DNA of 64,000 bases, taken from NCBI GenBank assembly GCA_030754885.1, contig JASLZL010000094.1, positions 1 through 64,000 of the forward strand. Direction: 5' to 3'. A program made the translations under genes and the position numbers. Source of the stretch: Rhodospirillales bacterium (GTDB lineage Bacteria; Pseudomonadota; Alphaproteobacteria; Rhodospirillales; JASLLZ01). Below the pieces are notes generated by a model. The model ran no database searches and had not been told where the DNA came from. It saw nothing but the letters and a program-made list of their open reading frames with translations. Positions 1 through 64,000 of the stretch are shown piece by piece; position 1 is the stretch's first letter, and the number at the start of each line of letters is the position of its first letter.

Positions 1-544
1 TCCAATACTGGTCGACGCCCATGGACGCCACCGCCATGCCGATGCCCCCGGCGAACAGGCCCTTCCACAGCCGGCCGGGCTCCACCGAGGCGAGCACGGT
101 GAGGCCGAAGAGGACGAGGACAAAGAATTCCGGCGCCGCGAAGCGCAGCGCGAAGCGTGCCAGAAAGGGCGAGAACAGAAGGAAAGCGACGATGCTGAGC
201 GTGCCGCCCGTGGCCGAGCCCATGGCGCCGTAGCCCAGCGCCTCGGCCACCTTACCCTGGCGCGTCATGGGAAAGCCGTCGAACACGGTCGGCGCCCCGC
301 CGGCGTCCCCCGGCACGCCCAGCAGGATCGACGTGATGCCGCCCCCGTAGTGAGAGCCCCCATAGATGTTGATCAGGAACACCATCGCATTTATCGGCGA
401 AAACGTCACCGCGATGGGAAGGCAGAGCGCGACCGCAGTGCCGCCGCTGAAACCGGGCAGGGCACCGAAGAAGATACCGATCGCCATGCCGAGGATGGCG
501 AGCAGGACGGCATCGAGGGCTATGGAAGAGAGAATGTCGAGCAC
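1..544 (-). CDS. tctA: Tripartite tricarboxylate transporter permease, TctA family (partial, runs off window start)
   Basis: Minus-strand translation from GTG at 544 reads VLDILSSIALDAVLLAILGMAIGIFFGALPGFSGGTAVALCLPIAVTFSP...YGGSHYGGGITSILLGVPGDAGGAPTVFDGFPM, typical of TctA; followed by TctB and TctC genes. Confidence 0.9.
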   Translation of the reverse strand, partial: MLDILSSIALDAVLLAILGMAIGIFFGALPGFSGGTAVALCLPIAVTFSPINAMVFLINIYGGSHYGGGITSILLGVPGDAGGAPTVFDGFPMTRQGKVAEALGYGAMGSATGGTLSIVAFLLFSPFLARFALRFAAPEFFVLVLFGLTVLASVEPGRLWKGLFAGGIGMAVASMGVDQYW

Positions 545-565
545 GGGTTTCCTATCTTACCTCCG

Positions 566-1009
566 CTAAAGCCGGATCTTGAAGCCGAGGTGGAAAACGG
601 CGTAGAGCGTGAAAGAGAAGCCGAGCCCGATGATCGCCGCCTTGAGCCAGTGCACCCTGAAGGCGACCATGGAGCCGGCGAGAAAGACCGTCGTGGAGAC
701 GAGGAAGTTGGTCACCATGAAGAGGGCGAGATAGCCGGCCGTGAATCCGACCACGAGCGCCGGCTTGACCTGGCTGGCCAGATCGCGGGGCCGGGACTCG
801 TCGGTTTCGGGGGCTTTGACCGGCGCGCCCAACGCCTTACGTCGGCGAACTTCGACAAGGAATATGAGCGCCGCCAAGACGGGCATCACGACCATCAGGA
901 TGTGGGGAAAAAGGACGCTTTCGCGCGGCATGTCCGCCGTCTCGAAATAGAAAACTCCCCAGAAGACGGCGAAGAGAACCGGTACGATTAGTTCTTTGAG
1001 AACCCCCAT
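566..1009 (-). CDS. tctB: Tripartite tricarboxylate transporter TctB family protein
   Basis: 147 aa, four hydrophobic segments, sits between TctA and TctC. Confidence 0.8.
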   Translation of the reverse strand: MGVLKELIVPVLFAVFWGVFYFETADMPRESVLFPHILMVVMPVLAALIFLVEVRRRKALGAPVKAPETDESRPRDLASQVKPALVVGFTAGYLALFMVTNFLVSTTVFLAGSMVAFRVHWLKAAIIGLGFSFTLYAVFHLGFKIRL

Positions 1010-1105
1010 CCTAACCTCGCATGAACCGGCGCCACGACACGAACGCCGCCGAAGCTCGATCTCTTCGGCGGCGCGCGTGAACCGTCGCGGGCGCCTCTTT
1101 TCGGA

Positions 1106-2116
1106 CTATTTGCCCTGCGCTTTCTTGATCATGGGCTTGTATTGCTCCATGAGCTTCGCCGTATCCTTGACCATCTTCGCGGCTTCGTCGGGTCCGGCGT
1201 AGGTGACAACGCGGCCCGCCCGCTTCATGCCGTCGATGTATGCCTTCGACGCGGCGGCTTTCTTCACCGCGGCTACCAGTTTCTTGAAGCCCTCTGGGTT
1301 GCTTTTCTTAAAGGCAGTTGTGGCCAGCACGCCGATCGAGAACGACAGATGGGGGACCTTGACGTCCTTCGACAATTGCTCGTCAAAGGTCTTGCAGTTC
1401 GGGAAGACCGGACTGCGTTTGGCGGCGACCACGCCGAGGCACTTGACCTCGTCGCGCACCGAATAGATCGACAGCGGCCGGATCACGCCGACGTCGAAGT
1501 GATTACCCAGGATGTTGGCGGTCACCTTGGAGCCGGCCTGCACCGAGACGACGCGGAAATCGACTTTCGCCTGCTGCTCGACCGAGGCCACGGTGATGTA
1601 GTGCTCGCCGGTGAAGACGCCGATGACCAGCTTGACCTGATCGGGCCGCTTGCGGGCATCGGCAAGCAAGTCGTTCATGTCATTGTAGGGTGAGTCCTTG
1701 TTGGCGAACCACACCGGCACGTCGCCGGTGAGCATGGCCACCGGCGAGAAATCGTCGACCTTGTAGGGTGGCTTTTGGAACAGCACCGTGTTGGGCATGT
1801 GCGGAATCCAAAACCCACCGATGGTGGTACCCTTGGCGCCGTCGTTGTAGACGAGTGACCAACCCAGCTCGCCCCCGGCACCCTTCTTGTAGGAATAGAG
1901 AAGGGTGGTTCCAAGTTCCTTCTCAAGAGGCGCCTTAAGTGGCAGCAGCGATTGGTCGGCCGAGCCACCGGGCCCCGTCGGTAGGACGAAAGTTACCGAC
2001 CCACCGGGCCAGTCTTCGGCCGCCTCGGCAGTGCCGGCAGAAATCGTGAATGAGCCCGCAACCGCGAGCGCCAGCCCGAAGCTGATACAACTCAGTGAGT
2101 GTACGATGCGAGACAT
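1106..2116 (-). CDS. tctC: Tripartite tricarboxylate transporter substrate-binding protein (TctC/Bug family)
   Basis: Signal peptide, then WPGGSVTFVLPTGPGGSADQSLLPLKAPLEKELG typical of the Bug fold. Confidence 0.85.
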   Translation of the reverse strand: MSRIVHSLSCISFGLALAVAGSFTISAGTAEAAEDWPGGSVTFVLPTGPGGSADQSLLPLKAPLEKELGTTLLYSYKKGAGGELGWSLVYNDGAKGTTIGGFWIPHMPNTVLFQKPPYKVDDFSPVAMLTGDVPVWFANKDSPYNDMNDLLADARKRPDQVKLVIGVFTGEHYITVASVEQQAKVDFRVVSVQAGSKVTANILGNHFDVGVIRPLSIYSVRDEVKCLGVVAAKRSPVFPNCKTFDEQLSKDVKVPHLSFSIGVLATTAFKKSNPEGFKKLVAAVKKAAASKAYIDGMKRAGRVVTYAGPDEAAKMVKDTAKLMEQYKPMIKKAQGK

Positions 2117-2308
2117 CTCTGTTCCTCCTCTGGTTTAGTGGGATTTACCCTTTGTATAGGCGATAGTAACCGGTCCCAATCACGAGTCAACGGCTCGGCT
2201 ATCGCCCGTTTGGTTGACCCGTACCAGTGAAAAATGCGAGTTGTGCGACGCTGACCGTGGCCATATTGCGCCGCTGGAATTTAACAACGCATGGAGAGGG
2301 GGAGCGGG

Positions 2309-3297
2309 TGGACAGATTTGAAAGGCTCAAGGCCGCCGTCGACGGCGCAACCGTGGACCGTGTGCCGGTCAGCGCGTGGGGGCATTTTTTTACCGAGGAG
2401 ACGACCGCCGAAGATCTCGCCGGGGTGATGGTCCGGTTCCAAGAAACCTATGACTGGGACTACATGAAGATCCACGCGCGGGCCAGCTATCACGTGGAGG
2501 GTTTCGGGTTCCGCTATCAGGCCTCGACAGACCCGGGGCAAATCCACAAGACTTTGGGCCATCCCATCGCCGAGCCCGAGGATTGGCGCAAGCTGCGCCC
2601 GCTTGGGCTGGACGATCCGGCCCTGGCCGAGCAGTTCCGCGCTATCGAGCTGATCCGGGGTGCGGTGGGTGGCAAGGTGCCGTTGATCATGACCGTGTTC
2701 TCGCCCTTGGATGCCGCCTATTATCTGACCGGCCATGACAGTGCACTCTTGGGCGATCACCTGCGCCGCGACCCGGACTCCGTAGCCGCAGGGTTGGCCG
2801 TCTTCGCCGAGACCTTCCAACCCTTCGTCCGCCGCCTAGCCGACAGCGGCATCGACGGCATCTATTTTTCCGCCAAATGGTCCAATCGCTTCAAGCTGCC
2901 GGCCGAGGAGTATGGCCGTTGGGCCCGGCCCTATGATTTGCAGGTGCTGGCTGAGGCCCAAGGCATGTGGTGCAACATGATGCATCTGTGCGAGGACGGC
3001 ATCTATCTGGATGTTTTGGCCGACTATCCGGTCCATGTCTTTCACTGGGACAATTGGGCCGACAATAACCCGGGTTTGGGAGAAGGCCGCGCGACCGTCG
3101 GCAAGACGGTGGGGGGTGGAATCGACATCCCGACCCTGACCAATGCGCCCGCCGAAGAAGTGGAACGCAAGGCGCGGGCCGCTATCGAAGAGACCGGCGG
3201 GCGCGGCCTGCTACTGGGACCGGGCTGTTCCATCGCCACCGCCGCGACGCCCGAGGCCAACCTGCGCGCTCTGCGTCACGCCGTCGAGCCAGGCTGA
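2309..3297 (+). CDS. Uroporphyrinogen decarboxylase (URO-D) family protein
   Basis: VDRFERLKAAVDGATVDRVPVSAWGHFF...FHWDNWADNNPGL...GLLLGPGCSIATAATPEANLRALRHAV; GTG start inside ORF 2227..3297. Confidence 0.75.
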
Positions 3298-3320
3298 GAA
3301 CGAAGCCGAGCCCGGACGCC

Positions 3321-3779
3321 TCACCGGAGATCGCGGAAAAACGCCTGCAACACCTCGCGGCACGCCGTTTCGCCGACGCCGCCCACCACTTCGGGCCGGT
3401 GGTGGCAGGTCGATTGGTCAAAGATGCGCGGCCCGTGGTCGACGCCGCCGCCCTTGGGGTCATAGGCGCCGAAGGTCAGGCGGCGAATGCGCGCCAGGGA
3501 TATGGCGGCGGCGCACATGGGGCAGGGCTCAAGGGTCACGATAAGGTCGCAATCGGCAAGACGGGGCGCACCAAGGCGGGCCGCGGCTTCGCGGATAACC
3601 AGTATCTCGGCGTGGGCCGTTGGATCGCCTAATTCCTCGACGCGGTTGCCGGCGGCGGCCAGAACTTCGTTCGTTTGCGCCGCCACAAGGACGGCACCGA
3701 CGGGCACCTCGCCGCGCTTGCCGGCGGCCTCGGCCTCGGCCAGGGCCTGTTCCATAATGGGGTTAGGGGTCGGGTCCAT
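3321..3779 (-). CDS. tadA: tRNA(adenine34) deaminase TadA
   Basis: HAEILVIREAAARLG...TLEPCPMCAAAISLARIRRLTFGAYDPKGGGVDHG. Confidence 0.92.
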   Translation of the reverse strand: MDPTPNPIMEQALAEAEAAGKRGEVPVGAVLVAAQTNEVLAAAGNRVEELGDPTAHAEILVIREAAARLGAPRLADCDLIVTLEPCPMCAAAISLARIRRLTFGAYDPKGGGVDHGPRIFDQSTCHHRPEVVGGVGETACREVLQAFFRDLR

Positions 3780-3866
3780 GGCGCCGAGACTGCCGCCGCC
3801 GCCGGCTGGCGTCAAGCGTCCGCGCGACCCTTGTGGGGCTTGGGCGGGCGCCCTACACTTCGTTCC

Positions 3867-4586
3867 ATGGAAACGCCCGTCATTGGTATCACCGTCGATA
3901 GCGAACCGCCCGGCGGCTACTCCGGCCTGCCGTGGTATGCGCTGCGCGAAAACTATGCCGAAGCCGTGAGCCGCGCCGGGGGCCTGCCGGTGATGTTGCC
4001 CCACATGACCGACTTGGCCGAGCCTTATCTGGAAACCATTCGCGGCTTGGTCATCGCCGGCGGCGACTTCGATGTCGATCCGGCGTTGTTCGGCGCCACG
4101 GAGCGCCACGAGAAAGTGCGCACCAAGGACGCACGCACTGCCTTCGAGCTTGCCATCACACGGGCGGCTCTGGCGCGCGACATGCCGGTTCTTGGCATCT
4201 GCGGCGGCCAACAACTCTTGCACGTGGCCCTCGGCGGCACCTTGATCCAGCACATTCCCGACGCCATCGAAGGCGCGCTTGAACATGAACAGCCCAACTC
4301 GCGAACCGAAGCCGGACACGAATTGACGGTCGAAGAAGGCACGCTCCTGCATCGTATTGTCGGCGTCGCCACCATGGCGGTGAACAGCGCCCACCACCAA
4401 GCGGCCGCTGACGCACCGCCCGGCGTCGTCGTCAACGCTCGCGCCCCGGACGGCGTTATCGAGGGCATTGAGGCACCGTCCCGGCACTTTTGCCTGGGCG
4501 TCCAGTGGCACCCTGAATACGCCATCAGCGAGGGCGACGGGCGCATCTTTGCCGCCTTCATCAAGGCTTGCCGCCAGGGTGGGTAA
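3867..4586 (+). CDS. Gamma-glutamyl-gamma-aminobutyrate hydrolase family (peptidase C26) protein
   Basis: METPVIGITVDSE...LVIAGGDFDVDPALFG...VLGICGGQQLLHVALGGTLIQHI...GVQWHPEY. Confidence 0.88.
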   Translation: METPVIGITVDSEPPGGYSGLPWYALRENYAEAVSRAGGLPVMLPHMTDLAEPYLETIRGLVIAGGDFDVDPALFGATERHEKVRTKDARTAFELAITRAALARDMPVLGICGGQQLLHVALGGTLIQHIPDAIEGALEHEQPNSRTEAGHELTVEEGTLLHRIVGVATMAVNSAHHQAAADAPPGVVVNARAPDGVIEGIEAPSRHFCLGVQWHPEYAISEGDGRIFAAFIKACRQGG

Positions 4587-5328
4587 GCCTACGGACAACC
4601 CGGCGAAGGGTGAGCGTATTGCCAAGATGTTGGCCCGCGCCGGCCTTTGTTCGCGCCGCGAGGCCGAGCGCTGGATCACCGCCGGCCGGGTAGCGGTGGA
4701 CGGCCGCAAACTCTCGTCCCCCGCCGTCAATGTCGGCGTCGGCGCCCATGTCACCGTCGATGGCAAACCTGTGGCGGCGGCCCCGCCGGCGCAACTGTGG
4801 CGCTATCACAAGCCCGCCGGCTTGGTGACCAGCCACAGCGATACCCATGGCCGTCCCACGGTCTTTGAGCGCCTGCCCGAAAAGCTGCCCAGGGTGATCT
4901 CGGTGGGCCGTCTCGACCTGACCAGCGAGGGCTTGTTGCTGCTCACCAATGCGGGTGACCTGGCGCGCCGTTTGGAACGGCCCGAAAACGGCTGGACGCG
5001 GCGTTATCGGGTGCGGGCGTTCGGCGCCGTCGACGAGGCGGCCTTGGCCCGTCTGGCCGACGGTCTCAGCGTCGGTGGCGTCGATTATGGGCCGCTGGAC
5101 GCCCGCCTCGATCGGCGCCAGGGCCGCAACGCCTGGCTCACCGTGTCGCTCAAAGAAGGCCGCAACCGTGAGGTCCGCCGCGTCATGGAGCACCTAGGCT
5201 TGACAGTCAACCGCCTCATCCGCATCGCCTTCGGGCCGTTCCAGTTGGGTCATCTCAGGCGCGGCGCGGTTGCCGAAATTCGGGGCAAGGTGCTGCGCGA
5301 ACAACTGGGGTCGGACACGCCGTCATGA
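4579..5328 (+). CDS. rluB: 23S rRNA pseudouridine synthase, RluB/RsuA family
   Basis: S4 domain ERIAKMLARAGLCSRREAERWITAGRVAVDG plus ISVGRLDLTSEGLLLLTNAGDLARRL; GTG start. Confidence 0.85.
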   Translation: MGKPTDNPAKGERIAKMLARAGLCSRREAERWITAGRVAVDGRKLSSPAVNVGVGAHVTVDGKPVAAAPPAQLWRYHKPAGLVTSHSDTHGRPTVFERLPEKLPRVISVGRLDLTSEGLLLLTNAGDLARRLERPENGWTRRYRVRAFGAVDEAALARLADGLSVGGVDYGPLDARLDRRQGRNAWLTVSLKEGRNREVRRVMEHLGLTVNRLIRIAFGPFQLGHLRRGAVAEIRGKVLREQLGSDTPS

Positions 5329-5900
5329 GGATCGTCGGCGGCAGACACCGGGGCCGACGGCTATCGGCCCCGGGCGGGCGCGATGTGCGGCCGACCGCTG
5401 AGCGGGTGCGCGAAGCCGTTTTCAACCTGCTGGCCCACGGGACGGCGGCGGTCGACTTGACCGACGGGACGGTCGTTGATGTCTTCGCCGGCTCGGGCGC
5501 CTTGGGGCTGGAGGCCCTGTCGCGTGGCGCCGCCAGAGCCATCTTCATCGACAGTGATCGGAATGCCATTACCGCCATCCGGCGCAATGCCGCCGCTTTG
5601 GGCGAGGAGGGTAACGTGACCTTGCTTTGCCTCGACGCCAGCCGCTTGCCGCCGCCACCCCGCATCGCCGGCGCCCCGGCCCGCCTTGCGTTGCTTGATC
5701 CGCCCTACGGATCGGGTTTGGCTTCACCGGCCCTGGCTGGGCTGGCCGGCAAGGGGTGGATCGCCGAAGGATCGGTCGCGGTCGTCGAGATCAGCACCCG
5801 CGAGCCGTTCGAGACACCGCCCGCTTTTCGGGTTCTTGACGAACGCACCTACGGCGCCGCAAGGGTGATGTTCCTTGGGCTTGGGGAAGATACGCCCTAG
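5325..5900 (+). CDS. rsmD: 16S rRNA (guanine(966)-N(2))-methyltransferase RsmD
   Basis: [36 protein letters not shown]...[19 protein letters not shown]...LLDPPYGSG. Confidence 0.92.
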
Positions 5901-7702
5901 CGCCTGCCGAATAGCTTTTCGATATCGGCTAGTTTGAGCTCGACGTATGTCGGGCGGCCGTGGTTGCACTGGCCCGAATGGGGCGTTATCTCCATTTCGC
6001 GCAGAATTGCGTTCATTTCGTCGGCGTTGAGGCGCCGCCCGGCGCGCACGCTGCCGTGACAGGCCATGGTGCCGCAAACCGCGCCGAGACGTTCTTTCAA
6101 GGACAATGCGTCGGCGTATTCGGCCAGGTCGTCGGCCAGGTCGCGTACCAGGCCTTGGGCGTCGGTGGCGCCGAGCAACGCCGGCACCTCGCGCACCACC
6201 ACGGCGCCGGCGCCGAAAGGTTCGATGACCAGTCCCAGCTCGGCCAACTCGTCGGCCCTGGCCACGATGCGCGCCGCCGCCTCGTCCTCCATTTCCACAA
6301 CCTCGGGGATGAGAAGGCCCTGGCGCTTGACACCACCCTTGGCCATGGCCGCCTTCATCCGTTCGTAGACTAGGCGTTCGTGGGCCGCGTGCTGATCGAC
6401 AACAACGATGCCGTCGGCGGTCTGGGCGACGATGTAGGTCTCGTGGACCTGAGCCCGTGCAACGCCGAGGGGGTAGTCACCGCCGTTGTTCGCCCCGGCC
6501 TCGGCGACAAGGGCGCCCGGCGGCGCGTCGAGGTCGGGCAGCGGGGCATGGAAATGGGCGGCGCGTTCGGCGAGATTGCGCGGCAGCGCCGCCGATCCGC
6601 CCGGTCTGGTGCCTCCACCTCCTCCATGAGGCGCCATGGCGCCGCCGTCTCCGGGTTGGATTGCCCCAAGTGCCGCCGCCGCCACGGTGGTCGAGGCGCG
6701 GTGGCCGGCCTCGGCCAGGGCGTGTTTCAAGGAGCCGACGATAAGGCCGCGCACCAGACCCGGGTCGCGGAAACGCACCTCGGTCTTGGCCGGATGGACG
6801 TTGACGTCGACCGCTTCGGGCGGGACGTCGAGGAACAGCGCCAAAAGGGGATGGCGGTCGGAGGCCAGGAAGTCCCGGTAGGCGGCGCGCACGGTGCCGA
6901 AAAGAAGCCTGTCGCGGACCGGCCGGCCGTTGACGAAAAGGAACTGCATGGTGGCATGGCCGCGGTTCAGGGTCGGCAGGCCGATATGGCCGGTGAGCCG
7001 GAGACCCTCGCGCTCTGCCTCGATGGCAAGCGCATTGTCGGCGAACTCACGGCCCATGATGGCGCCCAGGCGTTCGAGGCGGGCGTCGAACAGCTCGCCC
7101 TGGGGCGCCGTCAGGCGGATCAGGCTTCGCGTCCCGTCCCCCAGCGAAAAGGCGACACCGGCGTGGATCATGGCCAGACGCTTGAGAGCATCCTGGGCGT
7201 GGTTGAGTTCGGTGCGCGGCGTCTTGAGGAACTTGAGCCGCGCCGGGGTGGCGAAGAAAAGATCGCGCACTTCGACCCGGGTGCCCGGCGGATGGGCGGC
7301 GACCCTGGGCGCGCCCTTGCGGCCGCCTTCAACGTCGATGGCCCAGGCTTCCTCGGCGCCGGCCGGTCGGCTGGTGATGGTCAGCCGGCTGACGGCCCCG
7401 ATGGAGGGCAAGGCCTCGCCCCGAAAGCCAAGGGTGGAGATGTGGGTCAGGTCTTCGTCGGGAAGCTTGGAGGTAGCATGGCGCTCAACGGCCAGGGTCA
7501 ACTCGTCGGCCGTCATGCCGGCGCCGTCGTCGGTAACCGAGATCAGGGCCTGGCCGCCGTCGCGCACCACCACGTCGATACGCGCCGCACCGGCGTCGAG
7601 GCTGTTCTCGACCAGTTCCTTGACCGCCGATGCCGGGCGTTCCACGACCTCGCCGGCGGCGATGCGGTTGATCAAGGTCTCGGGCAAAAGGCGCAGGGTC
7701 AC
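5897..7702 (-). CDS. mutL: DNA mismatch repair protein MutL
   Basis: [40 protein letters not shown] start at 7702. Confidence 0.95.
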
Positions 7703-9348
7703 GGCGCTTCTCTCAGCAGGTGACGGTAATGAGCGATCAATCCGGCGGTCGATCCGTCGTGGCTTGTGCCCGGCGTCTCGTTGCCCAGTTCGTCCAAAAT
7801 CGTCCCGGCCAGTTCCTTGCCCAGCTCGACGCCCCACTGGTCGAACGAATTGATGCCCCACAACACGCCCTGCACGAAAACCTTGTGTTCATAGAGCGCG
7901 ATAAGCATGCCGAGCGTTCGGGGATCGAAGCGCCGAACAAAAATCGAATTGGTCGGCCGGTTGCCTGGAAAGGCCTTGTGGGAGGCCAAAAGACGGGCCG
8001 CGTCCGGGGTCAGTCCCTGGGCGGTGAGCTCGGCCAGTGCCTCTTCGGCAGTGCGGCCCTTCATCAGCGCCTCGGTCTGGGCCAGGAAATTGGCCAACAA
8101 GATGGGGTGATGGCGGCCCATGGGGTTGTGGGTTTCGGCGGCGGCGATGAAATCGGCGGGCACCAGATGCGGGCCCTGGTGGAGGTGCTGGTAGAAGGCG
8201 TGCTGGCCGTTGGTGCCGGGTTCGCCGAAGATTACCGGCCCGGTGCCCCGCGTTACCGGCGTGCCGTCACGGCGCACACCCTTGCCGTTACTTTCCATGT
8301 CGAGCTGCTGGAGGAAGGCCGGCAGCCGTTTCAAATACTGATCGTAGGGCAGCACGGCATGGGCCTGGGTGCCGAAAAAGTCGGCGTACCACAGGCCCAA
8401 AAGTGCCAAGACCACCGGCATGTTGGATTCCAAGGGCGCTTCGGCGAAGTGGCGGTCCATGGCGTGGGCACCGGCCAGAAGGTCTTCGAACCGGTCCATG
8501 CCGATGGCGACTGCGATGGGAAGGCCGATTGCCGACCACAGGGAATAGCGCCCGCCGACCCAGTCCCAGAACTCAAACATGTTCTCGGGCTCGATGCCGA
8601 AGGCCTGGACTGCGTCGGCGTTGGTCGAAAGGGCCACGAAGTGGCGCCCCACTGCTTCTTCGCCAAGTGCATCGGTTATCCAATGGCGCGCCGATTGGGC
8701 GTTGGTCAGGGTCTCAAGGGTGGTGAAAGTCTTGGATGCGACGATGAACAGCGTCGTTTGGGGATCCAGGTCTTTAAGGGTCTCGGATAGATGAGTGGCA
8801 TCGACGTTGGAGACGAAACGCACGCCGAGCTTTTCGGTGTGATAGGGCGTGAGGGCTTCGCTGACCATTGCCGGGCCAAGGTCAGAACCACCGATGCCGA
8901 TGTTGATCACGTGCGTGATGGGCTGGCCCGAATGGCCCTTCCAGATGCCGCCCCGGACCGAAACCGTGAACGCCCGCATCTGGGCCAGCACACCGTGAAC
9001 GGCGGGCATCACGTCGCTGCCTCCGACATTCATCGGCGCGTCCGATCGGTTGCGCAGCGCGATGTGCAATGCGGTCCGGTTCTCGGTCGTGTTGATCGCC
9101 CGGCCCTCGAACATGCGCGTCCGCCAGCCCTCGACGTCGGCCTCGTGGGCGAGGGCCACCAGCAGGTCCATGGTCTCGGCCGTCACTCGATTTTTGGAGT
9201 AGTCGAGAAGCATGTCGCCAAGGGAGAGCGAGAAGCGCTCGAAGCGTCCGGGGTCGCCCTCGAACAGCGCACCCATGACGAGCCCCGCCACCTTTCGGTG
9301 GTGGGCCGCGAGGGCCGTCCAGGCCGGAGATTCCTCAGGTGACGCCAT
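7699..9348 (-). CDS. pgi: Glucose-6-phosphate isomerase
   Basis: [45 protein letters not shown] motifs. Confidence 0.95.
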
Positions 9349-9517
9349 GTAGACCACCGCCTTGCCGCCGCCGCCAGCGGCTCGGACGAGAGTAGCAGAC
9401 AAGCGCCCCGCCAACTACCCCGGCAAGGGAATCTGGAGGGATTTTTCGAAGACGATCCCATCCCTAGGCTGTTAGGATAACACCTTCGGATTCGGAATTT
9501 CGGGATGTCGATAGCCC

Positions 9518-11067
9518 ATGAAAACGCCGTGTAGAAACGCCCTTATCCTTATTTCCGCCGCCACTGCGGTCGCGGTCGCCACGCCCGTGTCCGGCGCCGG
9601 CGAAGGGATGCGTGTCGGCACCACCTTTCCGGTGGTCGGGACCGGGCAAACCAAGTGCTATGGTTCTGGCCGCATTCCCGAAATGCGTTCCTGCCCCGTG
9701 CCGGGCGGCGACACTTTCGGCCAGGATGCCCAATATCCTTTCAACACGCCCGGCTACACGGACAACGGAAACGGAACCGTCACCGACGACGTCACCGGGT
9801 TGATGTGGCAAAAAGCGTTCCTCGGCGACGTCTCGTGGGCGAACGCCGCCGCCGTCGCGGCACGAGCGGACACCGGCGGCCATCGCGATTGGCGCGTGCC
9901 GACGATCAAGGAACTCTATTCGCTGATCAATTTCCAAGGGACGACGGGGCGTGCCAGCGGCCCCTCGCAAAGCACGCCGCCTTCCGACGCGGTGCCGTAT
10001 ATCGACACCCGGTATTTTTCCTTCGAGTACCCCTCCTCGACGTCCCGGTCGGGCGCGCGCTACATCGATGCGCAGTATGTCTCGAGCACTGCCTACGTCG
10101 GAATGGCAATGGGGGCGCCGTCCTTTTTCGGGGTGAATTTCGCCGACGGGCGGATCAAGGGGTATCCACACCACAACGCGGCCGCAGGGATGGAGGGGCA
10201 TGGTACGCGCGTTTCGTTCGCGGCAACCCTGATTACGGTAAGAACGATTTCCACGACGACGGCAACGGGGCGATCACTGACCGGGCCACCGGCCTGACCT
10301 GGATGCAGGCCGACAGCAGCGGACAGGACGGCCCGCGCCGCCACCTGGGGAACACCCATTACACCGATGGCCGGATGGATTGGCCCGAGGCCCTCGCTTA
10401 CTGCCAAGGCCTGAGGTACGCCGGGTCCGATGACTGGCGGTTGCCGAACGCCAAGGAGCTTCAGGGCCTGATCGATTATACGCGCTCCCCCCAAACGACC
10501 CGCTCGGCGGCGATCGACGCCTTGTTTATTGCCACCCAAATAACCAACGAGGCCGACAAACCCGACTACCCGGGCTATTGGGCGTCGACCACACACCTCG
10601 ACGGGCGGTTCCCCGGAACCGCCGCCGTCGTCGTCTTCTTCGGCGAGGCGCTCGGCGCCCCGTCGCTCAACCGGTTGGGCGGCGGTCCGGGAATGCGAGT
10701 GCAAGGGGGCGGCGGGCAACAGCAAGGACGGAGACCGCCGCCGCCCGGAGGTGGCGGGCCACAGCAGGGCTTTGGCGGGCAACAGCAAGGATGGAGGCCG
10801 CCACCGCCGCCCGGGGGTTTCGGACCACGGCAAGGTGGCGGAGGCCCAGAGCAAGACCGGGGAAACCCATCCGCGGGGCAACCGCCCGCGCCTTCCGGCG
10901 GCGGCGGGCAGGCGACGCCGACGATCATCGACGTCCACGGCGCCGGGGCCCAGCGCTCCGATCCCAAGATAGGCACCCCGGGCGACTATCCAAAATGGGG
11001 CCAGGGCCCGCAGGGGGACGTGCGACGGGTTTACAACCACGTGCGATGCGTACGGAACACGGGTTAG
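9518..11067 (+). pseudogene. DUF1566 (Lcl_C) domain secreted protein, in two frames (-1 shift near 10190-10210), Pro/Gly/Gln-rich C-terminus
   Basis: Frame 1 (9518..) has a signal peptide and TDNGNGTVTDDVTGLMWQKAF...HRDWRVPTIKELYSLINF; the other frame continues with YARFVRGNPDYGKNDFHDDGNGAITDRATGLTWMQAD...DDWRLPNAKELQGLIDYTRSP to 11067. Confidence 0.75.
10711..10845 (+). repeat. About two copies of a 63-nt in-frame coding repeat (GGQQQGxRPPPPxGG...)
   Basis: ggcgggcaacagcaagga begins at 10711 and again at 10774. Confidence 0.7.
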
Positions 11068-11106
11068 GCCACGGCACGATTTTTTTAGGGGTCGTGGCCC
11101 GCTTAT

Positions 11107-11135
11107 CGCAAACGGATGGAGACCTTCCGTTTGCG
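11107..11135. other. 10-bp perfect hairpin between convergent genes
   Basis: CGCAAACGGA-tggagacct-TCCGTTTGCG. Confidence 0.6.
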
Positions 11136-11143
11136 GCAGGGCA

Positions 11144-11851
11144 CTAGACCTTGATATCGTCGGCGAGCTGATAGGCGGCCTTGAGCTTTTCGACGGTGAA
11201 ACCGGGATCGTCGAGAGCATCGCCGACCGCCGCCCCGCGTCGTTTCAGATAGTCCAGGGCTTTCGGAATTTCGCGCACGACTTCGGGGGGTACGATAACC
11301 GCCCCGTGCGCATCGCCGTGAATCAAGTCGCCCGATGAGACGGTCAGGCCATAGACCTCCACCGGGGTGTCGAACTCAATGGTATGGACGAAAGAATGGG
11401 AGACCCCCAGACCGGCGACCAGGAGCTGAAAATCAGGGATGATGGTGTTGGTGTCGCGCATGATGCCGTTGGTAAGCACGCCGTCGCAGCCCAGCTTTTT
11501 GTGGACGACGGCGTTGCGCTTGCCCCAAAAGGTGCCTTGGCCGGCTGGCTCATCCACGTCCTGAACGACGCTGATCGTCGGGTGCGGGCCGGCGGCCAGG
11601 TAGTCCAGGTAGTCGCCACGCTGTTTCTGAGCCGCCTCGGCGCTCAGCGAGCTGCGCTCGCTCGCCTTGATGGTCACCGTCTTGGCATAGCCGACCATGG
11701 GCTTAAGGTCGGGAAAGGCGCAAGTGACGGGCCGGATGGTGAAGCCGCGACCGCGGCGATCCGGCACCAAAACCTCGATGACGTTGCTGATGGTGGTGGT
11801 CGAATACTCGCGCAGTCCCGAGATTTCTTCCGTCGTCAGCGGTTCGGTCAT
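11144..11851 (-). CDS. RraA family protein / 4-hydroxy-4-methyl-2-oxoglutarate aldolase-like
   Basis: MTEPLTTEEISGLREYSTTTISNVIE...GVLTNGIMRDT...SSGDLIHGDAHGAVIVPPEV. Confidence 0.82.
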   Translation of the reverse strand: MTEPLTTEEISGLREYSTTTISNVIEVLVPDRRGRGFTIRPVTCAFPDLKPMVGYAKTVTIKASERSSLSAEAAQKQRGDYLDYLAAGPHPTISVVQDVDEPAGQGTFWGKRNAVVHKKLGCDGVLTNGIMRDTNTIIPDFQLLVAGLGVSHSFVHTIEFDTPVEVYGLTVSSGDLIHGDAHGAVIVPPEVVREIPKALDYLKRRGAAVGDALDDPGFTVEKLKAAYQLADDIKV

Positions 11852-11942
11852 CTCTTGTTTCCCCCATGTTTTTGTTCGTCCGGCGATGCCGGTGAGAGGC
11901 AAGAATAGCACGGGCCGGGAACGTATGTCAGCGCACGCACCC

Positions 11943-12122
11943 CTACATGTTATCCGAAACCGCGTTGGCGATGGTGTTGTACAAATCGGTCACGTTGCCG
12001 GACATCAGTTGCACGGAGGCCACGATAACAAGGAAGATGAGCGATGCGATCAGGGCGTATTCAAGCGCGGTGACGCCGGATTCGTCGCCGATCAGGCGAT
12101 CCCATAGGTCGCGGAAGCGCAT
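11943..12122 (-). CDS. Flp family type IVb pilin
   Basis: 59 aa: MRFRDLWDRLIGDESGVTALEYALIASLIFLVIVASVQLMSGNVTDLYNTIANAVSDNM; G-VTALEYALIA prepilin motif. Confidence 0.85.
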   Translation of the reverse strand: MRFRDLWDRLIGDESGVTALEYALIASLIFLVIVASVQLMSGNVTDLYNTIANAVSDNM

Positions 12123-12172
12123 GGCTTGTCCCGTTCGGGCCGAGCCGCCGACCCCTTCAATTATCCCCCGCC

Positions 12173-13222
<1,050 letters not shown>

Positions 13223-13756
13223 CTAGATACCTTTGGTGCCGCGCGCAATGGCAACGACACCGGTGCGCGAGACTTCGGTCAGGCCGAGCTTCTCCATAAG
13301 CTTGATGAAGGCGTTCACTTTACCGGTGTCGCCGACGATCTCGAAGACGAAGGATTTGTTGGTGCTGTCGACCGCGCGGGCGCGGAAGATGTCGGCGATG
13401 CGCAAGGATTCGACGCGCTTCTCGCCACTGCCGACGACCTTGACCATGGCCAGCTCGCGGGCCACATGGGGGCCTTCCAGGGTCAAGTCGTTGACCTTGT
13501 GGACGGGGACCAAGCGCCCGAGCTGCGCCTTGATCTGTTCAATGATCATGGGCGTGCCCGAGGTGAGGATGGTGATCCTGGACAGGGCGTTTTCCGGGTC
13601 GACCTCGGCGACGGTGAGGCTCTCGATATTGTAGCCGCGACCCGAGAAAAGGCCGACGACGCGGGCCAGGACGCCGGCTTCATTATCGACCAGGACCGAA
13701 ATGGTATGCTCATTTATCTGTTCGGGTTGCGGGTTCACTTTAGTTTGCTCCGGCAT
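13223..13756 (-). CDS. ilvH: Acetolactate synthase small subunit
   Basis: HTISVLVDNEAGVLARVVGLFSGRGYNIESLTVAE; ACT domain. Confidence 0.95.
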   Translation of the reverse strand: MPEQTKVNPQPEQINEHTISVLVDNEAGVLARVVGLFSGRGYNIESLTVAEVDPENALSRITILTSGTPMIIEQIKAQLGRLVPVHKVNDLTLEGPHVARELAMVKVVGSGEKRVESLRIADIFRARAVDSTNKSFVFEIVGDTGKVNAFIKLMEKLGLTEVSRTGVVAIARGTKGI

Positions 13757-13839
13757 TGCGGGGTTCGGGACTTGCTACCCAACCCCATTGAAGAGAATCG
13801 ATCGCGTAACGGGGGCCGATGACGCCCCGCCGCCGTACC

Positions 13840-15600
13840 CTAGACCAGAACCATGCCTTCCTCGGACGCCAGACTGTCATCGCCATTGTTGCCGAACAAC
13901 ATCTCGTTGTGGGCTGCGCCCGAGGGGATCATGGGGAAGCAGTTCTCCATCTTGTCGACGCGGATATCGGCGATCACCGCCTTGTCGGTGGCCAGCATTT
14001 CCTTGATCACGTTGTCCAGCTGGTTGGGCCGTGTCGCCCTCAGCCCGACGGCGCCGAAGGCCTCGGCCAGTTTGACGAAGTCGGGTAGGGAATCCATGTA
14101 GGTCTCGGAGTAACGACTGCCGTGCAAGAGATCCTGCCACTGGCGCACCATCCCCATGTAATGATTGTTGAGGATGAAGACCTTAACCGGCAGGCGGTAT
14201 TGGGCGATTGTCGACATCTCCTGGATGTTCATCATGGTCGAGGCCTCGCCGGCGATATCGACGACCAGGGCCTTGGGATGGGCGACCTGCACGCCCATGG
14301 CGGCGGGCAGGCCATAGCCCATGGTGCCGAGTCCGCCCGAGGTCAACCAATGGTTGGGATTGTCGAACTTGAAGAACTGGGCCGCCCACATCTGGTGCTG
14401 GCCGACCTCAGTGGTGATGAAGACGTCGTCGTGCCCCTTGGTCGCCTCATAAAGCCGCTGGATGGCTTGCTGCGGCTTGATCACCTTTGAATTGGTCTTG
14501 TAGCTCAGGCAGTCGCGTTTTTGCCACTTGCCGATCTGACGCCACCAGGCCTTCAGTGCCGGGGTGTCGGGTTTGGCGCGCTCCGTCTTCCACACAGCCA
14601 GCATTTCCTTGAGCACGTGGGCCACGTCGCCGATGACGGGTATGTCGACCGAGACATTCTTGTTGATCGAAGACGGGTCGATGTCGACGTGGATCTTTTT
14701 CGATCCGGGCGAGAAGGCGGCCAGCCGCCCCGTTACCCGGTCGTCGAAGCGGGCGCCGATATTGATCATCAGGTCGCAGTCGTGCATGGCCATGTTGGCC
14801 TCGTAGGTGCCATGCATCCCGACCATGCCAAGGAACTGCTTGTCCGATGCTGGATAGGCACCCAGCCCCATCAGGGTCAAAGCACAGGGATAGCCCGTCT
14901 TCTTTATCAGGGTCTTGAGCAGCCGTGAGGCCTCGGGACCCGAATTGATAACCCCGCCACCGCAATAGAACAGTGGCCGCTTGGCAGATGCCATAAGCCC
15001 AACAGCTCGTCTAATCTGGGCTGCGTCGCCCTTGAGCTGTGGGCGGTAGCTTTTGTGTCCGGCCTCGGTTGGCGGCGAATAGGGTCCTTGGCCCATGAGG
15101 ACATCCTTGGGCAGGTCGATAACGACCGGACCCGGTCGCCCGCTACGCGCCACATGGAAGGCCTCGTGGACGACGCGCGCCAAGTCATTGATATCCTTGA
15201 CCAAATAGTTGTGCTTGGTGCACGGCCGCGTGATGCCGGTGGTGTCGGCCTCTTGGAAGGCGTCGTTGCCGATCAAATGGGTCGGCACCTGGCCGGTCAG
15301 GCAGACAATCGGAACGCTGTCCATGAGGGCATCGGTGAGCCCGGTCACGGCGTTGGTGGCGCCCGGCCCCGAGGTCACCAGAACAACGCCGACTTTGCCT
15401 GTCGAACGGGCATAGCCCTCGGCCGCGTGAACGGCGCCACCCTCCTGGCGAACCAGGATGTGGCGCAGTTGGTTCTGCTTGAATATCTCATCGTAGAGCG
15501 GCAGTACGGCGCCCCCCGGATAGCCGAAAACATCCTCGACCCCCTGATCGACCAGGGCCTTGAGAACGATCTGGGAACCGTTCAGTTGTTTGCTCGCCAT
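13840..15600 (-). CDS. ilvB: Acetolactate synthase large subunit
   Basis: LVDQGVEDVFGYPGGAVLPLYDEIF...LVTSGPGATNAVTGLTDAL; 586 aa. Confidence 0.96.
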   Translation of the reverse strand: MASKQLNGSQIVLKALVDQGVEDVFGYPGGAVLPLYDEIFKQNQLRHILVRQEGGAVHAAEGYARSTGKVGVVLVTSGPGATNAVTGLTDALMDSVPIVCLTGQVPTHLIGNDAFQEADTTGITRPCTKHNYLVKDINDLARVVHEAFHVARSGRPGPVVIDLPKDVLMGQGPYSPPTEAGHKSYRPQLKGDAAQIRRAVGLMASAKRPLFYCGGGVINSGPEASRLLKTLIKKTGYPCALTLMGLGAYPASDKQFLGMVGMHGTYEANMAMHDCDLMINIGARFDDRVTGRLAAFSPGSKKIHVDIDPSSINKNVSVDIPVIGDVAHVLKEMLAVWKTERAKPDTPALKAWWRQIGKWQKRDCLSYKTNSKVIKPQQAIQRLYEATKGHDDVFITTEVGQHQMWAAQFFKFDNPNHWLTSGGLGTMGYGLPAAMGVQVAHPKALVVDIAGEASTMMNIQEMSTIAQYRLPVKVFILNNHYMGMVRQWQDLLHGSRYSETYMDSLPDFVKLAEAFGAVGLRATRPNQLDNVIKEMLATDKAVIADIRVDKMENCFPMIPSGAAHNEMLFGNNGDDSLASEEGMVLV

Positions 15601-15677
15601 GACGTCCGCTCCTTGCCGGCACCCAATTTGGCCGGAAACCTCTTGGTTTCCGCCCGAGAGACGAGGAACCTAGTCTT

Positions 15678-16649
15678 TCAGGTATCCGGGGTCAACAGAA
15701 ACTGGCGAATAAATGAAAAGATTTTTGACTGTAACCTTTCCGAATATTGCGCGGAGTACACGTTTGCTCCGGCCATCTGGTTGCTGAGCCAGGTGCACTG
15801 GCGCTTGGCGTAGTTGCGGCTCGCTTGTTTGGCCGCCCCGCAGGCCTCGTCTAGGTCCGTCTCACCCCGCAAATAGCGCCTCAGCGGCGCCACGCCCAGG
15901 GCCTTTGCCGCGGGCAGGTTGGGATCGAGTTTCAATTCCTCAAGGGCCGCCACTTCGTCCACGGCGCCGGCTTCAATCATGCGTTCGAAGCGGGCGTCGA
16001 TGGCGGCGTAAAGAACGTCGCGCGGCGGATTTAGGACGATGGAGGCGAAGCGCCCCGCGACCGCTGGCAGTGGTTTTTCCTGGCGTTGCCATTCGGCCAA
16101 GGAGCGCCCGGTCGCTTTCACCACCTCAAAGGCCCGAATCAGGCGTTGGCGATCGGTGACAGGCAAGCGGGCCGCCATCTCCGGATCGATGCGGGCCAGT
16201 TCGGTGTGGAAAGCCTCGTCACCAAGACGCTCGTGGAGGGCACGCGCTTCGGCGCGCGCCGTGTCCGCGATCTCGGGTACCGGTGCCAGGCCCTCGAGAA
16301 GCGCCCTCAGGTAAAGTCCGGTGCCGCCGACGACGATGGGCAGGCGCCCGGCGGCGCGGGTCTCGTCGATGGCCGCCGCCGCCAGCTCAAGCCAATACCC
16401 GGCCGAACAGCGTTCGGTGACCGGGAGAACCCCGAACAAACGGTGCGGCACGCGATCCTCGTCGGCGGGCGGCGGGCGCGCCGTCAGAATGCGCAGCTCG
16501 CGGTAGACTTGCATGCTGTCGGCATTGATTACCGTGCCCGAGAAGGCTTCCGCCGCGTCCAGAGCCAGGGCCGATTTGCCGCTCGCTGTCGGCCCGGTTA
16601 TGACCACGACCGGTCGGCTCACGGAAGGGTCCGGAAATTCGCGTTCCAT
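15678..16649 (-). CDS. miaA: tRNA dimethylallyltransferase MiaA
   Basis: VVVITGPTASGKSALALDAAEAFSGTVINADSMQVYRELRILTARP. Confidence 0.95.
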   Translation of the reverse strand: MEREFPDPSVSRPVVVITGPTASGKSALALDAAEAFSGTVINADSMQVYRELRILTARPPPADEDRVPHRLFGVLPVTERCSAGYWLELAAAAIDETRAAGRLPIVVGGTGLYLRALLEGLAPVPEIADTARAEARALHERLGDEAFHTELARIDPEMAARLPVTDRQRLIRAFEVVKATGRSLAEWQRQEKPLPAVAGRFASIVLNPPRDVLYAAIDARFERMIEAGAVDEVAALEELKLDPNLPAAKALGVAPLRRYLRGETDLDEACGAAKQASRNYAKRQCTWLSNQMAGANVYSAQYSERLQSKIFSFIRQFLLTPDT

Positions 16650-16704
16650 CGGGCCATTGTGGCCGAGGTGGGGGACGCGCTCAATGCCCGTCCATGCCCG
16701 GCGG

Positions 16705-18042
16705 TCAGGGTTGGCGTAGGCTGGAAACTCCCTCGGGCTGGCCGACCACGACGGTTGTCAGCCCCTTGGCATCCAGAAGCCGGCGTGCCACCCGATTGAC
16801 CGCTTCCTGGGTTACCGCCTCGACATAGCCGTTGCGGCGTTCCAGAAAATCAATGCCGAGGTTATCGAGTTGTATGGCAACCAAGATAGCTGCGATGCGA
16901 CCGCTGGACGAAAAGCGCAGCGGGAACGATCCGGTGAGGTAGGTCTTGGTGTCAGCCAATTCCGCCTTTCCGACGCCGTCGGTGGCCAGGCGCCGCCACT
17001 CGGCGCGAACCACGCTTAATGTCTCGGCGACGCGCGCGTTGGCGGTGCCGGCGCCGCCTTGGAGAATGGCCGATGATCGCATGGGCGAGAGGGTCGTGTA
17101 GACGGAATAGGCGAGGCCGCGTTTTTCGCGCACCTCGTTATACAGTCGCGAGGTGAATCCACCGCCGCCAAGAATGTAATTCATGACATAGGCCGGGTAA
17201 AAATCTTTGTCGTCACGCTTGATGCCGGCCTGGGCGAAGAGGATGGCGCTCTGCGGTACTGACTTCCTCACCACAATGGTGCGCCCGGTGGCGGTGGGGG
17301 CTACCTCGGGCAGTTGCCACGGTGCCGCCTGGCCGGGTAGTTCACCAAAGGTCTTGTCCAGCAAGGCCGCCAGTTGGTCCGCGCCAATGTCGCCAACCAC
17401 ACCGATGACAAGATTGTCGCGCGCCAGCCGGTCTTTAACAAAACGCGCGAGGTCGGCGGCGGCAATTGACTTGACGCTGTCTTCCGTTCCCATGACCGGC
17501 CGCCCGTATGGGTGGTCCGGAAAGAGGGTGCGCCTCAAGGTACGGCTTGCGATGACGTCCGGATCCTCCAAATTGCGCCGGATCATGGTCAGGATCTGGC
17601 TGCGGATGCGGGCCACGGGTTCATCGTCGAAGCGGGGCCGCGTCAGGGCCAGGCGCAGCAGATCGAAAGCGGCGTCGAGATTGACACTAAGCGTCCTCAG
17701 CCGGCCGCCGAAGGTGTCGTAACCGGCGTCAAAGCGAAGCGTCATCGCCATGTCTTCGAGGCGTCGCTGAAAGGCCTGGGAGTCAAGTTCACCGGCACCT
17801 TCGTCAAGCAGCGACGAGACCAAATCGGCCAGACCTTCCTTGCCCATTGGGTCAAGGGCGGCTCCGCCACGAAAAGCAAAGCGCAACGCGACGATGGGAT
17901 TTGTGTGGTCCTCGAACAGCCAAGCCTCCATGCCGGCCGGTGAGACCACCCGTTGTACCTCGATGGCCTGGGCGGGGGGGCCAAGCAGTGCCATAAAGAG
18001 CATCGTTGCCGGTAGGCAACGGCGAAGAACGCCGATGATCAT
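16705..18042 (-). CDS. M16 family metallopeptidase homologue lacking HXXEH (probable non-catalytic partner)
   Basis: GKEGLADLVSSLLDEGAGELDSQAFQRRLEDMA; HXXEH absent; signal-like N-terminus. Confidence 0.85.
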   Translation of the reverse strand: MIIGVLRRCLPATMLFMALLGPPAQAIEVQRVVSPAGMEAWLFEDHTNPIVALRFAFRGGAALDPMGKEGLADLVSSLLDEGAGELDSQAFQRRLEDMAMTLRFDAGYDTFGGRLRTLSVNLDAAFDLLRLALTRPRFDDEPVARIRSQILTMIRRNLEDPDVIASRTLRRTLFPDHPYGRPVMGTEDSVKSIAAADLARFVKDRLARDNLVIGVVGDIGADQLAALLDKTFGELPGQAAPWQLPEVAPTATGRTIVVRKSVPQSAILFAQAGIKRDDKDFYPAYVMNYILGGGGFTSRLYNEVREKRGLAYSVYTTLSPMRSSAILQGGAGTANARVAETLSVVRAEWRRLATDGVGKAELADTKTYLTGSFPLRFSSSGRIAAILVAIQLDNLGIDFLERRNGYVEAVTQEAVNRVARRLLDAKGLTTVVVGQPEGVSSLRQP

Positions 18043-19415
18043 GGCCGCTGCCTCTCTTTTTTCGGTTCCCCCTCGGGCAGCAGTCGCCCCGTGACCGAGT
18101 GGCCGTCGCGCAGTACGGCCCGGGCCGCGGCGTCTATTTCCTTGACGGTGACGGCGCCGATACGTTCGGGCCATGCTTCGGCATCCTCGATCGTGCGGCC
18201 CGCCGCCAAGGCGGAACCCAGGACACGCCCTCCCGCCCTTAACGAATCGCGGGCATAGATCGCGCGTGACTGCATGCGGCTCTTGGCGCGTTCCACCTCG
18301 TCGCCGCTGACGCCGTCCATCAAGAGCCGTTCCAATTGTTCTTCGACGGCCTTTTGCAGGACGTCCAGCTCTATCCCGGGCAGGGGACTGGCGTAGACGG
18401 AGAAGGAGGAAGGTCCCAGGCGGCCGGGGCCGTAATAGGCGCCCGCCGAAGTCGCGAGCTTGCTTTCCACCACCAAGGTCCGGTAAAGGCGGCTGGTGGC
18501 CCCGCCGCCGAGGATCTGGGCCAAGACCTGCATTGGGTAGGCGTGTTCGGTGGCGCCGGCGGAATAACTGGGTGCCAGATAGGACCGGCTCCACGACGGT
18601 TGGCGCACCCGCGCATCCTCCAGCACGACGCCGCGCGCGGCGCGGTGCGGCGGTTCCTGGGGCCGTACCCGGGGTGGAGTCGGGGCCCTGGGGATGGCGC
18701 CATAGTACTTCTCGGCCAGAGGGCGCAGTCGATCCGCCGTAATGTCGCCGGAGACCACTAAGATGGCGTTGTTGGGGGCATAGCGCTGGCGGTAGAACGA
18801 TAAGATGGAATTGCGGTCGAGACCTTTGATCTCGTGTTCCCAGCCGATCACCGGAACGCGATAAGGGTGGTTGATGTAAAGGGCGGCGCTGACGTGTTCA
18901 CTGAGAATGGCGGAGGGATCGTTGTCGGTGCGTTGGCGGCGTTCTTCCAAGATGACCAGACGCTCGGTCCGCACGTCCTCTTCGGTGAGTACCAGATTGG
19001 TCATGCGGTCGGCCTCCATGCCCATGACCAGTTCCAGCCGGTCCACCGCCACTGTTTGGAAATAGCCGGTGTAGTCGGTCGAGGTGAAGGCGTTCTCACG
19101 CCCGCCGTTGCGCGCCACCCGGCGTGAAAACTCGCCTGACGCCAGGGTCTTTGTACCCTTGAACATCAGGTGTTCGAGGAAATGGGCGATGCCTGACTTG
19201 CCAGGTGGATCGTCGGCCGAGCCCACCTTGTACCACACCATGTGGTTGACCACCGGAACCCGGTGGTTGGGGACCACCACCACCTGCATGCCATTGGCCA
19301 GGGTGAAGGTTTGCGGATTGAATATGCCGGCGTCGGCCGCCGAACCCGCTCCGCTCAGCGCAAGGACGAGGGCGATCACCCCCATGGTGCGCGAAAGTTT
19401 GTACCCCAGCGTCAT
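18039..19415 (-). CDS. M16 family zinc metallopeptidase (active type)
   Basis: GIAHFLEHLMFKGTKTLASGEFSRRVARNGGRENAFTSTDYTGYFQ; HXXEH present. Confidence 0.9.
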   Translation of the reverse strand: MTLGYKLSRTMGVIALVLALSGAGSAADAGIFNPQTFTLANGMQVVVVPNHRVPVVNHMVWYKVGSADDPPGKSGIAHFLEHLMFKGTKTLASGEFSRRVARNGGRENAFTSTDYTGYFQTVAVDRLELVMGMEADRMTNLVLTEEDVRTERLVILEERRQRTDNDPSAILSEHVSAALYINHPYRVPVIGWEHEIKGLDRNSILSFYRQRYAPNNAILVVSGDITADRLRPLAEKYYGAIPRAPTPPRVRPQEPPHRAARGVVLEDARVRQPSWSRSYLAPSYSAGATEHAYPMQVLAQILGGGATSRLYRTLVVESKLATSAGAYYGPGRLGPSSFSVYASPLPGIELDVLQKAVEEQLERLLMDGVSGDEVERAKSRMQSRAIYARDSLRAGGRVLGSALAAGRTIEDAEAWPERIGAVTVKEIDAAARAVLRDGHSVTGRLLPEGEPKKERQRP

Positions 19416-19633
19416 CACCGTTTCGTTATCCTCTCGCCGCTGTTCCACCATGCCGGGCGTTCGCCGGGGCTTCGCACTCTACCCCCCGTTTCGCCCTTAG
19501 AGAAATCACAGACCCGTGACGGACAGGGCCGAACTGCCGCCCAAAACCATCCCACATGTCATCCTAAGGGGACAGGGCGCCAGGCTTTCATCATAATTTG
19601 GTGATATAATGGCGCATCGAAGGGGTTTGAATC

Positions 19634-20260
19634 ATAAGCAAACAAAAAACCTATAATCGCATCGCTCGGCTCTATGACATCCTCGATCTGCCTTTCGAGC
19701 ATGCGCGCTACAAGCCCTTGCGCCCGGAGTTGTTTGAAGGATTGCGTGGAACTCTGCTCGACGCCGGGGTCGGTACCGGACGTAATTTTTCCTTTTATCC
19801 GGACGCCTCCAAGGTTACGGGCATCGACCTCAGCCCGGCCATGCTGGCCCGCGCCCGGCGGCGCAAGGAGAATCTGGGCACGGTGGTCGATCTGCGTGAA
19901 ATGAACGTGATGGAGATGGATTTTTCCGATGACAGTTTCGACGGCATCATCTCGACCTTCCTTTTTTGCGTGCTCGAGGCCGAGCACCAACAGCCCGCGC
20001 TTGAAGAACTTCGTCGGGTCTGCCGTCCCGGCGGAACTATCCGCATTCTGGAGTACGCCCTTTCGGAAAACCCTGTGCGGCGCTTTACTATGAAATTGTG
20101 GGCGCCGTGGGTCCGCTTCGCATATGGCGCCGAGTTCGACCGCCATACGGAACAATATCTGAATGCCGCTGGATTGGATCTGGTGGAAAAGAGGTTTCTC
20201 TATAAGGACATCATCAAGCTATTGACGGTGCGCCCGGCCGCGGATCGGGACGTCGGCTAG
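19634..20260 (+). CDS. Class I SAM-dependent methyltransferase; no ATG/GTG/TTG available for the full-length N-terminus
   Basis: (I)SKQKTYNRIARLYDILDLPFEHARYKPLRPELFEGLRGTLLDAGVGTGRNFSFYP; frame opens after TGA at 19628-19630; SD-like aagggg at 19620-19625. Confidence 0.8.
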   Translation: MSKQKTYNRIARLYDILDLPFEHARYKPLRPELFEGLRGTLLDAGVGTGRNFSFYPDASKVTGIDLSPAMLARARRRKENLGTVVDLREMNVMEMDFSDDSFDGIISTFLFCVLEAEHQQPALEELRRVCRPGGTIRILEYALSENPVRRFTMKLWAPWVRFAYGAEFDRHTEQYLNAAGLDLVEKRFLYKDIIKLLTVRPAADRDVG

Positions 20261-20820
20261 AAGATTCCTTCCAAGAGTGCCTCGTGCTTGCGCTCGATCG
20301 TTGGCACCTCGCCCTCGGTGATGGAGCGTCCCAAGGCCTGGTTTTCCTGGATCCGTTTGGCTTCCTTCATCGGATCGACCACCGTTCCGTATTGCGTCGG
20401 TGTGTTCCAGAACATGACGGCCTCGGCGAAGGATTTGTCCTCTTCGGCTAAGATGGTGGTCTCGCGGTTGATCGTAGCGCGGATATTGGGGTTCGCGTTC
20501 TCGGTCCCCAAATTCTTGAGCAGGACCTGAATGCCGGGACTGCTTCCCGGCGGCGGGGCGCTGCTTGCCTGTGCCGCGCCCTTGGCGCCAAGCACGGCGC
20601 GCCGGGCATTGCTGCGCGGCTCCACCTCCTGAGGGCGCGAGGAGCCTGGTGCCGGTGGCCGTAATCCGTAATCAGGCGGCAGGCTGAGGGGGGCTCGCGA
20701 ATAGACGGCGAACTCGTCGGGCGCGGACTTGGACTGCCCCAATGCCGAGCGTACGTCTTCGCAGCCGCCAAGCAAAGCCACTGAGACGGATGCCGCGATT
20801 ATCAAGCCGAACTTATTCAT
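20257..20820 (-). CDS. DUF3035 domain lipoprotein (BamF-like)
   Basis: Lipobox LLGGCEDVRSALG; SAPDEFAVYSRAPLSLPPDYGLRPPAPG. Confidence 0.8.
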   Translation of the reverse strand: MNKFGLIIAASVSVALLGGCEDVRSALGQSKSAPDEFAVYSRAPLSLPPDYGLRPPAPGSSRPQEVEPRSNARRAVLGAKGAAQASSAPPPGSSPGIQVLLKNLGTENANPNIRATINRETTILAEEDKSFAEAVMFWNTPTQYGTVVDPMKEAKRIQENQALGRSITEGEVPTIERKHEALLEGIF

Positions 20821-21368
20821 GGCCCGTCATTCGCCCTATTTTCGGAACCGGTCGTACCGTCGCCCTTATGTTTATAATTTTCCGGGCGCGCGAACAAGGA
20901 GTCAACGACCAACATGACGGCGCCCACGGTTATGGCGCTGTCGGCTACGTTAAAAGCCGGCCAGTGGAAGCCGGCGGCGTGGATGTCCAGGAAATCGAAA
21001 ACGGCGCCGAAACGCACGCGATCGATCACGTTGCCTAGCGCTCCGCCGATTATCAAACCGATAGCGGCTGCCAGCAAGGGGCTTCGTGTCCGCCCGAGCC
21101 AGACCGCCAGCACGGCCACGATGATCAGGGCGAGGGCCGACAGAACCCAGGCGTTATAGGGCGTTGAGGTGTTGAACAGGCCGAAGCTGACGCCCCGGTT
21201 CCAGCCCATGACCAAATTGAAAAATCCGGTCAATTCGATGACCCTGGGCGGGCGCATCACGTGGTCCAGCATCCACCACTTGGAGGCCTGGTCGAGGGCA
21301 ACGACCAAGGTCGCCGCCGCGATTCCAACTCTGGGAGCGCTGCCGGTCCTTGTCGCGTCCGGGGTCAT
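20817..21368 (-). CDS. lspA: Lipoprotein signal peptidase
   Basis: NRGVSFGLFN...IGGALGNVIDRVRFGAVFDFLDIHAAGFHWPAFNVADSAITVG. Confidence 0.95.
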   Translation of the reverse strand: MTPDATRTGSAPRVGIAAATLVVALDQASKWWMLDHVMRPPRVIELTGFFNLVMGWNRGVSFGLFNTSTPYNAWVLSALALIIVAVLAVWLGRTRSPLLAAAIGLIIGGALGNVIDRVRFGAVFDFLDIHAAGFHWPAFNVADSAITVGAVMLVVDSLFARPENYKHKGDGTTGSENRANDGP

Positions 21369-21374
21369 TTCGCT

Positions 21375-24200
21375 TCAGTCGGACGGCGGTTGAAAGTGCC
21401 GCACGGCATTGGCGCAGCGGCCGCAAACGTCCGGATGGTCGGCGTCCGTGCCGACTTCGTCTAAAACCTTCCAGCACCGCGCGCACTTTTGCCCTTCGGC
21501 ACGCCTGACGCCGACGCCGACGCCGGCGACGTCGTCGATGGTGAAGGCATCGGCGGGAACGGCGTCGTGGCTGAGAGTGACACCGGACGTAATGGCGATT
21601 TCCATCAGGTCGATGCCACCCAGGACTTCGATATCGGCGTCGGCGGCGAATACCTCGGCGTGGGCTTCCAGGCTCGATCCGATGCGCTTTTCGGCGCGCT
21701 CGACCTCGATGGCCCCGGTCACGACCCGGCGCAATTCGCGAATACGGTCCCACTTGGCGGCCAGAGCGTCGTTACGCCAAGTGTCGGGGATTTCGGGGAA
21801 GAGGCGCAGGTGTACGCTTTCTTCGTCGCCGGGGTTGCGGTCCAGCCAGGCTTCCTCGGCAGTGAAGCAGATGAACGGCGCCAGCCAGGCGGTGAGGCAG
21901 TCGAACACCCGATCCAAGACGCTGCGCGCGGCCCGCCGGCGGGTCGAAGACGCACTGTCGCAATAGAGACTATCCTTGCGCACGTCGAAATAGAACGCCG
22001 ACAGATCGACGGCGCAGAACGCGTGCAGTTCGGTGAAAAGGGGATGGAATTCCAGGTCGTCGCAAGCCTTTCTTACCGCCCGGTCCAGTTCCCACAGCCG
22101 GTGCAGAACCCAACGCTCCAGCTCCGGCATCTCGGTGTCGGCCAGACGCTCGGCTTCGGCAAACCCGTTCAGGTTGCCCAACAAGAAGCGCAGTGTGTTG
22201 CGCAGACGTCGATAAATGTCGGCGTGGTGTTTGATGATCTCGGCGCCCAGGCGCAGGTCCTCGGAATAGTCCGAACCGACCACCCACAAGCGCAGGATGT
22301 CGGCGCCGTGTTTCTCGATCACGTCCTGGGGCGAGACGATGTTGCCCAGCGACTTGGACATCTTTTGGCCGTCTTCGCCCATGACGAAACCGTGGGTCAA
22401 CACGGTCTCGTAAGGGGCTCGGCCCCGGGTGCCACAGGATTCCAGTAGCGAGGAATGGAACCAGCCACGATGCTGGTCCGACCCTTCCAGGTAGAGGTCC
22501 GCCGGCGATTTCAGGTCGACGCGTTGCTCAAGAACGAAGGCGTGGGTCGTTCCCGATTCGAACCAAACGTCGAGGATATCCATCACTTGTTCGTAGTCCC
22601 CAGGGTCTCGGCCTTGGCCCAGGAAGCGTGACGGGTCAGAGGTGAACCAAGTGTCCGCGCCTTCCGCTTCGACCGCTTCGGCGATGCGCTTCAACACGGC
22701 TTCGTCGCGCAGGGGTTCACCCGAGCGCTTGTCGACGAAGACGGTGATCGGCACGCCCCAGGCGCGCTGGCGCGACACGCACCAGTCGGGCCGCGTCTCA
22801 ATCATGCCGTTAAGGCGTTTTTGCCCCGAGGTCGGCACAAATCGGGTCGCGTCGATGGCCTTGAGTGCAGTTGCGCGCAGCCCCGTCTTCTCCATGCTGA
22901 TGAACCATTGGGGGGTATTGCGGAAGATAAGCGGTGCCTTGGAGCGCCACGAATGGGGATAGCTGTGGACCAAGGTGCCCGCGTTCAAAAGCGCCCCGGC
23001 ATCGTCCAGGGCCTGGACCACTTCGGGGTTGACCTTAAAGACGTGCTTGCCGGCGAACAGCGGTACGGTATCGACAAATAGGCCGTCGTCGTCCACTGTT
23101 TCGGGGACGGCCAAGCCGTTAGCCATGCCCAGCTCCCAGTCGTCGGCGCCGTGGCCCGGGGCAACGTGGACGAAGCCCGTGCCGGTCTCTATGTCGACGA
23201 AGTCGCCCGCCAGAAGCGGTACCGGGAAGTCATAGCCTTGGCCGTCGAGCGGGTGTCGGCAAATCGTTCCTTCCAGGTTGGTCACCGGGGCGACCATATC
23301 CCACTCGACAATACCGGCTTGGGCCCGCACGGCCTCGGCGAGCTTTTGGGCGATCACCAGGCGTTCGCCGGCAACGGCCCGGCTGCCGTCGGCGACGGCT
23401 TTTACCTTGTAGACTCCGTAGTCGAAGTCGGGGCCGAAGGCGACGGCCCGGTTGCCGGGAATGGTCCACGGCGTCGTTGTCCAGATAACGACCGCGGCGC
23501 CCTCAAGCTCTGGCGACGGGGCTTCGACAACGGGAAACCGGGTCCAGATCGTCGTCGAGGTGTGGTCGTGGTATTCGACCTCGGCCTCGGCCAGGGCCGT
23601 CTTTTCGACCACCGACCAGAGGACCGGCTTGGCGCCTCTGTAGAGCGAACCGTTGATCAGGAACTTTCCGATCTCGCGGACAATCTGGGCTTCGGCGGCG
23701 AAGCTCATGGTGGTGTAGGGGTTGGACCAGTCGCCGACCACGCCGAGGCGCTTGAACTCTTCGTTTTGCACGGCGATCCATTTGTCGGCGAATTCGCGGC
23801 ATTCCTGACGGAATTTAACAATCGGCACCGCGTCCTTGTCCTCGCCCCGGGCGCGGTAGGCCTCCTCGATCTTCCACTCGATCGGCAGGCCATGACAGTC
23901 CCAGCCGGGCACGTAGTTGGAATCCCGGCCGCGCATCTGTTCGGACCGCGTGATCACGTCCTTGAGGATCTTGTTCAGGGCATGGCCGATGTGCAGGTGA
24001 CCGTTGGCATAGGGCGGGCCGTCGTGGAGGATAAATTTGTCGCGGCCCTTTGCTTGCTCGCGGTGGCGGCGATAGATGTCAATCTTTTCCCAGCGCGCCA
24101 GAGTCTCGGGTTCGCGCTTGGGCAGTCCTGCCTTCATGGGAAAGTCGGTGCGGGGCAGGAAGAGGGTCGGTTTGTAATTGGCGGTCATTTGTTGGCTCAC
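21375..24200 (-). CDS. ileS: Isoleucyl-tRNA synthetase
   Basis: DGPPYANGHLHIGHALNKILKD, GQKMSKSLGNIVSPQD, C-terminal CARCWKVLDEVG...CGRCANAV zinc site. Confidence 0.97.
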   Translation of the reverse strand: MSQQMTANYKPTLFLPRTDFPMKAGLPKREPETLARWEKIDIYRRHREQAKGRDKFILHDGPPYANGHLHIGHALNKILKDVITRSEQMRGRDSNYVPGWDCHGLPIEWKIEEAYRARGEDKDAVPIVKFRQECREFADKWIAVQNEEFKRLGVVGDWSNPYTTMSFAAEAQIVREIGKFLINGSLYRGAKPVLWSVVEKTALAEAEVEYHDHTSTTIWTRFPVVEAPSPELEGAAVVIWTTTPWTIPGNRAVAFGPDFDYGVYKVKAVADGSRAVAGERLVIAQKLAEAVRAQAGIVEWDMVAPVTNLEGTICRHPLDGQGYDFPVPLLAGDFVDIETGTGFVHVAPGHGADDWELGMANGLAVPETVDDDGLFVDTVPLFAGKHVFKVNPEVVQALDDAGALLNAGTLVHSYPHSWRSKAPLIFRNTPQWFISMEKTGLRATALKAIDATRFVPTSGQKRLNGMIETRPDWCVSRQRAWGVPITVFVDKRSGEPLRDEAVLKRIAEAVEAEGADTWFTSDPSRFLGQGRDPGDYEQVMDILDVWFESGTTHAFVLEQRVDLKSPADLYLEGSDQHRGWFHSSLLESCGTRGRAPYETVLTHGFVMGEDGQKMSKSLGNIVSPQDVIEKHGADILRLWVVGSDYSEDLRLGAEIIKHHADIYRRLRNTLRFLLGNLNGFAEAERLADTEMPELERWVLHRLWELDRAVRKACDDLEFHPLFTELHAFCAVDLSAFYFDVRKDSLYCDSASSTRRRAARSVLDRVFDCLTAWLAPFICFTAEEAWLDRNPGDEESVHLRLFPEIPDTWRNDALAAKWDRIRELRRVVTGAIEVERAEKRIGSSLEAHAEVFAADADIEVLGGIDLMEIAITSGVTLSHDAVPADAFTIDDVAGVGVGVRRAEGQKCARCWKVLDEVGTDADHPDVCGRCANAVRHFQPPSD

Positions 24201-25183
24201 TGGCGGTGTAGTAGCGAAGCATTGGTGGCTTCGGCGGGGTCCTCGATGGCGCCGAGGATGCCCTGTGCCGCCTCGATGTCGCGGACGATTTGTGCCTTTA
24301 AATCATCAAGCCCGTCAAACTTCTTTTCCGGACGCAGATATTCGACCAGGGCGACCCGCAGGCGTTGACCGTACAGATCGCCGTCGAAATCGAAGAGATG
24401 GACTTCCAAGATAAGATCGTCTCCGGCGAAGGTGGGACGATGGCCCAGATTGGCGACGCCGTCGCGCCATTTGGCCGTCGGACCGTCGCCGACGCTGGCG
24501 CGAACGGCATAGACGCCCTTTGCCGGTCGCAAGACTTCGTCAAGGTGCAGGTTGGCTGTTGGGAAGCCGACGGTGTGGCCCCGTTTCTCGCCGTGTTCAA
24601 CACGCCCCTCGATTTCGAAAAAGCGGCCCAGCAGCTGTGCCGCGGCGCGCGGCTTGGCAGCCACCAACTCGCCGCGCACGCGGGTGGCGGAAAATATCGC
24701 GCCTGCCTCGTCCACCACTGCCGAGACCGAGGTAAAGCCGAACCCCGCCCGGGCCCCCATTTGCAAAAGCAGTTCGCAGTTTCCTTCGCGGTCGTGGCCG
24801 AATACGAAATCGTAGCCCGATACCACGTGGCGTGCCTCGAGGCCCCTGACCAGGACATCGTCGACGAACTGATTTGCCGGCCGACGCGAGAAGGGAAGGT
24901 CAAATTCAAGGACGATCAGGCAGTCGACGCCAAGCGCCTCTATATGGCGCGCCTTGGATGGGAAGGGGGTCAGGCGGAAGGGCTCGATGTCGGGTTTGAA
25001 GACGCTACGGGGATGGGGCTCGAAGGTCAGCACCGCCCACGGCAGGCCGGCGGCGCGGGCGATGCGTCCGGCTTCGTCAATCACCGCCTGATGGCCCCGA
25101 TGGATGCCGTCGAAATTGCCGATGGCGACGGCGGCGCCCCGGGCGTCGGCCGGCAGGTCGTTGAAATGGTGAAAAATCCGCAT
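24197..25183 (-). CDS. ribF: Bifunctional riboflavin kinase/FAD synthetase
   Basis: AVAIGNFDGIHRGHQAVI...GEKRGHTVGFPTANLHLDE. Confidence 0.93.
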   Translation of the reverse strand: MRIFHHFNDLPADARGAAVAIGNFDGIHRGHQAVIDEAGRIARAAGLPWAVLTFEPHPRSVFKPDIEPFRLTPFPSKARHIEALGVDCLIVLEFDLPFSRRPANQFVDDVLVRGLEARHVVSGYDFVFGHDREGNCELLLQMGARAGFGFTSVSAVVDEAGAIFSATRVRGELVAAKPRAAAQLLGRFFEIEGRVEHGEKRGHTVGFPTANLHLDEVLRPAKGVYAVRASVGDGPTAKWRDGVANLGHRPTFAGDDLILEVHLFDFDGDLYGQRLRVALVEYLRPEKKFDGLDDLKAQIVRDIEAAQGILGAIEDPAEATNASLLHRQ

Positions 25184-25269
25184 GGCGGCAAGAAGGTGTC
25201 AGCGCCCCGGGTGAGGGTCAAGGAGAAACAACAAGGCGGCAACCCGTCCGCCGCCGCCGGCTGGTGGGA

Positions 25270-25737
25270 TCAGTCGCGGGCCGGCACCATCACCGTGGCG
25301 TCACCTTCGATAACGATGGTCTCGCCGACGCTACACGTGGTCTTCAGTTCAACGAACCTCCGCCCGGCATTCAGCTTGCTGACCGAAACCCGCGCCACGA
25401 CCGTGTCGCCGATCCGCACCGGGGCCTTGAAGCGCAGGGCCTGGCCGACATAAATGGCGCCCGGCCCGGGCAGCCTGGTTCCGATGACCGTCGAGATCAG
25501 GCCGGCGGTCAGCATGCCGTGGGCGATGCGGCCCTTGAACAGGGTGGCGGCGGCGTATTCCTGATTGAGATGAGCCGGGTTTACGTCACCGGTAAGGTCG
25601 GCATAGAGGACGATGTCGGCTTCGGTGATGGTCTTGCTATAGGCGGCGGTCATCCCCTCGCGCAAGTCCTCGAAGGCATAGCCGTGCAATTCGTCGATGC
25701 CGTTCGCCTCGTCGGCTGAGTCCGAGGGGTTTCCCAT
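25270..25737 (-). CDS. MaoC family dehydratase
   Basis: DIVLYADLTGDVNPAHLNQEYAAATLFKGRIAHGMLTAGLIS. Confidence 0.88.
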   Translation of the reverse strand: MGNPSDSADEANGIDELHGYAFEDLREGMTAAYSKTITEADIVLYADLTGDVNPAHLNQEYAAATLFKGRIAHGMLTAGLISTVIGTRLPGPGAIYVGQALRFKAPVRIGDTVVARVSVSKLNAGRRFVELKTTCSVGETIVIEGDATVMVPARD

Positions 25738-25895
25738 GGCGTCGTCCTTTGCTCTCAATATTGCAATGCAACCGATTATACTGCGCTGCAATATTACCCC
25801 GCCGGGGCGGGGCCGGCAACAAAAGTGTTGGCAATCCGCCGGTCACGCCTGCGGCGGCGTTTCCAAACAACGGCAAAACTGGTATTCAAGGGACC

Positions 25896-26933
25896 ATGGC
25901 AAGACGTTCGACATACCGATTTTTCCTCTGTCTGGTTGGATTGGTGGCCCTGGGGCCTGCGGCGCCGCAGGCGGCAGAGCCCTTGCAAATGGTCTTGCCC
26001 GTTGACTGCAAGCCGGGCAAGAACTGCTGGATCGTCAACTATGTCGATCATGACCCGACCACGGGGCTCCGCGATTACACTTGCGGTAAGGCGACCTATA
26101 ACGCGCCGCCCGGCAACCGGCACAAGGGTACCGATTTCGCCATCCGCGACCTTGCCGTCATGCGTGCCGGAGTCATCGTGCGTGCCTCGGCGCCGGGAAC
26201 AGTCGCCGGCGCGCGGGACGGCATGAAAGACGTAAACGTGCGCAAGATTGGCCAGGCTGCGGTGAAAGGCAAGGAGTGCGGCGACGGCGTTCGGATCGAG
26301 CACAGGGACGGCTGGTCGACCCAATATTGCCACATGCTACAAGGCAGCATCGTGGTGAAGAAGGGAACAAAGGTGAAGGCGGGACAGACGCTCGGCTTGG
26401 TCGGCCTTTCGGGTTTGACCGAGTTTCCCCACCTCCATATCCAGGTCTCGAAGGACAAGACCGTCGTCGATCCGTTCGCCGGGCTGAAGCGCGGCGACCG
26501 CTGCCGGGCGGGCGAGGGCGCGTTGTGGAAAAGCGACGTGATGGCCAGCATTCCCTACCAGCCGACGGCCCTCTTTAGTGCCGGAATTTCGGGCACCCCG
26601 CCCGAATCCGATCTCATGCGAGAAGGTGCGTACCAATCTCCAACCTTATCGCCGATGTCCCCGTCGCTCATTCTGTGGGCCGGAATATACCGTTTGAAGG
26701 CGGGTGACGAACTGACATTCACCATTACCGGTCCCGATGGCAAGACAGTGCTGAAAGATACCAGAACGGCCAAGAAAAACGTGACACGGCGCTTCGAATT
26801 TCGCGGCGTTCGCAGGAAGTCGAAGGCCATGAAGCTGGGTACCTACCAGGGCAAGATCACCTTGGTGCGCAAAGCTACCAGTCCGGGCGGTCCCTTGAAG
26901 ATCGCCATGACCCGCCAGGTGAGCGTCGAGTAA
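25896..26933 (+). CDS. M23 family metallopeptidase (secreted, LytM-like)
   Basis: HKGTDFAIRDLAVMRAGVIVRASAPGTV...EFPHLHIQVSKD; signal peptide. Confidence 0.85.
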   Translation: MARRSTYRFFLCLVGLVALGPAAPQAAEPLQMVLPVDCKPGKNCWIVNYVDHDPTTGLRDYTCGKATYNAPPGNRHKGTDFAIRDLAVMRAGVIVRASAPGTVAGARDGMKDVNVRKIGQAAVKGKECGDGVRIEHRDGWSTQYCHMLQGSIVVKKGTKVKAGQTLGLVGLSGLTEFPHLHIQVSKDKTVVDPFAGLKRGDRCRAGEGALWKSDVMASIPYQPTALFSAGISGTPPESDLMREGAYQSPTLSPMSPSLILWAGIYRLKAGDELTFTITGPDGKTVLKDTRTAKKNVTRRFEFRGVRRKSKAMKLGTYQGKITLVRKATSPGGPLKIAMTRQVSVE

Positions 26934-27330
26934 TTGGAACCGGACGGCGCCGCACCAAGGGCGGTGCCGAGCGCAGGACGCGCCGCGTCTTGGCGATGGG
27001 CGGCGTCTTGGCGGGCGGCGTGTGGTCTTTGGTGAAGTCGTCGGCCCTAAATAGAGCCGCGCCTTGGTTCTTGGCTCGGGCGCGGGCCTCTATGCGGCGC
27101 AGTGTGCGCGTCACCGTCGGGTCGCGGTCGCTGGGCGAGCGGCTGTGCAAGACATGGGCGCGGGCGATGGCCCGCAGACGCTTGACGATGCCGGGGTAAC
27201 GGTGGCGGGGCTCGCACCAGCGCGCATAGGCGGCCAGGGTCCAGGGATGGGCCGGCAAGGGCTGCAATCCCCGGGCCCGGCACCAGGCGACAAATTCCGT
27301 CCACATTCTGTCGCCGATCCGCCTTGTCAT
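26875..27330 (-). CDS. Protein resembling a stand-alone integrase/recombinase N-terminal SAM-like (core-binding) domain; C-terminal boundary uncertain
   Basis: MTRRIGDRMWTEFVAWCRARGLQPLPAHPWTLAAYARWCEPRHRYPGIVKRLRAIARAH...DRDPTVTRTLRRIEARARAK; no R-HxxR-Y catalytic region. Confidence 0.6.
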   Translation of the reverse strand: MTRRIGDRMWTEFVAWCRARGLQPLPAHPWTLAAYARWCEPRHRYPGIVKRLRAIARAHVLHSRSPSDRDPTVTRTLRRIEARARAKNQGAALFRADDFTKDHTPPAKTPPIAKTRRVLRSAPPLVRRRPVPITRRSPGGSWRSSRDRPDW

Positions 27331-27369
27331 GGTGAGCCTCCCGGCGCACTTTATCACCGATCCTTGGTA

Positions 27370-28029
27370 TTACTTGGGTTGGGCGACAAACCGCAAGTAG
27401 GGTTTCACCGTTTTGAAGCCGTCCGGGTACTTGGCCTTGGCGTCGTCGTCCGAGACTGTTGGCGGAATGATGCAGTCCTCGCCATTGTTCCAGTTGACCG
27501 GCGTCGCGACGTTGTGCTGGGCCGTAAGCTGGCACGAGTCCAAGAGCCGCAGTACCTCGTCGAAGTTGCGCCCAGTACTCATCGGATAGGTCAGTGACGC
27601 CTTGATGCCCTTGTCTGGGCCGATGACAAAGACTGATCGCACGGTCGCGTTATTGGCCGGCGTCCGGCCTTCCGACGTCTCGCCCGCGTCGGCCGGCAGC
27701 ATGTCGTACAGTTTCGCCACCTTCAGTTCGGGATCGCCAACCATGGGGTAGGTGACGGCATGGCCCTGGGTCTCCTCGATGTCCTTGGCCCACTTGTCAT
27801 GGTTATCCACCGGATCGACGCTGAGGCCGAGGATCTTGCATCCCCGCTTGTCGAATTCCGGTTTGAGGCCGGCCATGTAGCCAAGCTCGGTCGTGCAGAC
27901 GGGCGTGAAGTCCTTGGGGTGGGAAAACAAGACGGCCCAGCCGTCGCCGATCCACTGGTGGAAGCTGATCGGCCCCTGGGTTGTCTCGGCGGTGAAATCG
28001 GGCGCGGTCGCGCCAATTCTAAGTGACAT
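27370..28029 (-). CDS. Peroxiredoxin (1-Cys/Prx6-like)
   Basis: MSLRIGATAPDFTAETTQGPISFHQWIGDGWAVLFSHPKDFTPVCTTELGYMAGL. Confidence 0.92.
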   Translation of the reverse strand: MSLRIGATAPDFTAETTQGPISFHQWIGDGWAVLFSHPKDFTPVCTTELGYMAGLKPEFDKRGCKILGLSVDPVDNHDKWAKDIEETQGHAVTYPMVGDPELKVAKLYDMLPADAGETSEGRTPANNATVRSVFVIGPDKGIKASLTYPMSTGRNFDEVLRLLDSCQLTAQHNVATPVNWNNGEDCIIPPTVSDDDAKAKYPDGFKTVKPYLRFVAQPK

Positions 28030-28103
28030 TGTGTACCTCCTCGTTTTTTTTAGAGATTCTAGGATTGCGCGGAAACAACCGGTTGGCAAGCCCTCGCGTA
28101 TGC

Positions 28104-31061
28104 CTACATGTAGTCAAAGCGCTCGATGGAAAAGGGCGAGATGTCGTAGGACAGATTCCGGCCCGTCATCTGTTCGGCGATCAGCCTTCCCGATACCGCC
28201 CCCAGGGTATAGCCGGTTGATGTCACGGCGTTGAAGAAACCGGGCAGTTTGGGCACCTCGCCCAGGAGCGGCTTGCCGTCGACCAAAAGGTTAATCCCTG
28301 TCCAGCACCGCAGCAGCTTGAGTTGACGAAGCGCCGGCACAACCGATGACGCCACCCATAGGTTTCCTTCGATGCTGGTGCGCACTATCCGCGGCTGGTC
28401 CATGCCACTTTCCCAAAAGGCCGGCCAGCCGCCGCCGACGATGACGTTGCCGTTGGACGTCTGCTTCATGCTCAGCCTGCGGTTGGCGTGAAGCAGCATG
28501 TGGCGGACGAACGGGGCGGCAGCCTCGGTGGCGACGCTCTGGATCGGGCTGGGTACGATGGGGAAGCGTACGCCGACCATGGCCGCGATGTGCGCCGCCC
28601 AGGGTCCGGCGGCGTTGACCACGCGCCTGCAACGGATGGAGCCCTGGCTTGTTGCCGCCACGAAACCCTTGTCCACCGCTTCCAGGTTATGGATTTCAGT
28701 GCGCCTTAATATACGGGCGCCGGCGGCCTTGGCGCCCCGGGCCAGAGCCGGCGTCGCTCGAATCGGGTTGAGCTTGCCCTCGTGGGGGCAGAACTCGGCG
28801 CCCATGATGTGGTCCGAGAGGTAGGGCGCAAAATCACGCAGCTCGGCGGCAGAAAGAAAGACGGACTCCAACCCCCTGGCGCGTTCGCGGCGGACCTTCT
28901 TCTCCAAAAATTCGATGTCGTCTTCCGTCTCCCCGACCATAAGGCCGCCGATGAATTTGAGCTCAATGTCGCAATCGAGCTCCTCGCTGAGCGCCTTCCA
29001 GGTTTGCCCGGCCTCCAGATAGAGAGGCAAGGCGTCGTCGAAGCTCTTGCCCCAGGCGGGATCCGGGTGGCGCGCCTGGGCCTGCTGGAGCTGGGCGTGG
29101 AGGGTGCCGGCGTTGCGCCCCGAGGCGTGGGCGTTGATGTCGTTCTTTTCGACCAAAATCGTCTCGATGCCCTCGCGCGCCAGAAAGTAGGCCGTGGCGC
29201 AGCCCAGTACGCCGCCACCGATGATCAAGACGTCGGTCTCCAGGGTCTTGGTCTCTGCCGTTGCAGGTCGACTTGCGGGGGTGTCTAGGGGCTCTGCTTC
29301 GTCAACGAGTCCCCTGACATCGGCTTGTGCCCGCGCGATGACGCCGATGGGAACCGGCTTAATGGGCGGCCTGGGCGCAAAGAAGGAGAACTCGCCGGTT
29401 GCCAAGCTTACGCGGCGGTCGACCATTCGAGCCATCAGGGCGCCGCAGTACCGTCCCTGGCAGGGGCCCATGCCGGCCCGTGTCTGGTGTTTTAGGTTGC
29501 CGACGGATACCGAATCGCCGTCCACGGTCTCGTGCAGGGTGGACCGGGTGACTTCTTCGCAGCGGCACACCAAGGTATCGTCACGGGTCAGTTGATCGGT
29601 TAGCGTCGGTGCCTGGAATACAGTCCAGATCGCTTTCTGAAAGCGTTCGTGAGAGGCCAAGCGCCGGCGCCTGCTGTCCCGTTCGGCGATAGCGTGGTGA
29701 GGCAGTGCCATACCCAGATTTTCGGCCGCCTTGCAGCCGGCGATGAAGCCCTGCTCCATAGCTACCCGCGAGCCCCCCATGCCGCCGCAGTCGCCGGCCA
29801 CGAAAACGCCGGCGATCGAGGTTTGGCAATCGGCATTCAGTTCCACGACCAAGCTGTCGCGATCCGCGTCGTAATGATGGCGGCAGCCGAGAGGCCGCGA
29901 GATGTCGTTCGACGGCATGAACCCATAGCCGACCGAGACCGCATCGACCGCGAATTCACGACGGCCCTCGGTGCCGGCCTCGCCGGTTGGTCCAATAGGG
30001 GCGACGACTACTGACTCGACGGCGTCAGAACCCCTGGCCTCGACGATGGCGTGGCCGTAGAGGATCGGAACGCCGGCTCGGCGCAGGCGCCCCAGATACT
30101 TTAGACCATCGCGCATGAGATCTGGTGAGTGGCAAAGTGCGGCCAAGACCGCCGGAACCTGTGCCGGGCCGGGGCGCGGGGCCGCCTCGACCAGGGCCAC
30201 CACCTCGACCCCGGCGTCCACCAGTTCACTCGCGACCTGAAAGTTGAGGGGTCCATTGCCCGCCACCAGGACGCGTTGTCCAGGCGCCACCCGATAGGCC
30301 CTAACCAAGGTCTGGACGGCGCCCGTGGTCATGTAGCCGGGCAAAGTCCAACCGGGCAGCGGCACGCCTTTCTCGTAGGCACCGGTGGCCACGATCAGTT
30401 GCTGGGGGCGAAAAACCATGGCTTTGTCGTCCGTGACGACACCAATTTCGTCAGCCGCGAAGGCCCCCCACACCAAGGCCTGGCGTTCGATGCGAACGCC
30501 CAGATTCTCAACTTCGGTGATCAGATCGCGCCCGGCCCGGAACTGGGTGTCCATGGCCGCCTCGTCACGGAAGGCGTGGGTTTTGCTAAGCTGCTTGTAG
30601 TACTGGCCGCCGGGCGCCGGACGCTCATCGACGATGACCACTTGGGCCCCGGCCGACGCCGCCGCCCGGGCCGCCTGAAGGCCAGCCGGCCCGGCTCCGA
30701 CAACCAGCACCTCGACCGGATGCTCGGGCGTCGTGCCGTCGGGAATCGGATAGGGGGGATCGGCGCTCGGATCGGTGCCGGGCTGGGACTGGGTCGTGAC
30801 GGTCATTTCGGCGCCGAGAGGGGTCATGCAGGCGCGCTGGTTCTGTCGCCCATCGACTGTCACCAGACACTCCGAGCACACCCCCATGCCGCAGTAGACG
30901 CCGCGGGCCTTGCCCGACTTGGTGCGCCGCAGGGTAAACTTTCCGGCCGCCGTCAGGCAGGCGGCCAGGCTCTCACCCTCGTAACCGGAAATGACCTCGC
31001 CATCGAAAGTGATGGTGACCTTTTGTGCCACCGGGACGATCTTGCTTCCTTCGATTCGCAT
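28104..31061 (-). CDS. Fused HcnA-HcnB-HcnC-like flavoprotein (2Fe-2S + pyridine nucleotide-disulfide oxidoreductase + BFD [2Fe-2S] + D-amino-acid/glycine-oxidase-type domain)
   Basis: VYCGMGVCSECLVTVDG; VLVVGAGPAGLQAARAAASAGAQVVIVDERPAPGGQYYKQ; CRCEEVTRSTLHETV...GMGPCQGRYC; VLIIGGGVLGCATAYFLAREG...SGRNAGTLH; about 985 aa in one ORF. Confidence 0.88.
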   Translation of the reverse strand: MRIEGSKIVPVAQKVTITFDGEVISGYEGESLAACLTAAGKFTLRRTKSGKARGVYCGMGVCSECLVTVDGRQNQRACMTPLGAEMTVTTQSQPGTDPSADPPYPIPDGTTPEHPVEVLVVGAGPAGLQAARAAASAGAQVVIVDERPAPGGQYYKQLSKTHAFRDEAAMDTQFRAGRDLITEVENLGVRIERQALVWGAFAADEIGVVTDDKAMVFRPQQLIVATGAYEKGVPLPGWTLPGYMTTGAVQTLVRAYRVAPGQRVLVAGNGPLNFQVASELVDAGVEVVALVEAAPRPGPAQVPAVLAALCHSPDLMRDGLKYLGRLRRAGVPILYGHAIVEARGSDAVESVVVAPIGPTGEAGTEGRREFAVDAVSVGYGFMPSNDISRPLGCRHHYDADRDSLVVELNADCQTSIAGVFVAGDCGGMGGSRVAMEQGFIAGCKAAENLGMALPHHAIAERDSRRRRLASHERFQKAIWTVFQAPTLTDQLTRDDTLVCRCEEVTRSTLHETVDGDSVSVGNLKHQTRAGMGPCQGRYCGALMARMVDRRVSLATGEFSFFAPRPPIKPVPIGVIARAQADVRGLVDEAEPLDTPASRPATAETKTLETDVLIIGGGVLGCATAYFLAREGIETILVEKNDINAHASGRNAGTLHAQLQQAQARHPDPAWGKSFDDALPLYLEAGQTWKALSEELDCDIELKFIGGLMVGETEDDIEFLEKKVRRERARGLESVFLSAAELRDFAPYLSDHIMGAEFCPHEGKLNPIRATPALARGAKAAGARILRRTEIHNLEAVDKGFVAATSQGSIRCRRVVNAAGPWAAHIAAMVGVRFPIVPSPIQSVATEAAAPFVRHMLLHANRRLSMKQTSNGNVIVGGGWPAFWESGMDQPRIVRTSIEGNLWVASSVVPALRQLKLLRCWTGINLLVDGKPLLGEVPKLPGFFNAVTSTGYTLGAVSGRLIAEQMTGRNLSYDISPFSIERFDYM

Positions 31062-31264
31062 GGTGTCGGGTTCCGTGCCGAATGGTGCTCGTCTTCCGTG
31101 GCCGCCAATCGCCCACGTCAATGTGAAGGTGCTGAGATCACGGTTTGTTGACGGAATTAACGATCATCTTGTTTACTGGTATCGCCATTCGGATGTCAAC
31201 GCGGGCTAGCCGGTCATTCGGCTCGCGGTTAACGAGAACCGGCGTATGGCATGGAGGCTACGTC

Positions 31265-31993
31265 ATGGCTCTTTTTCGTGGCGGCCGGACTGTCTACGGC
31301 CAGTCCATCGGCATCTTGCTCACCGACAGCCGGTTTCCCAGGATCCCCGGTGACGTGGGCAACGCCTCGACCTTTGATTTCCCAGTCCGTCTGCGCCGCG
31401 TCGTGGTGCCCGAGGCCGAGAGCCATGAGTTGGAAGAGGACGCGCGCGCCATCCCCGCCTATGTCGCCGCGGCGCAAGAGTTGGAGGCCGCGGGCGTGCG
31501 GGCGATCACGACAAGTTGCGGCTACTTCACCACCTTTCAAGAGGCCTTGTGCGCGTCCGTCAACGTTCCCGTCTTTACCTCCAGCCTCTTGTTGGTGCCC
31601 ATGGTTGCCCGCATGCTGCCCGCCGGCCGGCGGGTGGGCATCCTGACAATCCACAGCCGGCGCCTGACGGACCGCGTGCTGGCGGCGGCCGGCATCACCG
31701 ACGAACCCGTCGTCATCATGGGCGCCGAGGAGGTTCCGGCCTTTACCGACACCTATCCCCGGGGCGCCATGCAGGTTGACCCCGCGCTGGTGCAAAAGGG
31801 CGTTGTCGGTATGGTCCGGGACCTGACACGGAGCCACCCGGACGTCGGCGCCATCGTTTGCGAGGGGATTAACTTTGCCCCCTATGGGGCGGCGGTGCAG
31901 GACGCGACGGGCCTACCTTGGTTTGACATCACCGACCTGGTACGCCACGTCCACGACGCGGTGGTGAAGAAACCCTATCGTGGGTTTTTGTAA
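31265..31993 (+). CDS. Aspartate/glutamate racemase family protein
   Basis: GQSIGILLTDSRFPRIPGDVGNASTFDFPV...ITTSCGYFTTFQ...VGILTIHSRRL. Confidence 0.75.
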   Translation: MALFRGGRTVYGQSIGILLTDSRFPRIPGDVGNASTFDFPVRLRRVVVPEAESHELEEDARAIPAYVAAAQELEAAGVRAITTSCGYFTTFQEALCASVNVPVFTSSLLLVPMVARMLPAGRRVGILTIHSRRLTDRVLAAAGITDEPVVIMGAEEVPAFTDTYPRGAMQVDPALVQKGVVGMVRDLTRSHPDVGAIVCEGINFAPYGAAVQDATGLPWFDITDLVRHVHDAVVKKPYRGFL

Positions 31994-32009
31994 TGCGTCC
32001 GTCTGGCGT

Positions 32010-33310
32010 TCAGCGACAAGCCGGCGGACCGTCAACGAAGCCCCAGCCGAAGACGTTGTCTTTGCCCGGGTCTCCCAGGTCGACCACCTTGGCACGCAAT
32101 ACCTTGCGTAAGGAATCGACGGATTTCTTGGCGTCCCGCGCCAGCTCTAGGGCGACCAAAACCGCGACATAGGGCGAGGCGAAGGAGGTGCCGCTCTGTA
32201 CCCGGCCGCCACGACGGGAAACGGCGGTGTAGATCTGCACTCCGGGTGCCGCGAAATCAATGTATTGGCCCCGGTTGGCCTTGGAATAGACGCGCCGTTC
32301 CTCGCCGAAAGCGGTCACCGCCACGACCTCCTTATAGGCGGCGGGATAGGCTGGGCGGTCCGCGCTTCCCCAGTTGCCGGCGGCGGCGACCAGAATCATG
32401 CGTTTCTTCTTGACCTTGTCGAGAGCCCTGCGGACGATCTTGTTATCGCCGCCGGCGACACTCATGTTTATAACCTTGACCTTTTTTTGGCCAACCAGTT
32501 GATCGACTTCAACAAGGCCACCGAGCTGCCGACGACCCGGCCCACCTTGTTCTTTTCGAACATGCTGGCCGCCTTGAGTTTAGTGCCGGGCAGTAACCCG
32601 CCCCATTCCGGCTTGCCGACCATTATGGCGGCGACGGCGGTGCCGTGGTCGGCGGGGCCGGGCCGGCGGCCCTTTTTGTGGAAGGATCGGAATTCAATCT
32701 TCTGGCCCTTGAGGGCCGGGTGATTGACGTCGACGCTGTTGTCGATCATGCCAAGTTCGATGCCCTTGCCGCAGGTTGGCTTGGCGGCCTGCCAACCGGC
32801 GATCGGCCGGGCGGTCTTGTCTTTGTAATCCTTGAGGGCCTGGGCCTCGAAGTGCTGGTTGACGTCGATGGTCAGGCCGGGGAAGCGGCCGGCCAGGGTT
32901 TGGCGCGCCTGCAATGTCGTTGTTCCGGCCGGAATCCGAACGCGATAGAGATTCATCGCCAACTCGCCCAGGCTCACCCGTTCGACAATGGTGAAACCCA
33001 TCTGGCGGGCGCTGCTCTCAAAGGTTGACGGCGGGTCGACCACCAGGAGCTCCCCTTCCTCGAATTGGTTCTCGGGAAGAGAGGATTTAAACGAACTGAA
33101 CTTGTCCTTCACCTGGGTCTTGGACTTCACCCGGGACTTGGATCGTTGGGTATTGCCGCCGGTCTTTCCCTTGTCGATGCCGGCGATGCCTCCTCCCGTA
33201 TTCTGAGAAGGCTTGGACGGTGGCGGGACCGAAATCCACCACTTCCAGCCACCCCAAAATCCGATGGCGAGGATAAGCACGGCAAAAAGGTGAAGAGTGC
33301 CTTTGGGCAT
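32010..33310 (-). pseudogene. S8 (subtilisin-like) serine peptidase split by a -1 frameshift at an A7 run
   Basis: Upstream frame (32468..33310) carries Asp GIELGMIDNSVDVNHP and His DHGTAVAAIMVG; downstream frame (32010..32465) carries VAAAGNWG and Ser SGTSFASPYVAV; frames join at GCCAAAAAAAGGTC (T7 at 32482-32488 on plus). Confidence 0.85.
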
Positions 33311-33340
33311 GGGGCCACCGTTGATGAGTCGGCGGTAGGC

Positions 33341-34030
33341 TTAAGCCACCCGGTCGTGGGCCGTCGCCATGCGCCCCGCGCCGTTCTCGCTTGAAACTAA
33401 CTCGGCGCTGCGGCTGTAAGCCTCGGAAGCCATGCTCAGCTGGGTTTGGGCGTCCCGCTCTCCGCCGTCGGTCTGGCCCGACTTCTCGGCCCGCAGTTCC
33501 GATTCCGCCTGCTGTTTGAGCTGGCGTGCCTGAGTGGCAACGGAGCGATCCTGGGCCGAGGGTTCCGCCGGTGCCTGGGCGGCGCGGATGACCACTGCCA
33601 TCTTGCGGGCCGTCGCTCGTGGACTGGACCCCGGGCTGACATCGATGGAGACCTCGCCGCCGACGGCGTATGAACGGCCGTCCGGGCCGCGCTGATATTT
33701 AAAGCGCGCGGCGCCGCCGTACGGACCCGCGGCGGCCGCGTGTGCTTGTTCGTGTCGGCGGACCTCGGCGTCGCGGGCTTTCAAGGTGTGGAGCACCTGT
33801 TCTTGTTCGCGGGTTAGAAGTTGGGGCGAGAAGACTTGTGTGGCGCCATGCCCATCGCGGCGGTTCAGCTCCTTCCCATTACCGTCGTCGCCCAAGTCGG
33901 TGTCGTGGCTGCCGCGCCCCGGCCCTTCGGTCGCTTCAATGGGCCTGGGCTCGGTCTCGGCGGAGTCCGGGTGAGGTGCGCTATCGGGTAGCGCGGCAAC
34001 CAAGGGGGCTTGGAGCGCTGAAACCAACAT
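33341..34030 (-). CDS. Putative metalloprotease, SprA-related family
   Basis: LTREQEQVLHTLKARDAEVRRHEQAHAAAAGPYGGAARFKYQRGPDGRSYAVGGEVSIDVSP. Confidence 0.8.
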   Translation of the reverse strand: MLVSALQAPLVAALPDSAPHPDSAETEPRPIEATEGPGRGSHDTDLGDDGNGKELNRRDGHGATQVFSPQLLTREQEQVLHTLKARDAEVRRHEQAHAAAAGPYGGAARFKYQRGPDGRSYAVGGEVSIDVSPGSSPRATARKMAVVIRAAQAPAEPSAQDRSVATQARQLKQQAESELRAEKSGQTDGGERDAQTQLSMASEAYSRSAELVSSENGAGRMATAHDRVA

Positions 34031-34090
34031 AGGATGGAATATAGCATATCGGGGGGCTCGCGTCTTGTCGCGCGATTATCGCCACGGGTT

Positions 34091-35254
34091 TTAAACGATC
34101 CCCTGTTCGCCATAAGGCTGGGCGTTCGGAACGCGGCTCCAGCCGAAGCGCGACAAGTCGAGGGTCTGGAAACCGCCGTCGGCGATGAGCTCGGCAACGG
34201 CCCGTCCGGCCGCCGGTGCATGCATAATGCCATGGCCGGAAAACCCGACAGCCATGTAGACGTTTTCAATTCCACCCGTCCACGCCCCGATAATGGCGGA
34301 GAGGTCAAGGGTATTGCGGGCGTAATGGCCGACCCAGGTGCGTTCAAGCTTTAAGGTCTCCAGTGCCGGAACGCGATGGGCGACAGCCGGCCAGACGATT
34401 TTTTCGAAGCCGTCGGCCGAGGCGTCGAAGTTCCAGCCCGCTGATACAGACCAATCAGGCATGCCGCCGGCGAACCCGCGCCCTTCGGGCCGAAATGCAA
34501 GGTGGGATTCGGTCTTGATAAAGGGCAGCGGTTCGGTCTCGACGGCGGGTAGGAAGAAGTGCGTTTCCCGCGCCATGGGCTCGACGGGAAGCTTAAGCCC
34601 GATCATGGCGCCGATGTCGGCCGACCATGCCCCCGCCGCAAGCACATGGATGTCCGCATCCACTGTTTCGCCCGATGCCAAGGTGGCCCGCTTGGCCAAG
34701 CGCCCGTCGCCCTGCCAGTCCACGACTTTGTCTGTTACATATCGAACGCCCAGGCTGCGCGCCTTGCGGCGGAAGCCTTGGAGCGCCGCGTAGGGGTCTA
34801 TCCAGGCATCATCGGGCGAATGGACGGCCAGCGCCACATCGTCAGTGCAGAGCGAGGGGAACCGGGCATGCAGGGCTTCGCGGTCGAGGCAGTCCGCCCG
34901 CACCTCGTTGGCGATTTGAAGGCGAAAGTTCTGCTCCATCTGCCGGTCGCCGCCGCGGTCTGAAATGAAAAGATAGCCTTGACGTCGAAAACCAATTGGA
35001 ACGGGATCACCGTCGACCGCCATCTCAGTTTCGAATTGGCGGAAGAATGAGAGGCCATACCGGGCCATTGCGATGTTTTCGGGCAGGCTGAAGAGTTGAC
35101 GGATGCCGCCGTTGCCCCGGGGGGTTGCCGCCAAGGCATAGGTCGGATCAGGCTCGACGACGATGATGTCGCCGCTCCGTCCCCGAAGCGCCAAGTAATA
35201 GGCGATGCTGGAGCCGACAATACCACCGCCGATTATGAGAATGTCGCTGCGCAT
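34091..35254 (-). CDS. NAD(P)/FAD-dependent oxidoreductase (DAO family)
   Basis: MRSDILIIGGGIVGSSIAYYLALRGRSGDIIVVEPDPTY. Confidence 0.88.
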   Translation of the reverse strand: MRSDILIIGGGIVGSSIAYYLALRGRSGDIIVVEPDPTYALAATPRGNGGIRQLFSLPENIAMARYGLSFFRQFETEMAVDGDPVPIGFRRQGYLFISDRGGDRQMEQNFRLQIANEVRADCLDREALHARFPSLCTDDVALAVHSPDDAWIDPYAALQGFRRKARSLGVRYVTDKVVDWQGDGRLAKRATLASGETVDADIHVLAAGAWSADIGAMIGLKLPVEPMARETHFFLPAVETEPLPFIKTESHLAFRPEGRGFAGGMPDWSVSAGWNFDASADGFEKIVWPAVAHRVPALETLKLERTWVGHYARNTLDLSAIIGAWTGGIENVYMAVGFSGHGIMHAPAAGRAVAELIADGGFQTLDLSRFGWSRVPNAQPYGEQGIV

Positions 35255-35271
35255 TGCGCGATGCCGCTGAC

Positions 35272-35532
35272 TCAGGAGAAAAACCAGATGATGGCGAGAA
35301 GCACGGCCCCGATCACCAAGGACCACACCGTGGCCTGCGTCCACCGGCGCGGCAATCTCTGTCGCCGCTGCTCGAGGATCAAGCGGTCTTGCCGTTCACG
35401 GCGCATCCCACGCCTGCGCTGTCGCCCGACACCGTCCTGTTCCAGGTCCTCGCGGCTTTCCTCCAGGGTCTCTTGGCGCAACCGCTCGACTATGACCGGT
35501 GCGATTTCGGACGGGTCATGGTCGTTCATCAA
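35272..35532 (-). CDS. Small protein with charged N-terminus and C-terminal transmembrane segment
   Basis: 86 aa, ends QATVWSLVIGAVLLAIIWFFS. Confidence 0.5.
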   Translation of the reverse strand: MMNDHDPSEIAPVIVERLRQETLEESREDLEQDGVGRQRRRGMRRERQDRLILEQRRQRLPRRWTQATVWSLVIGAVLLAIIWFFS

Positions 35533-35650
35533 ATGACGTTCCTGTCAAAACTATCGGTCACGCGTGGCCTGGAAATCGGAGCTTGCCTATGGTGCGGACG
35601 ACATATATGGGGCATACTTTGGACCGAAAAACCAGGAAGGGGGCCGTACG

Positions 35651-35878
35651 GTGAGCCGTGCAAAGAAATTCGAAGTGGCCGTTTACAACAAAGAGGTCCG
35701 CAAGTTGGTGAAGGAGGGTGAGCGGCATCGCCATTTTACCGACGACTGGGCGGATATCCACTATGTTGACATCATGGCCCGAGACGAGCGCGAGGCGCGG
35801 GTCAAAGTTGAGAACAGATATCCAGAGCATAAGGGTTTCGTGATCGATAGCGTGAGCGTCTCCAACGACCTGCCGTAG
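35651..35878 (+). CDS. Small protein of unknown function, paralogue of 36038..36274
   Basis: VSRAKKFEVAVYNKEVRKLVKEGERHRHFTDDWADIHYVDIMARDEREARVKVENRYPEHKGFVIDSVSV; GTG preceded by aggaaggggg. Confidence 0.75.
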   Translation: MSRAKKFEVAVYNKEVRKLVKEGERHRHFTDDWADIHYVDIMARDEREARVKVENRYPEHKGFVIDSVSVSNDLP

Positions 35879-36037
35879 GGGGCGCCGGGTGCGCCCGAAA
35901 ACAGCCTTATTTTGCGAAACCCTTTGTTAACCTGAATTTTGTAGCGTTGTAGTCGGCGGTCGCTCGGGTGATCAACCGAAAGGTCATCTCGATGGAGCGT
36001 CGCCGGGAGACGGTCGCAACGGCAAAGGACGGGGAAC

Positions 36038-36274
36038 ATGCTTCGCATTCCGCAGACTGGGAGCCGGGCCTTCGAGGTGGCTATCTATAACCAAGACGTC
36101 CGTGCACTGGTAAAGGCCAATCGGAGCCACTCCTATTTCGACGACCAATGGGCCGACATAAAGCTCCAAGACGTGATCGCCCGCAATGAGGGCGAGGCCA
36201 GGGCCCTGATCGCCGAGAGATTCCCACCCGAGGACGGATTCGTCGTCAAGGAGATATATCCAAGCCTCATGTAA
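36038..36274 (+). CDS. Small protein of unknown function, paralogue of 35651..35878
   Basis: AFEVAIYNQDVRALVKANRSHSYFDDQWADIKLQDVIARNEGEARALIAERFPPEDGFVVKEIYPSLM. Confidence 0.8.
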   Translation: MLRIPQTGSRAFEVAIYNQDVRALVKANRSHSYFDDQWADIKLQDVIARNEGEARALIAERFPPEDGFVVKEIYPSLM

Positions 36275-36319
36275 GGTGCGTCGGCCAGCGGCCGGTGACT
36301 TATTCCAAGGAGTGGTTAT

Positions 36320-37447
36320 TCAGCGGACCACTTCCACCGCCTCCATGCCTCCTTCGAAGTAGCGGTATGCATCTACGCCGTCCAGGACAACGCCGTCGAA
36401 CCCCTGTTTGACGATGCCGTAGATGTAAGAGTCCGCGTTACCGTTGATAATATTGCGCCATTCCGGGCGCCAAAATTCGACGAAGTACTTGTCCGCGTCG
36501 CCCGGGTAGGGGGCGCTGATCCACAGCGGCGAGCCCTCCCGCCAGTGGGATTTCCAGTAGGAACGGTGACTTTCCGCGGCACCGATGTTGAGGTAGGCGA
36601 GGACAAGCCGGCGCGCCCCCAGTTTCTTGAATTTCAAGGTCTCCACGGCGCGCTTGGAGAGCGGTTCGCCGATCCGGCGGAAGATGTCCACCACCACCGC
36701 GTCGAAGTTGTTGCCGTGGAGCTTTAAGGCAAATTCATCCTGGCGGCCGAAAGCCGAGGAATCGCGGATATAGAGAAAATTCTTGATCGATTTGAGGGAT
36801 ATGATGCTGGTCGAATTGGCTCCGGCCGGATAGCGCGGATAACGCGGCACCGCATTGATTTCCAAACCCACCGCCGGGGCAACGAAACCAACCAGTCCCT
36901 TGGCACGGCTCGCCCGGTAGGCCGCATCGATTGTCTTGGGCGTTTTGGCGTAATCCAAGACCAAGACCTTGACGCCACCCTTCTTGGCAACACCGGCCAA
37001 ATTGAGAAGTGCGTCGCGGCGGTCCTTGGTCGTCGGCTTGTCCATTTCCGGCAGACCGTAGAACATAGCCTCTTGGAGGACACCGTCGATTGACCGCATG
37101 TAGGTGCGTGCCGGCAGGGCCTGGGTTTCGTCACCGCTGTCGGACTTCGTGAGCAGCGCCAAGCCATTCTGAGTGATGACGGTGAAGTTGCGCCGGTAAC
37201 GTCGTGCGAAGGTGGAAATATTCTGGATGAACTTGCGCATCTCCTCGCGCGGCTCGAACAGGGGACCGATAGGACCGATGGTCGGTGATTGATTTTCGTC
37301 GGGCGAAATCACCCGGCCCTGGCTGCGCACTTGACCGTCGGTCTGGGCCGTCGCCAGAGCGGAAAACACGATGGCCGCCGAGAAGGCCATTGCCGCCAAG
37401 GCGCGAGGATATGCCGCTATCGCCATTTTCATCCTTTCAGGCTTCAC
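36320..37447 (-). CDS. Secreted TIM-barrel protein resembling GH114 / endo-alpha-1,4-polygalactosaminidase family
   Basis: Signal peptide; VLVLDYAKTPK...RRLVLAYLNIGAAESHRSYW...PLWISAPYPGDADKYFVEFWRPEWRNII...GFDGVVLDGVDAYRYFE. Confidence 0.7.
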   Translation of the reverse strand: MKPERMKMAIAAYPRALAAMAFSAAIVFSALATAQTDGQVRSQGRVISPDENQSPTIGPIGPLFEPREEMRKFIQNISTFARRYRRNFTVITQNGLALLTKSDSGDETQALPARTYMRSIDGVLQEAMFYGLPEMDKPTTKDRRDALLNLAGVAKKGGVKVLVLDYAKTPKTIDAAYRASRAKGLVGFVAPAVGLEINAVPRYPRYPAGANSTSIISLKSIKNFLYIRDSSAFGRQDEFALKLHGNNFDAVVVDIFRRIGEPLSKRAVETLKFKKLGARRLVLAYLNIGAAESHRSYWKSHWREGSPLWISAPYPGDADKYFVEFWRPEWRNIINGNADSYIYGIVKQGFDGVVLDGVDAYRYFEGGMEAVEVVR

Positions 37448-37453
37448 GCCCCG

Positions 37454-38557
37454 TCATCCCGCAAGCTCCACCACCCGCCCGGCAATGGCAAGGGAAGCAG
37501 TGAGACCAGGCGATTCTATGCCGTAAAGGTTGACCAAACCTTTCACGCCGTGATCGTCGGGGCCCTGGATGACGAAATCGGCGGCCGCCTCGTCGGGTGC
37601 CTGAACCTTGGGTCGGATACCGGCATAATCGGGTTGCAGCGCGTCATCAGGCAAGTCCGGCCAATAGGTGCGCACGGCATCGTAACAGACTTTGGCGCGG
37701 TCGGGATCAACACTGTAATCTTCCTCCTCGACCCATTCCACGTCGGGACCGAAGCGCGCCTGTCCGGCCAAGTCCACAGTCAAATGAACGCCCAGGCCAC
37801 CGGCCAGCGGCATGGGATAGATCAGCCTCTGGAAGGGTGATTTTCCGCTCAGGGTGAAATAGGTGCCCTTGGCCATGTAGCGCTGGGGAATGGTTTGCCT
37901 GTCCAGGCCCGACATGCCGAGGGCGATGCGTTGCGCATTCAGGCCGGTGCAATTGAAGACCCGGGCGCAGCAAAGCCGCGTCGGCTCGGCGCCGCCGACG
38001 TCCAAGACGATGCCATCGTCTTCGATGGAACCGCCGGTTACCGGGCTTAAAAGCGCTACGGCGGCACCCGCCGCCTCGGCGTCACCCCTCAGCGCAAGCA
38101 TGAGGGCGTGGCTGTCGATCACGCCCGAGGATGGCGAGAGAATGGCGGCCGACGCGTGAAGCGCGGGTTCAAGTTGGCGCGCGGCGGCGCCATCAAGCCA
38201 TTCCAGATCATCGACGCCGTTCTCGGCGCCACGCCGGAACAGGTCTTGGAGGCGTTTAGTTTCGTCGGTACCGTTGGCGACGATGAGTTTGCCGCATCGC
38301 CGGTGACCGACATCGTGTTCGGCGCAGTAGGCGTAAAGCATCGATCGGCCGGCAACGCACAGCCGGGTCTTCAAGTCGTCCGGGGCAAAGTAGATGCCGG
38401 CGTGGATGACCTCGCTGTTGCGTGAGCTGACGCCGGTGCCAATCGCCTCGGCCGCTTCAAGAACGACTACTTCGCGACCGCCAAGGGCCAGCGCGCGTGC
38501 CACCGCCAAGCCGATGACACCGGCCCCGATCACCGCGTTTTCGATTGCGTGCACCAT
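37454..38557 (-). CDS. FAD-dependent oxidoreductase (L-2-hydroxyglutarate oxidase/LhgO-like)
   Basis: ENAVIGAGVIGLAVARALALGGREVVVLEAAEAIGTGVSSRNSEVIHAGIYFAPDDLKTRLCVAG. Confidence 0.88.
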   Translation of the reverse strand: MVHAIENAVIGAGVIGLAVARALALGGREVVVLEAAEAIGTGVSSRNSEVIHAGIYFAPDDLKTRLCVAGRSMLYAYCAEHDVGHRRCGKLIVANGTDETKRLQDLFRRGAENGVDDLEWLDGAAARQLEPALHASAAILSPSSGVIDSHALMLALRGDAEAAGAAVALLSPVTGGSIEDDGIVLDVGGAEPTRLCCARVFNCTGLNAQRIALGMSGLDRQTIPQRYMAKGTYFTLSGKSPFQRLIYPMPLAGGLGVHLTVDLAGQARFGPDVEWVEEEDYSVDPDRAKVCYDAVRTYWPDLPDDALQPDYAGIRPKVQAPDEAAADFVIQGPDDHGVKGLVNLYGIESPGLTASLAIAGRVVELAG

Positions 38558-38698
38558 GGTCCCTCGAGCCGCTTGACCGTCGGCAGTCTGGTCAAGGACC
38601 GTGGTGGGGTCAAGCCGGTGCTGAGGCGGTGTCACCTCACCAACATGTGAAGGCGATGTGAATTGCCGTCGGTCGGACGTAGGTGGCATTCTAGAGCC

Positions 38699-39712
38699 AT
38701 GTTGGGAACAAGAACTTCCATCGCCGCCCGTCTTCGGCACCCGGGCTTCTGGACATGGCTCGTCGCCGTTCTGATCGCAGCAGCCACCGTCTCGACTGCG
38801 GCGGCCAATCCCCGGTCCTGGAGCTATGAGTGGTCACGCACCGACTTCTCCAAGCATTCCATCGACTATGCCGAGATCCTCTCGGGCGGGCCGCCCAAGG
38901 ACGGCATCCCCGCCATCGACAATCCCAAATTCGTGCCGCTCGGCGAGGTTTCCGATCTTGCCGAGACCGAGCCCGTGGTCGGCGTCACCATCAATGGTGT
39001 CAGCCGCGCCTATCCGCTGCGTATCTTAATGTACCACGAGATCGTCAACGACACCTTGGGTGGGGTGCCCGTTACGGTGACCTATTGTCCGCTGTGCAAT
39101 TCGAGCATCGTGTTCGAACGCCGCCTTGACGGCCGGCTCCTGGATTTCGGCACCACGGGCAAGCTGCGCAACTCGGACCTGGTTATGTACGATCGCCAGA
39201 CGGAAAGCTGGTGGCAGCAGTTTCTGGGCGAAGCCATCGTCGGCGAGATGACCGGCAAGACCCTGACTATGCTGCCTTCGCGCCTTGAATCCTTGGCCCG
39301 ATTCCGGGCCCGCGCGCCTGAGGGTACGGTGCAGGTGCCAACCAACCCCCGCATGCGCCCCTACGGGCGCAATCCCTATGCCAATTACGACAGCGCATCG
39401 CGGCCGTTCCTGTTTCGCGGCGATCTGCCGGCCGGCATCGAGCCCATGGTGCGCGTCGTGGCGGTCAAGAACGAAGCCTGGAGCCTGCCCCTTCTCCGCG
39501 ACAAGGGGACGATCACCCAGGGCGACATCGAAATCCGCTGGGCGGAGGGACAGAACTCGGCCCTCGATTCTGGCCTCATCGCCGAAGGGCGCGATGTTGG
39601 CAACATCGTCGTCCAGCGGCGCAAGGGCGATACCTTGGAGGACGTCATCCACGACGTCACTTTCGCCTTCGTCTTCCATGCCTTCCGTCCCGACGGCGTG
39701 ATCCACAAGTAA
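38699..39712 (+). CDS. DUF3179 domain-containing protein
   Basis: DGIPAIDNPKFVPL...AYPLRILMYHEIVNDTLGGVPVTVTYCPLCNSSIVFERRLDGRLLDFGTTGKLRNSDLVMYDRQTESWWQQFLGEAIVG. Confidence 0.9.
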   Translation: MLGTRTSIAARLRHPGFWTWLVAVLIAAATVSTAAANPRSWSYEWSRTDFSKHSIDYAEILSGGPPKDGIPAIDNPKFVPLGEVSDLAETEPVVGVTINGVSRAYPLRILMYHEIVNDTLGGVPVTVTYCPLCNSSIVFERRLDGRLLDFGTTGKLRNSDLVMYDRQTESWWQQFLGEAIVGEMTGKTLTMLPSRLESLARFRARAPEGTVQVPTNPRMRPYGRNPYANYDSASRPFLFRGDLPAGIEPMVRVVAVKNEAWSLPLLRDKGTITQGDIEIRWAEGQNSALDSGLIAEGRDVGNIVVQRRKGDTLEDVIHDVTFAFVFHAFRPDGVIHK

Positions 39713-39749
39713 CAGTTTTAGTGCGCTGGCCTTGTTGCTAAGGTCCGGC

Positions 39750-40613
39750 ATGGAAGATTCCAAGAAAGCGCAGGTTATCGTTATCGGCAATGCCAAGGGT
39801 GGTAGCGGCAAATCGACTACCGCCATGCACCTTGCCGTGGCGCTCATGGAACTAGGCCACACGGTGGCGACAGTCGATCTGGACGTGCGCCAGGGGTCTT
39901 TGTCCCGCTTTATCGAAAACCGGCGTGCCTTTGCCCACCGTCAAAGCCTTGAATTGCCCATACCCGAGCACACGGGCCTGGCTCCCGACTCCTACGGCAA
40001 TAAGAGTGCCGGCCGGGTGGAACAAGAAAGGCTGGGTGATTTGATCGCGCGCCTCGGTCCGGTCATGGATGTGATCGTCATCGATACGCCGGGCAGTGAC
40101 ACCATGCTATCGCGTGTCGGCCATACCTGGGCCGATGTTCTGGTCACGCCCCTTAACGACAGTTTTCTGGACCTTGATGTCCTGGCGCGGATCGACGGCG
40201 AGACACTGCACATCGCAGGTCCCAGCCAATACGCCGAAATGATCTGGGACCAAAGAAAGAAACGTGTCCAACTGGGGCTTCCGGCAATTGACTGGATCGT
40301 CATGCGCAACCGTTTAAGTAACCTGAACGCCCGCAACAAACACGTCATGGCCGATATCCTCGGGGACCTGTCGGGACGCATCGGCTTTCGCCTGGCGCCT
40401 GGTTTTGGCGAGCGAGTGGTTTTTCGCGAACTGTTCCTGAAGGGACTGACCGTGATGGACCTGGGCAGCGTGGCCGGGGAATCGCGGCTGACTTTGTCAC
40501 ATGTCGCGGCGCGCCAGGAGGTACGGGCCCTGGTCGCGGCTCTCAACGTGCTTCCACCCGTTGTTCTCCCATCCAATGTACCCCCTCTGGCAACCGTCCT
40601 GGCCACGGAGTAA
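39750..40613 (+). CDS. mipZ: Division plane positioning ATPase MipZ
   Basis: VIVIGNAKGGSGKSTTAMHLAVALMELGHTVATVDLDVRQGSLSRFIENR...DVIVIDTPGSDT. Confidence 0.93.
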   Translation: MEDSKKAQVIVIGNAKGGSGKSTTAMHLAVALMELGHTVATVDLDVRQGSLSRFIENRRAFAHRQSLELPIPEHTGLAPDSYGNKSAGRVEQERLGDLIARLGPVMDVIVIDTPGSDTMLSRVGHTWADVLVTPLNDSFLDLDVLARIDGETLHIAGPSQYAEMIWDQRKKRVQLGLPAIDWIVMRNRLSNLNARNKHVMADILGDLSGRIGFRLAPGFGERVVFRELFLKGLTVMDLGSVAGESRLTLSHVAARQEVRALVAALNVLPPVVLPSNVPPLATVLATE

Positions 40614-40651
40614 CCTGGAGGGAGCGACGCACCCTGGGACAGAAACGATAG

Positions 40652-41380
40652 ATGGCCAGCGACGACAAGAAGGTTCCGGTCAGGAAATCCTCCGACGCCG
40701 AGGTTGAGGCTTTCCTGCGCAAGGTGGCGGCGGTTCCCGTCCGCCCGTCGACGGGTGAGCGTGGACGGTTGCTCTTCGCCCTCGACGCGACGGCCAGCCG
40801 CCAGCCCACTTGGGATCAAGCGTCCCACATCCAGGGCGAAATGTTCTCTGCCACCGACGACCTTGGCGGCCTTGAGATACAGCTTGCATTCTATCGTGGA
40901 TTCGGGGAATTCAAGGTCAGCCCCTGGCTTACCGATTCGGGGGATCTCCTCGGCCGCATGACCGCCACGTTTTGCCTGGCCGGCGAAACGCAGATTGGCA
41001 AGGTCCTGCGCCACGCTATCAACGAAACCAAGAAGCGCAAGGTCAACGCCCTGGTCTTCGTCGGCGACAGCATTGAAGAGGACGTGGATAAATTGGGCGC
41101 CGTTGCCGGCGAGCTGGGTCTGTTGGGCGTGCCCGCGTTTTTGTTCCACGAAGGCGAAGATCCCATCGCCAAGTTTGCCTTTCGCCAGATCGCTCGTTTA
41201 ACCAACGGTGCGTGTTGCAGCTTCGATGCCAGCAGCGCCCAAACGTTGCGCGATTTGCTGGGCGCGGTGGCGGTCTTCGCAGCCGGCGGTCGACCGGCCC
41301 TGGAAGACTTGGCCAAGCGGCGCGGCGGCGAGGCCTTGCGCATCGCCCACCAAGTCAAGAACTCAAACGGATCGACCTGA
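40652..41380 (+). CDS. VWA-like domain protein
   Basis: GRLLFALDATASRQPTW (MIDAS-like DxTxS); VNALVFVGDSIEEDVDKLGAVAGELG. Confidence 0.7.
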   Translation: MASDDKKVPVRKSSDAEVEAFLRKVAAVPVRPSTGERGRLLFALDATASRQPTWDQASHIQGEMFSATDDLGGLEIQLAFYRGFGEFKVSPWLTDSGDLLGRMTATFCLAGETQIGKVLRHAINETKKRKVNALVFVGDSIEEDVDKLGAVAGELGLLGVPAFLFHEGEDPIAKFAFRQIARLTNGACCSFDASSAQTLRDLLGAVAVFAAGGRPALEDLAKRRGGEALRIAHQVKNSNGST

Positions 41381-41393
41381 GGAGGCGGACGGC

Positions 41394-42119
41394 GTGTTGC
41401 CCTATTTCATCCTTGGCTTCGCACTCCTTATTGGGCTTCTTTTGGCTGTCCGCTGGTTCGCCGGCACCAATACCAAGGTCTTAGCGAGAACGGCGAAAAG
41501 GGTCGCCCTGGGCCTGATCATGGCGACCATAGCCTTCTTTGCCGTCACCGGGCGTCTGAACTGGGCGTTTTTGGCTCTGCCGGCCCTGCTTCCCTGGATT
41601 CTGCGCGCCCGCGCCTTCTCCCGCAGGGCAAAGAACTTCTCGCGCATGGCGGGCGGCAGCGGGGCGCCGTCGGGTCAGGTTTCCGAAATCGCTACCCGCT
41701 TTCTGCGCGTCACCCTGGACCATGACTCGGGCGCCATCGCCGGCGAGGTCATCGACGGCCCCCATGCCGGCCGGCGCCTGGAGGACCTGGGGCTGGACGA
41801 CCTGATCGGGCTGCTTGGCATCTGTCAGACCGCCGACGAGCAATCGGCGCAGGTGCTGACGGCTTACTTGGACCGGATCCATCCCGACTGGCGCGTCCAT
41901 GCCCAGCCGGGTGGTGGGGGATCCGGAGACGGCTTTGCCAACGGACCCATGAGCCGCGACGAGGCTTTGCAGATTCTCGGCCTAGAGCCCGATGCCGGTC
42001 CCGACGCGATCAAAGAGGCGCACCGCCGGCTGATGGCCGGGCTGCATCCCGACCACGGCGGTTCAACCTATCTGGCGGCCAAACTCAACGAAGCCAAGGA
42101 ACTGCTGCTCGACACCTAA
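41394..42119 (+). CDS. Membrane-anchored J-domain (DnaJ/Tim14-like) protein
   Basis: N-terminal TM segments; C-terminal MSRDEALQILGLEPDAGPDAIKEAHRRLMAGLHPDHGGSTYLAAKLNEAKELLLDT (HPD); GTG start after SD gaggagg. Confidence 0.85.
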   Translation: MLPYFILGFALLIGLLLAVRWFAGTNTKVLARTAKRVALGLIMATIAFFAVTGRLNWAFLALPALLPWILRARAFSRRAKNFSRMAGGSGAPSGQVSEIATRFLRVTLDHDSGAIAGEVIDGPHAGRRLEDLGLDDLIGLLGICQTADEQSAQVLTAYLDRIHPDWRVHAQPGGGGSGDGFANGPMSRDEALQILGLEPDAGPDAIKEAHRRLMAGLHPDHGGSTYLAAKLNEAKELLLDT

Positions 42120-42210
42120 TGCCGAAGACGCGCCGCCGGGTTGCGGGAGGCGAACGGCTGTGGCACAACAGGCGCGTCGATCGGCCGCATTCATCCCGTC
42201 GAGGAAGATC

Positions 42211-43080
42211 ATGTTAAAGCCCGTGCGCAAGGCGGTTTTTCCTGTAGCCGGCCTGGGAACGCGCTTCCTGCCGGCGACCAAGGCGATGCCCAAGGAAATG
42301 CTGCCTGTGGTCGACAAGCCGCTCATCCAGTACGCGGTGGAGGAGGCGCTGGAAGCCGGGATCGAAGAGTTCGTCTTCGTCACCGGGCGCGGCAAGAGCA
42401 TCATGGAAGACCATTTCGACCATGCGGTCGAATTGGAGGTGATGCTCCGTGATCGGGGCAAAGAAGAAGAACTGCGCCAGGTGTTGGATTGCGTGTTGGA
42501 ACCGGGGCGCATCGCCTATACGCGCCAACAGCGCCCACTAGGCCTGGGCCATGCCGTGTGGTGCGGGCGCGAATTCATTGCCGATGAGCCCTTCGCCGTC
42601 ATCTTGGTCGACGACCTGATGGTGGGACGGCCGGGCTGTCTCAAGCAGATGGTTGATGTCCATCGCGAGGTGGGCGGCACCGTCATTTCTGTCGAAGAGG
42701 TGCCTCGCGAAGCGACCCAGCGCTACGGCATCTTGGATGTAGTAGAAGACGACGGCCGTCTGGCGCGCGCCAAGGCGTTGATCGAGAAACCCGACCCCGC
42801 CGAAGCCCCCTCGACACTTTCGATCGTCGGGCGCTATATCCTCCAGCCCGAGGTCTTCCATCACCTGGACAAGCACGAAGCAGGGGCCGGCGGCGAAATA
42901 CAGTTGACCGATGCCATCGCCGCCACCATCGGACACCATCCCTTGCATGGTCTGCGCTTCGCCGGAAAGCGCTTTGATTGCGGCACCAAGCTGGGGTTCG
43001 TCCAGGCTAATCTATTCATGGCGCTGGCACGCGACGACCTCGGCGAGGAGATGCGCCGGACCATGAAGGAATATCTCTGA
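42211..43080 (+). CDS. galU: UTP--glucose-1-phosphate uridylyltransferase
   Basis: KAVFPVAGLGTRFLPATKAMPKEMLPVVDKPLIQYAVEEA. Confidence 0.95.
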   Translation: MLKPVRKAVFPVAGLGTRFLPATKAMPKEMLPVVDKPLIQYAVEEALEAGIEEFVFVTGRGKSIMEDHFDHAVELEVMLRDRGKEEELRQVLDCVLEPGRIAYTRQQRPLGLGHAVWCGREFIADEPFAVILVDDLMVGRPGCLKQMVDVHREVGGTVISVEEVPREATQRYGILDVVEDDGRLARAKALIEKPDPAEAPSTLSIVGRYILQPEVFHHLDKHEAGAGGEIQLTDAIAATIGHHPLHGLRFAGKRFDCGTKLGFVQANLFMALARDDLGEEMRRTMKEYL

Positions 43081-43105
43081 GCCTCGGAATTAGGGGGACC
43101 AATCC

Positions 43106-44428
43106 ATGCGAATTGCGATGATCGGCACCGGCTATGTGGGCCTGGTGTCAGGTGCGTGTTTCTCTGAATTTGGGATCGATGTGACCTGCGTCGACAAGGA
43201 CGCCGGCAAGATCGAACGGTTAAACCGGGGTGAGATGATCATCTACGAACCGGGTCTGGACGACTTGGTCGGGGGTAATGTCGAGGCCGGTCGGCTTACC
43301 TTCACTACCGATCTTGGTCCGGCGGTCGCCGGCGCCGATGCCGTCTTCATTGCCGTCGGGACACCGTCGCGGCGCGGCGACGGTCACGCCGACCTGTCCT
43401 ATGTCTGGGACGCGGCGGGCGAGATTGCTACCGCCATGAACGGCTTTACGGTCGTCATCACAAAGTCCACGGTCCCGGTGGGTACGGGCAATAAGGTCGA
43501 GGAAATCATCCGCGAGAAGCGGCCCGACGCCACCTTCGATGTGCTGTCAAACCCCGAGTTTCTGCGCGAGGGTTCGGCCATCGAAGACTTCATGCGCCCC
43601 GACCGTGTCGTCATCGGCGGCGGCTCGGAACAAGCGCGCGAGGTCATGCGCCAGATTTACCGGCCCCTTTTTCTGATGGAGACGCCGATCCTGTTCACGG
43701 CGCGCCAAACGGCCGAGCTCATCAAGTACGCGGCCAACGCCTTCCTCGCCACCAAGATCACCTACATCAATGAGATCGCCGATTTGTGCGAGGCCGTGGA
43801 CGCCGATGTCCAGGAGGTCGCCAAGGGCATTGGCCTGGACGGGCGTATCGGGTCCAAGTTCCTGCACGCCGGGCCGGGTTACGGCGGCTCGTGCTTCCCC
43901 AAGGACACCTTGGCGCTGGTGCGCACGGCGGAGGAGGCGAAGTCGCCCTTGCGTATCGTCGAGGCCGTGGTCGACATCAATGACAAGCGCAAGAAACAAA
44001 TGGCGGAAAGGGTAATCGAAGCGTGCGGCGGCTCGGTAAAGGGCAAGACCATCGCTGTCCTGGGGCTGGCCTTCAAGCCCAACACCGACGACATGCGCGA
44101 TTCGCCCAGCCTCGACATTATCCCCGCACTTCAGGCCGCCGGCGCCAAGCTCAGGGTTTTCGACCCCGAAGCCATGGACGAGGCCCGTGCTCTCATCGAC
44201 GGCGTTGAGTGGTGTACCGACGCCTACGACACCATGGTTGATGCCGACGCGCTGGCCATCCTCACCGAATGGAATGCGTTTAGGGCCCTCGATGTGGAGC
44301 GCATGAAGGCCTTGCTGCGTGCCCCCGTCATGGTCGATCTGAGGAACATCTATCGGTCCGAGGACATGGCGGCGGCCGGTATCCGCTATTCCAGTATTGG
44401 GCGTCCGCCACCTTCCGCGACGGTGTGA
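43106..44428 (+). CDS. ugd: UDP-glucose 6-dehydrogenase
   Basis: [32 protein letters not shown]...[17 protein letters not shown]. Confidence 0.96.
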
Positions 44429-44441
44429 ACGGGAACAACCG

Positions 44442-45839
44442 GTGAGCGACGCCCGCACCCTCCATCCGACTATCCTGCGCGAATACGATATTCGCGGCAT
44501 CGTTGGCGAGACCCTTGATGCCGACGATTTGCGTGCCATCGGGCGGGGTTTCGGCACCGTGGTGCGGCGCGGCGGCGGCACGACGGCAGCGGTCGGCTAT
44601 GACGGCAGGCTGACGTCGCCGGCCTTCGAGGCGGCATTGACCGATGGGCTTGTCCAATGCGGCCTGAAAGTGACCCGCATCGGCCTGGGGCCGTCTCCGA
44701 TGCTCTATTTCGCCACCCATACGCTGCCCACCGATGCCGGGATTATGATCACCGGTTCCCACAATCCGCCCGAATACAACGGCATCAAGTTGGTGTTGGG
44801 CGGGCACTCGTTCCACGGCACCCAGATTCAGGACCTCGGGCGTCTCATCGCCGCCGGCGATTTCGTCACCGGCGCCGGGCAAGCCGAAAAGAAATCCGTG
44901 ACCGCGGCCTACGTCGAGCGCCTGGCCCGGGACTACGCCGGCACAAAGCCCCTGAACGTCGCCTGGGACAACGGCAACGGTGCCGCCGGCGAGGTCCTTG
45001 AGGCCCTGGTCGCCCGCCTGCCGGGCCGCCACGTGTTGTTGAACGAAACCATCGACGGCACCTTCCCGGCCCACCACCCGGACCCGACGGTGGAGGCCAA
45101 CTTAGAGCAGTTGAAAGACGCCGTCGCCGCCGAGCAATGCGACTTGGGCATCGGGTTTGACGGCGACGGGGACCGCATCGGCATCATCGATGGTCAAGGC
45201 CGGGTCCTGTGGGGCGATCAGCTTTTGGTCATCCTGGCGGCCGAGGTTTTGGCCACCGACACCGGCGCCCCGATCATCGCCGACGTCAAGGCGAGCCAGG
45301 CGTTGTTCGACGAGATCGCCCGCATGGGCGGCGAGCCCGTGATGTGGAGCGCCGGACACTCCTTGGTCAAGGCCAAGATGGCCGAGATGGACGCGCCGCT
45401 GGCCGGCGAGATGAGCGGGCATATCTTCTTCGCCAAGCGCTTCTACGGCTATTACGGCTTCGACGATGCGCTATACGCGGCGGTGCGCCTGCTCTCCATC
45501 GTCTCCCGGTCGGGCGAAAGCATCGCGGCGATGCGCGACCGTATGCCCCAAATGATCAACACGCCCGAACTGCGCTTTCCCTGCGCCGAGGACCGCAAGG
45601 TCCCGGTGATCGACGAAGTGAAGGGCCGTCTCGCCAAGGTTTCAGGCATCGAAGTGCACGACATCGACGGAGTGCGCGTCAACACCGAAGACGGCTGGTG
45701 GCTGCTCAGGGCATCCAACACCCAAGATGTCCTGGTCGCCCGGTGCGAAGCCTCCACCGAGGAAGGGCTGAAGCGCCTGAAGGAGACCCTGGCCGAACAG
45801 CTACGCGCCAGCGGCATAGAGCCTCCTGATTTCGGGTAA
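44442..45839 (+). CDS. Phosphomannomutase/phosphoglucomutase
   Basis: [19 protein letters not shown]...[22 protein letters not shown]...[18 protein letters not shown] start. Confidence 0.93.
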
Positions 45840-45867
45840 TACCGGCTGTTGTGGCGGAGTTAATGCT

Positions 45868-46611
45868 CTAACGCGGGCTGGTCAGGGCGACCCGGGCGGC
45901 GCCCAGGATGCGGCCGGTCCTTTGGGATTGCAACAAGACGGCGCAACTGTCGCCGCCGTCGGGCGCCAGTTCCGAAATCATCATCGGCAGTTCTAGCGCC
46001 TGGCCGTGCCACATGGCGATGCGCTGAAGGCCGCGCACCACGTTGCGGTTGCGGATCGAGCGGCCCTGGTTTTCGCCCCGTTTAACCGCCGTCACGTGCT
46101 CGTTGTCATAGACCACCAGCCAAATGGTGGCCGGGTCGGCATCGGCGGTGCGGGGAACCGAGACCGTCACCTTGCCGGCGCCGTCGTCGTGCATGGCAAG
46201 GCTTACCTGGGCGGGCGGCGGCGCGGCGTTAATCCGTGCCAGGGACCGGGTGCGGTCAACGCCGGTCATCTCGAATGTCCCGTTGACGACCATCTGGGGC
46301 GTGTAGACGTAGCGATTTCCGAATATCTGGCGGTAGAGATGTTGGCGCCGAGTATACAGCGGACTGGCGAAGGGGTCCTTCCAGCCGATGTAGTCCCAAT
46401 AATCGACGTGATACGAGAGAGCCAACACATCTTTGCGGTCGGCGAGATCGGCCAGCAAAGCGTCGGCCGGCGGACACGTACTGCATCCTTGTGATGTGAA
46501 CAGTTCGACTATCTTCAGCGCGTCCTCGGCCGCCGGGGCGGGCCCTGCGGTCAAGCCGAGACCCGCCAACACCGCGAGCACGAACGCTAATCCCCTGAGC
46601 TTAGAAAGCAT
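45868..46611 (-). CDS. DUF1223 domain-containing (thioredoxin-like) protein
   Basis: KIVELFTSQGCSTCPPADALLADLADRKDVLALSYHVDYWDYIGWKDPFASP. Confidence 0.9.
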   Translation of the reverse strand: MLSKLRGLAFVLAVLAGLGLTAGPAPAAEDALKIVELFTSQGCSTCPPADALLADLADRKDVLALSYHVDYWDYIGWKDPFASPLYTRRQHLYRQIFGNRYVYTPQMVVNGTFEMTGVDRTRSLARINAAPPPAQVSLAMHDDGAGKVTVSVPRTADADPATIWLVVYDNEHVTAVKRGENQGRSIRNRNVVRGLQRIAMWHGQALELPMMISELAPDGGDSCAVLLQSQRTGRILGAARVALTSPR

Positions 46612-46676
46612 GGCCCAGAAATAGCGGATCGGCCGGCTCACCGCCAATCACATGACGGTGAGGGGATCGTGTGTTT

Positions 46677-49388
<2,712 letters not shown>

Positions 49389-49506
49389 TTAACCTTGCGC
49401 GGACGCTGATACAAGTGTCCGAAGAATGAGCGGGGTCGACTGGTTTCGTCGCCATGGGAAATGATTTAAGCTCGGAAGCTTGGCCCCATCGTCCGAGGAG
49501 AGAACC

Positions 49507-50298
49507 ATGATCGTCGAGCAGATCTGGACCGGGAATGCATACCGCAACTTCAACTATCTGATCGCCTGCCCCCAAAGCGGCGAGGCGATGGCGATCGATC
49601 CCCTCGACCACGAAAAGTGTCTGGCTACCGCAAAGAAGCACGGCTGGGACATCACCCAGGTGCTCAATACCCACGAACACGGTGACCATACGGGCGGCAA
49701 TGCGGCGGTGATTGCCGCCACCGGCGCCATCCTGCTCGCCCACGCCAACGCCAAGGACAAGATCCCCGGCATCGACCGCGGCCTGGCCGCCGGCGAAGTG
49801 GTCATGGTCGGCGGGACGGTGGAGCTTGAGACCCTGGACACGCCGGGCCACACCATGAGCCACGTCTGTCTGCTTTCGCATACCGACGCGCCGGCTCTGT
49901 TCTGCGGCGATACGCTGTTTAACGCCGGCGCCGGCAACTGCCACAACGGCGGCCACCCGCACGAGCTATACGCCACCTTCGTCAGCCAGCTCGCCACCCT
50001 TGGCGATAACACCTTGGTCTATCCCGGCCACGACTACATCGCCAACAACTTGGAATTCACCTTGGACCGCGAGCCTGACAACACCCGGGCTGCGGAACTC
50101 CTGGCTCAGGTCGAGCCCCAAGACACCAATAACGCCCTGGTATCAACCCTGGCCCTGGAGAAAGAGATCAACGCCTTCTTCCGACTGCACAGCCCAACGG
50201 TGATCGCCGGTCTGCGCGAGGCCTTCCCCGACCTCCCTGACGAGCCCGACGCCGAGACGGTGTTCGTCAAGCTGCGCGAACTGAGGAATGCCTGGTAG
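49507..50298 (+). CDS. Hydroxyacylglutathione hydrolase-type MBL-fold hydrolase
   Basis: VLNTHEHGDHTGGNAAVIAATGA...LDTPGHTMSHVCLLSHTDAPALFCGDTLFNAGAGNC. Confidence 0.85.
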   Translation: MIVEQIWTGNAYRNFNYLIACPQSGEAMAIDPLDHEKCLATAKKHGWDITQVLNTHEHGDHTGGNAAVIAATGAILLAHANAKDKIPGIDRGLAAGEVVMVGGTVELETLDTPGHTMSHVCLLSHTDAPALFCGDTLFNAGAGNCHNGGHPHELYATFVSQLATLGDNTLVYPGHDYIANNLEFTLDREPDNTRAAELLAQVEPQDTNNALVSTLALEKEINAFFRLHSPTVIAGLREAFPDLPDEPDAETVFVKLRELRNAW

Positions 50299-50325
50299 GG
50301 GACGCCCCTGAAAGGACGGTCAGAG

Positions 50326-50787
50326 ATGACTCTTCGCCGGTCAACGATCTTATTGTTTGCTTCCTTATTCCTGCTCTTACATCCTTTCGTCTCTCCGGCC
50401 GCCGCCAAGGACCCGGTGTATACCGGTACCTTTAGCAACGTGGCGCTCAGCGGCTTCGATGCGGTCGCCTACTTTGTCCGGGGACAGCCGGTCGAGGGCC
50501 TGGGTGATCTCGAATACGACTGGAACGGCGCCACCTGGCGCTTTGCCAACCAAGCCAACCTCAAGGCCTTCAAGGCAGCGCCCCAAACCTACGCCCTCCA
50601 ATACGGGGGGTATTGTGCTTGGGCCGTCTCCCAGGGCTACACAGCGTCGACGGATCCAGAGGCTTGGCGCATCGTCGACAACAAGCTCTATCTCAATTAC
50701 AGCAAGGGCGTTCAGCGCAACTGGGAGAAAGACATCCCGGGAAATATTAAGCGGGCAAACGCGAATTGGCCCAAGGTGCTCCAATAA
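50326..50787 (+). CDS. YHS domain-containing secreted protein
   Basis: ALSGFDAVAYFVRGQPVEGLGDLEYDWNGATWRFANQANLKAFKAAPQTYALQYGGYCAWAVSQG. Confidence 0.85.
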   Translation: MTLRRSTILLFASLFLLLHPFVSPAAAKDPVYTGTFSNVALSGFDAVAYFVRGQPVEGLGDLEYDWNGATWRFANQANLKAFKAAPQTYALQYGGYCAWAVSQGYTASTDPEAWRIVDNKLYLNYSKGVQRNWEKDIPGNIKRANANWPKVLQ

Positions 50788-50812
50788 GAGATCAGGCGAA
50801 CGCCTCGGAGTT

Positions 50813-51433
50813 TCAGCCGCCCTTTAATTCCGGGAAGCTGGGATAGAATTCAGCGTGGTCGCCTTCGTGGTTATCCATGCCGGGTTCGGTGAGGGTGCCT
50901 TCGGGCGCGATGTTGCTGGTGATGCGCCGGATGGGGTTCTCGTGCCAGGCGACGTTGAAGGCGGTCAGGTTGGGCATGAAGTGCATGACGTTGTAGGGCA
51001 GGTGGTCGTGGACCCACCACGCCATGGCGCGCCAATCTGAGTCCTGGGCGGCGCGGTCGGCGAACCACGGCACGACGACGCAGGCCATGGCCCCCATGTG
51101 GCCCTCGGCGTCGCGGCGGTCCCAGATGTGGCGCGACGCGTTGATCTCGTTATTGGCGCAACTGAACCCGTTCTCGTGGCCGAAGCCGTTGACCGCGGCG
51201 GAACGAAAGGACGAGCGGATGGCCAAATCGCCGAAGGTCGCGCGCAGGGGTTCTAAGATTTCCTCACACAACTTGCGGCCCGCGGCGATGGCAAGGTCCG
51301 GATCGTCGGGGATGTTGGGGATGCCGTGAAAGTTGGAAATTTCGCTGTGCAGGAAGTTGCGCATAAAGAAGGACTTCGACAGGCGCACCCGGCCCAACTC
51401 CTCCAGCTCTCGCATGGTGGCTGGTTTTTGCAT
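50813..51433 (-). CDS. Conserved hypothetical protein, possible M15 DD-peptidase-like fold
   Basis: LAIRSSFRSAAVNGFGHENGFSCANNEINASRHIWDRRDAEGHMGAMACVVVPWFADRA; 206 aa. Confidence 0.5.
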   Translation of the reverse strand: MQKPATMRELEELGRVRLSKSFFMRNFLHSEISNFHGIPNIPDDPDLAIAAGRKLCEEILEPLRATFGDLAIRSSFRSAAVNGFGHENGFSCANNEINASRHIWDRRDAEGHMGAMACVVVPWFADRAAQDSDWRAMAWWVHDHLPYNVMHFMPNLTAFNVAWHENPIRRITSNIAPEGTLTEPGMDNHEGDHAEFYPSFPELKGG

Positions 51434-51458
51434 CTTTACTTCCTTGCGCGCGGCGCTT

Positions 51459-52010
51459 CTATTTGACCTTCGTGAGGGCGCCTTTGATCAGCTTGAACTG
51501 CTCGCCGTCGCGGATACGTGAAAAGGTCAGGTCCAACCCGGTTGCGGTGAGGGTGCGATCATAGACCTGCATCTCGTAGCCGCCGTCGTCGGTGACCATC
51601 ATGGCATGGACGGTCAGCGTCGATCCGTGGAGGCGGCCTCAGACGTAGGGTTCGCCTTTCAGAGGATCGAGCGGCACACTGCCGCCGAACTTGTTTTTGC
51701 GCATCGCCGAAGCGAAGATGTTGTCACGGCCGCTGGGCCGGAAGTCGATGGAATAGGTCTTGCGCTTCGCCTTGCCGCCCGGCTTGTGGGTGACGGTCGT
51801 CCACTTGAGGTTAAAACCCTTGCCTTTGGACTTGATCGAAACACTGAGGTCGCGCTTCGATAGCCCTTGTTCGGTCGACGAGATGCTGCTGCCCTCGTAT
51901 TCGCCGAAGAAGGCGGAAAAGGCTTTGTCCTGGGCCTGAACGGCGGCGGCGGACCAAGTGATGGCGACAAGGATGAGTAGGGCTCGGATCACATGCATTG
52001 TGTTCACCAT
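51459..52010 (-). pseudogene. Small secreted protein interrupted by in-frame TGA (51639-51641)
   Basis: MVNTMHVIRALLILVAITWSAAAVQAQDKAFSAFFGEYEG...LDPLKGEPYV(TGA)GRLHGSTLTVHAMMVTDDGGYEMQVYDRTLTATGLDLTFSRIRDGEQFKLIKGALTKVK, same frame, ends TAG. Confidence 0.75.
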
Positions 52011-52213
52011 CTATTTGTTTGTCGGGTTCCCTGTACCAGACGCGGCTCATTAACGAATGGTTCGTGGTCACTCCGGTCCCTAATAAATAATGGTGATCGG
52101 TGAGTAAAACAATTCCCTTGAAATCACGGGCCCAAGATCGCCCGAACGGCTAAATCGTCCTTCGATGCTCTTGGTTGAAGGGAATGGGCCGATGTAAAGG
52201 GGACGGCAAAGTC

Positions 52214-53443
52214 TCAGTTGGCAGAGGCAATCGTCACATCGTCGGTCATGCGCAATTCCATGCAGTGCATTCTCTGGCGCTTGAGAACGCGGCAGGCCTG
52301 GTAGGCCTGGGACTTGCCGATGCCGAGGACGCGCCCGCGATACAGGGGGCGGCGGTTGCGCTTCTCCAAAAGAACCACCGTGACGCGGCCGCCTTCCAAA
52401 ATGTCGGGGGCCTTGGTGACGGCCTTGCGGGCAATCTCATAGGCCGGCTTGCGGGTTTTGTAGACACCGACCTGAATACCCCAGTCGCCTGTTGGGCGCC
52501 GGTTGGCGTCGGAGCCACCGCTCTTCGCGACCTTCTTTACTTTCCTTACTTTCGCAACTTTCATCTTTTTCGTCGGTTGGCGGACGATCGGAACCGGGGC
52601 AATCGATGCCAGGCTCGCGAACCCCTTGTCGAGGAGGGTCTTCATGAGCCGGTTGCGGGCGTTCGGAGAGCTGCCGCCGAACATCACCCCGATCAAGCGC
52701 CGTCCGCCACGCTTTACCGAGGCCACCAAATTAAACCCCGAGGCCCGGATATAGCCGGTCTTGATGCCGTCGGTGCCTTTGTAGGAGGTGAGGAGTTCGT
52801 TGTGGTTGGCGTGGGTGGCGCCGGAGTAGGTGAAGTGATCGGTGGAGAAGTAATGGTAATAACGTGCATGGTCGCGCAACAGGGCACGGGCCAGGACGCT
52901 CATGTCGCGCGCCGTACTGAGTTGACCCCTGTTCGGCAGGCCCGACGCGTTGCGGAAAGTCGTTCGCGACATGCCCAGTTTGCGTGCCTTGGCCGTCATG
53001 ACCAGCGCGAAACTGCGCTCGCTTCCGGCCAAGGTTTCGGCAAGCACCGTGGCGACATCATTGGCCGACTTGGTGACCAGGGCCAGGATGGCCTCCTCGA
53101 CAGTGATCTTTTCGCCCCGCTGGAGACCCAGCCGCGAGGCTGGTTGACCTGCCGCACGGGTTGTGACCTTGAGACCCTTGTCCAAGTGCAGGCGCCCGTC
53201 CTCTAGGGCGTCGAAGACCAGATAAAGCGTCATCATCTTGGTTAACGACGCCGGATAGTTGCGGGTATCGGCGTTGACAGCGTGCAGAACCCGCCCGCTG
53301 TCGGCATCAAGAATCAGCGAAGCGTACTTGGCCTCCGCCGGGGACACCGTTACAAGTAAGGCGGTGGCAACCGTTGCCACGATCAGCCCAACGAGTTCCC
53401 TGATTGGCCGGACTGTTGCGAAGCCCTTTGTGTCTACCCTCAA
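52214..53443 (-). CDS. D-alanyl-D-alanine carboxypeptidase (S11) with C-terminal SPOR-like domain
   Basis: NYPASLTKMMTLYLVFDAL (SxxK), TKSANDVATVLAE, GTDGIKTGYIRASG; C-term GDWGIQVGVYKTRKPAYEIARKAV. Confidence 0.9.
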   Translation of the reverse strand: MRVDTKGFATVRPIRELVGLIVATVATALLVTVSPAEAKYASLILDADSGRVLHAVNADTRNYPASLTKMMTLYLVFDALEDGRLHLDKGLKVTTRAAGQPASRLGLQRGEKITVEEAILALVTKSANDVATVLAETLAGSERSFALVMTAKARKLGMSRTTFRNASGLPNRGQLSTARDMSVLARALLRDHARYYHYFSTDHFTYSGATHANHNELLTSYKGTDGIKTGYIRASGFNLVASVKRGGRRLIGVMFGGSSPNARNRLMKTLLDKGFASLASIAPVPIVRQPTKKMKVAKVRKVKKVAKSGGSDANRRPTGDWGIQVGVYKTRKPAYEIARKAVTKAPDILEGGRVTVVLLEKRNRRPLYRGRVLGIGKSQAYQACRVLKRQRMHCMELRMTDDVTIASAN

Positions 53444-53610
53444 GATGCCGTTTCCCGTCGCTTTGATAGCGTGCGGCCCTGTTTTCTTCTACGCCGGCAC
53501 GGACCAGGTTTCGCCGTCGCTCGCGCGTCCTAACTATCCAAGTAACCCATTGTATATAACAAAAAATTAACACATTGACCAAGGATTCCTAGGGCGTCCC
53601 CTCCGGCAAC

Positions 53611-53652
53611 CCTTCTGGCGCTATCCGCGGACCTTCTGGCGATATCCGCTGA
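53611..53652. repeat. Two tandem 21-bp direct repeats (2 mismatches)
   Basis: ccttctggcgctatccgcgga / ccttctggcgatatccgctga. Confidence 0.8.
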
Positions 53653-53766
53653 GAGCATATTGCGATTGCGAATAGAATATTCAAACCATAGATAAAATTA
53701 TAATATGTGACGCTATATCAACTATATATTAACCACCATTGCTATGCTGCACTGCACAAAAAAAGC

Positions 53767-53794
53767 TTGACATTCGGCGCCAATCACCTATCAT
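53767..53794 (+). promoter_or_regulatory. Sigma70-like promoter upstream of the phasin gene
   Basis: TTGACA - 16 nt - TATCAT, 58 nt upstream of ATG 53852. Confidence 0.55.
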
Positions 53795-53851
53795 GTGGGG
53801 ACACACCGCCTCTAATACAGAAAATTCCGTTGGCATGAATGGAGACGATCA

Positions 53852-54301
53852 ATGACCGCGACAAAAAAAACCACCTCCACGGTGGATCCCATTGAGGCCG
53901 CCGTCGCCGCTGGCAAGGAGACTGTGTCAAAGGCGGGCGAGAAAGCATTCCAGGGTTACGAAGATTTCGTCGACCGGGGCAAGGACAACGTAGCCGCTGT
54001 GTTTAATTCCAGCGCCGTTCTCGCCAAGGGACTTCAGGACTTTAACGAGATGTGGCTGGGGCTGGTCCAGGCGTCCGTGCAAGACGGCGTCGTCGCCACC
54101 AAGGCCGTTCTCGATTGCCAGAGCGTGCCTGAGGTTCTGGATGTCCAGTTGAGCCTGGTCAAAGCCAACACCACCAAGTTGGTGAAGGAGAACCGCAAGA
54201 TGACGGACATGTCGGCAAAATTGGCCGAGGTCACCATGGAGCCTATCGTCAAGCGTGTCACTGCCACGGTGGAAAATTTCGCCAAGCCGCTCTCTATTTG
54301 A
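53852..54301 (+). CDS. Phasin family protein
   Basis: AFQGYEDFVDRGKDNVAAVFNSSAVLAKGLQDFNEMWLGLVQASVQDGVVATKAVLDCQSVPEVLDVQ. Confidence 0.88.
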   Translation: MTATKKTTSTVDPIEAAVAAGKETVSKAGEKAFQGYEDFVDRGKDNVAAVFNSSAVLAKGLQDFNEMWLGLVQASVQDGVVATKAVLDCQSVPEVLDVQLSLVKANTTKLVKENRKMTDMSAKLAEVTMEPIVKRVTATVENFAKPLSI

Positions 54302-54333
54302 TGTTCCTCCCCATCAGGGGTGGCCTGGCGATA

Positions 54334-54363
54334 CGCCCGGTGGCTTTGCCACCGGGCGTTTTT
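54334..54363 (+). terminator. Rho-independent terminator after the phasin gene
   Basis: CGCCCGGTGGC-ttt-GCCACCGGGCG followed by TTTTT. Confidence 0.92.
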
Positions 54364-54513
54364 CGTGTCCGGCGGCCAAGGCCGTCACGCCGGTCAACCT
54401 ACTGTGATAGGGGCATTCGGACCTTTTAACGGGTTCACAAAATCACATATAATTGAAGGGGCGGAAAACTCCGCTTTTTCCGTTGTGGAATCGAGGGTGA
54501 TAAAGAGGTCCGG

Positions 54514-54849
54514 ATGAGCGACGACGGCAAGCGCGACGACGGCACTCCGACCACCGGCATTGCGGTCAAGACCAAACCCAAGACCAAGAAGCCTTCCATG
54601 TTCAAGGTCTTGATGCTGAACGACGATTACACGCCGATGGAATTCGTTGTCCATGTGCTCGAACGCTTCTTCGCCATGAACGAACAAGAGGCGACCCGCA
54701 TCATGCTGCACGTCCACCAACGTGGCATCGGCATCTGCGGCGTGTTCACTTACGAAGTGGCGGAAACCAAGGTCAATCAAGTGATGGACCTTGCACGCCA
54801 GCACCAGCACCCCCTACAGTGCACCATAGAAAAGGACGGAGACGAATAG
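54514..54849 (+). CDS. clpS: ATP-dependent Clp protease adapter ClpS
   Basis: [57 protein letters not shown]. Confidence 0.96.
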
Positions 54850-54853
54850 GTTC

Positions 54854-57166
54854 ATGCTGTCGCGTAATCTCGAGCAATCCTTGCATCGCGCCCTGGCAAT
54901 CGCCACCGAGCGCCGCCACGAGTACGCGACGTTGGAGCATTTGTTGCTGGCCCTTACCGAGGATGCCGACGCGGTGGCGGTGCTGCACGCTTGCGGCGTC
55001 GATCTGGACCAGTTGCGCCAGCACCTGACCGAGTTCATTGAAAAAGAGATCCCGGACATCTTGTCGTCCCAAGAAGCCGATCCCAAGCCGACGGCCGGAT
55101 TCCAAAGAGTGGTGCAGCGCGCCGCCATCCATGTTCAGTCCGCTGGCCGCGAGGAGGTAACCGGCGCCAACGTCTTGGTGGCGCTTTTCTCCGAACGCGA
55201 ATCCCACGCCGTCTATTACCTCCAAGTTCACGACATGACGCGTCTCGATGCCGTCAACTACATTTCCCACGGCATCGCTAAGGTGGCCGGCGAATCCAAT
55301 TCGCAAACCGTCCATGGCGCCGACGAGGATGCCGCCGCTGACAAGACGGTACGCAAGGGACAAGAGGCGCTCGATTCGTACTGCGTCGACCTCAACAAGA
55401 AGGCCGCCGAGGGCCGCATCGATCCCCTCATCGGCCGCGAAGCAGAGATAGAACGCACCATTCAGATCCTGTGTCGGCGCAACAAGAACAATCCACTGTT
55501 CGTTGGCGACCCGGGAGTCGGCAAGACGGCCATCGCCGAAGGGTTGGCCCGGCGTATCGATCAAAAAGACGTACCCGATGTGCTTAGCGACGCCATTATC
55601 TACGCCCTCGACATGGGGGCGCTGCTGGCCGGCACGCGCTATCGGGGTGACTTCGAAGAAAGGCTGAAAGCAGTTATTTCCGAGATCGAGGCCGCCGAAG
55701 GCGCCATCCTCTTCATTGATGAAATCCACACCGTGATCGGTGCCGGCGCCACCAGCGGCGGCTCCATGGATGCCTCCAACATCTTAAAACCTTCATTGCA
55801 GGGCGGCAGGCTGCGTTGTATCGGCTCGACCACCTACAAGGAATACCGCAATTATTTTGAGAAGGACCGGGCGTTGGTGCGGCGCTTCCAAAAGATCGAC
55901 ATTTACGAGCCCTCCCTCGAAGATGCAGTCAAGATCCTGCGTGGCCTCAAGCCCTATTTCGAGGAGCACCACCGGGTGCGCTACACGGCCGAGTCCCTGC
56001 GCACGGCGGTCGAGCTCTCAGCGCGCTACATCAACGACCGCAAGCTACCCGACAAGGCCATCGACGTTATCGATGAGGTCGGAGCCTCGCGCATGTTGCT
56101 GCCCGAGAACAAGCGCCGCAAGACGGTAACGGTGCGCGACGTCGAGGAAATCGTCGCCAAGATCGCCCGCATCCCGCCCAAAAGCGTCTCGGTCGACGAC
56201 CGCACCGTGCTCAAGAATCTGGAACGCAACCTGAAGACCATGGTCTTCGGCCAGGACAAGGCCATCGGTGCCCTGGTCAGCGCCATCAAACTGGCGCGCG
56301 CCGGCCTGCGCGAGCCGGAAAAGCCCATTGGGTGTTATCTCTTCTCTGGCCCCACCGGTGTCGGCAAGACCGAAGTTGCCCGTCAGTTGGCACGGACCAT
56401 GGGGGTCGAGCTGGTGCGCTTTGACATGTCGGAATACATGGAGCGGCACAGCGTTTCGCGGCTCATTGGCGCGCCGCCCGGCTACGTCGGTTTCGACCAA
56501 GGCGGGCTTTTAACCGACGCCATCGACCAACAGCCCCATACCGTGTTGCTGCTTGATGAGATCGAGAAAGCGCATCCCGACCTGTTCAACATTCTCTTGC
56601 AGATCATGGACCACGGTAAGCTGACCGATCACAACGGCAAGAGCGTTGATTTCCGCAACGTAATCTTGGTTATGACCACCAACGCCGGCGCCGCCGACCT
56701 GGCCAAGCCGGCCATCGGTTTCGAGCGCAATGATCGGGAAGGCGACGACAAGGAAGCGATCGAGCGCATGTTCTCGCCCGAATTCCGCAACCGGCTCGAC
56801 GCCATCATCGGCTTCTCTAACCTGACACCCGACGTCATGGTCCGCGTCGTCGATAAGTTCATAATGGAGCTGGAAGGTCAGCTCGGCGACCGCAACGTCA
56901 CCATCGAACTCGACTCCGAGGCGCGCGCCTGGCTGGCCCGCAAGGGCTACGACACGCTGTTTGGGGCCAGGCCCCTGGCGCGGGTTATCCAAGAGCACAT
57001 CAAGAAGCCGCTCGCCGAGGAGCTCCTATTCGGCAAGCTGGCCAAGGGTGGCGCGGTGCGGGCCCACGTCAAGGACGGCAAGGTCACTTTTACCTATCCG
57101 CCGCCCAACGATCCCAAGCCGCCCAGCAAACGACGCCGCCCCCGCGTTCCGGCGCTGGTCGAATAA
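54854..57166 (+). CDS. clpA: ATP-dependent Clp protease ATP-binding subunit ClpA
   Basis: [40 protein letters not shown]; two AAA modules ([32 protein letters not shown]). Confidence 0.97.
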
Positions 57167-57186
57167 TTCCTGAGTGCGAAGAAGTA

Positions 57187-57295
57187 TGGGCGCGGCGGCA
57201 GGACTTGAACCTGCGTCAACCTGCCCATACAGTGGAATTGGCCGTTCTCTCTGTATGTAGAAAGCAGGGGCTCTATCCGTTTGAGCTACGCCGCG
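57187..57295 (-). tRNA. tRNA-Arg(UCU)-like gene with a 32-nt insertion in the anticodon loop; encoded CCA
   Basis: Reverse complement: acceptor CGCGGCG/CGCCGCG, D stem GCTC/GAGC, anticodon stem CCTGC/GCAGG, T arm GCAGG-TTCAAGT-CCTGC, C+CCA. Loop region is 39 nt (TTTCTA-CATACAGAGAGAACGGCCAATTCCACTGTATG-G) rather than 7. Confidence 0.8.
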
Positions 57296-57308
57296 AAATC
57301 TGCTTCGC

Positions 57309-57809
57309 CTAATTCTGGACATTCGTGCGGTGCCGAAGCCCAGGCCGAGCGACAGCACGCCGCCGCGCCTTTGCTTCTTCTTCAACCTTTCGGAACTCGG
57401 GCTCAAGTTCCTTGAGCCGCTTCACTATCCCCGAAAGATCATAATAGTTGCTCAGCTTACCCATGTGCGCGGCACGCCGTTCGATCCGCTGGACCAAGCC
57501 GGCAGTTTCCAATTCCGCAATAATCCGCTGCACCTGCCGTGGGCTCAAGCGCAACCGTTCGCCCAAAGTTTTCTTGCTAGGGTAAGGCTTCCGCTCGGCA
57601 TTCCACCAAAAGTCGGCTAGGTGCATTAGAACTGCCAACTGCCTCGCATTCAGCCCAAGCCGTGCCTGAGCCCGAAGCAGAAGCGACGGGACGATGCAGA
57701 AGCCGAGGCCCATCACGCCCTTGCCCCATTTGCGCTCCGACGCCTTTGTTGCTTTCAACGGCCGTAGCGGGATAACCTTAGCCGAACCATCCTTTTTTGA
57801 ATCGCTCAT
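57309..57809 (-). CDS. Helix-turn-helix domain protein (MarR/replication-initiator-like winged helix)
   Basis: LNARQLAVLMHLADFWWNAERKPYPSKKTLGERLRLSPRQVQRIIAELETAGLVQRIERR. Confidence 0.75.
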   Translation of the reverse strand: MSDSKKDGSAKVIPLRPLKATKASERKWGKGVMGLGFCIVPSLLLRAQARLGLNARQLAVLMHLADFWWNAERKPYPSKKTLGERLRLSPRQVQRIIAELETAGLVQRIERRAAHMGKLSNYYDLSGIVKRLKELEPEFRKVEEEAKARRRAVARPGLRHRTNVQN

Positions 57810-58151
57810 TTCAAACCTCACTTACTCGGCAAATATATCCAGGTGAAGCGTAGGGTGCAAGCCCCCAGTATAAGTAAGTTATGACTAGTGGTAGGAGACA
57901 CAAACGTCTTTGGATTCTGGGCGAATTTGTCCTATGGTCGTGCCTTCACGTTGAAACAGTATTTTTATTTCTGCTTCAAACACGCGGCTTCTTACCGGGG
58001 AATAGTCGGAGGATAAGCTGATAAATGCTCTCGACACCAACACCCGAACCGGTCCTGCATTTGCAGTCGGATTTTGACGGTGCGCGAAAAGGAAGCGAAA
58101 GGTTTAGAGTGCCTAAGAATGTCGTTGATTGGCGCGTCCGCTGGTCGCCGC

Positions 58152-58784
58152 TTAGCGGCAGGGCTTCTCGACGAGAACGCGGGTGCGGTCCGTTCCGGCC
58201 TTCCCATAGGGAAGATACGTCATGGCGTTGATGGTGTAGGACCGCATGGACCGGTCGCCCTGGCTGCTCACCTGTTCCACTACCACGGCCCGGCAAGCCC
58301 GGCACGTGTTGACCAACAAGCGGTTGCCGTCGCGCGCTTGTTGCAGGTCAACGCATTGCTCGGCGTTCGCCTTAATGGCGGCGCCGCCGCCGCAGCGTTG
58401 CTCGTCAAGGACCCGGGTGCGGCCGCTGCGAAAGGAAAGCGGCAACTGGACGCTGCCGCGCTCTGGAACAACAACGTCGCGGTGAATGGGGAAATCGCCG
58501 CGCGGTCGCTGATGTTGCAGCTTTGCACTGACGCAGGTGCCGCACAGATTGACCAGGGTACTGCTACCACCGCTTTGGCGAATTCTTAGACACCGCTTGA
58601 CGGCGATGCGCCGGATTGCACCGTCAAGCCGCTTGACCGCGCCGAGGCCGGCCCCCGTAGCGGCATCGGCGAGCAATGTCTCGGCGCCGGTGGAACGGAT
58701 CGGAACTAAGCACGTCAGCACCAAGGCCGAGGCCACGAAGACGGTCCAGTGGGATCCGGTGCGCAGCGCGGTGCCATTGGTCAT
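58152..58784 (-). CDS. Secreted hypothetical protein with a duplicated four-Cys module
   Basis: Signal-like N-terminus; CLRIRQSGGSSTLVNLCGTCVSAKL...GRTRVLDEQRC and CVDLQQARDGNRLLVNTCRACRAVV...DRTRVLVEKPC. Confidence 0.65.
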   Translation of the reverse strand: MTNGTALRTGSHWTVFVASALVLTCLVPIRSTGAETLLADAATGAGLGAVKRLDGAIRRIAVKRCLRIRQSGGSSTLVNLCGTCVSAKLQHQRPRGDFPIHRDVVVPERGSVQLPLSFRSGRTRVLDEQRCGGGAAIKANAEQCVDLQQARDGNRLLVNTCRACRAVVVEQVSSQGDRSMRSYTINAMTYLPYGKAGTDRTRVLVEKPCR

Positions 58785-58868
58785 GGTTCGGTCTCCGGCG
58801 CGAGTAATGAGAGCGCCAGGGTAGGGGATAAAGGTTAAGGGAGGGTAACGGCCGACCGTCTTGGCACC

Positions 58869-60032
58869 TCAGGCGCCGTTCTCCTGACGATAGGGCGATT
58901 GGGCGGCGCACAGACGCATCTCTTCGGCAATTTCGCGTCTTTCCTCGTCCAGAAATCGGGCGACTGCATTCTTGAATCCGGGATCAGCGATCCAGTGGGC
59001 ACTGTACGTCGGGCGTGGCAGATATCCACGCTGAATCTTGTGGGGGCCTTGGGCGCCTGCTTCGACCCACTTTAGGCCGCGCTCAATGGCAAAATCGATG
59101 GCGCGATAATAACAGGCCTCGAAGTGGAGGAACTTGTAGTCCTCCGAACAGCCCCAATTGCGACCGTAAAGGGTGTCGGCGCCAAGCAGGTTAAGGGCGC
59201 CGCCAACCGGAATTCCGCTGGCCTCCGCCATGACCAAGACGACCCGGTCGCGCAGGGTCTCGTGGAGGTGGGAGAAGAACGCGCGGTTGAGGTAGCTCGG
59301 CCCCCACTTGCGGTCCGTCGTATTGAGGTAGAAGCGGTAGAAGGCGTCCCAGTGGTGTTCTTCGATTGTATCGCCGTTGAGGGCTTTGACGGCGACGCCG
59401 CTCTCGGCGACGGTGCGGCGTTCCTTGCGGATGGCCTTGCGCTTGCGCGACGTCAGGGTTGCCAAGAAATCGTCGAAGGTTTTGTATCCCCGGTTTTCCC
59501 AATGGAACTGCCGCCCCAGGCGCAACAGGTATCCGGCCTTGCCGAGACCCTGCCACTCGTCTTCCGTGGGGAAGGTGACATGGACGGACGACACACCCAG
59601 TCGCGCCGCCAACTGCATCATTCCCGATGCCAGCGCGTTGGCCAGGGAAGCGGGGGCGTCGGGGCGCAACAGAAGGCGTTTTCCGGTCGCCGGAACAAAC
59701 GGCACCGCCGATTGCAGCTTGGGGTAATAGGACCCGCCGGCACGCTGATAGGCATCCGCCCAGCCCCAGTCGAAGACGTATTCGCCGTAGGAATGGTCCT
59801 TGAGATAGAGAGGCGCGCAGGCGAGCAGCCGCCCGGTCTCGTCCTCGATGGCCAGATGTTGCGCCAACCAGCCCGACTCAGGGGCTGCCGAGCCGCTCGC
59901 TTCCAGGGCGCCGAGAAAGGCATGGCTGACAAAGGGATCGCCACTACCGGCGCAAGCGTCCCACTCACCAGCGTCGATGTCGAAGATGGAGCCGACAATC
60001 TTGACGGAGACGGGCTCGCGGCCGTCTGGCAT
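58869..60032 (-). CDS. GNAT family N-acetyltransferase (PF04339/FemAB-like)
   Basis: DPFVSHAFLGALEASGSAAPESGWLAQHLAIEDETGRLLACAPLYLKDHSYGEYVFDWGWADAYQRAGGSYYPKLQSAVPFVPATGKRLLL. Confidence 0.9.
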   Translation of the reverse strand: MPDGREPVSVKIVGSIFDIDAGEWDACAGSGDPFVSHAFLGALEASGSAAPESGWLAQHLAIEDETGRLLACAPLYLKDHSYGEYVFDWGWADAYQRAGGSYYPKLQSAVPFVPATGKRLLLRPDAPASLANALASGMMQLAARLGVSSVHVTFPTEDEWQGLGKAGYLLRLGRQFHWENRGYKTFDDFLATLTSRKRKAIRKERRTVAESGVAVKALNGDTIEEHHWDAFYRFYLNTTDRKWGPSYLNRAFFSHLHETLRDRVVLVMAEASGIPVGGALNLLGADTLYGRNWGCSEDYKFLHFEACYYRAIDFAIERGLKWVEAGAQGPHKIQRGYLPRPTYSAHWIADPGFKNAVARFLDEERREIAEEMRLCAAQSPYRQENGA

Positions 60033-60134
60033 GGCGTGCTCCCTTGACGCATCGTCCTTCAAAGTGAAATGTGGCGATGGTTTCGGCATTTACAATGCCG
60101 CCCCCGCAATGGGGCAACAAGGCGAGGTGTGGCG

Positions 60135-60926
60135 GTGATACGGACGGTGATCCTACTTCTCACCTTGCTTGCCGGTGCCTGCGGGGCCGTCCCGGAAGAC
60201 GCCGGGGATGGACTGGCACTGACCTGGGAGAGGGCCTATCTCTACCTGCCAGTTCGCCGCGCTGGTATGGCGGTCGCGGTGGGCGGCCGGCGCGCCGGAG
60301 ACACCGCTGCTGCAGCCGAGAGGGCGATCCCAAGCCAAATACAACTCCCTACCGTTCTATTCGCCCACGGATGCACCGGATTCGGAGAGGGCGGCAGGGT
60401 CAACGCGCGGCTGCTGGCCGGCGCCGGCTATGCCGTTTTTGCTCCCGCCAGCTTCGCCCGTCCCGGGCGGCCCCGCACCTGCGATGTGAAGACCCACCGC
60501 ACGGTCGTCTCAAAGTCCGTCTTCGAACAGGTTCGCGCCATGCGCACCGCCGAGATCCGCTATGCGCTCGAACGCCTGGCCGAGATTCCCTGGGTCGATA
60601 CCGATAACCTGTTTCTCGTTGGTCACAGCCAGGGCGGTGGCGCCGTCTCCGCCTACGTCGGGGGCGGCATCAAGGCACGGGTCATTAGCGGCTCGACCTG
60701 CACCCGAGGCTACGGCGCCGCACCGAGCGACCCGGTGCTGGCTGTCTATTCCATAAACGACCCCTGGTTCGCCGCCGTATCCGGGCGTTGCCGCGACCGT
60801 GTTGCCGGGACAGCGCTTGAGATCGTGGAGGTTCCCGGCCGCGCGCACTTGGTCGGCGGAACACCCGAGGGAGGCCGGGCCATCATTGAGTTCCTTGCCC
60901 GCCATACCGAAACGAGGCGATCTTGA
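60135..60926 (+). CDS. Alpha/beta hydrolase (dienelactone hydrolase-like), secreted/lipoprotein
   Basis: LLLTLLAGACGAVPEDAG; LPTVLFAHGCTGFGEGG...NLFLVGHSQGGGAVSAYVGG. Confidence 0.8.
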   Translation: MIRTVILLLTLLAGACGAVPEDAGDGLALTWERAYLYLPVRRAGMAVAVGGRRAGDTAAAAERAIPSQIQLPTVLFAHGCTGFGEGGRVNARLLAGAGYAVFAPASFARPGRPRTCDVKTHRTVVSKSVFEQVRAMRTAEIRYALERLAEIPWVDTDNLFLVGHSQGGGAVSAYVGGGIKARVISGSTCTRGYGAAPSDPVLAVYSINDPWFAAVSGRCRDRVAGTALEIVEVPGRAHLVGGTPEGGRAIIEFLARHTETRRS

Positions 60927-62107
60927 AAAACACCGACGGCGACATGTTTGGAATGTTTGATGTAGCGGTCATCGGCGGCGGAGTGATGGGCTGCGCGACG
61001 GCGCTTCATCTGGCACGCGGCGGCATGCGGGTGGCGCTGGTCGAGCGCGGCGGCTTGTGCACCGAGGCCTCGGGACGGAATGCCGGCACCCTGACGCCGA
61101 TGTTTCCGGCCCCCTTTCTGGTCCCTTACGCGCAGCGCGGTATGGAGATGTGGCAAACGGCGCCGGAATGGCTCGGCCGGGGCATCGGCTACCAGGCGCG
61201 GGGCGGACTTGAACTCGCCTTCACCGAGGCCGAGGTGGCGGGCCTGGAGAGCGAGATGGGTGAACGCGCTCAGGCCGGCGCACCCATCCAGATCATGGAC
61301 ATCGACGAAGCGCGCCGTATCGAGCCTTCGGTTTCAGCAGCGGCGCAGCGAGCCGCCTATTGTCCCATCGACGGCTTCGTCGAATCGAACGCCGGCGGTC
61401 GCGCCTTCCGTGCGGCACTTCTGGGCGACGGTGTCACGGTGTTAGATCGCACCCAGGTGCGTTCGATTGAGCGCCGCGCCGGCGGTTTCACCGTTGGCAC
61501 CGCGGCCGGAGACCTCAACGCCGGGCGCGTCGTCCTTGCCGCCGGCGCTTGGATTCCGAAGATGGCTGCTTGGCTGGGACTCGACTTGCCGATCACGGTT
61601 CGCATTCACCAGATGGTCGTCACCGAACGCCTGGCGCCGCTGCTCCGCGTCGTGGTGCGCATCTTCGGAAGGGGTTCGTTCAAGCAGGCGGTCAACGGCT
61701 CGATGCTTTTGGGCACCGTGCTGCACTGGATCAGCGATGCAGACCGCGAGGCCGACGAGATCGACCGGGTGGCGTTGATCCGGCGCATGACCTGGGCGGC
61801 GCGCAACGGTTGCGAGGCGATACCGGCTTTGGCCGGCGCGCGCCTGCTTAGGACGTGGACCGGGCTGGAAGCCTACGCGCCAGACAACTTGCCGGTGATC
61901 GGGCCGCTGCCCGGAATGGACGACGCCTTCATCATCGGCTGTCAGCGCAGCGGCTTCACCTGCGGCCCCTTCATGGGACAGTTGCTGGCCGATCTCATCT
62001 TAGGGCGACAGCCCGAATTGCCGATTGCGCATCCGGTCTTCGATCCCCGGCGCCTGCTTGCCATGCGGCCCGACGAAACCTCGGCCGCGGCACGGGCGCT
62101 GTCTTGA
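60923..62107 (+). CDS. FAD-dependent oxidoreductase (DAO/glycine oxidase-like)
   Basis: FDVAVIGGGVMGCATALHLARGGMRVALVERGGLCTEASGRNAGTLTPMFP. Confidence 0.9.
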   Translation: MKNTDGDMFGMFDVAVIGGGVMGCATALHLARGGMRVALVERGGLCTEASGRNAGTLTPMFPAPFLVPYAQRGMEMWQTAPEWLGRGIGYQARGGLELAFTEAEVAGLESEMGERAQAGAPIQIMDIDEARRIEPSVSAAAQRAAYCPIDGFVESNAGGRAFRAALLGDGVTVLDRTQVRSIERRAGGFTVGTAAGDLNAGRVVLAAGAWIPKMAAWLGLDLPITVRIHQMVVTERLAPLLRVVVRIFGRGSFKQAVNGSMLLGTVLHWISDADREADEIDRVALIRRMTWAARNGCEAIPALAGARLLRTWTGLEAYAPDNLPVIGPLPGMDDAFIIGCQRSGFTCGPFMGQLLADLILGRQPELPIAHPVFDPRRLLAMRPDETSAAARALS

Positions 62108-62210
62108 ATGGCGGCTGGGCCGTTGATTCATTTGCGTCGATCGTGGTTTATCACTCAACTGAGGCCGCTCGGTAGATCTGGGTACGGGGTCGAAGGGGGA
62201 ATAGACTGGG

Positions 62211-63920
62211 ATGATCGATGCAACGATCGATGCGGATGTCCTTGTCGTTGGCGGCGGCGGCGGCGGACTTCGGGCCGCGATCGAAGCCCATGCCGCCGGT
62301 GCCCGCGTTCTTGTCCTGTCAAAGGGAATCGTCGGCAAAAGCGGATTGACCCAAACCGCCGTCACTGGGTTTCAGGTGGCTTTTGGCTGCGCTGATCCTC
62401 GTGACAATCCTTCGGTTCATTATGCGGATACCATGCGGGGGAGCTACGGGCTCGCCAACCCCGAACTCGTCGATATCTTCACCCGGGAAGGGGCGGCGAC
62501 GGTTGAAGACATCGAATCCTTCGGCGCCCGTTTTGATCGGGACGATGACGGCAATTTCATTCAAAGGCGGCTGGATTCGTCACAAACTTACCCACGTTCG
62601 ATCAAGAAAGGGGATTCGCTGGGAACGCCGATCATGCAGGCGCTGCGCCGCCAAATGAACAAATGCGACATCCCCAGGCGGCACGAAATCTTGGTTACCA
62701 AACTGTTGAAGGATGGCAATCGCATCTCGGGCGCCGTCGCGCTTGATTTTCAGACCGGCGAGTTGCTGGAGATCCGTGCCCGGTCGGTCATCATGGCGAC
62801 GGGCGGCGGCGGAGAGCTTTTCCCGGTCAACAGCAACACCCCCGATTCCACCGGCGACGGATGCGCCCTGGCCCTCGGCGCCGGGGCCGATCTGGTGGAT
62901 ATGGAATTCATCTTGATGCTTGGCCACGCGGTGATGTTTCCCGAGACCGTGCGCGGCGTGCTGTTCACCTTTCAGTACCTGCTGGATAAAGGGGCGCGGG
63001 CTTTGTTCAACGCCGAAGGTGAGCCCTTTCTGTCGCGCTATGACCCGGAAGGCAGCGACAACCCGCCGCGCCATATCTACGCCCGGGCCATTCATGGGGA
63101 AGTCCGTGCCGGACGTGGAAGCCCCCACGGCGGCGTCTTTTTCGATCCCGGGTCGGTGCCGCTTGAGACCGTTGTCGATGCTCTTCCGTCGCAGACCCAG
63201 TTCTTGCAATCGTTTGGCGTCGACATGCGCCAGCCGATCGAGGTCGGCGTGGCGGCTCACTATTTCTGCGGCGGCATAAGGATCGGCCCCGACTCTCTAT
63301 CGACCGTACCGGGCCTCTATGGGGTGGGCGAGTGTTCGGGCGGGCCGCACGGCGCGGCGCGGGTCGGCGGCAATTCATTGACCGAGGTCTTGGTGTTCGG
63401 CAAACGGGCCGGCCGCCACGCGGCCGAAACGGCGGCAACGGCCAATGCCCCGACAAACGATCCCGATGAGGTCGAAACGGAATGCCGCCGTTTGCTCGGG
63501 TTCCTTGAAGGTTCGCGCAACGGTCCTCGACCGAGCGAGATTAAAAAGCGCATCAAGCAGACCATGAATGATCACGTCGGTGTCGTCCGCGACGCGGCGG
63601 GGCTCAAGGAAGCCCTTGATGCCTTCGAGGAGATCGCGATGCGGAACCTTCCGGCGATGGCGCTGGCAAGTCCGGAACGCATCGCCAACTACGATTGGAT
63701 TCAGGCCATCGAGGCGACGTCGATGACGCGGGTCGGCGAGGCGGTCGCCCGCGCCGCCTTGATGCGAACCGAAAGCCGGGGTGCTCACTATCGCGAGGAC
63801 CACCCCGATCAAATCGACGATGAGTGGCTGCAAAATATCGTGGTTCGCCAACGAGGGAAAGAGTTGTCGGTTTCCTCCGTGCCGGTCAACAGCGCCACCT
63901 ATGGCGAAGAGACAGGCTGA
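62211..63920 (+). CDS. Fumarate reductase/succinate dehydrogenase-type flavoprotein
   Basis: ADVLVVGGGGGGLRAAIEAHAAGARVLVLSKGIVGKSGLTQTAVTGFQ...GLYGVGECSGGPHGAARVGGNSLTEVLVFGKRAG. Confidence 0.88.
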   Translation: MIDATIDADVLVVGGGGGGLRAAIEAHAAGARVLVLSKGIVGKSGLTQTAVTGFQVAFGCADPRDNPSVHYADTMRGSYGLANPELVDIFTREGAATVEDIESFGARFDRDDDGNFIQRRLDSSQTYPRSIKKGDSLGTPIMQALRRQMNKCDIPRRHEILVTKLLKDGNRISGAVALDFQTGELLEIRARSVIMATGGGGELFPVNSNTPDSTGDGCALALGAGADLVDMEFILMLGHAVMFPETVRGVLFTFQYLLDKGARALFNAEGEPFLSRYDPEGSDNPPRHIYARAIHGEVRAGRGSPHGGVFFDPGSVPLETVVDALPSQTQFLQSFGVDMRQPIEVGVAAHYFCGGIRIGPDSLSTVPGLYGVGECSGGPHGAARVGGNSLTEVLVFGKRAGRHAAETAATANAPTNDPDEVETECRRLLGFLEGSRNGPRPSEIKKRIKQTMNDHVGVVRDAAGLKEALDAFEEIAMRNLPAMALASPERIANYDWIQAIEATSMTRVGEAVARAALMRTESRGAHYREDHPDQIDDEWLQNIVVRQRGKELSVSSVPVNSATYGEETG

Positions 63921-63921
63921 T

Positions 63922-64000
63922 ATGGAAACGTTCCGATTGCGGCTCCACCGCTTTGATCCGAAGCATGATAGCGCGCCGCGATACGAGGAATATGAAATCG
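63922..64000 (+). CDS. Probable succinate dehydrogenase/fumarate reductase iron-sulfur subunit (partial, runs off window end)
   Basis: METFRLRLHRFDPKHDSAPRYEEYEI directly after the flavoprotein. Confidence 0.7.
   Translation, partial: METFRLRLHRFDPKHDSAPRYEEYEI

What the first reader, a model, noticed from the sequence alone, without database searches (positions are those of the whole stretch)
57187..57295. tRNA-Arg(UCU) with a 32-nt intron-like insertion in the anticodon loop of a bacterial genome
Seen directly: every cloverleaf stem is perfectly paired and CCA is encoded, giving a 77-nt tRNA once 32 nt are removed. The excess lies in the anticodon loop after UUUCUA, near position 37/38. 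It is CATACAG-AGAGAACGGCCAATTCCA-CTGTATG, with 7-bp terminal inverted repeats, and contains AGAA, which could pair with the UUCU of the loop. Established: known bacterial tRNA introns are self-splicing group I introns of about 200 nt or more, and 37/38 is the canonical position for endonuclease-spliced archaeal and eukaryotic introns. A 32-nt insertion cannot be group I. Inference: a novel mini-intron, a tRNA tolerating an extended anticodon hairpin, or a tRNA killed by a small insertion. The intact stems and CCA argue against long-term decay.
Basis: partly seen in the sequence, partly recalled or inferred. Interest (0 to 1): 0.78.

Follow-up and report, generated by a model that had tools for sequence, protein, structure and literature searches.

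The report
Conserved tRNA-like RNA beside a regulator
The odd tRNA in this bacterial genome is neither a decayed nor an ordinary tRNA: it belongs to a rare, conserved family of arginine-tRNA look-alikes that carry an extra hairpin in the anticodon loop, sit just behind a small DNA-binding gene on plasmids and chromosomes, and occupy the place where related cassettes carry RNA-cutting toxins.

Summary
In detail: 57187-57295 (-) is a complete tRNA-Arg(UCU) cloverleaf with a 32-nt hairpin between positions 37 and 38 (Rfam tRNA 51 bits; ARAGORN misses it). It is not a one-off. I found 22 such RNAs, plus one divergent one, in 21 loci from alpha- and gammaproteobacterial plasmids and chromosomes. 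All five helices covary, the inserted one included. In 17 of 21 loci it starts -2 to 18 nt after the stop codon of a DnaD_N/MarR-like winged-helix gene. That gene otherwise carries PemK/MazF, HEPN or NYN nucleases, or an uncharacterised ORF, in the same slot, and its tree shows the partners being exchanged. A20, C35 and U/G36, the bacterial ArgRS determinants, are invariant. The decoding base U33 is lost in 6 of 22, two have the Ser anticodon GCU, and base 73 is mostly C. Three genomes tested also hold a normal tRNA-Arg(UCU); five tested lack the splicing endonuclease and RtcB. A same-genus genome lacks the roughly 1-kb cassette. Best reading: a non-decoding tRNA-Arg mimic acting as the RNA effector (or sensor) of a mobile, toxin-antitoxin-like cassette. 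Function is untested; splicing by an unknown enzyme is the main rival.

The parts
57187..57295 (-). tRNA-Arg-like RNA with extended anticodon arm (whole element, CCA included)
   Evidence: Rfam tRNA 51.3 bits; family model R2 105.5 bits
57226..57257 (-). 32-nt inserted hairpin (P2) between tRNA positions 37 and 38
   Evidence: fold; the four outer P2 pairs each show changes on both sides in relatives
57258..57263 (-). tRNA positions 32-37, UUUCUA, with anticodon UCU; predicted as a 5-nt bulge (33-37) closed by U32-G38
   Evidence: fold of the isolated arm; C35 and U/G36 invariant in 22 elements
57190..57190 (-). discriminator base 73 = C, unlike normal tRNA-Arg
   Evidence: C73 in 14 of 22 elements against 1 of 42 control rows, where the control set includes the divergent element L043
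57309..57821 (-). winged-helix (HTH_36 / DnaD_N / RepC-N-like) regulator gene, start GTG 57821 or ATG 57809, stop 13 nt before the tRNA
   Evidence: Pfam, DnaD chains in PDB by sequence and fold, conserved neighbour
57296..57308 (.). 13-nt spacer between regulator stop codon and tRNA 5' end; no room for a promoter or terminator
   Evidence: spacers -2 to 18 nt in 16 of 16 regulator loci measured
57822..58145 (-). leader and likely promoter of the cassette
   Evidence: part of the segment absent from the same-genus genome G747
57169..58145 (.). cassette present here; same-genus genome G747 has about 52 nt in its place, between clpA and the next gene

Best explanation
The element is a conserved, non-decoding tRNA-Arg mimic. 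It is co-transcribed as the 3' part of a two-gene mobile cassette whose first gene encodes a winged-helix, probably self-regulating DNA-binding protein. tRNA-processing enzymes (RNase P, and 3' processing or CCA addition) probably release it from the message. The body keeps what ArgRS reads (A20, C35, U/G36), with the anticodon bases shown as a bulge in one long helix, while features needed for decoding (U33, a 7-nt loop) and for efficient charging (A/G73) are relaxed. I infer that it acts by engaging ArgRS or the translation machinery, as an RNA effector in the slot where sister cassettes carry RNase toxins, under control of the regulator. Shown: structure, conservation, covariation, operon position, partner exchange, redundancy with normal tRNA-Arg, presence/absence of the cassette. 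Inferred: co-transcription, processing, ArgRS binding, effector role, regulation by the winged-helix protein. I put 'conserved functional RNA, not a pseudogene' at about 0.93, 'not a decoding tRNA' at about 0.75, and 'effector/toxin-like role through ArgRS' at about 0.35-0.4.
For: Relatives of the whole RNA on plasmids of Acidisoma, Methylocaldum and Caulobacter, then in many genomes. 97% of cells paired; changes on both sides in 19 of 25 pairs, including all four P2 pairs; 0 of 500 shuffles as high. The only protein family shared across most loci is the winged-helix gene, stop-to-tRNA spacing -2 to 18 nt. A covariance search blind to proteins recovered L105 and L212, both with a homologue directly upstream. 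The same gene otherwise has PemK/MazF, HEPN/Abi-like, NYN or unknown partners downstream, and the nine such plasmid loci scanned hold no tRNA-like element; its tree needs at least 6 changes of the tRNA label on supported branches, the MazF clade being sister to tRNA cassettes L033/L048 (97/94). A20, C35, U/G36 in 22 of 22; C73 in 14 of 22, against the bacterial Arg identity set A20, C35, U/G36, A/G73 (PMC9976931). Normal tRNA-Arg(UCU) present in G000, G110, G137. tRNA bodies of the elements group together (FastTree support 0.80). Cassette absent in a same-genus genome.
Against: No expression, processing or binding data. A plain antitoxin reading is strained: L099 and L096 have a broken regulator gene and an intact RNA, and L031, L134 and L211 have other ORFs upstream. 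Retained ArgRS determinants could simply be inherited from the parent tRNA-Arg. U33 is still present in 16 of 22, as a decoding tRNA would have. The position 37/38 is the classical intron site. Some protein partners are not known toxins.
Confidence: 0.5

Rival explanations
1. Mini-intron: the 32-nt hairpin is cut out by an unidentified nuclease and the halves are joined, giving an accessory tRNA-Arg carried by mobile elements.
For: Removal leaves a standard 77-nt tRNA; the insertion point is the canonical 37/38; anticodons are mostly Arg (UCU 10, UCG 8, GCG 2 of 22; read); tRNA body and T/D loops are well conserved; A76 in 17 of 22 and C74 in 16 of 22 are encoded.
Against: No tRNA_int_endo (PF01974) or RtcB (PF01139) in G000, G110, G137, G314, G359, while control genomes ring; other ligases not tested. 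No bulge-helix-bulge in the predicted arms. U33 lost in 6 of 22; two have the Ser anticodon GCU; C73 dominates. Normal tRNA-Arg(UCU) coexists in all three genomes checked.
Confidence: 0.2
2. Cis-acting 3' element: the tRNA-like fold mainly sets the 3' end, stability or termination of the regulator mRNA (RNase P cut just behind the stop codon), perhaps sensing ArgRS or tRNA-processing capacity.
For: Tight spacing to a stop codon holds also for unrelated upstream ORFs (L031 8 nt, L134 6 nt, L211 10 nt; regulator loci). Several loci have a hairpin with a T-run soon after the tRNA (L032, L038, by eye).
Against: Does not explain why protein nucleases take the same place, nor retention of C35 and U/G36.
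Confidence: 0.18
3. Decoy or sensor for anticodon nucleases: the bulged Arg anticodon is bait for tRNA-cutting toxins or phage-triggered nucleases, protecting the host tRNA or triggering a response when cut.
For: The slot is shared with RNases; some loci neighbour abortive-infection or defence-like genes (AbiTii after L033, DndB/DpdB-like gene before L134).
Against: No nuclease is consistently linked to it; the anticodon arm differs much from a normal substrate.
Confidence: 0.1
4. Pseudogene or insertion-damaged tRNA, or an integration-site relic.
For: Redundant with normal tRNA-Arg; on mobile DNA.
Against: Strong compensatory evolution, one family across distant taxa, intact T and D arms, no consistently linked integrase.
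Confidence: 0.02

Closest known systems
CreT RNA toxins of CreTA modules (PMC8501985)
   Same: A small RNA effector of an addiction module that attacks arginine decoding (AGA codons, tRNA-Arg UCU).
   Different: CreT holds a mini-ORF of rare codons that ties up the tRNA and is repressed by a CRISPR guide; here the RNA is itself a tRNA-Arg mimic next to a winged-helix protein.
tRNA-Other pseudo-tRNA of Bacillus cereus (PMC3399842)
   Same: A tRNA-like RNA on a genomic island that is reported not to function in translation and to regulate.
   Different: A single-genome case, not described as having an extended anticodon arm or a linked regulator cassette (abstract read only).
Archaeal and eukaryotic tRNA introns at 37/38
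   Same: Position and size of the insert.
   Different: No bulge-helix-bulge, no splicing endonuclease or RtcB in the genomes tested; PMC4390854 describes bacterial tRNA introns as self-splicing.
Group I introns in bacterial tRNA genes
   Same: Interrupt the anticodon loop of bacterial tRNAs.
   Different: Those are ribozymes of about 200 nt or more (general knowledge); this insert is about 30 nt.
Type II toxin-antitoxin operons (MazEF/PemIK)
   Same: Small DNA-binding protein gene followed at once by an effector; MazF itself is one of the partners of this regulator family.
   Different: Here the second component is an RNA.

Membership tests
Functional decoding tRNA-Arg | Cloverleaf with acceptor, D, anticodon and T stems | tested here: met
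Functional decoding tRNA-Arg | 7-nt anticodon loop with U33 | tested here: not met
   Loop carries a 32-nt insert; in the family U33 is lost in 6 of 22
Functional decoding tRNA-Arg | Bacterial Arg identity A20, C35, U/G36 and A/G73 | tested here: inconclusive
   A20, C35, U/G36 kept in 22 of 22; 73 is C in 14 of 22; identity set from PMC9976931
Archaeal/eukaryotic-type spliced tRNA intron | Bulge-helix-bulge at the exon-intron borders | tested here: not met
   Predicted arms show a 5-nt bulge on one side only in the common form
Archaeal/eukaryotic-type spliced tRNA intron | Splicing endonuclease and RtcB-type ligase in the genome | tested here: not met
   PF01974 and PF01139 absent in 5 of 5 genomes, controls positive
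Group I intron | Conserved catalytic core, about 200 nt or more | tested here: not met
   32 nt; only the tRNA family matches in the window in Rfam
Toxin-antitoxin module | Two-gene operon-like unit, small DNA-binding protein plus second component, on mobile DNA | tested here: met
   Order, spacing, plasmids, presence/absence
Toxin-antitoxin module | Second component toxic, first component neutralises or represses it | not testable with these tools
   Only indirect: partner slot shared with PemK/MazF, HEPN and NYN proteins
CreTA | CRISPR-derived guide repressing the RNA, mini-ORF with rare codons | not tested
   No Cas gene is annotated in the plasmid flanks shown; not searched for

The most novel reading that the evidence does not exclude
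A new class of addiction or defence cassette whose effector is an RNA that imitates tRNA-Arg, offering the anticodon as a bulge to ArgRS, controlled by a winged-helix protein and interchangeable with RNase toxins.
Probability: 0.37. Interest if true: 0.93.

Novelty: categorically new. Interest (0 to 1): 0.82.

Why it matters
No small structured insertion in a bacterial tRNA conserved across lineages was found in the literature searched, and no module is known to me in which a tRNA mimic stands where an RNase toxin normally stands. If it binds ArgRS it would be an RNA-based way to control translation from a plasmid. If instead it is spliced, bacteria would have an unrecognised tRNA-splicing enzyme. 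Either outcome is directly testable with one Northern blot. Standard tRNA finders can miss it, as ARAGORN does here.

Tried and rejected
Phage origin: no match of the Caulobacter-type RNA in 50,697 phage records and only one fair homologue of the regulator in viral contigs. AGAA:UUCU pairing: not conserved. Direct or inverted repeats, or antisense pairing, between the RNA and the regulator's start region: only two of 16 loci below 0.05 by shuffling (L070, L096), no common pattern. A shared third gene: none. A splicing or ligase gene: none of the two families searched. Fold of the unknown 'DLSHLxPF' partner: fair model (pLDDT 82) but no convincing PDB match. Rare Arg codons in the regulator gene as a reason for carrying the tRNA: AGA is nearly absent there. 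Group I intron: excluded by size.

Full report
Observation. The minus strand of 57187-57295 carries a complete tRNA cloverleaf with a 32-nt insert after position 37. ARAGORN reports no tRNA in the window, while Rfam's tRNA model finds this one at E 4.3e-8. The genome holds two further, ordinary tRNA-Arg(UCU) genes on contigs C82 and C100, so this copy is not needed for decoding AGA.

It is a family. A DNA search of plasmids returned three full-length relatives, on Acidisoma, Methylocaldum and Caulobacter plasmids, at 75-77% identity over 96-100% of the length, insert included. In the Methylocaldum and Caulobacter plasmids, as in the window, the gene directly upstream on the same strand encodes a winged-helix protein. 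Following that protein through plasmids and through genomes gave many more tRNA-like elements behind it. Two model-based genome searches that knew nothing of the protein (387 alphaproteobacteria; 399 genomes of the phylum) added G314, G110, G137, G553 and G599. Clear matches occur in roughly 1% of genomes. The total is 22 elements in 21 loci (Phenylobacterium L048 has two in tandem; near-identical copies L072-L074, L098 and L101 are not counted) plus a divergent one in L043. In the tRNA-body tree the elements group apart from 41 normal tRNAs, with one control row, which I take to be L043, on their side (FastTree support 0.80; short sequences, so weak evidence).

It is under selection as an RNA. 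On 20 aligned elements 97% of cells are paired, 19 of 25 pairs show changes on both sides, and no shuffle reaches the observed values; sliding the partner by one to three columns destroys the signal. The inserted helix P2 covaries as the tRNA stems do (four of four pairs). The alignment was fitted to this structure, which leans the counts, but the size of the effect and the sliding control make a pseudogene very unlikely. Most arms fold so that the 32-38 pair closes the anticodon stem and 33-37 form a bulge before P2. Five members (L037, L071, L075, L076, L212) have a GAAA/(A or G)AGUA internal loop resembling a bulged-G (sarcin-ricin type) motif; that reading is mine, from sequence.

What is kept and what is not. 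A20, C35 and U/G36 are present in 22 of 22 elements. These are the main bacterial arginine determinants; the review's table also lists A/G73, U73, G2-C71 and C3-G70 (PMC9976931). Pair 2-71 is G-C in 18 and pair 3-70 is C-G in 19 of 22. Base 73, however, is C in 14 of 22, against 1 of 42 in the control rows, which themselves include L043. U33 is A or G in 6 of 22, and the anticodons are UCU 10, UCG 8, GCG 2, GCU 2 (my reading). GCU would read serine codons but still has C35 and U36. The pattern fits selection for ArgRS recognition better than selection for decoding, though inheritance from a parent tRNA-Arg cannot be excluded.

Operon and partner slot. In the 16 regulator loci measured the RNA begins -2 to 18 nt after the stop codon, leaving no room for its own promoter. 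L212 makes 17 loci with this gene upstream, 18 with L043. Four loci have something else upstream: L031 a 102-aa ORF, 8 nt away; L134 a DndB/DpdB-like gene, 6 nt; L211 a roughly 38-aa ORF, 10 nt; L099 a decayed remnant of the regulator. In L096, counted among the 17, the regulator reading frame is broken in the assembly. The same regulator family otherwise has, at the same place, PemK/MazF in sphingomonads, HEPN/Abi-like proteins (weak Pfam scores, RxxxxH motif visible) in rhizobia and Parvularcula, NYN-domain proteins, or an unknown 'DLSHLxPF' family. The nine plasmid loci of these kinds that were scanned hold no tRNA-like element. A protein tree shows the tRNA label changing at least six times on supported branches, with the MazF clade sister to tRNA cassettes and the HEPN, NYN and part of the DLSHL cassettes mixed with tRNA cassettes (long branches for L105, L047 and L212 make their places unsure). 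The window's own regulator is 70% identical over 141 columns to one with a HEPN partner (L093). Partner exchange is the main reason for reading the RNA as an effector.

The regulator. Sequence and fold put it with DnaD N-terminal and MarR-like winged helices, also RepC N-terminal domains (model pLDDT 73). Upstream of many of these genes lie G/C-rich inverted repeats followed by a TTG(A/C)-N-CATAT(C/T)-like promoter, whatever the partner (by eye); this suggests self-regulation but is not a statistical result.

Mobility. In the only same-genus genome held (G747) about 52 nt stand between clpA and the next gene where the window has about 980 nt (57169-58145), holding only this cassette. The cassette was gained here or lost there.

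Splicing. tRNA_int_endo and RtcB are absent from all five genomes tested that carry the RNA, while the same searches ring in control genomes. Other ligases were not searched. The arms do not show a bulge-helix-bulge. Splicing by an unknown enzyme stays possible.

Literature. Ten searches of the open PMC library found no description of such an element. Subscription papers and preprints are mostly not held, so a prior report cannot be excluded. The nearest precedents are CreT, an RNA toxin that ties up tRNA-Arg(UCU) (PMC8501985), and the regulatory pseudo-tRNA of B. cereus (PMC3399842). PMC4390854 describes bacterial tRNA introns as self-splicing.

Limits. The genome search for the regulator used one peptide pattern, so it favours one branch of that family and the partner counts are not a census. 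Only three genomes were checked for a normal tRNA-Arg(UCU).

Verdict. A real, conserved RNA family and a new cassette layout. The effector role is the best-supported guess, not shown. Broken or different upstream genes in five loci (L031, L096, L099, L134, L211) are the main argument against a simple toxin with a protein antitoxin.

Noticed in passing
L048:3501-3768: Two tandem copies of the tRNA-like element behind one regulator gene in Phenylobacterium sp. J367.
   Followed up: partly
L043:2996-3124: Divergent element behind the regulator on a Paraburkholderia plasmid, 129 nt, with a longer insert that seems to form two hairpins and no clear Arg anticodon.
   Followed up: no
L042, L045, L079, L089-L092, L095 (downstream ORFs): Uncharacterised protein family (motif DLSHLxPF) that follows the same regulator; a likely relative lies on the opposite strand beside the tRNA-like element in L038 (3388-3945). 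No Pfam hit for the members scanned and no PDB fold match.
   Followed up: partly
L039, L041, L082, L084, L086, L093, just after the regulator stop: A conserved G/C-rich hairpin (CCCCGGGCGC...GGGGC-like) lies between regulator and HEPN-type gene; unexplained, could be another RNA element.
   Followed up: no
L040:1114-1332: PAGEV RNA (Rfam RF03037) on the 5.7-kb Vibrio vulnificus plasmid that also carries the regulator gene.
   Followed up: no
L099 (G314) and L096: Regulator gene decayed or frameshifted while the tRNA-like RNA stays intact.
   Followed up: partly
L134:394-1634: DndB/DpdB-like gene followed 6 nt later by the same kind of interrupted tRNA-Arg; suggests other host genes for the element.
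   Followed up: no
window 54514-57166 (+): clpS and clpA (identified by reading the ORFs) lie directly beside the cassette; clpA is convergent with it.
   Followed up: no
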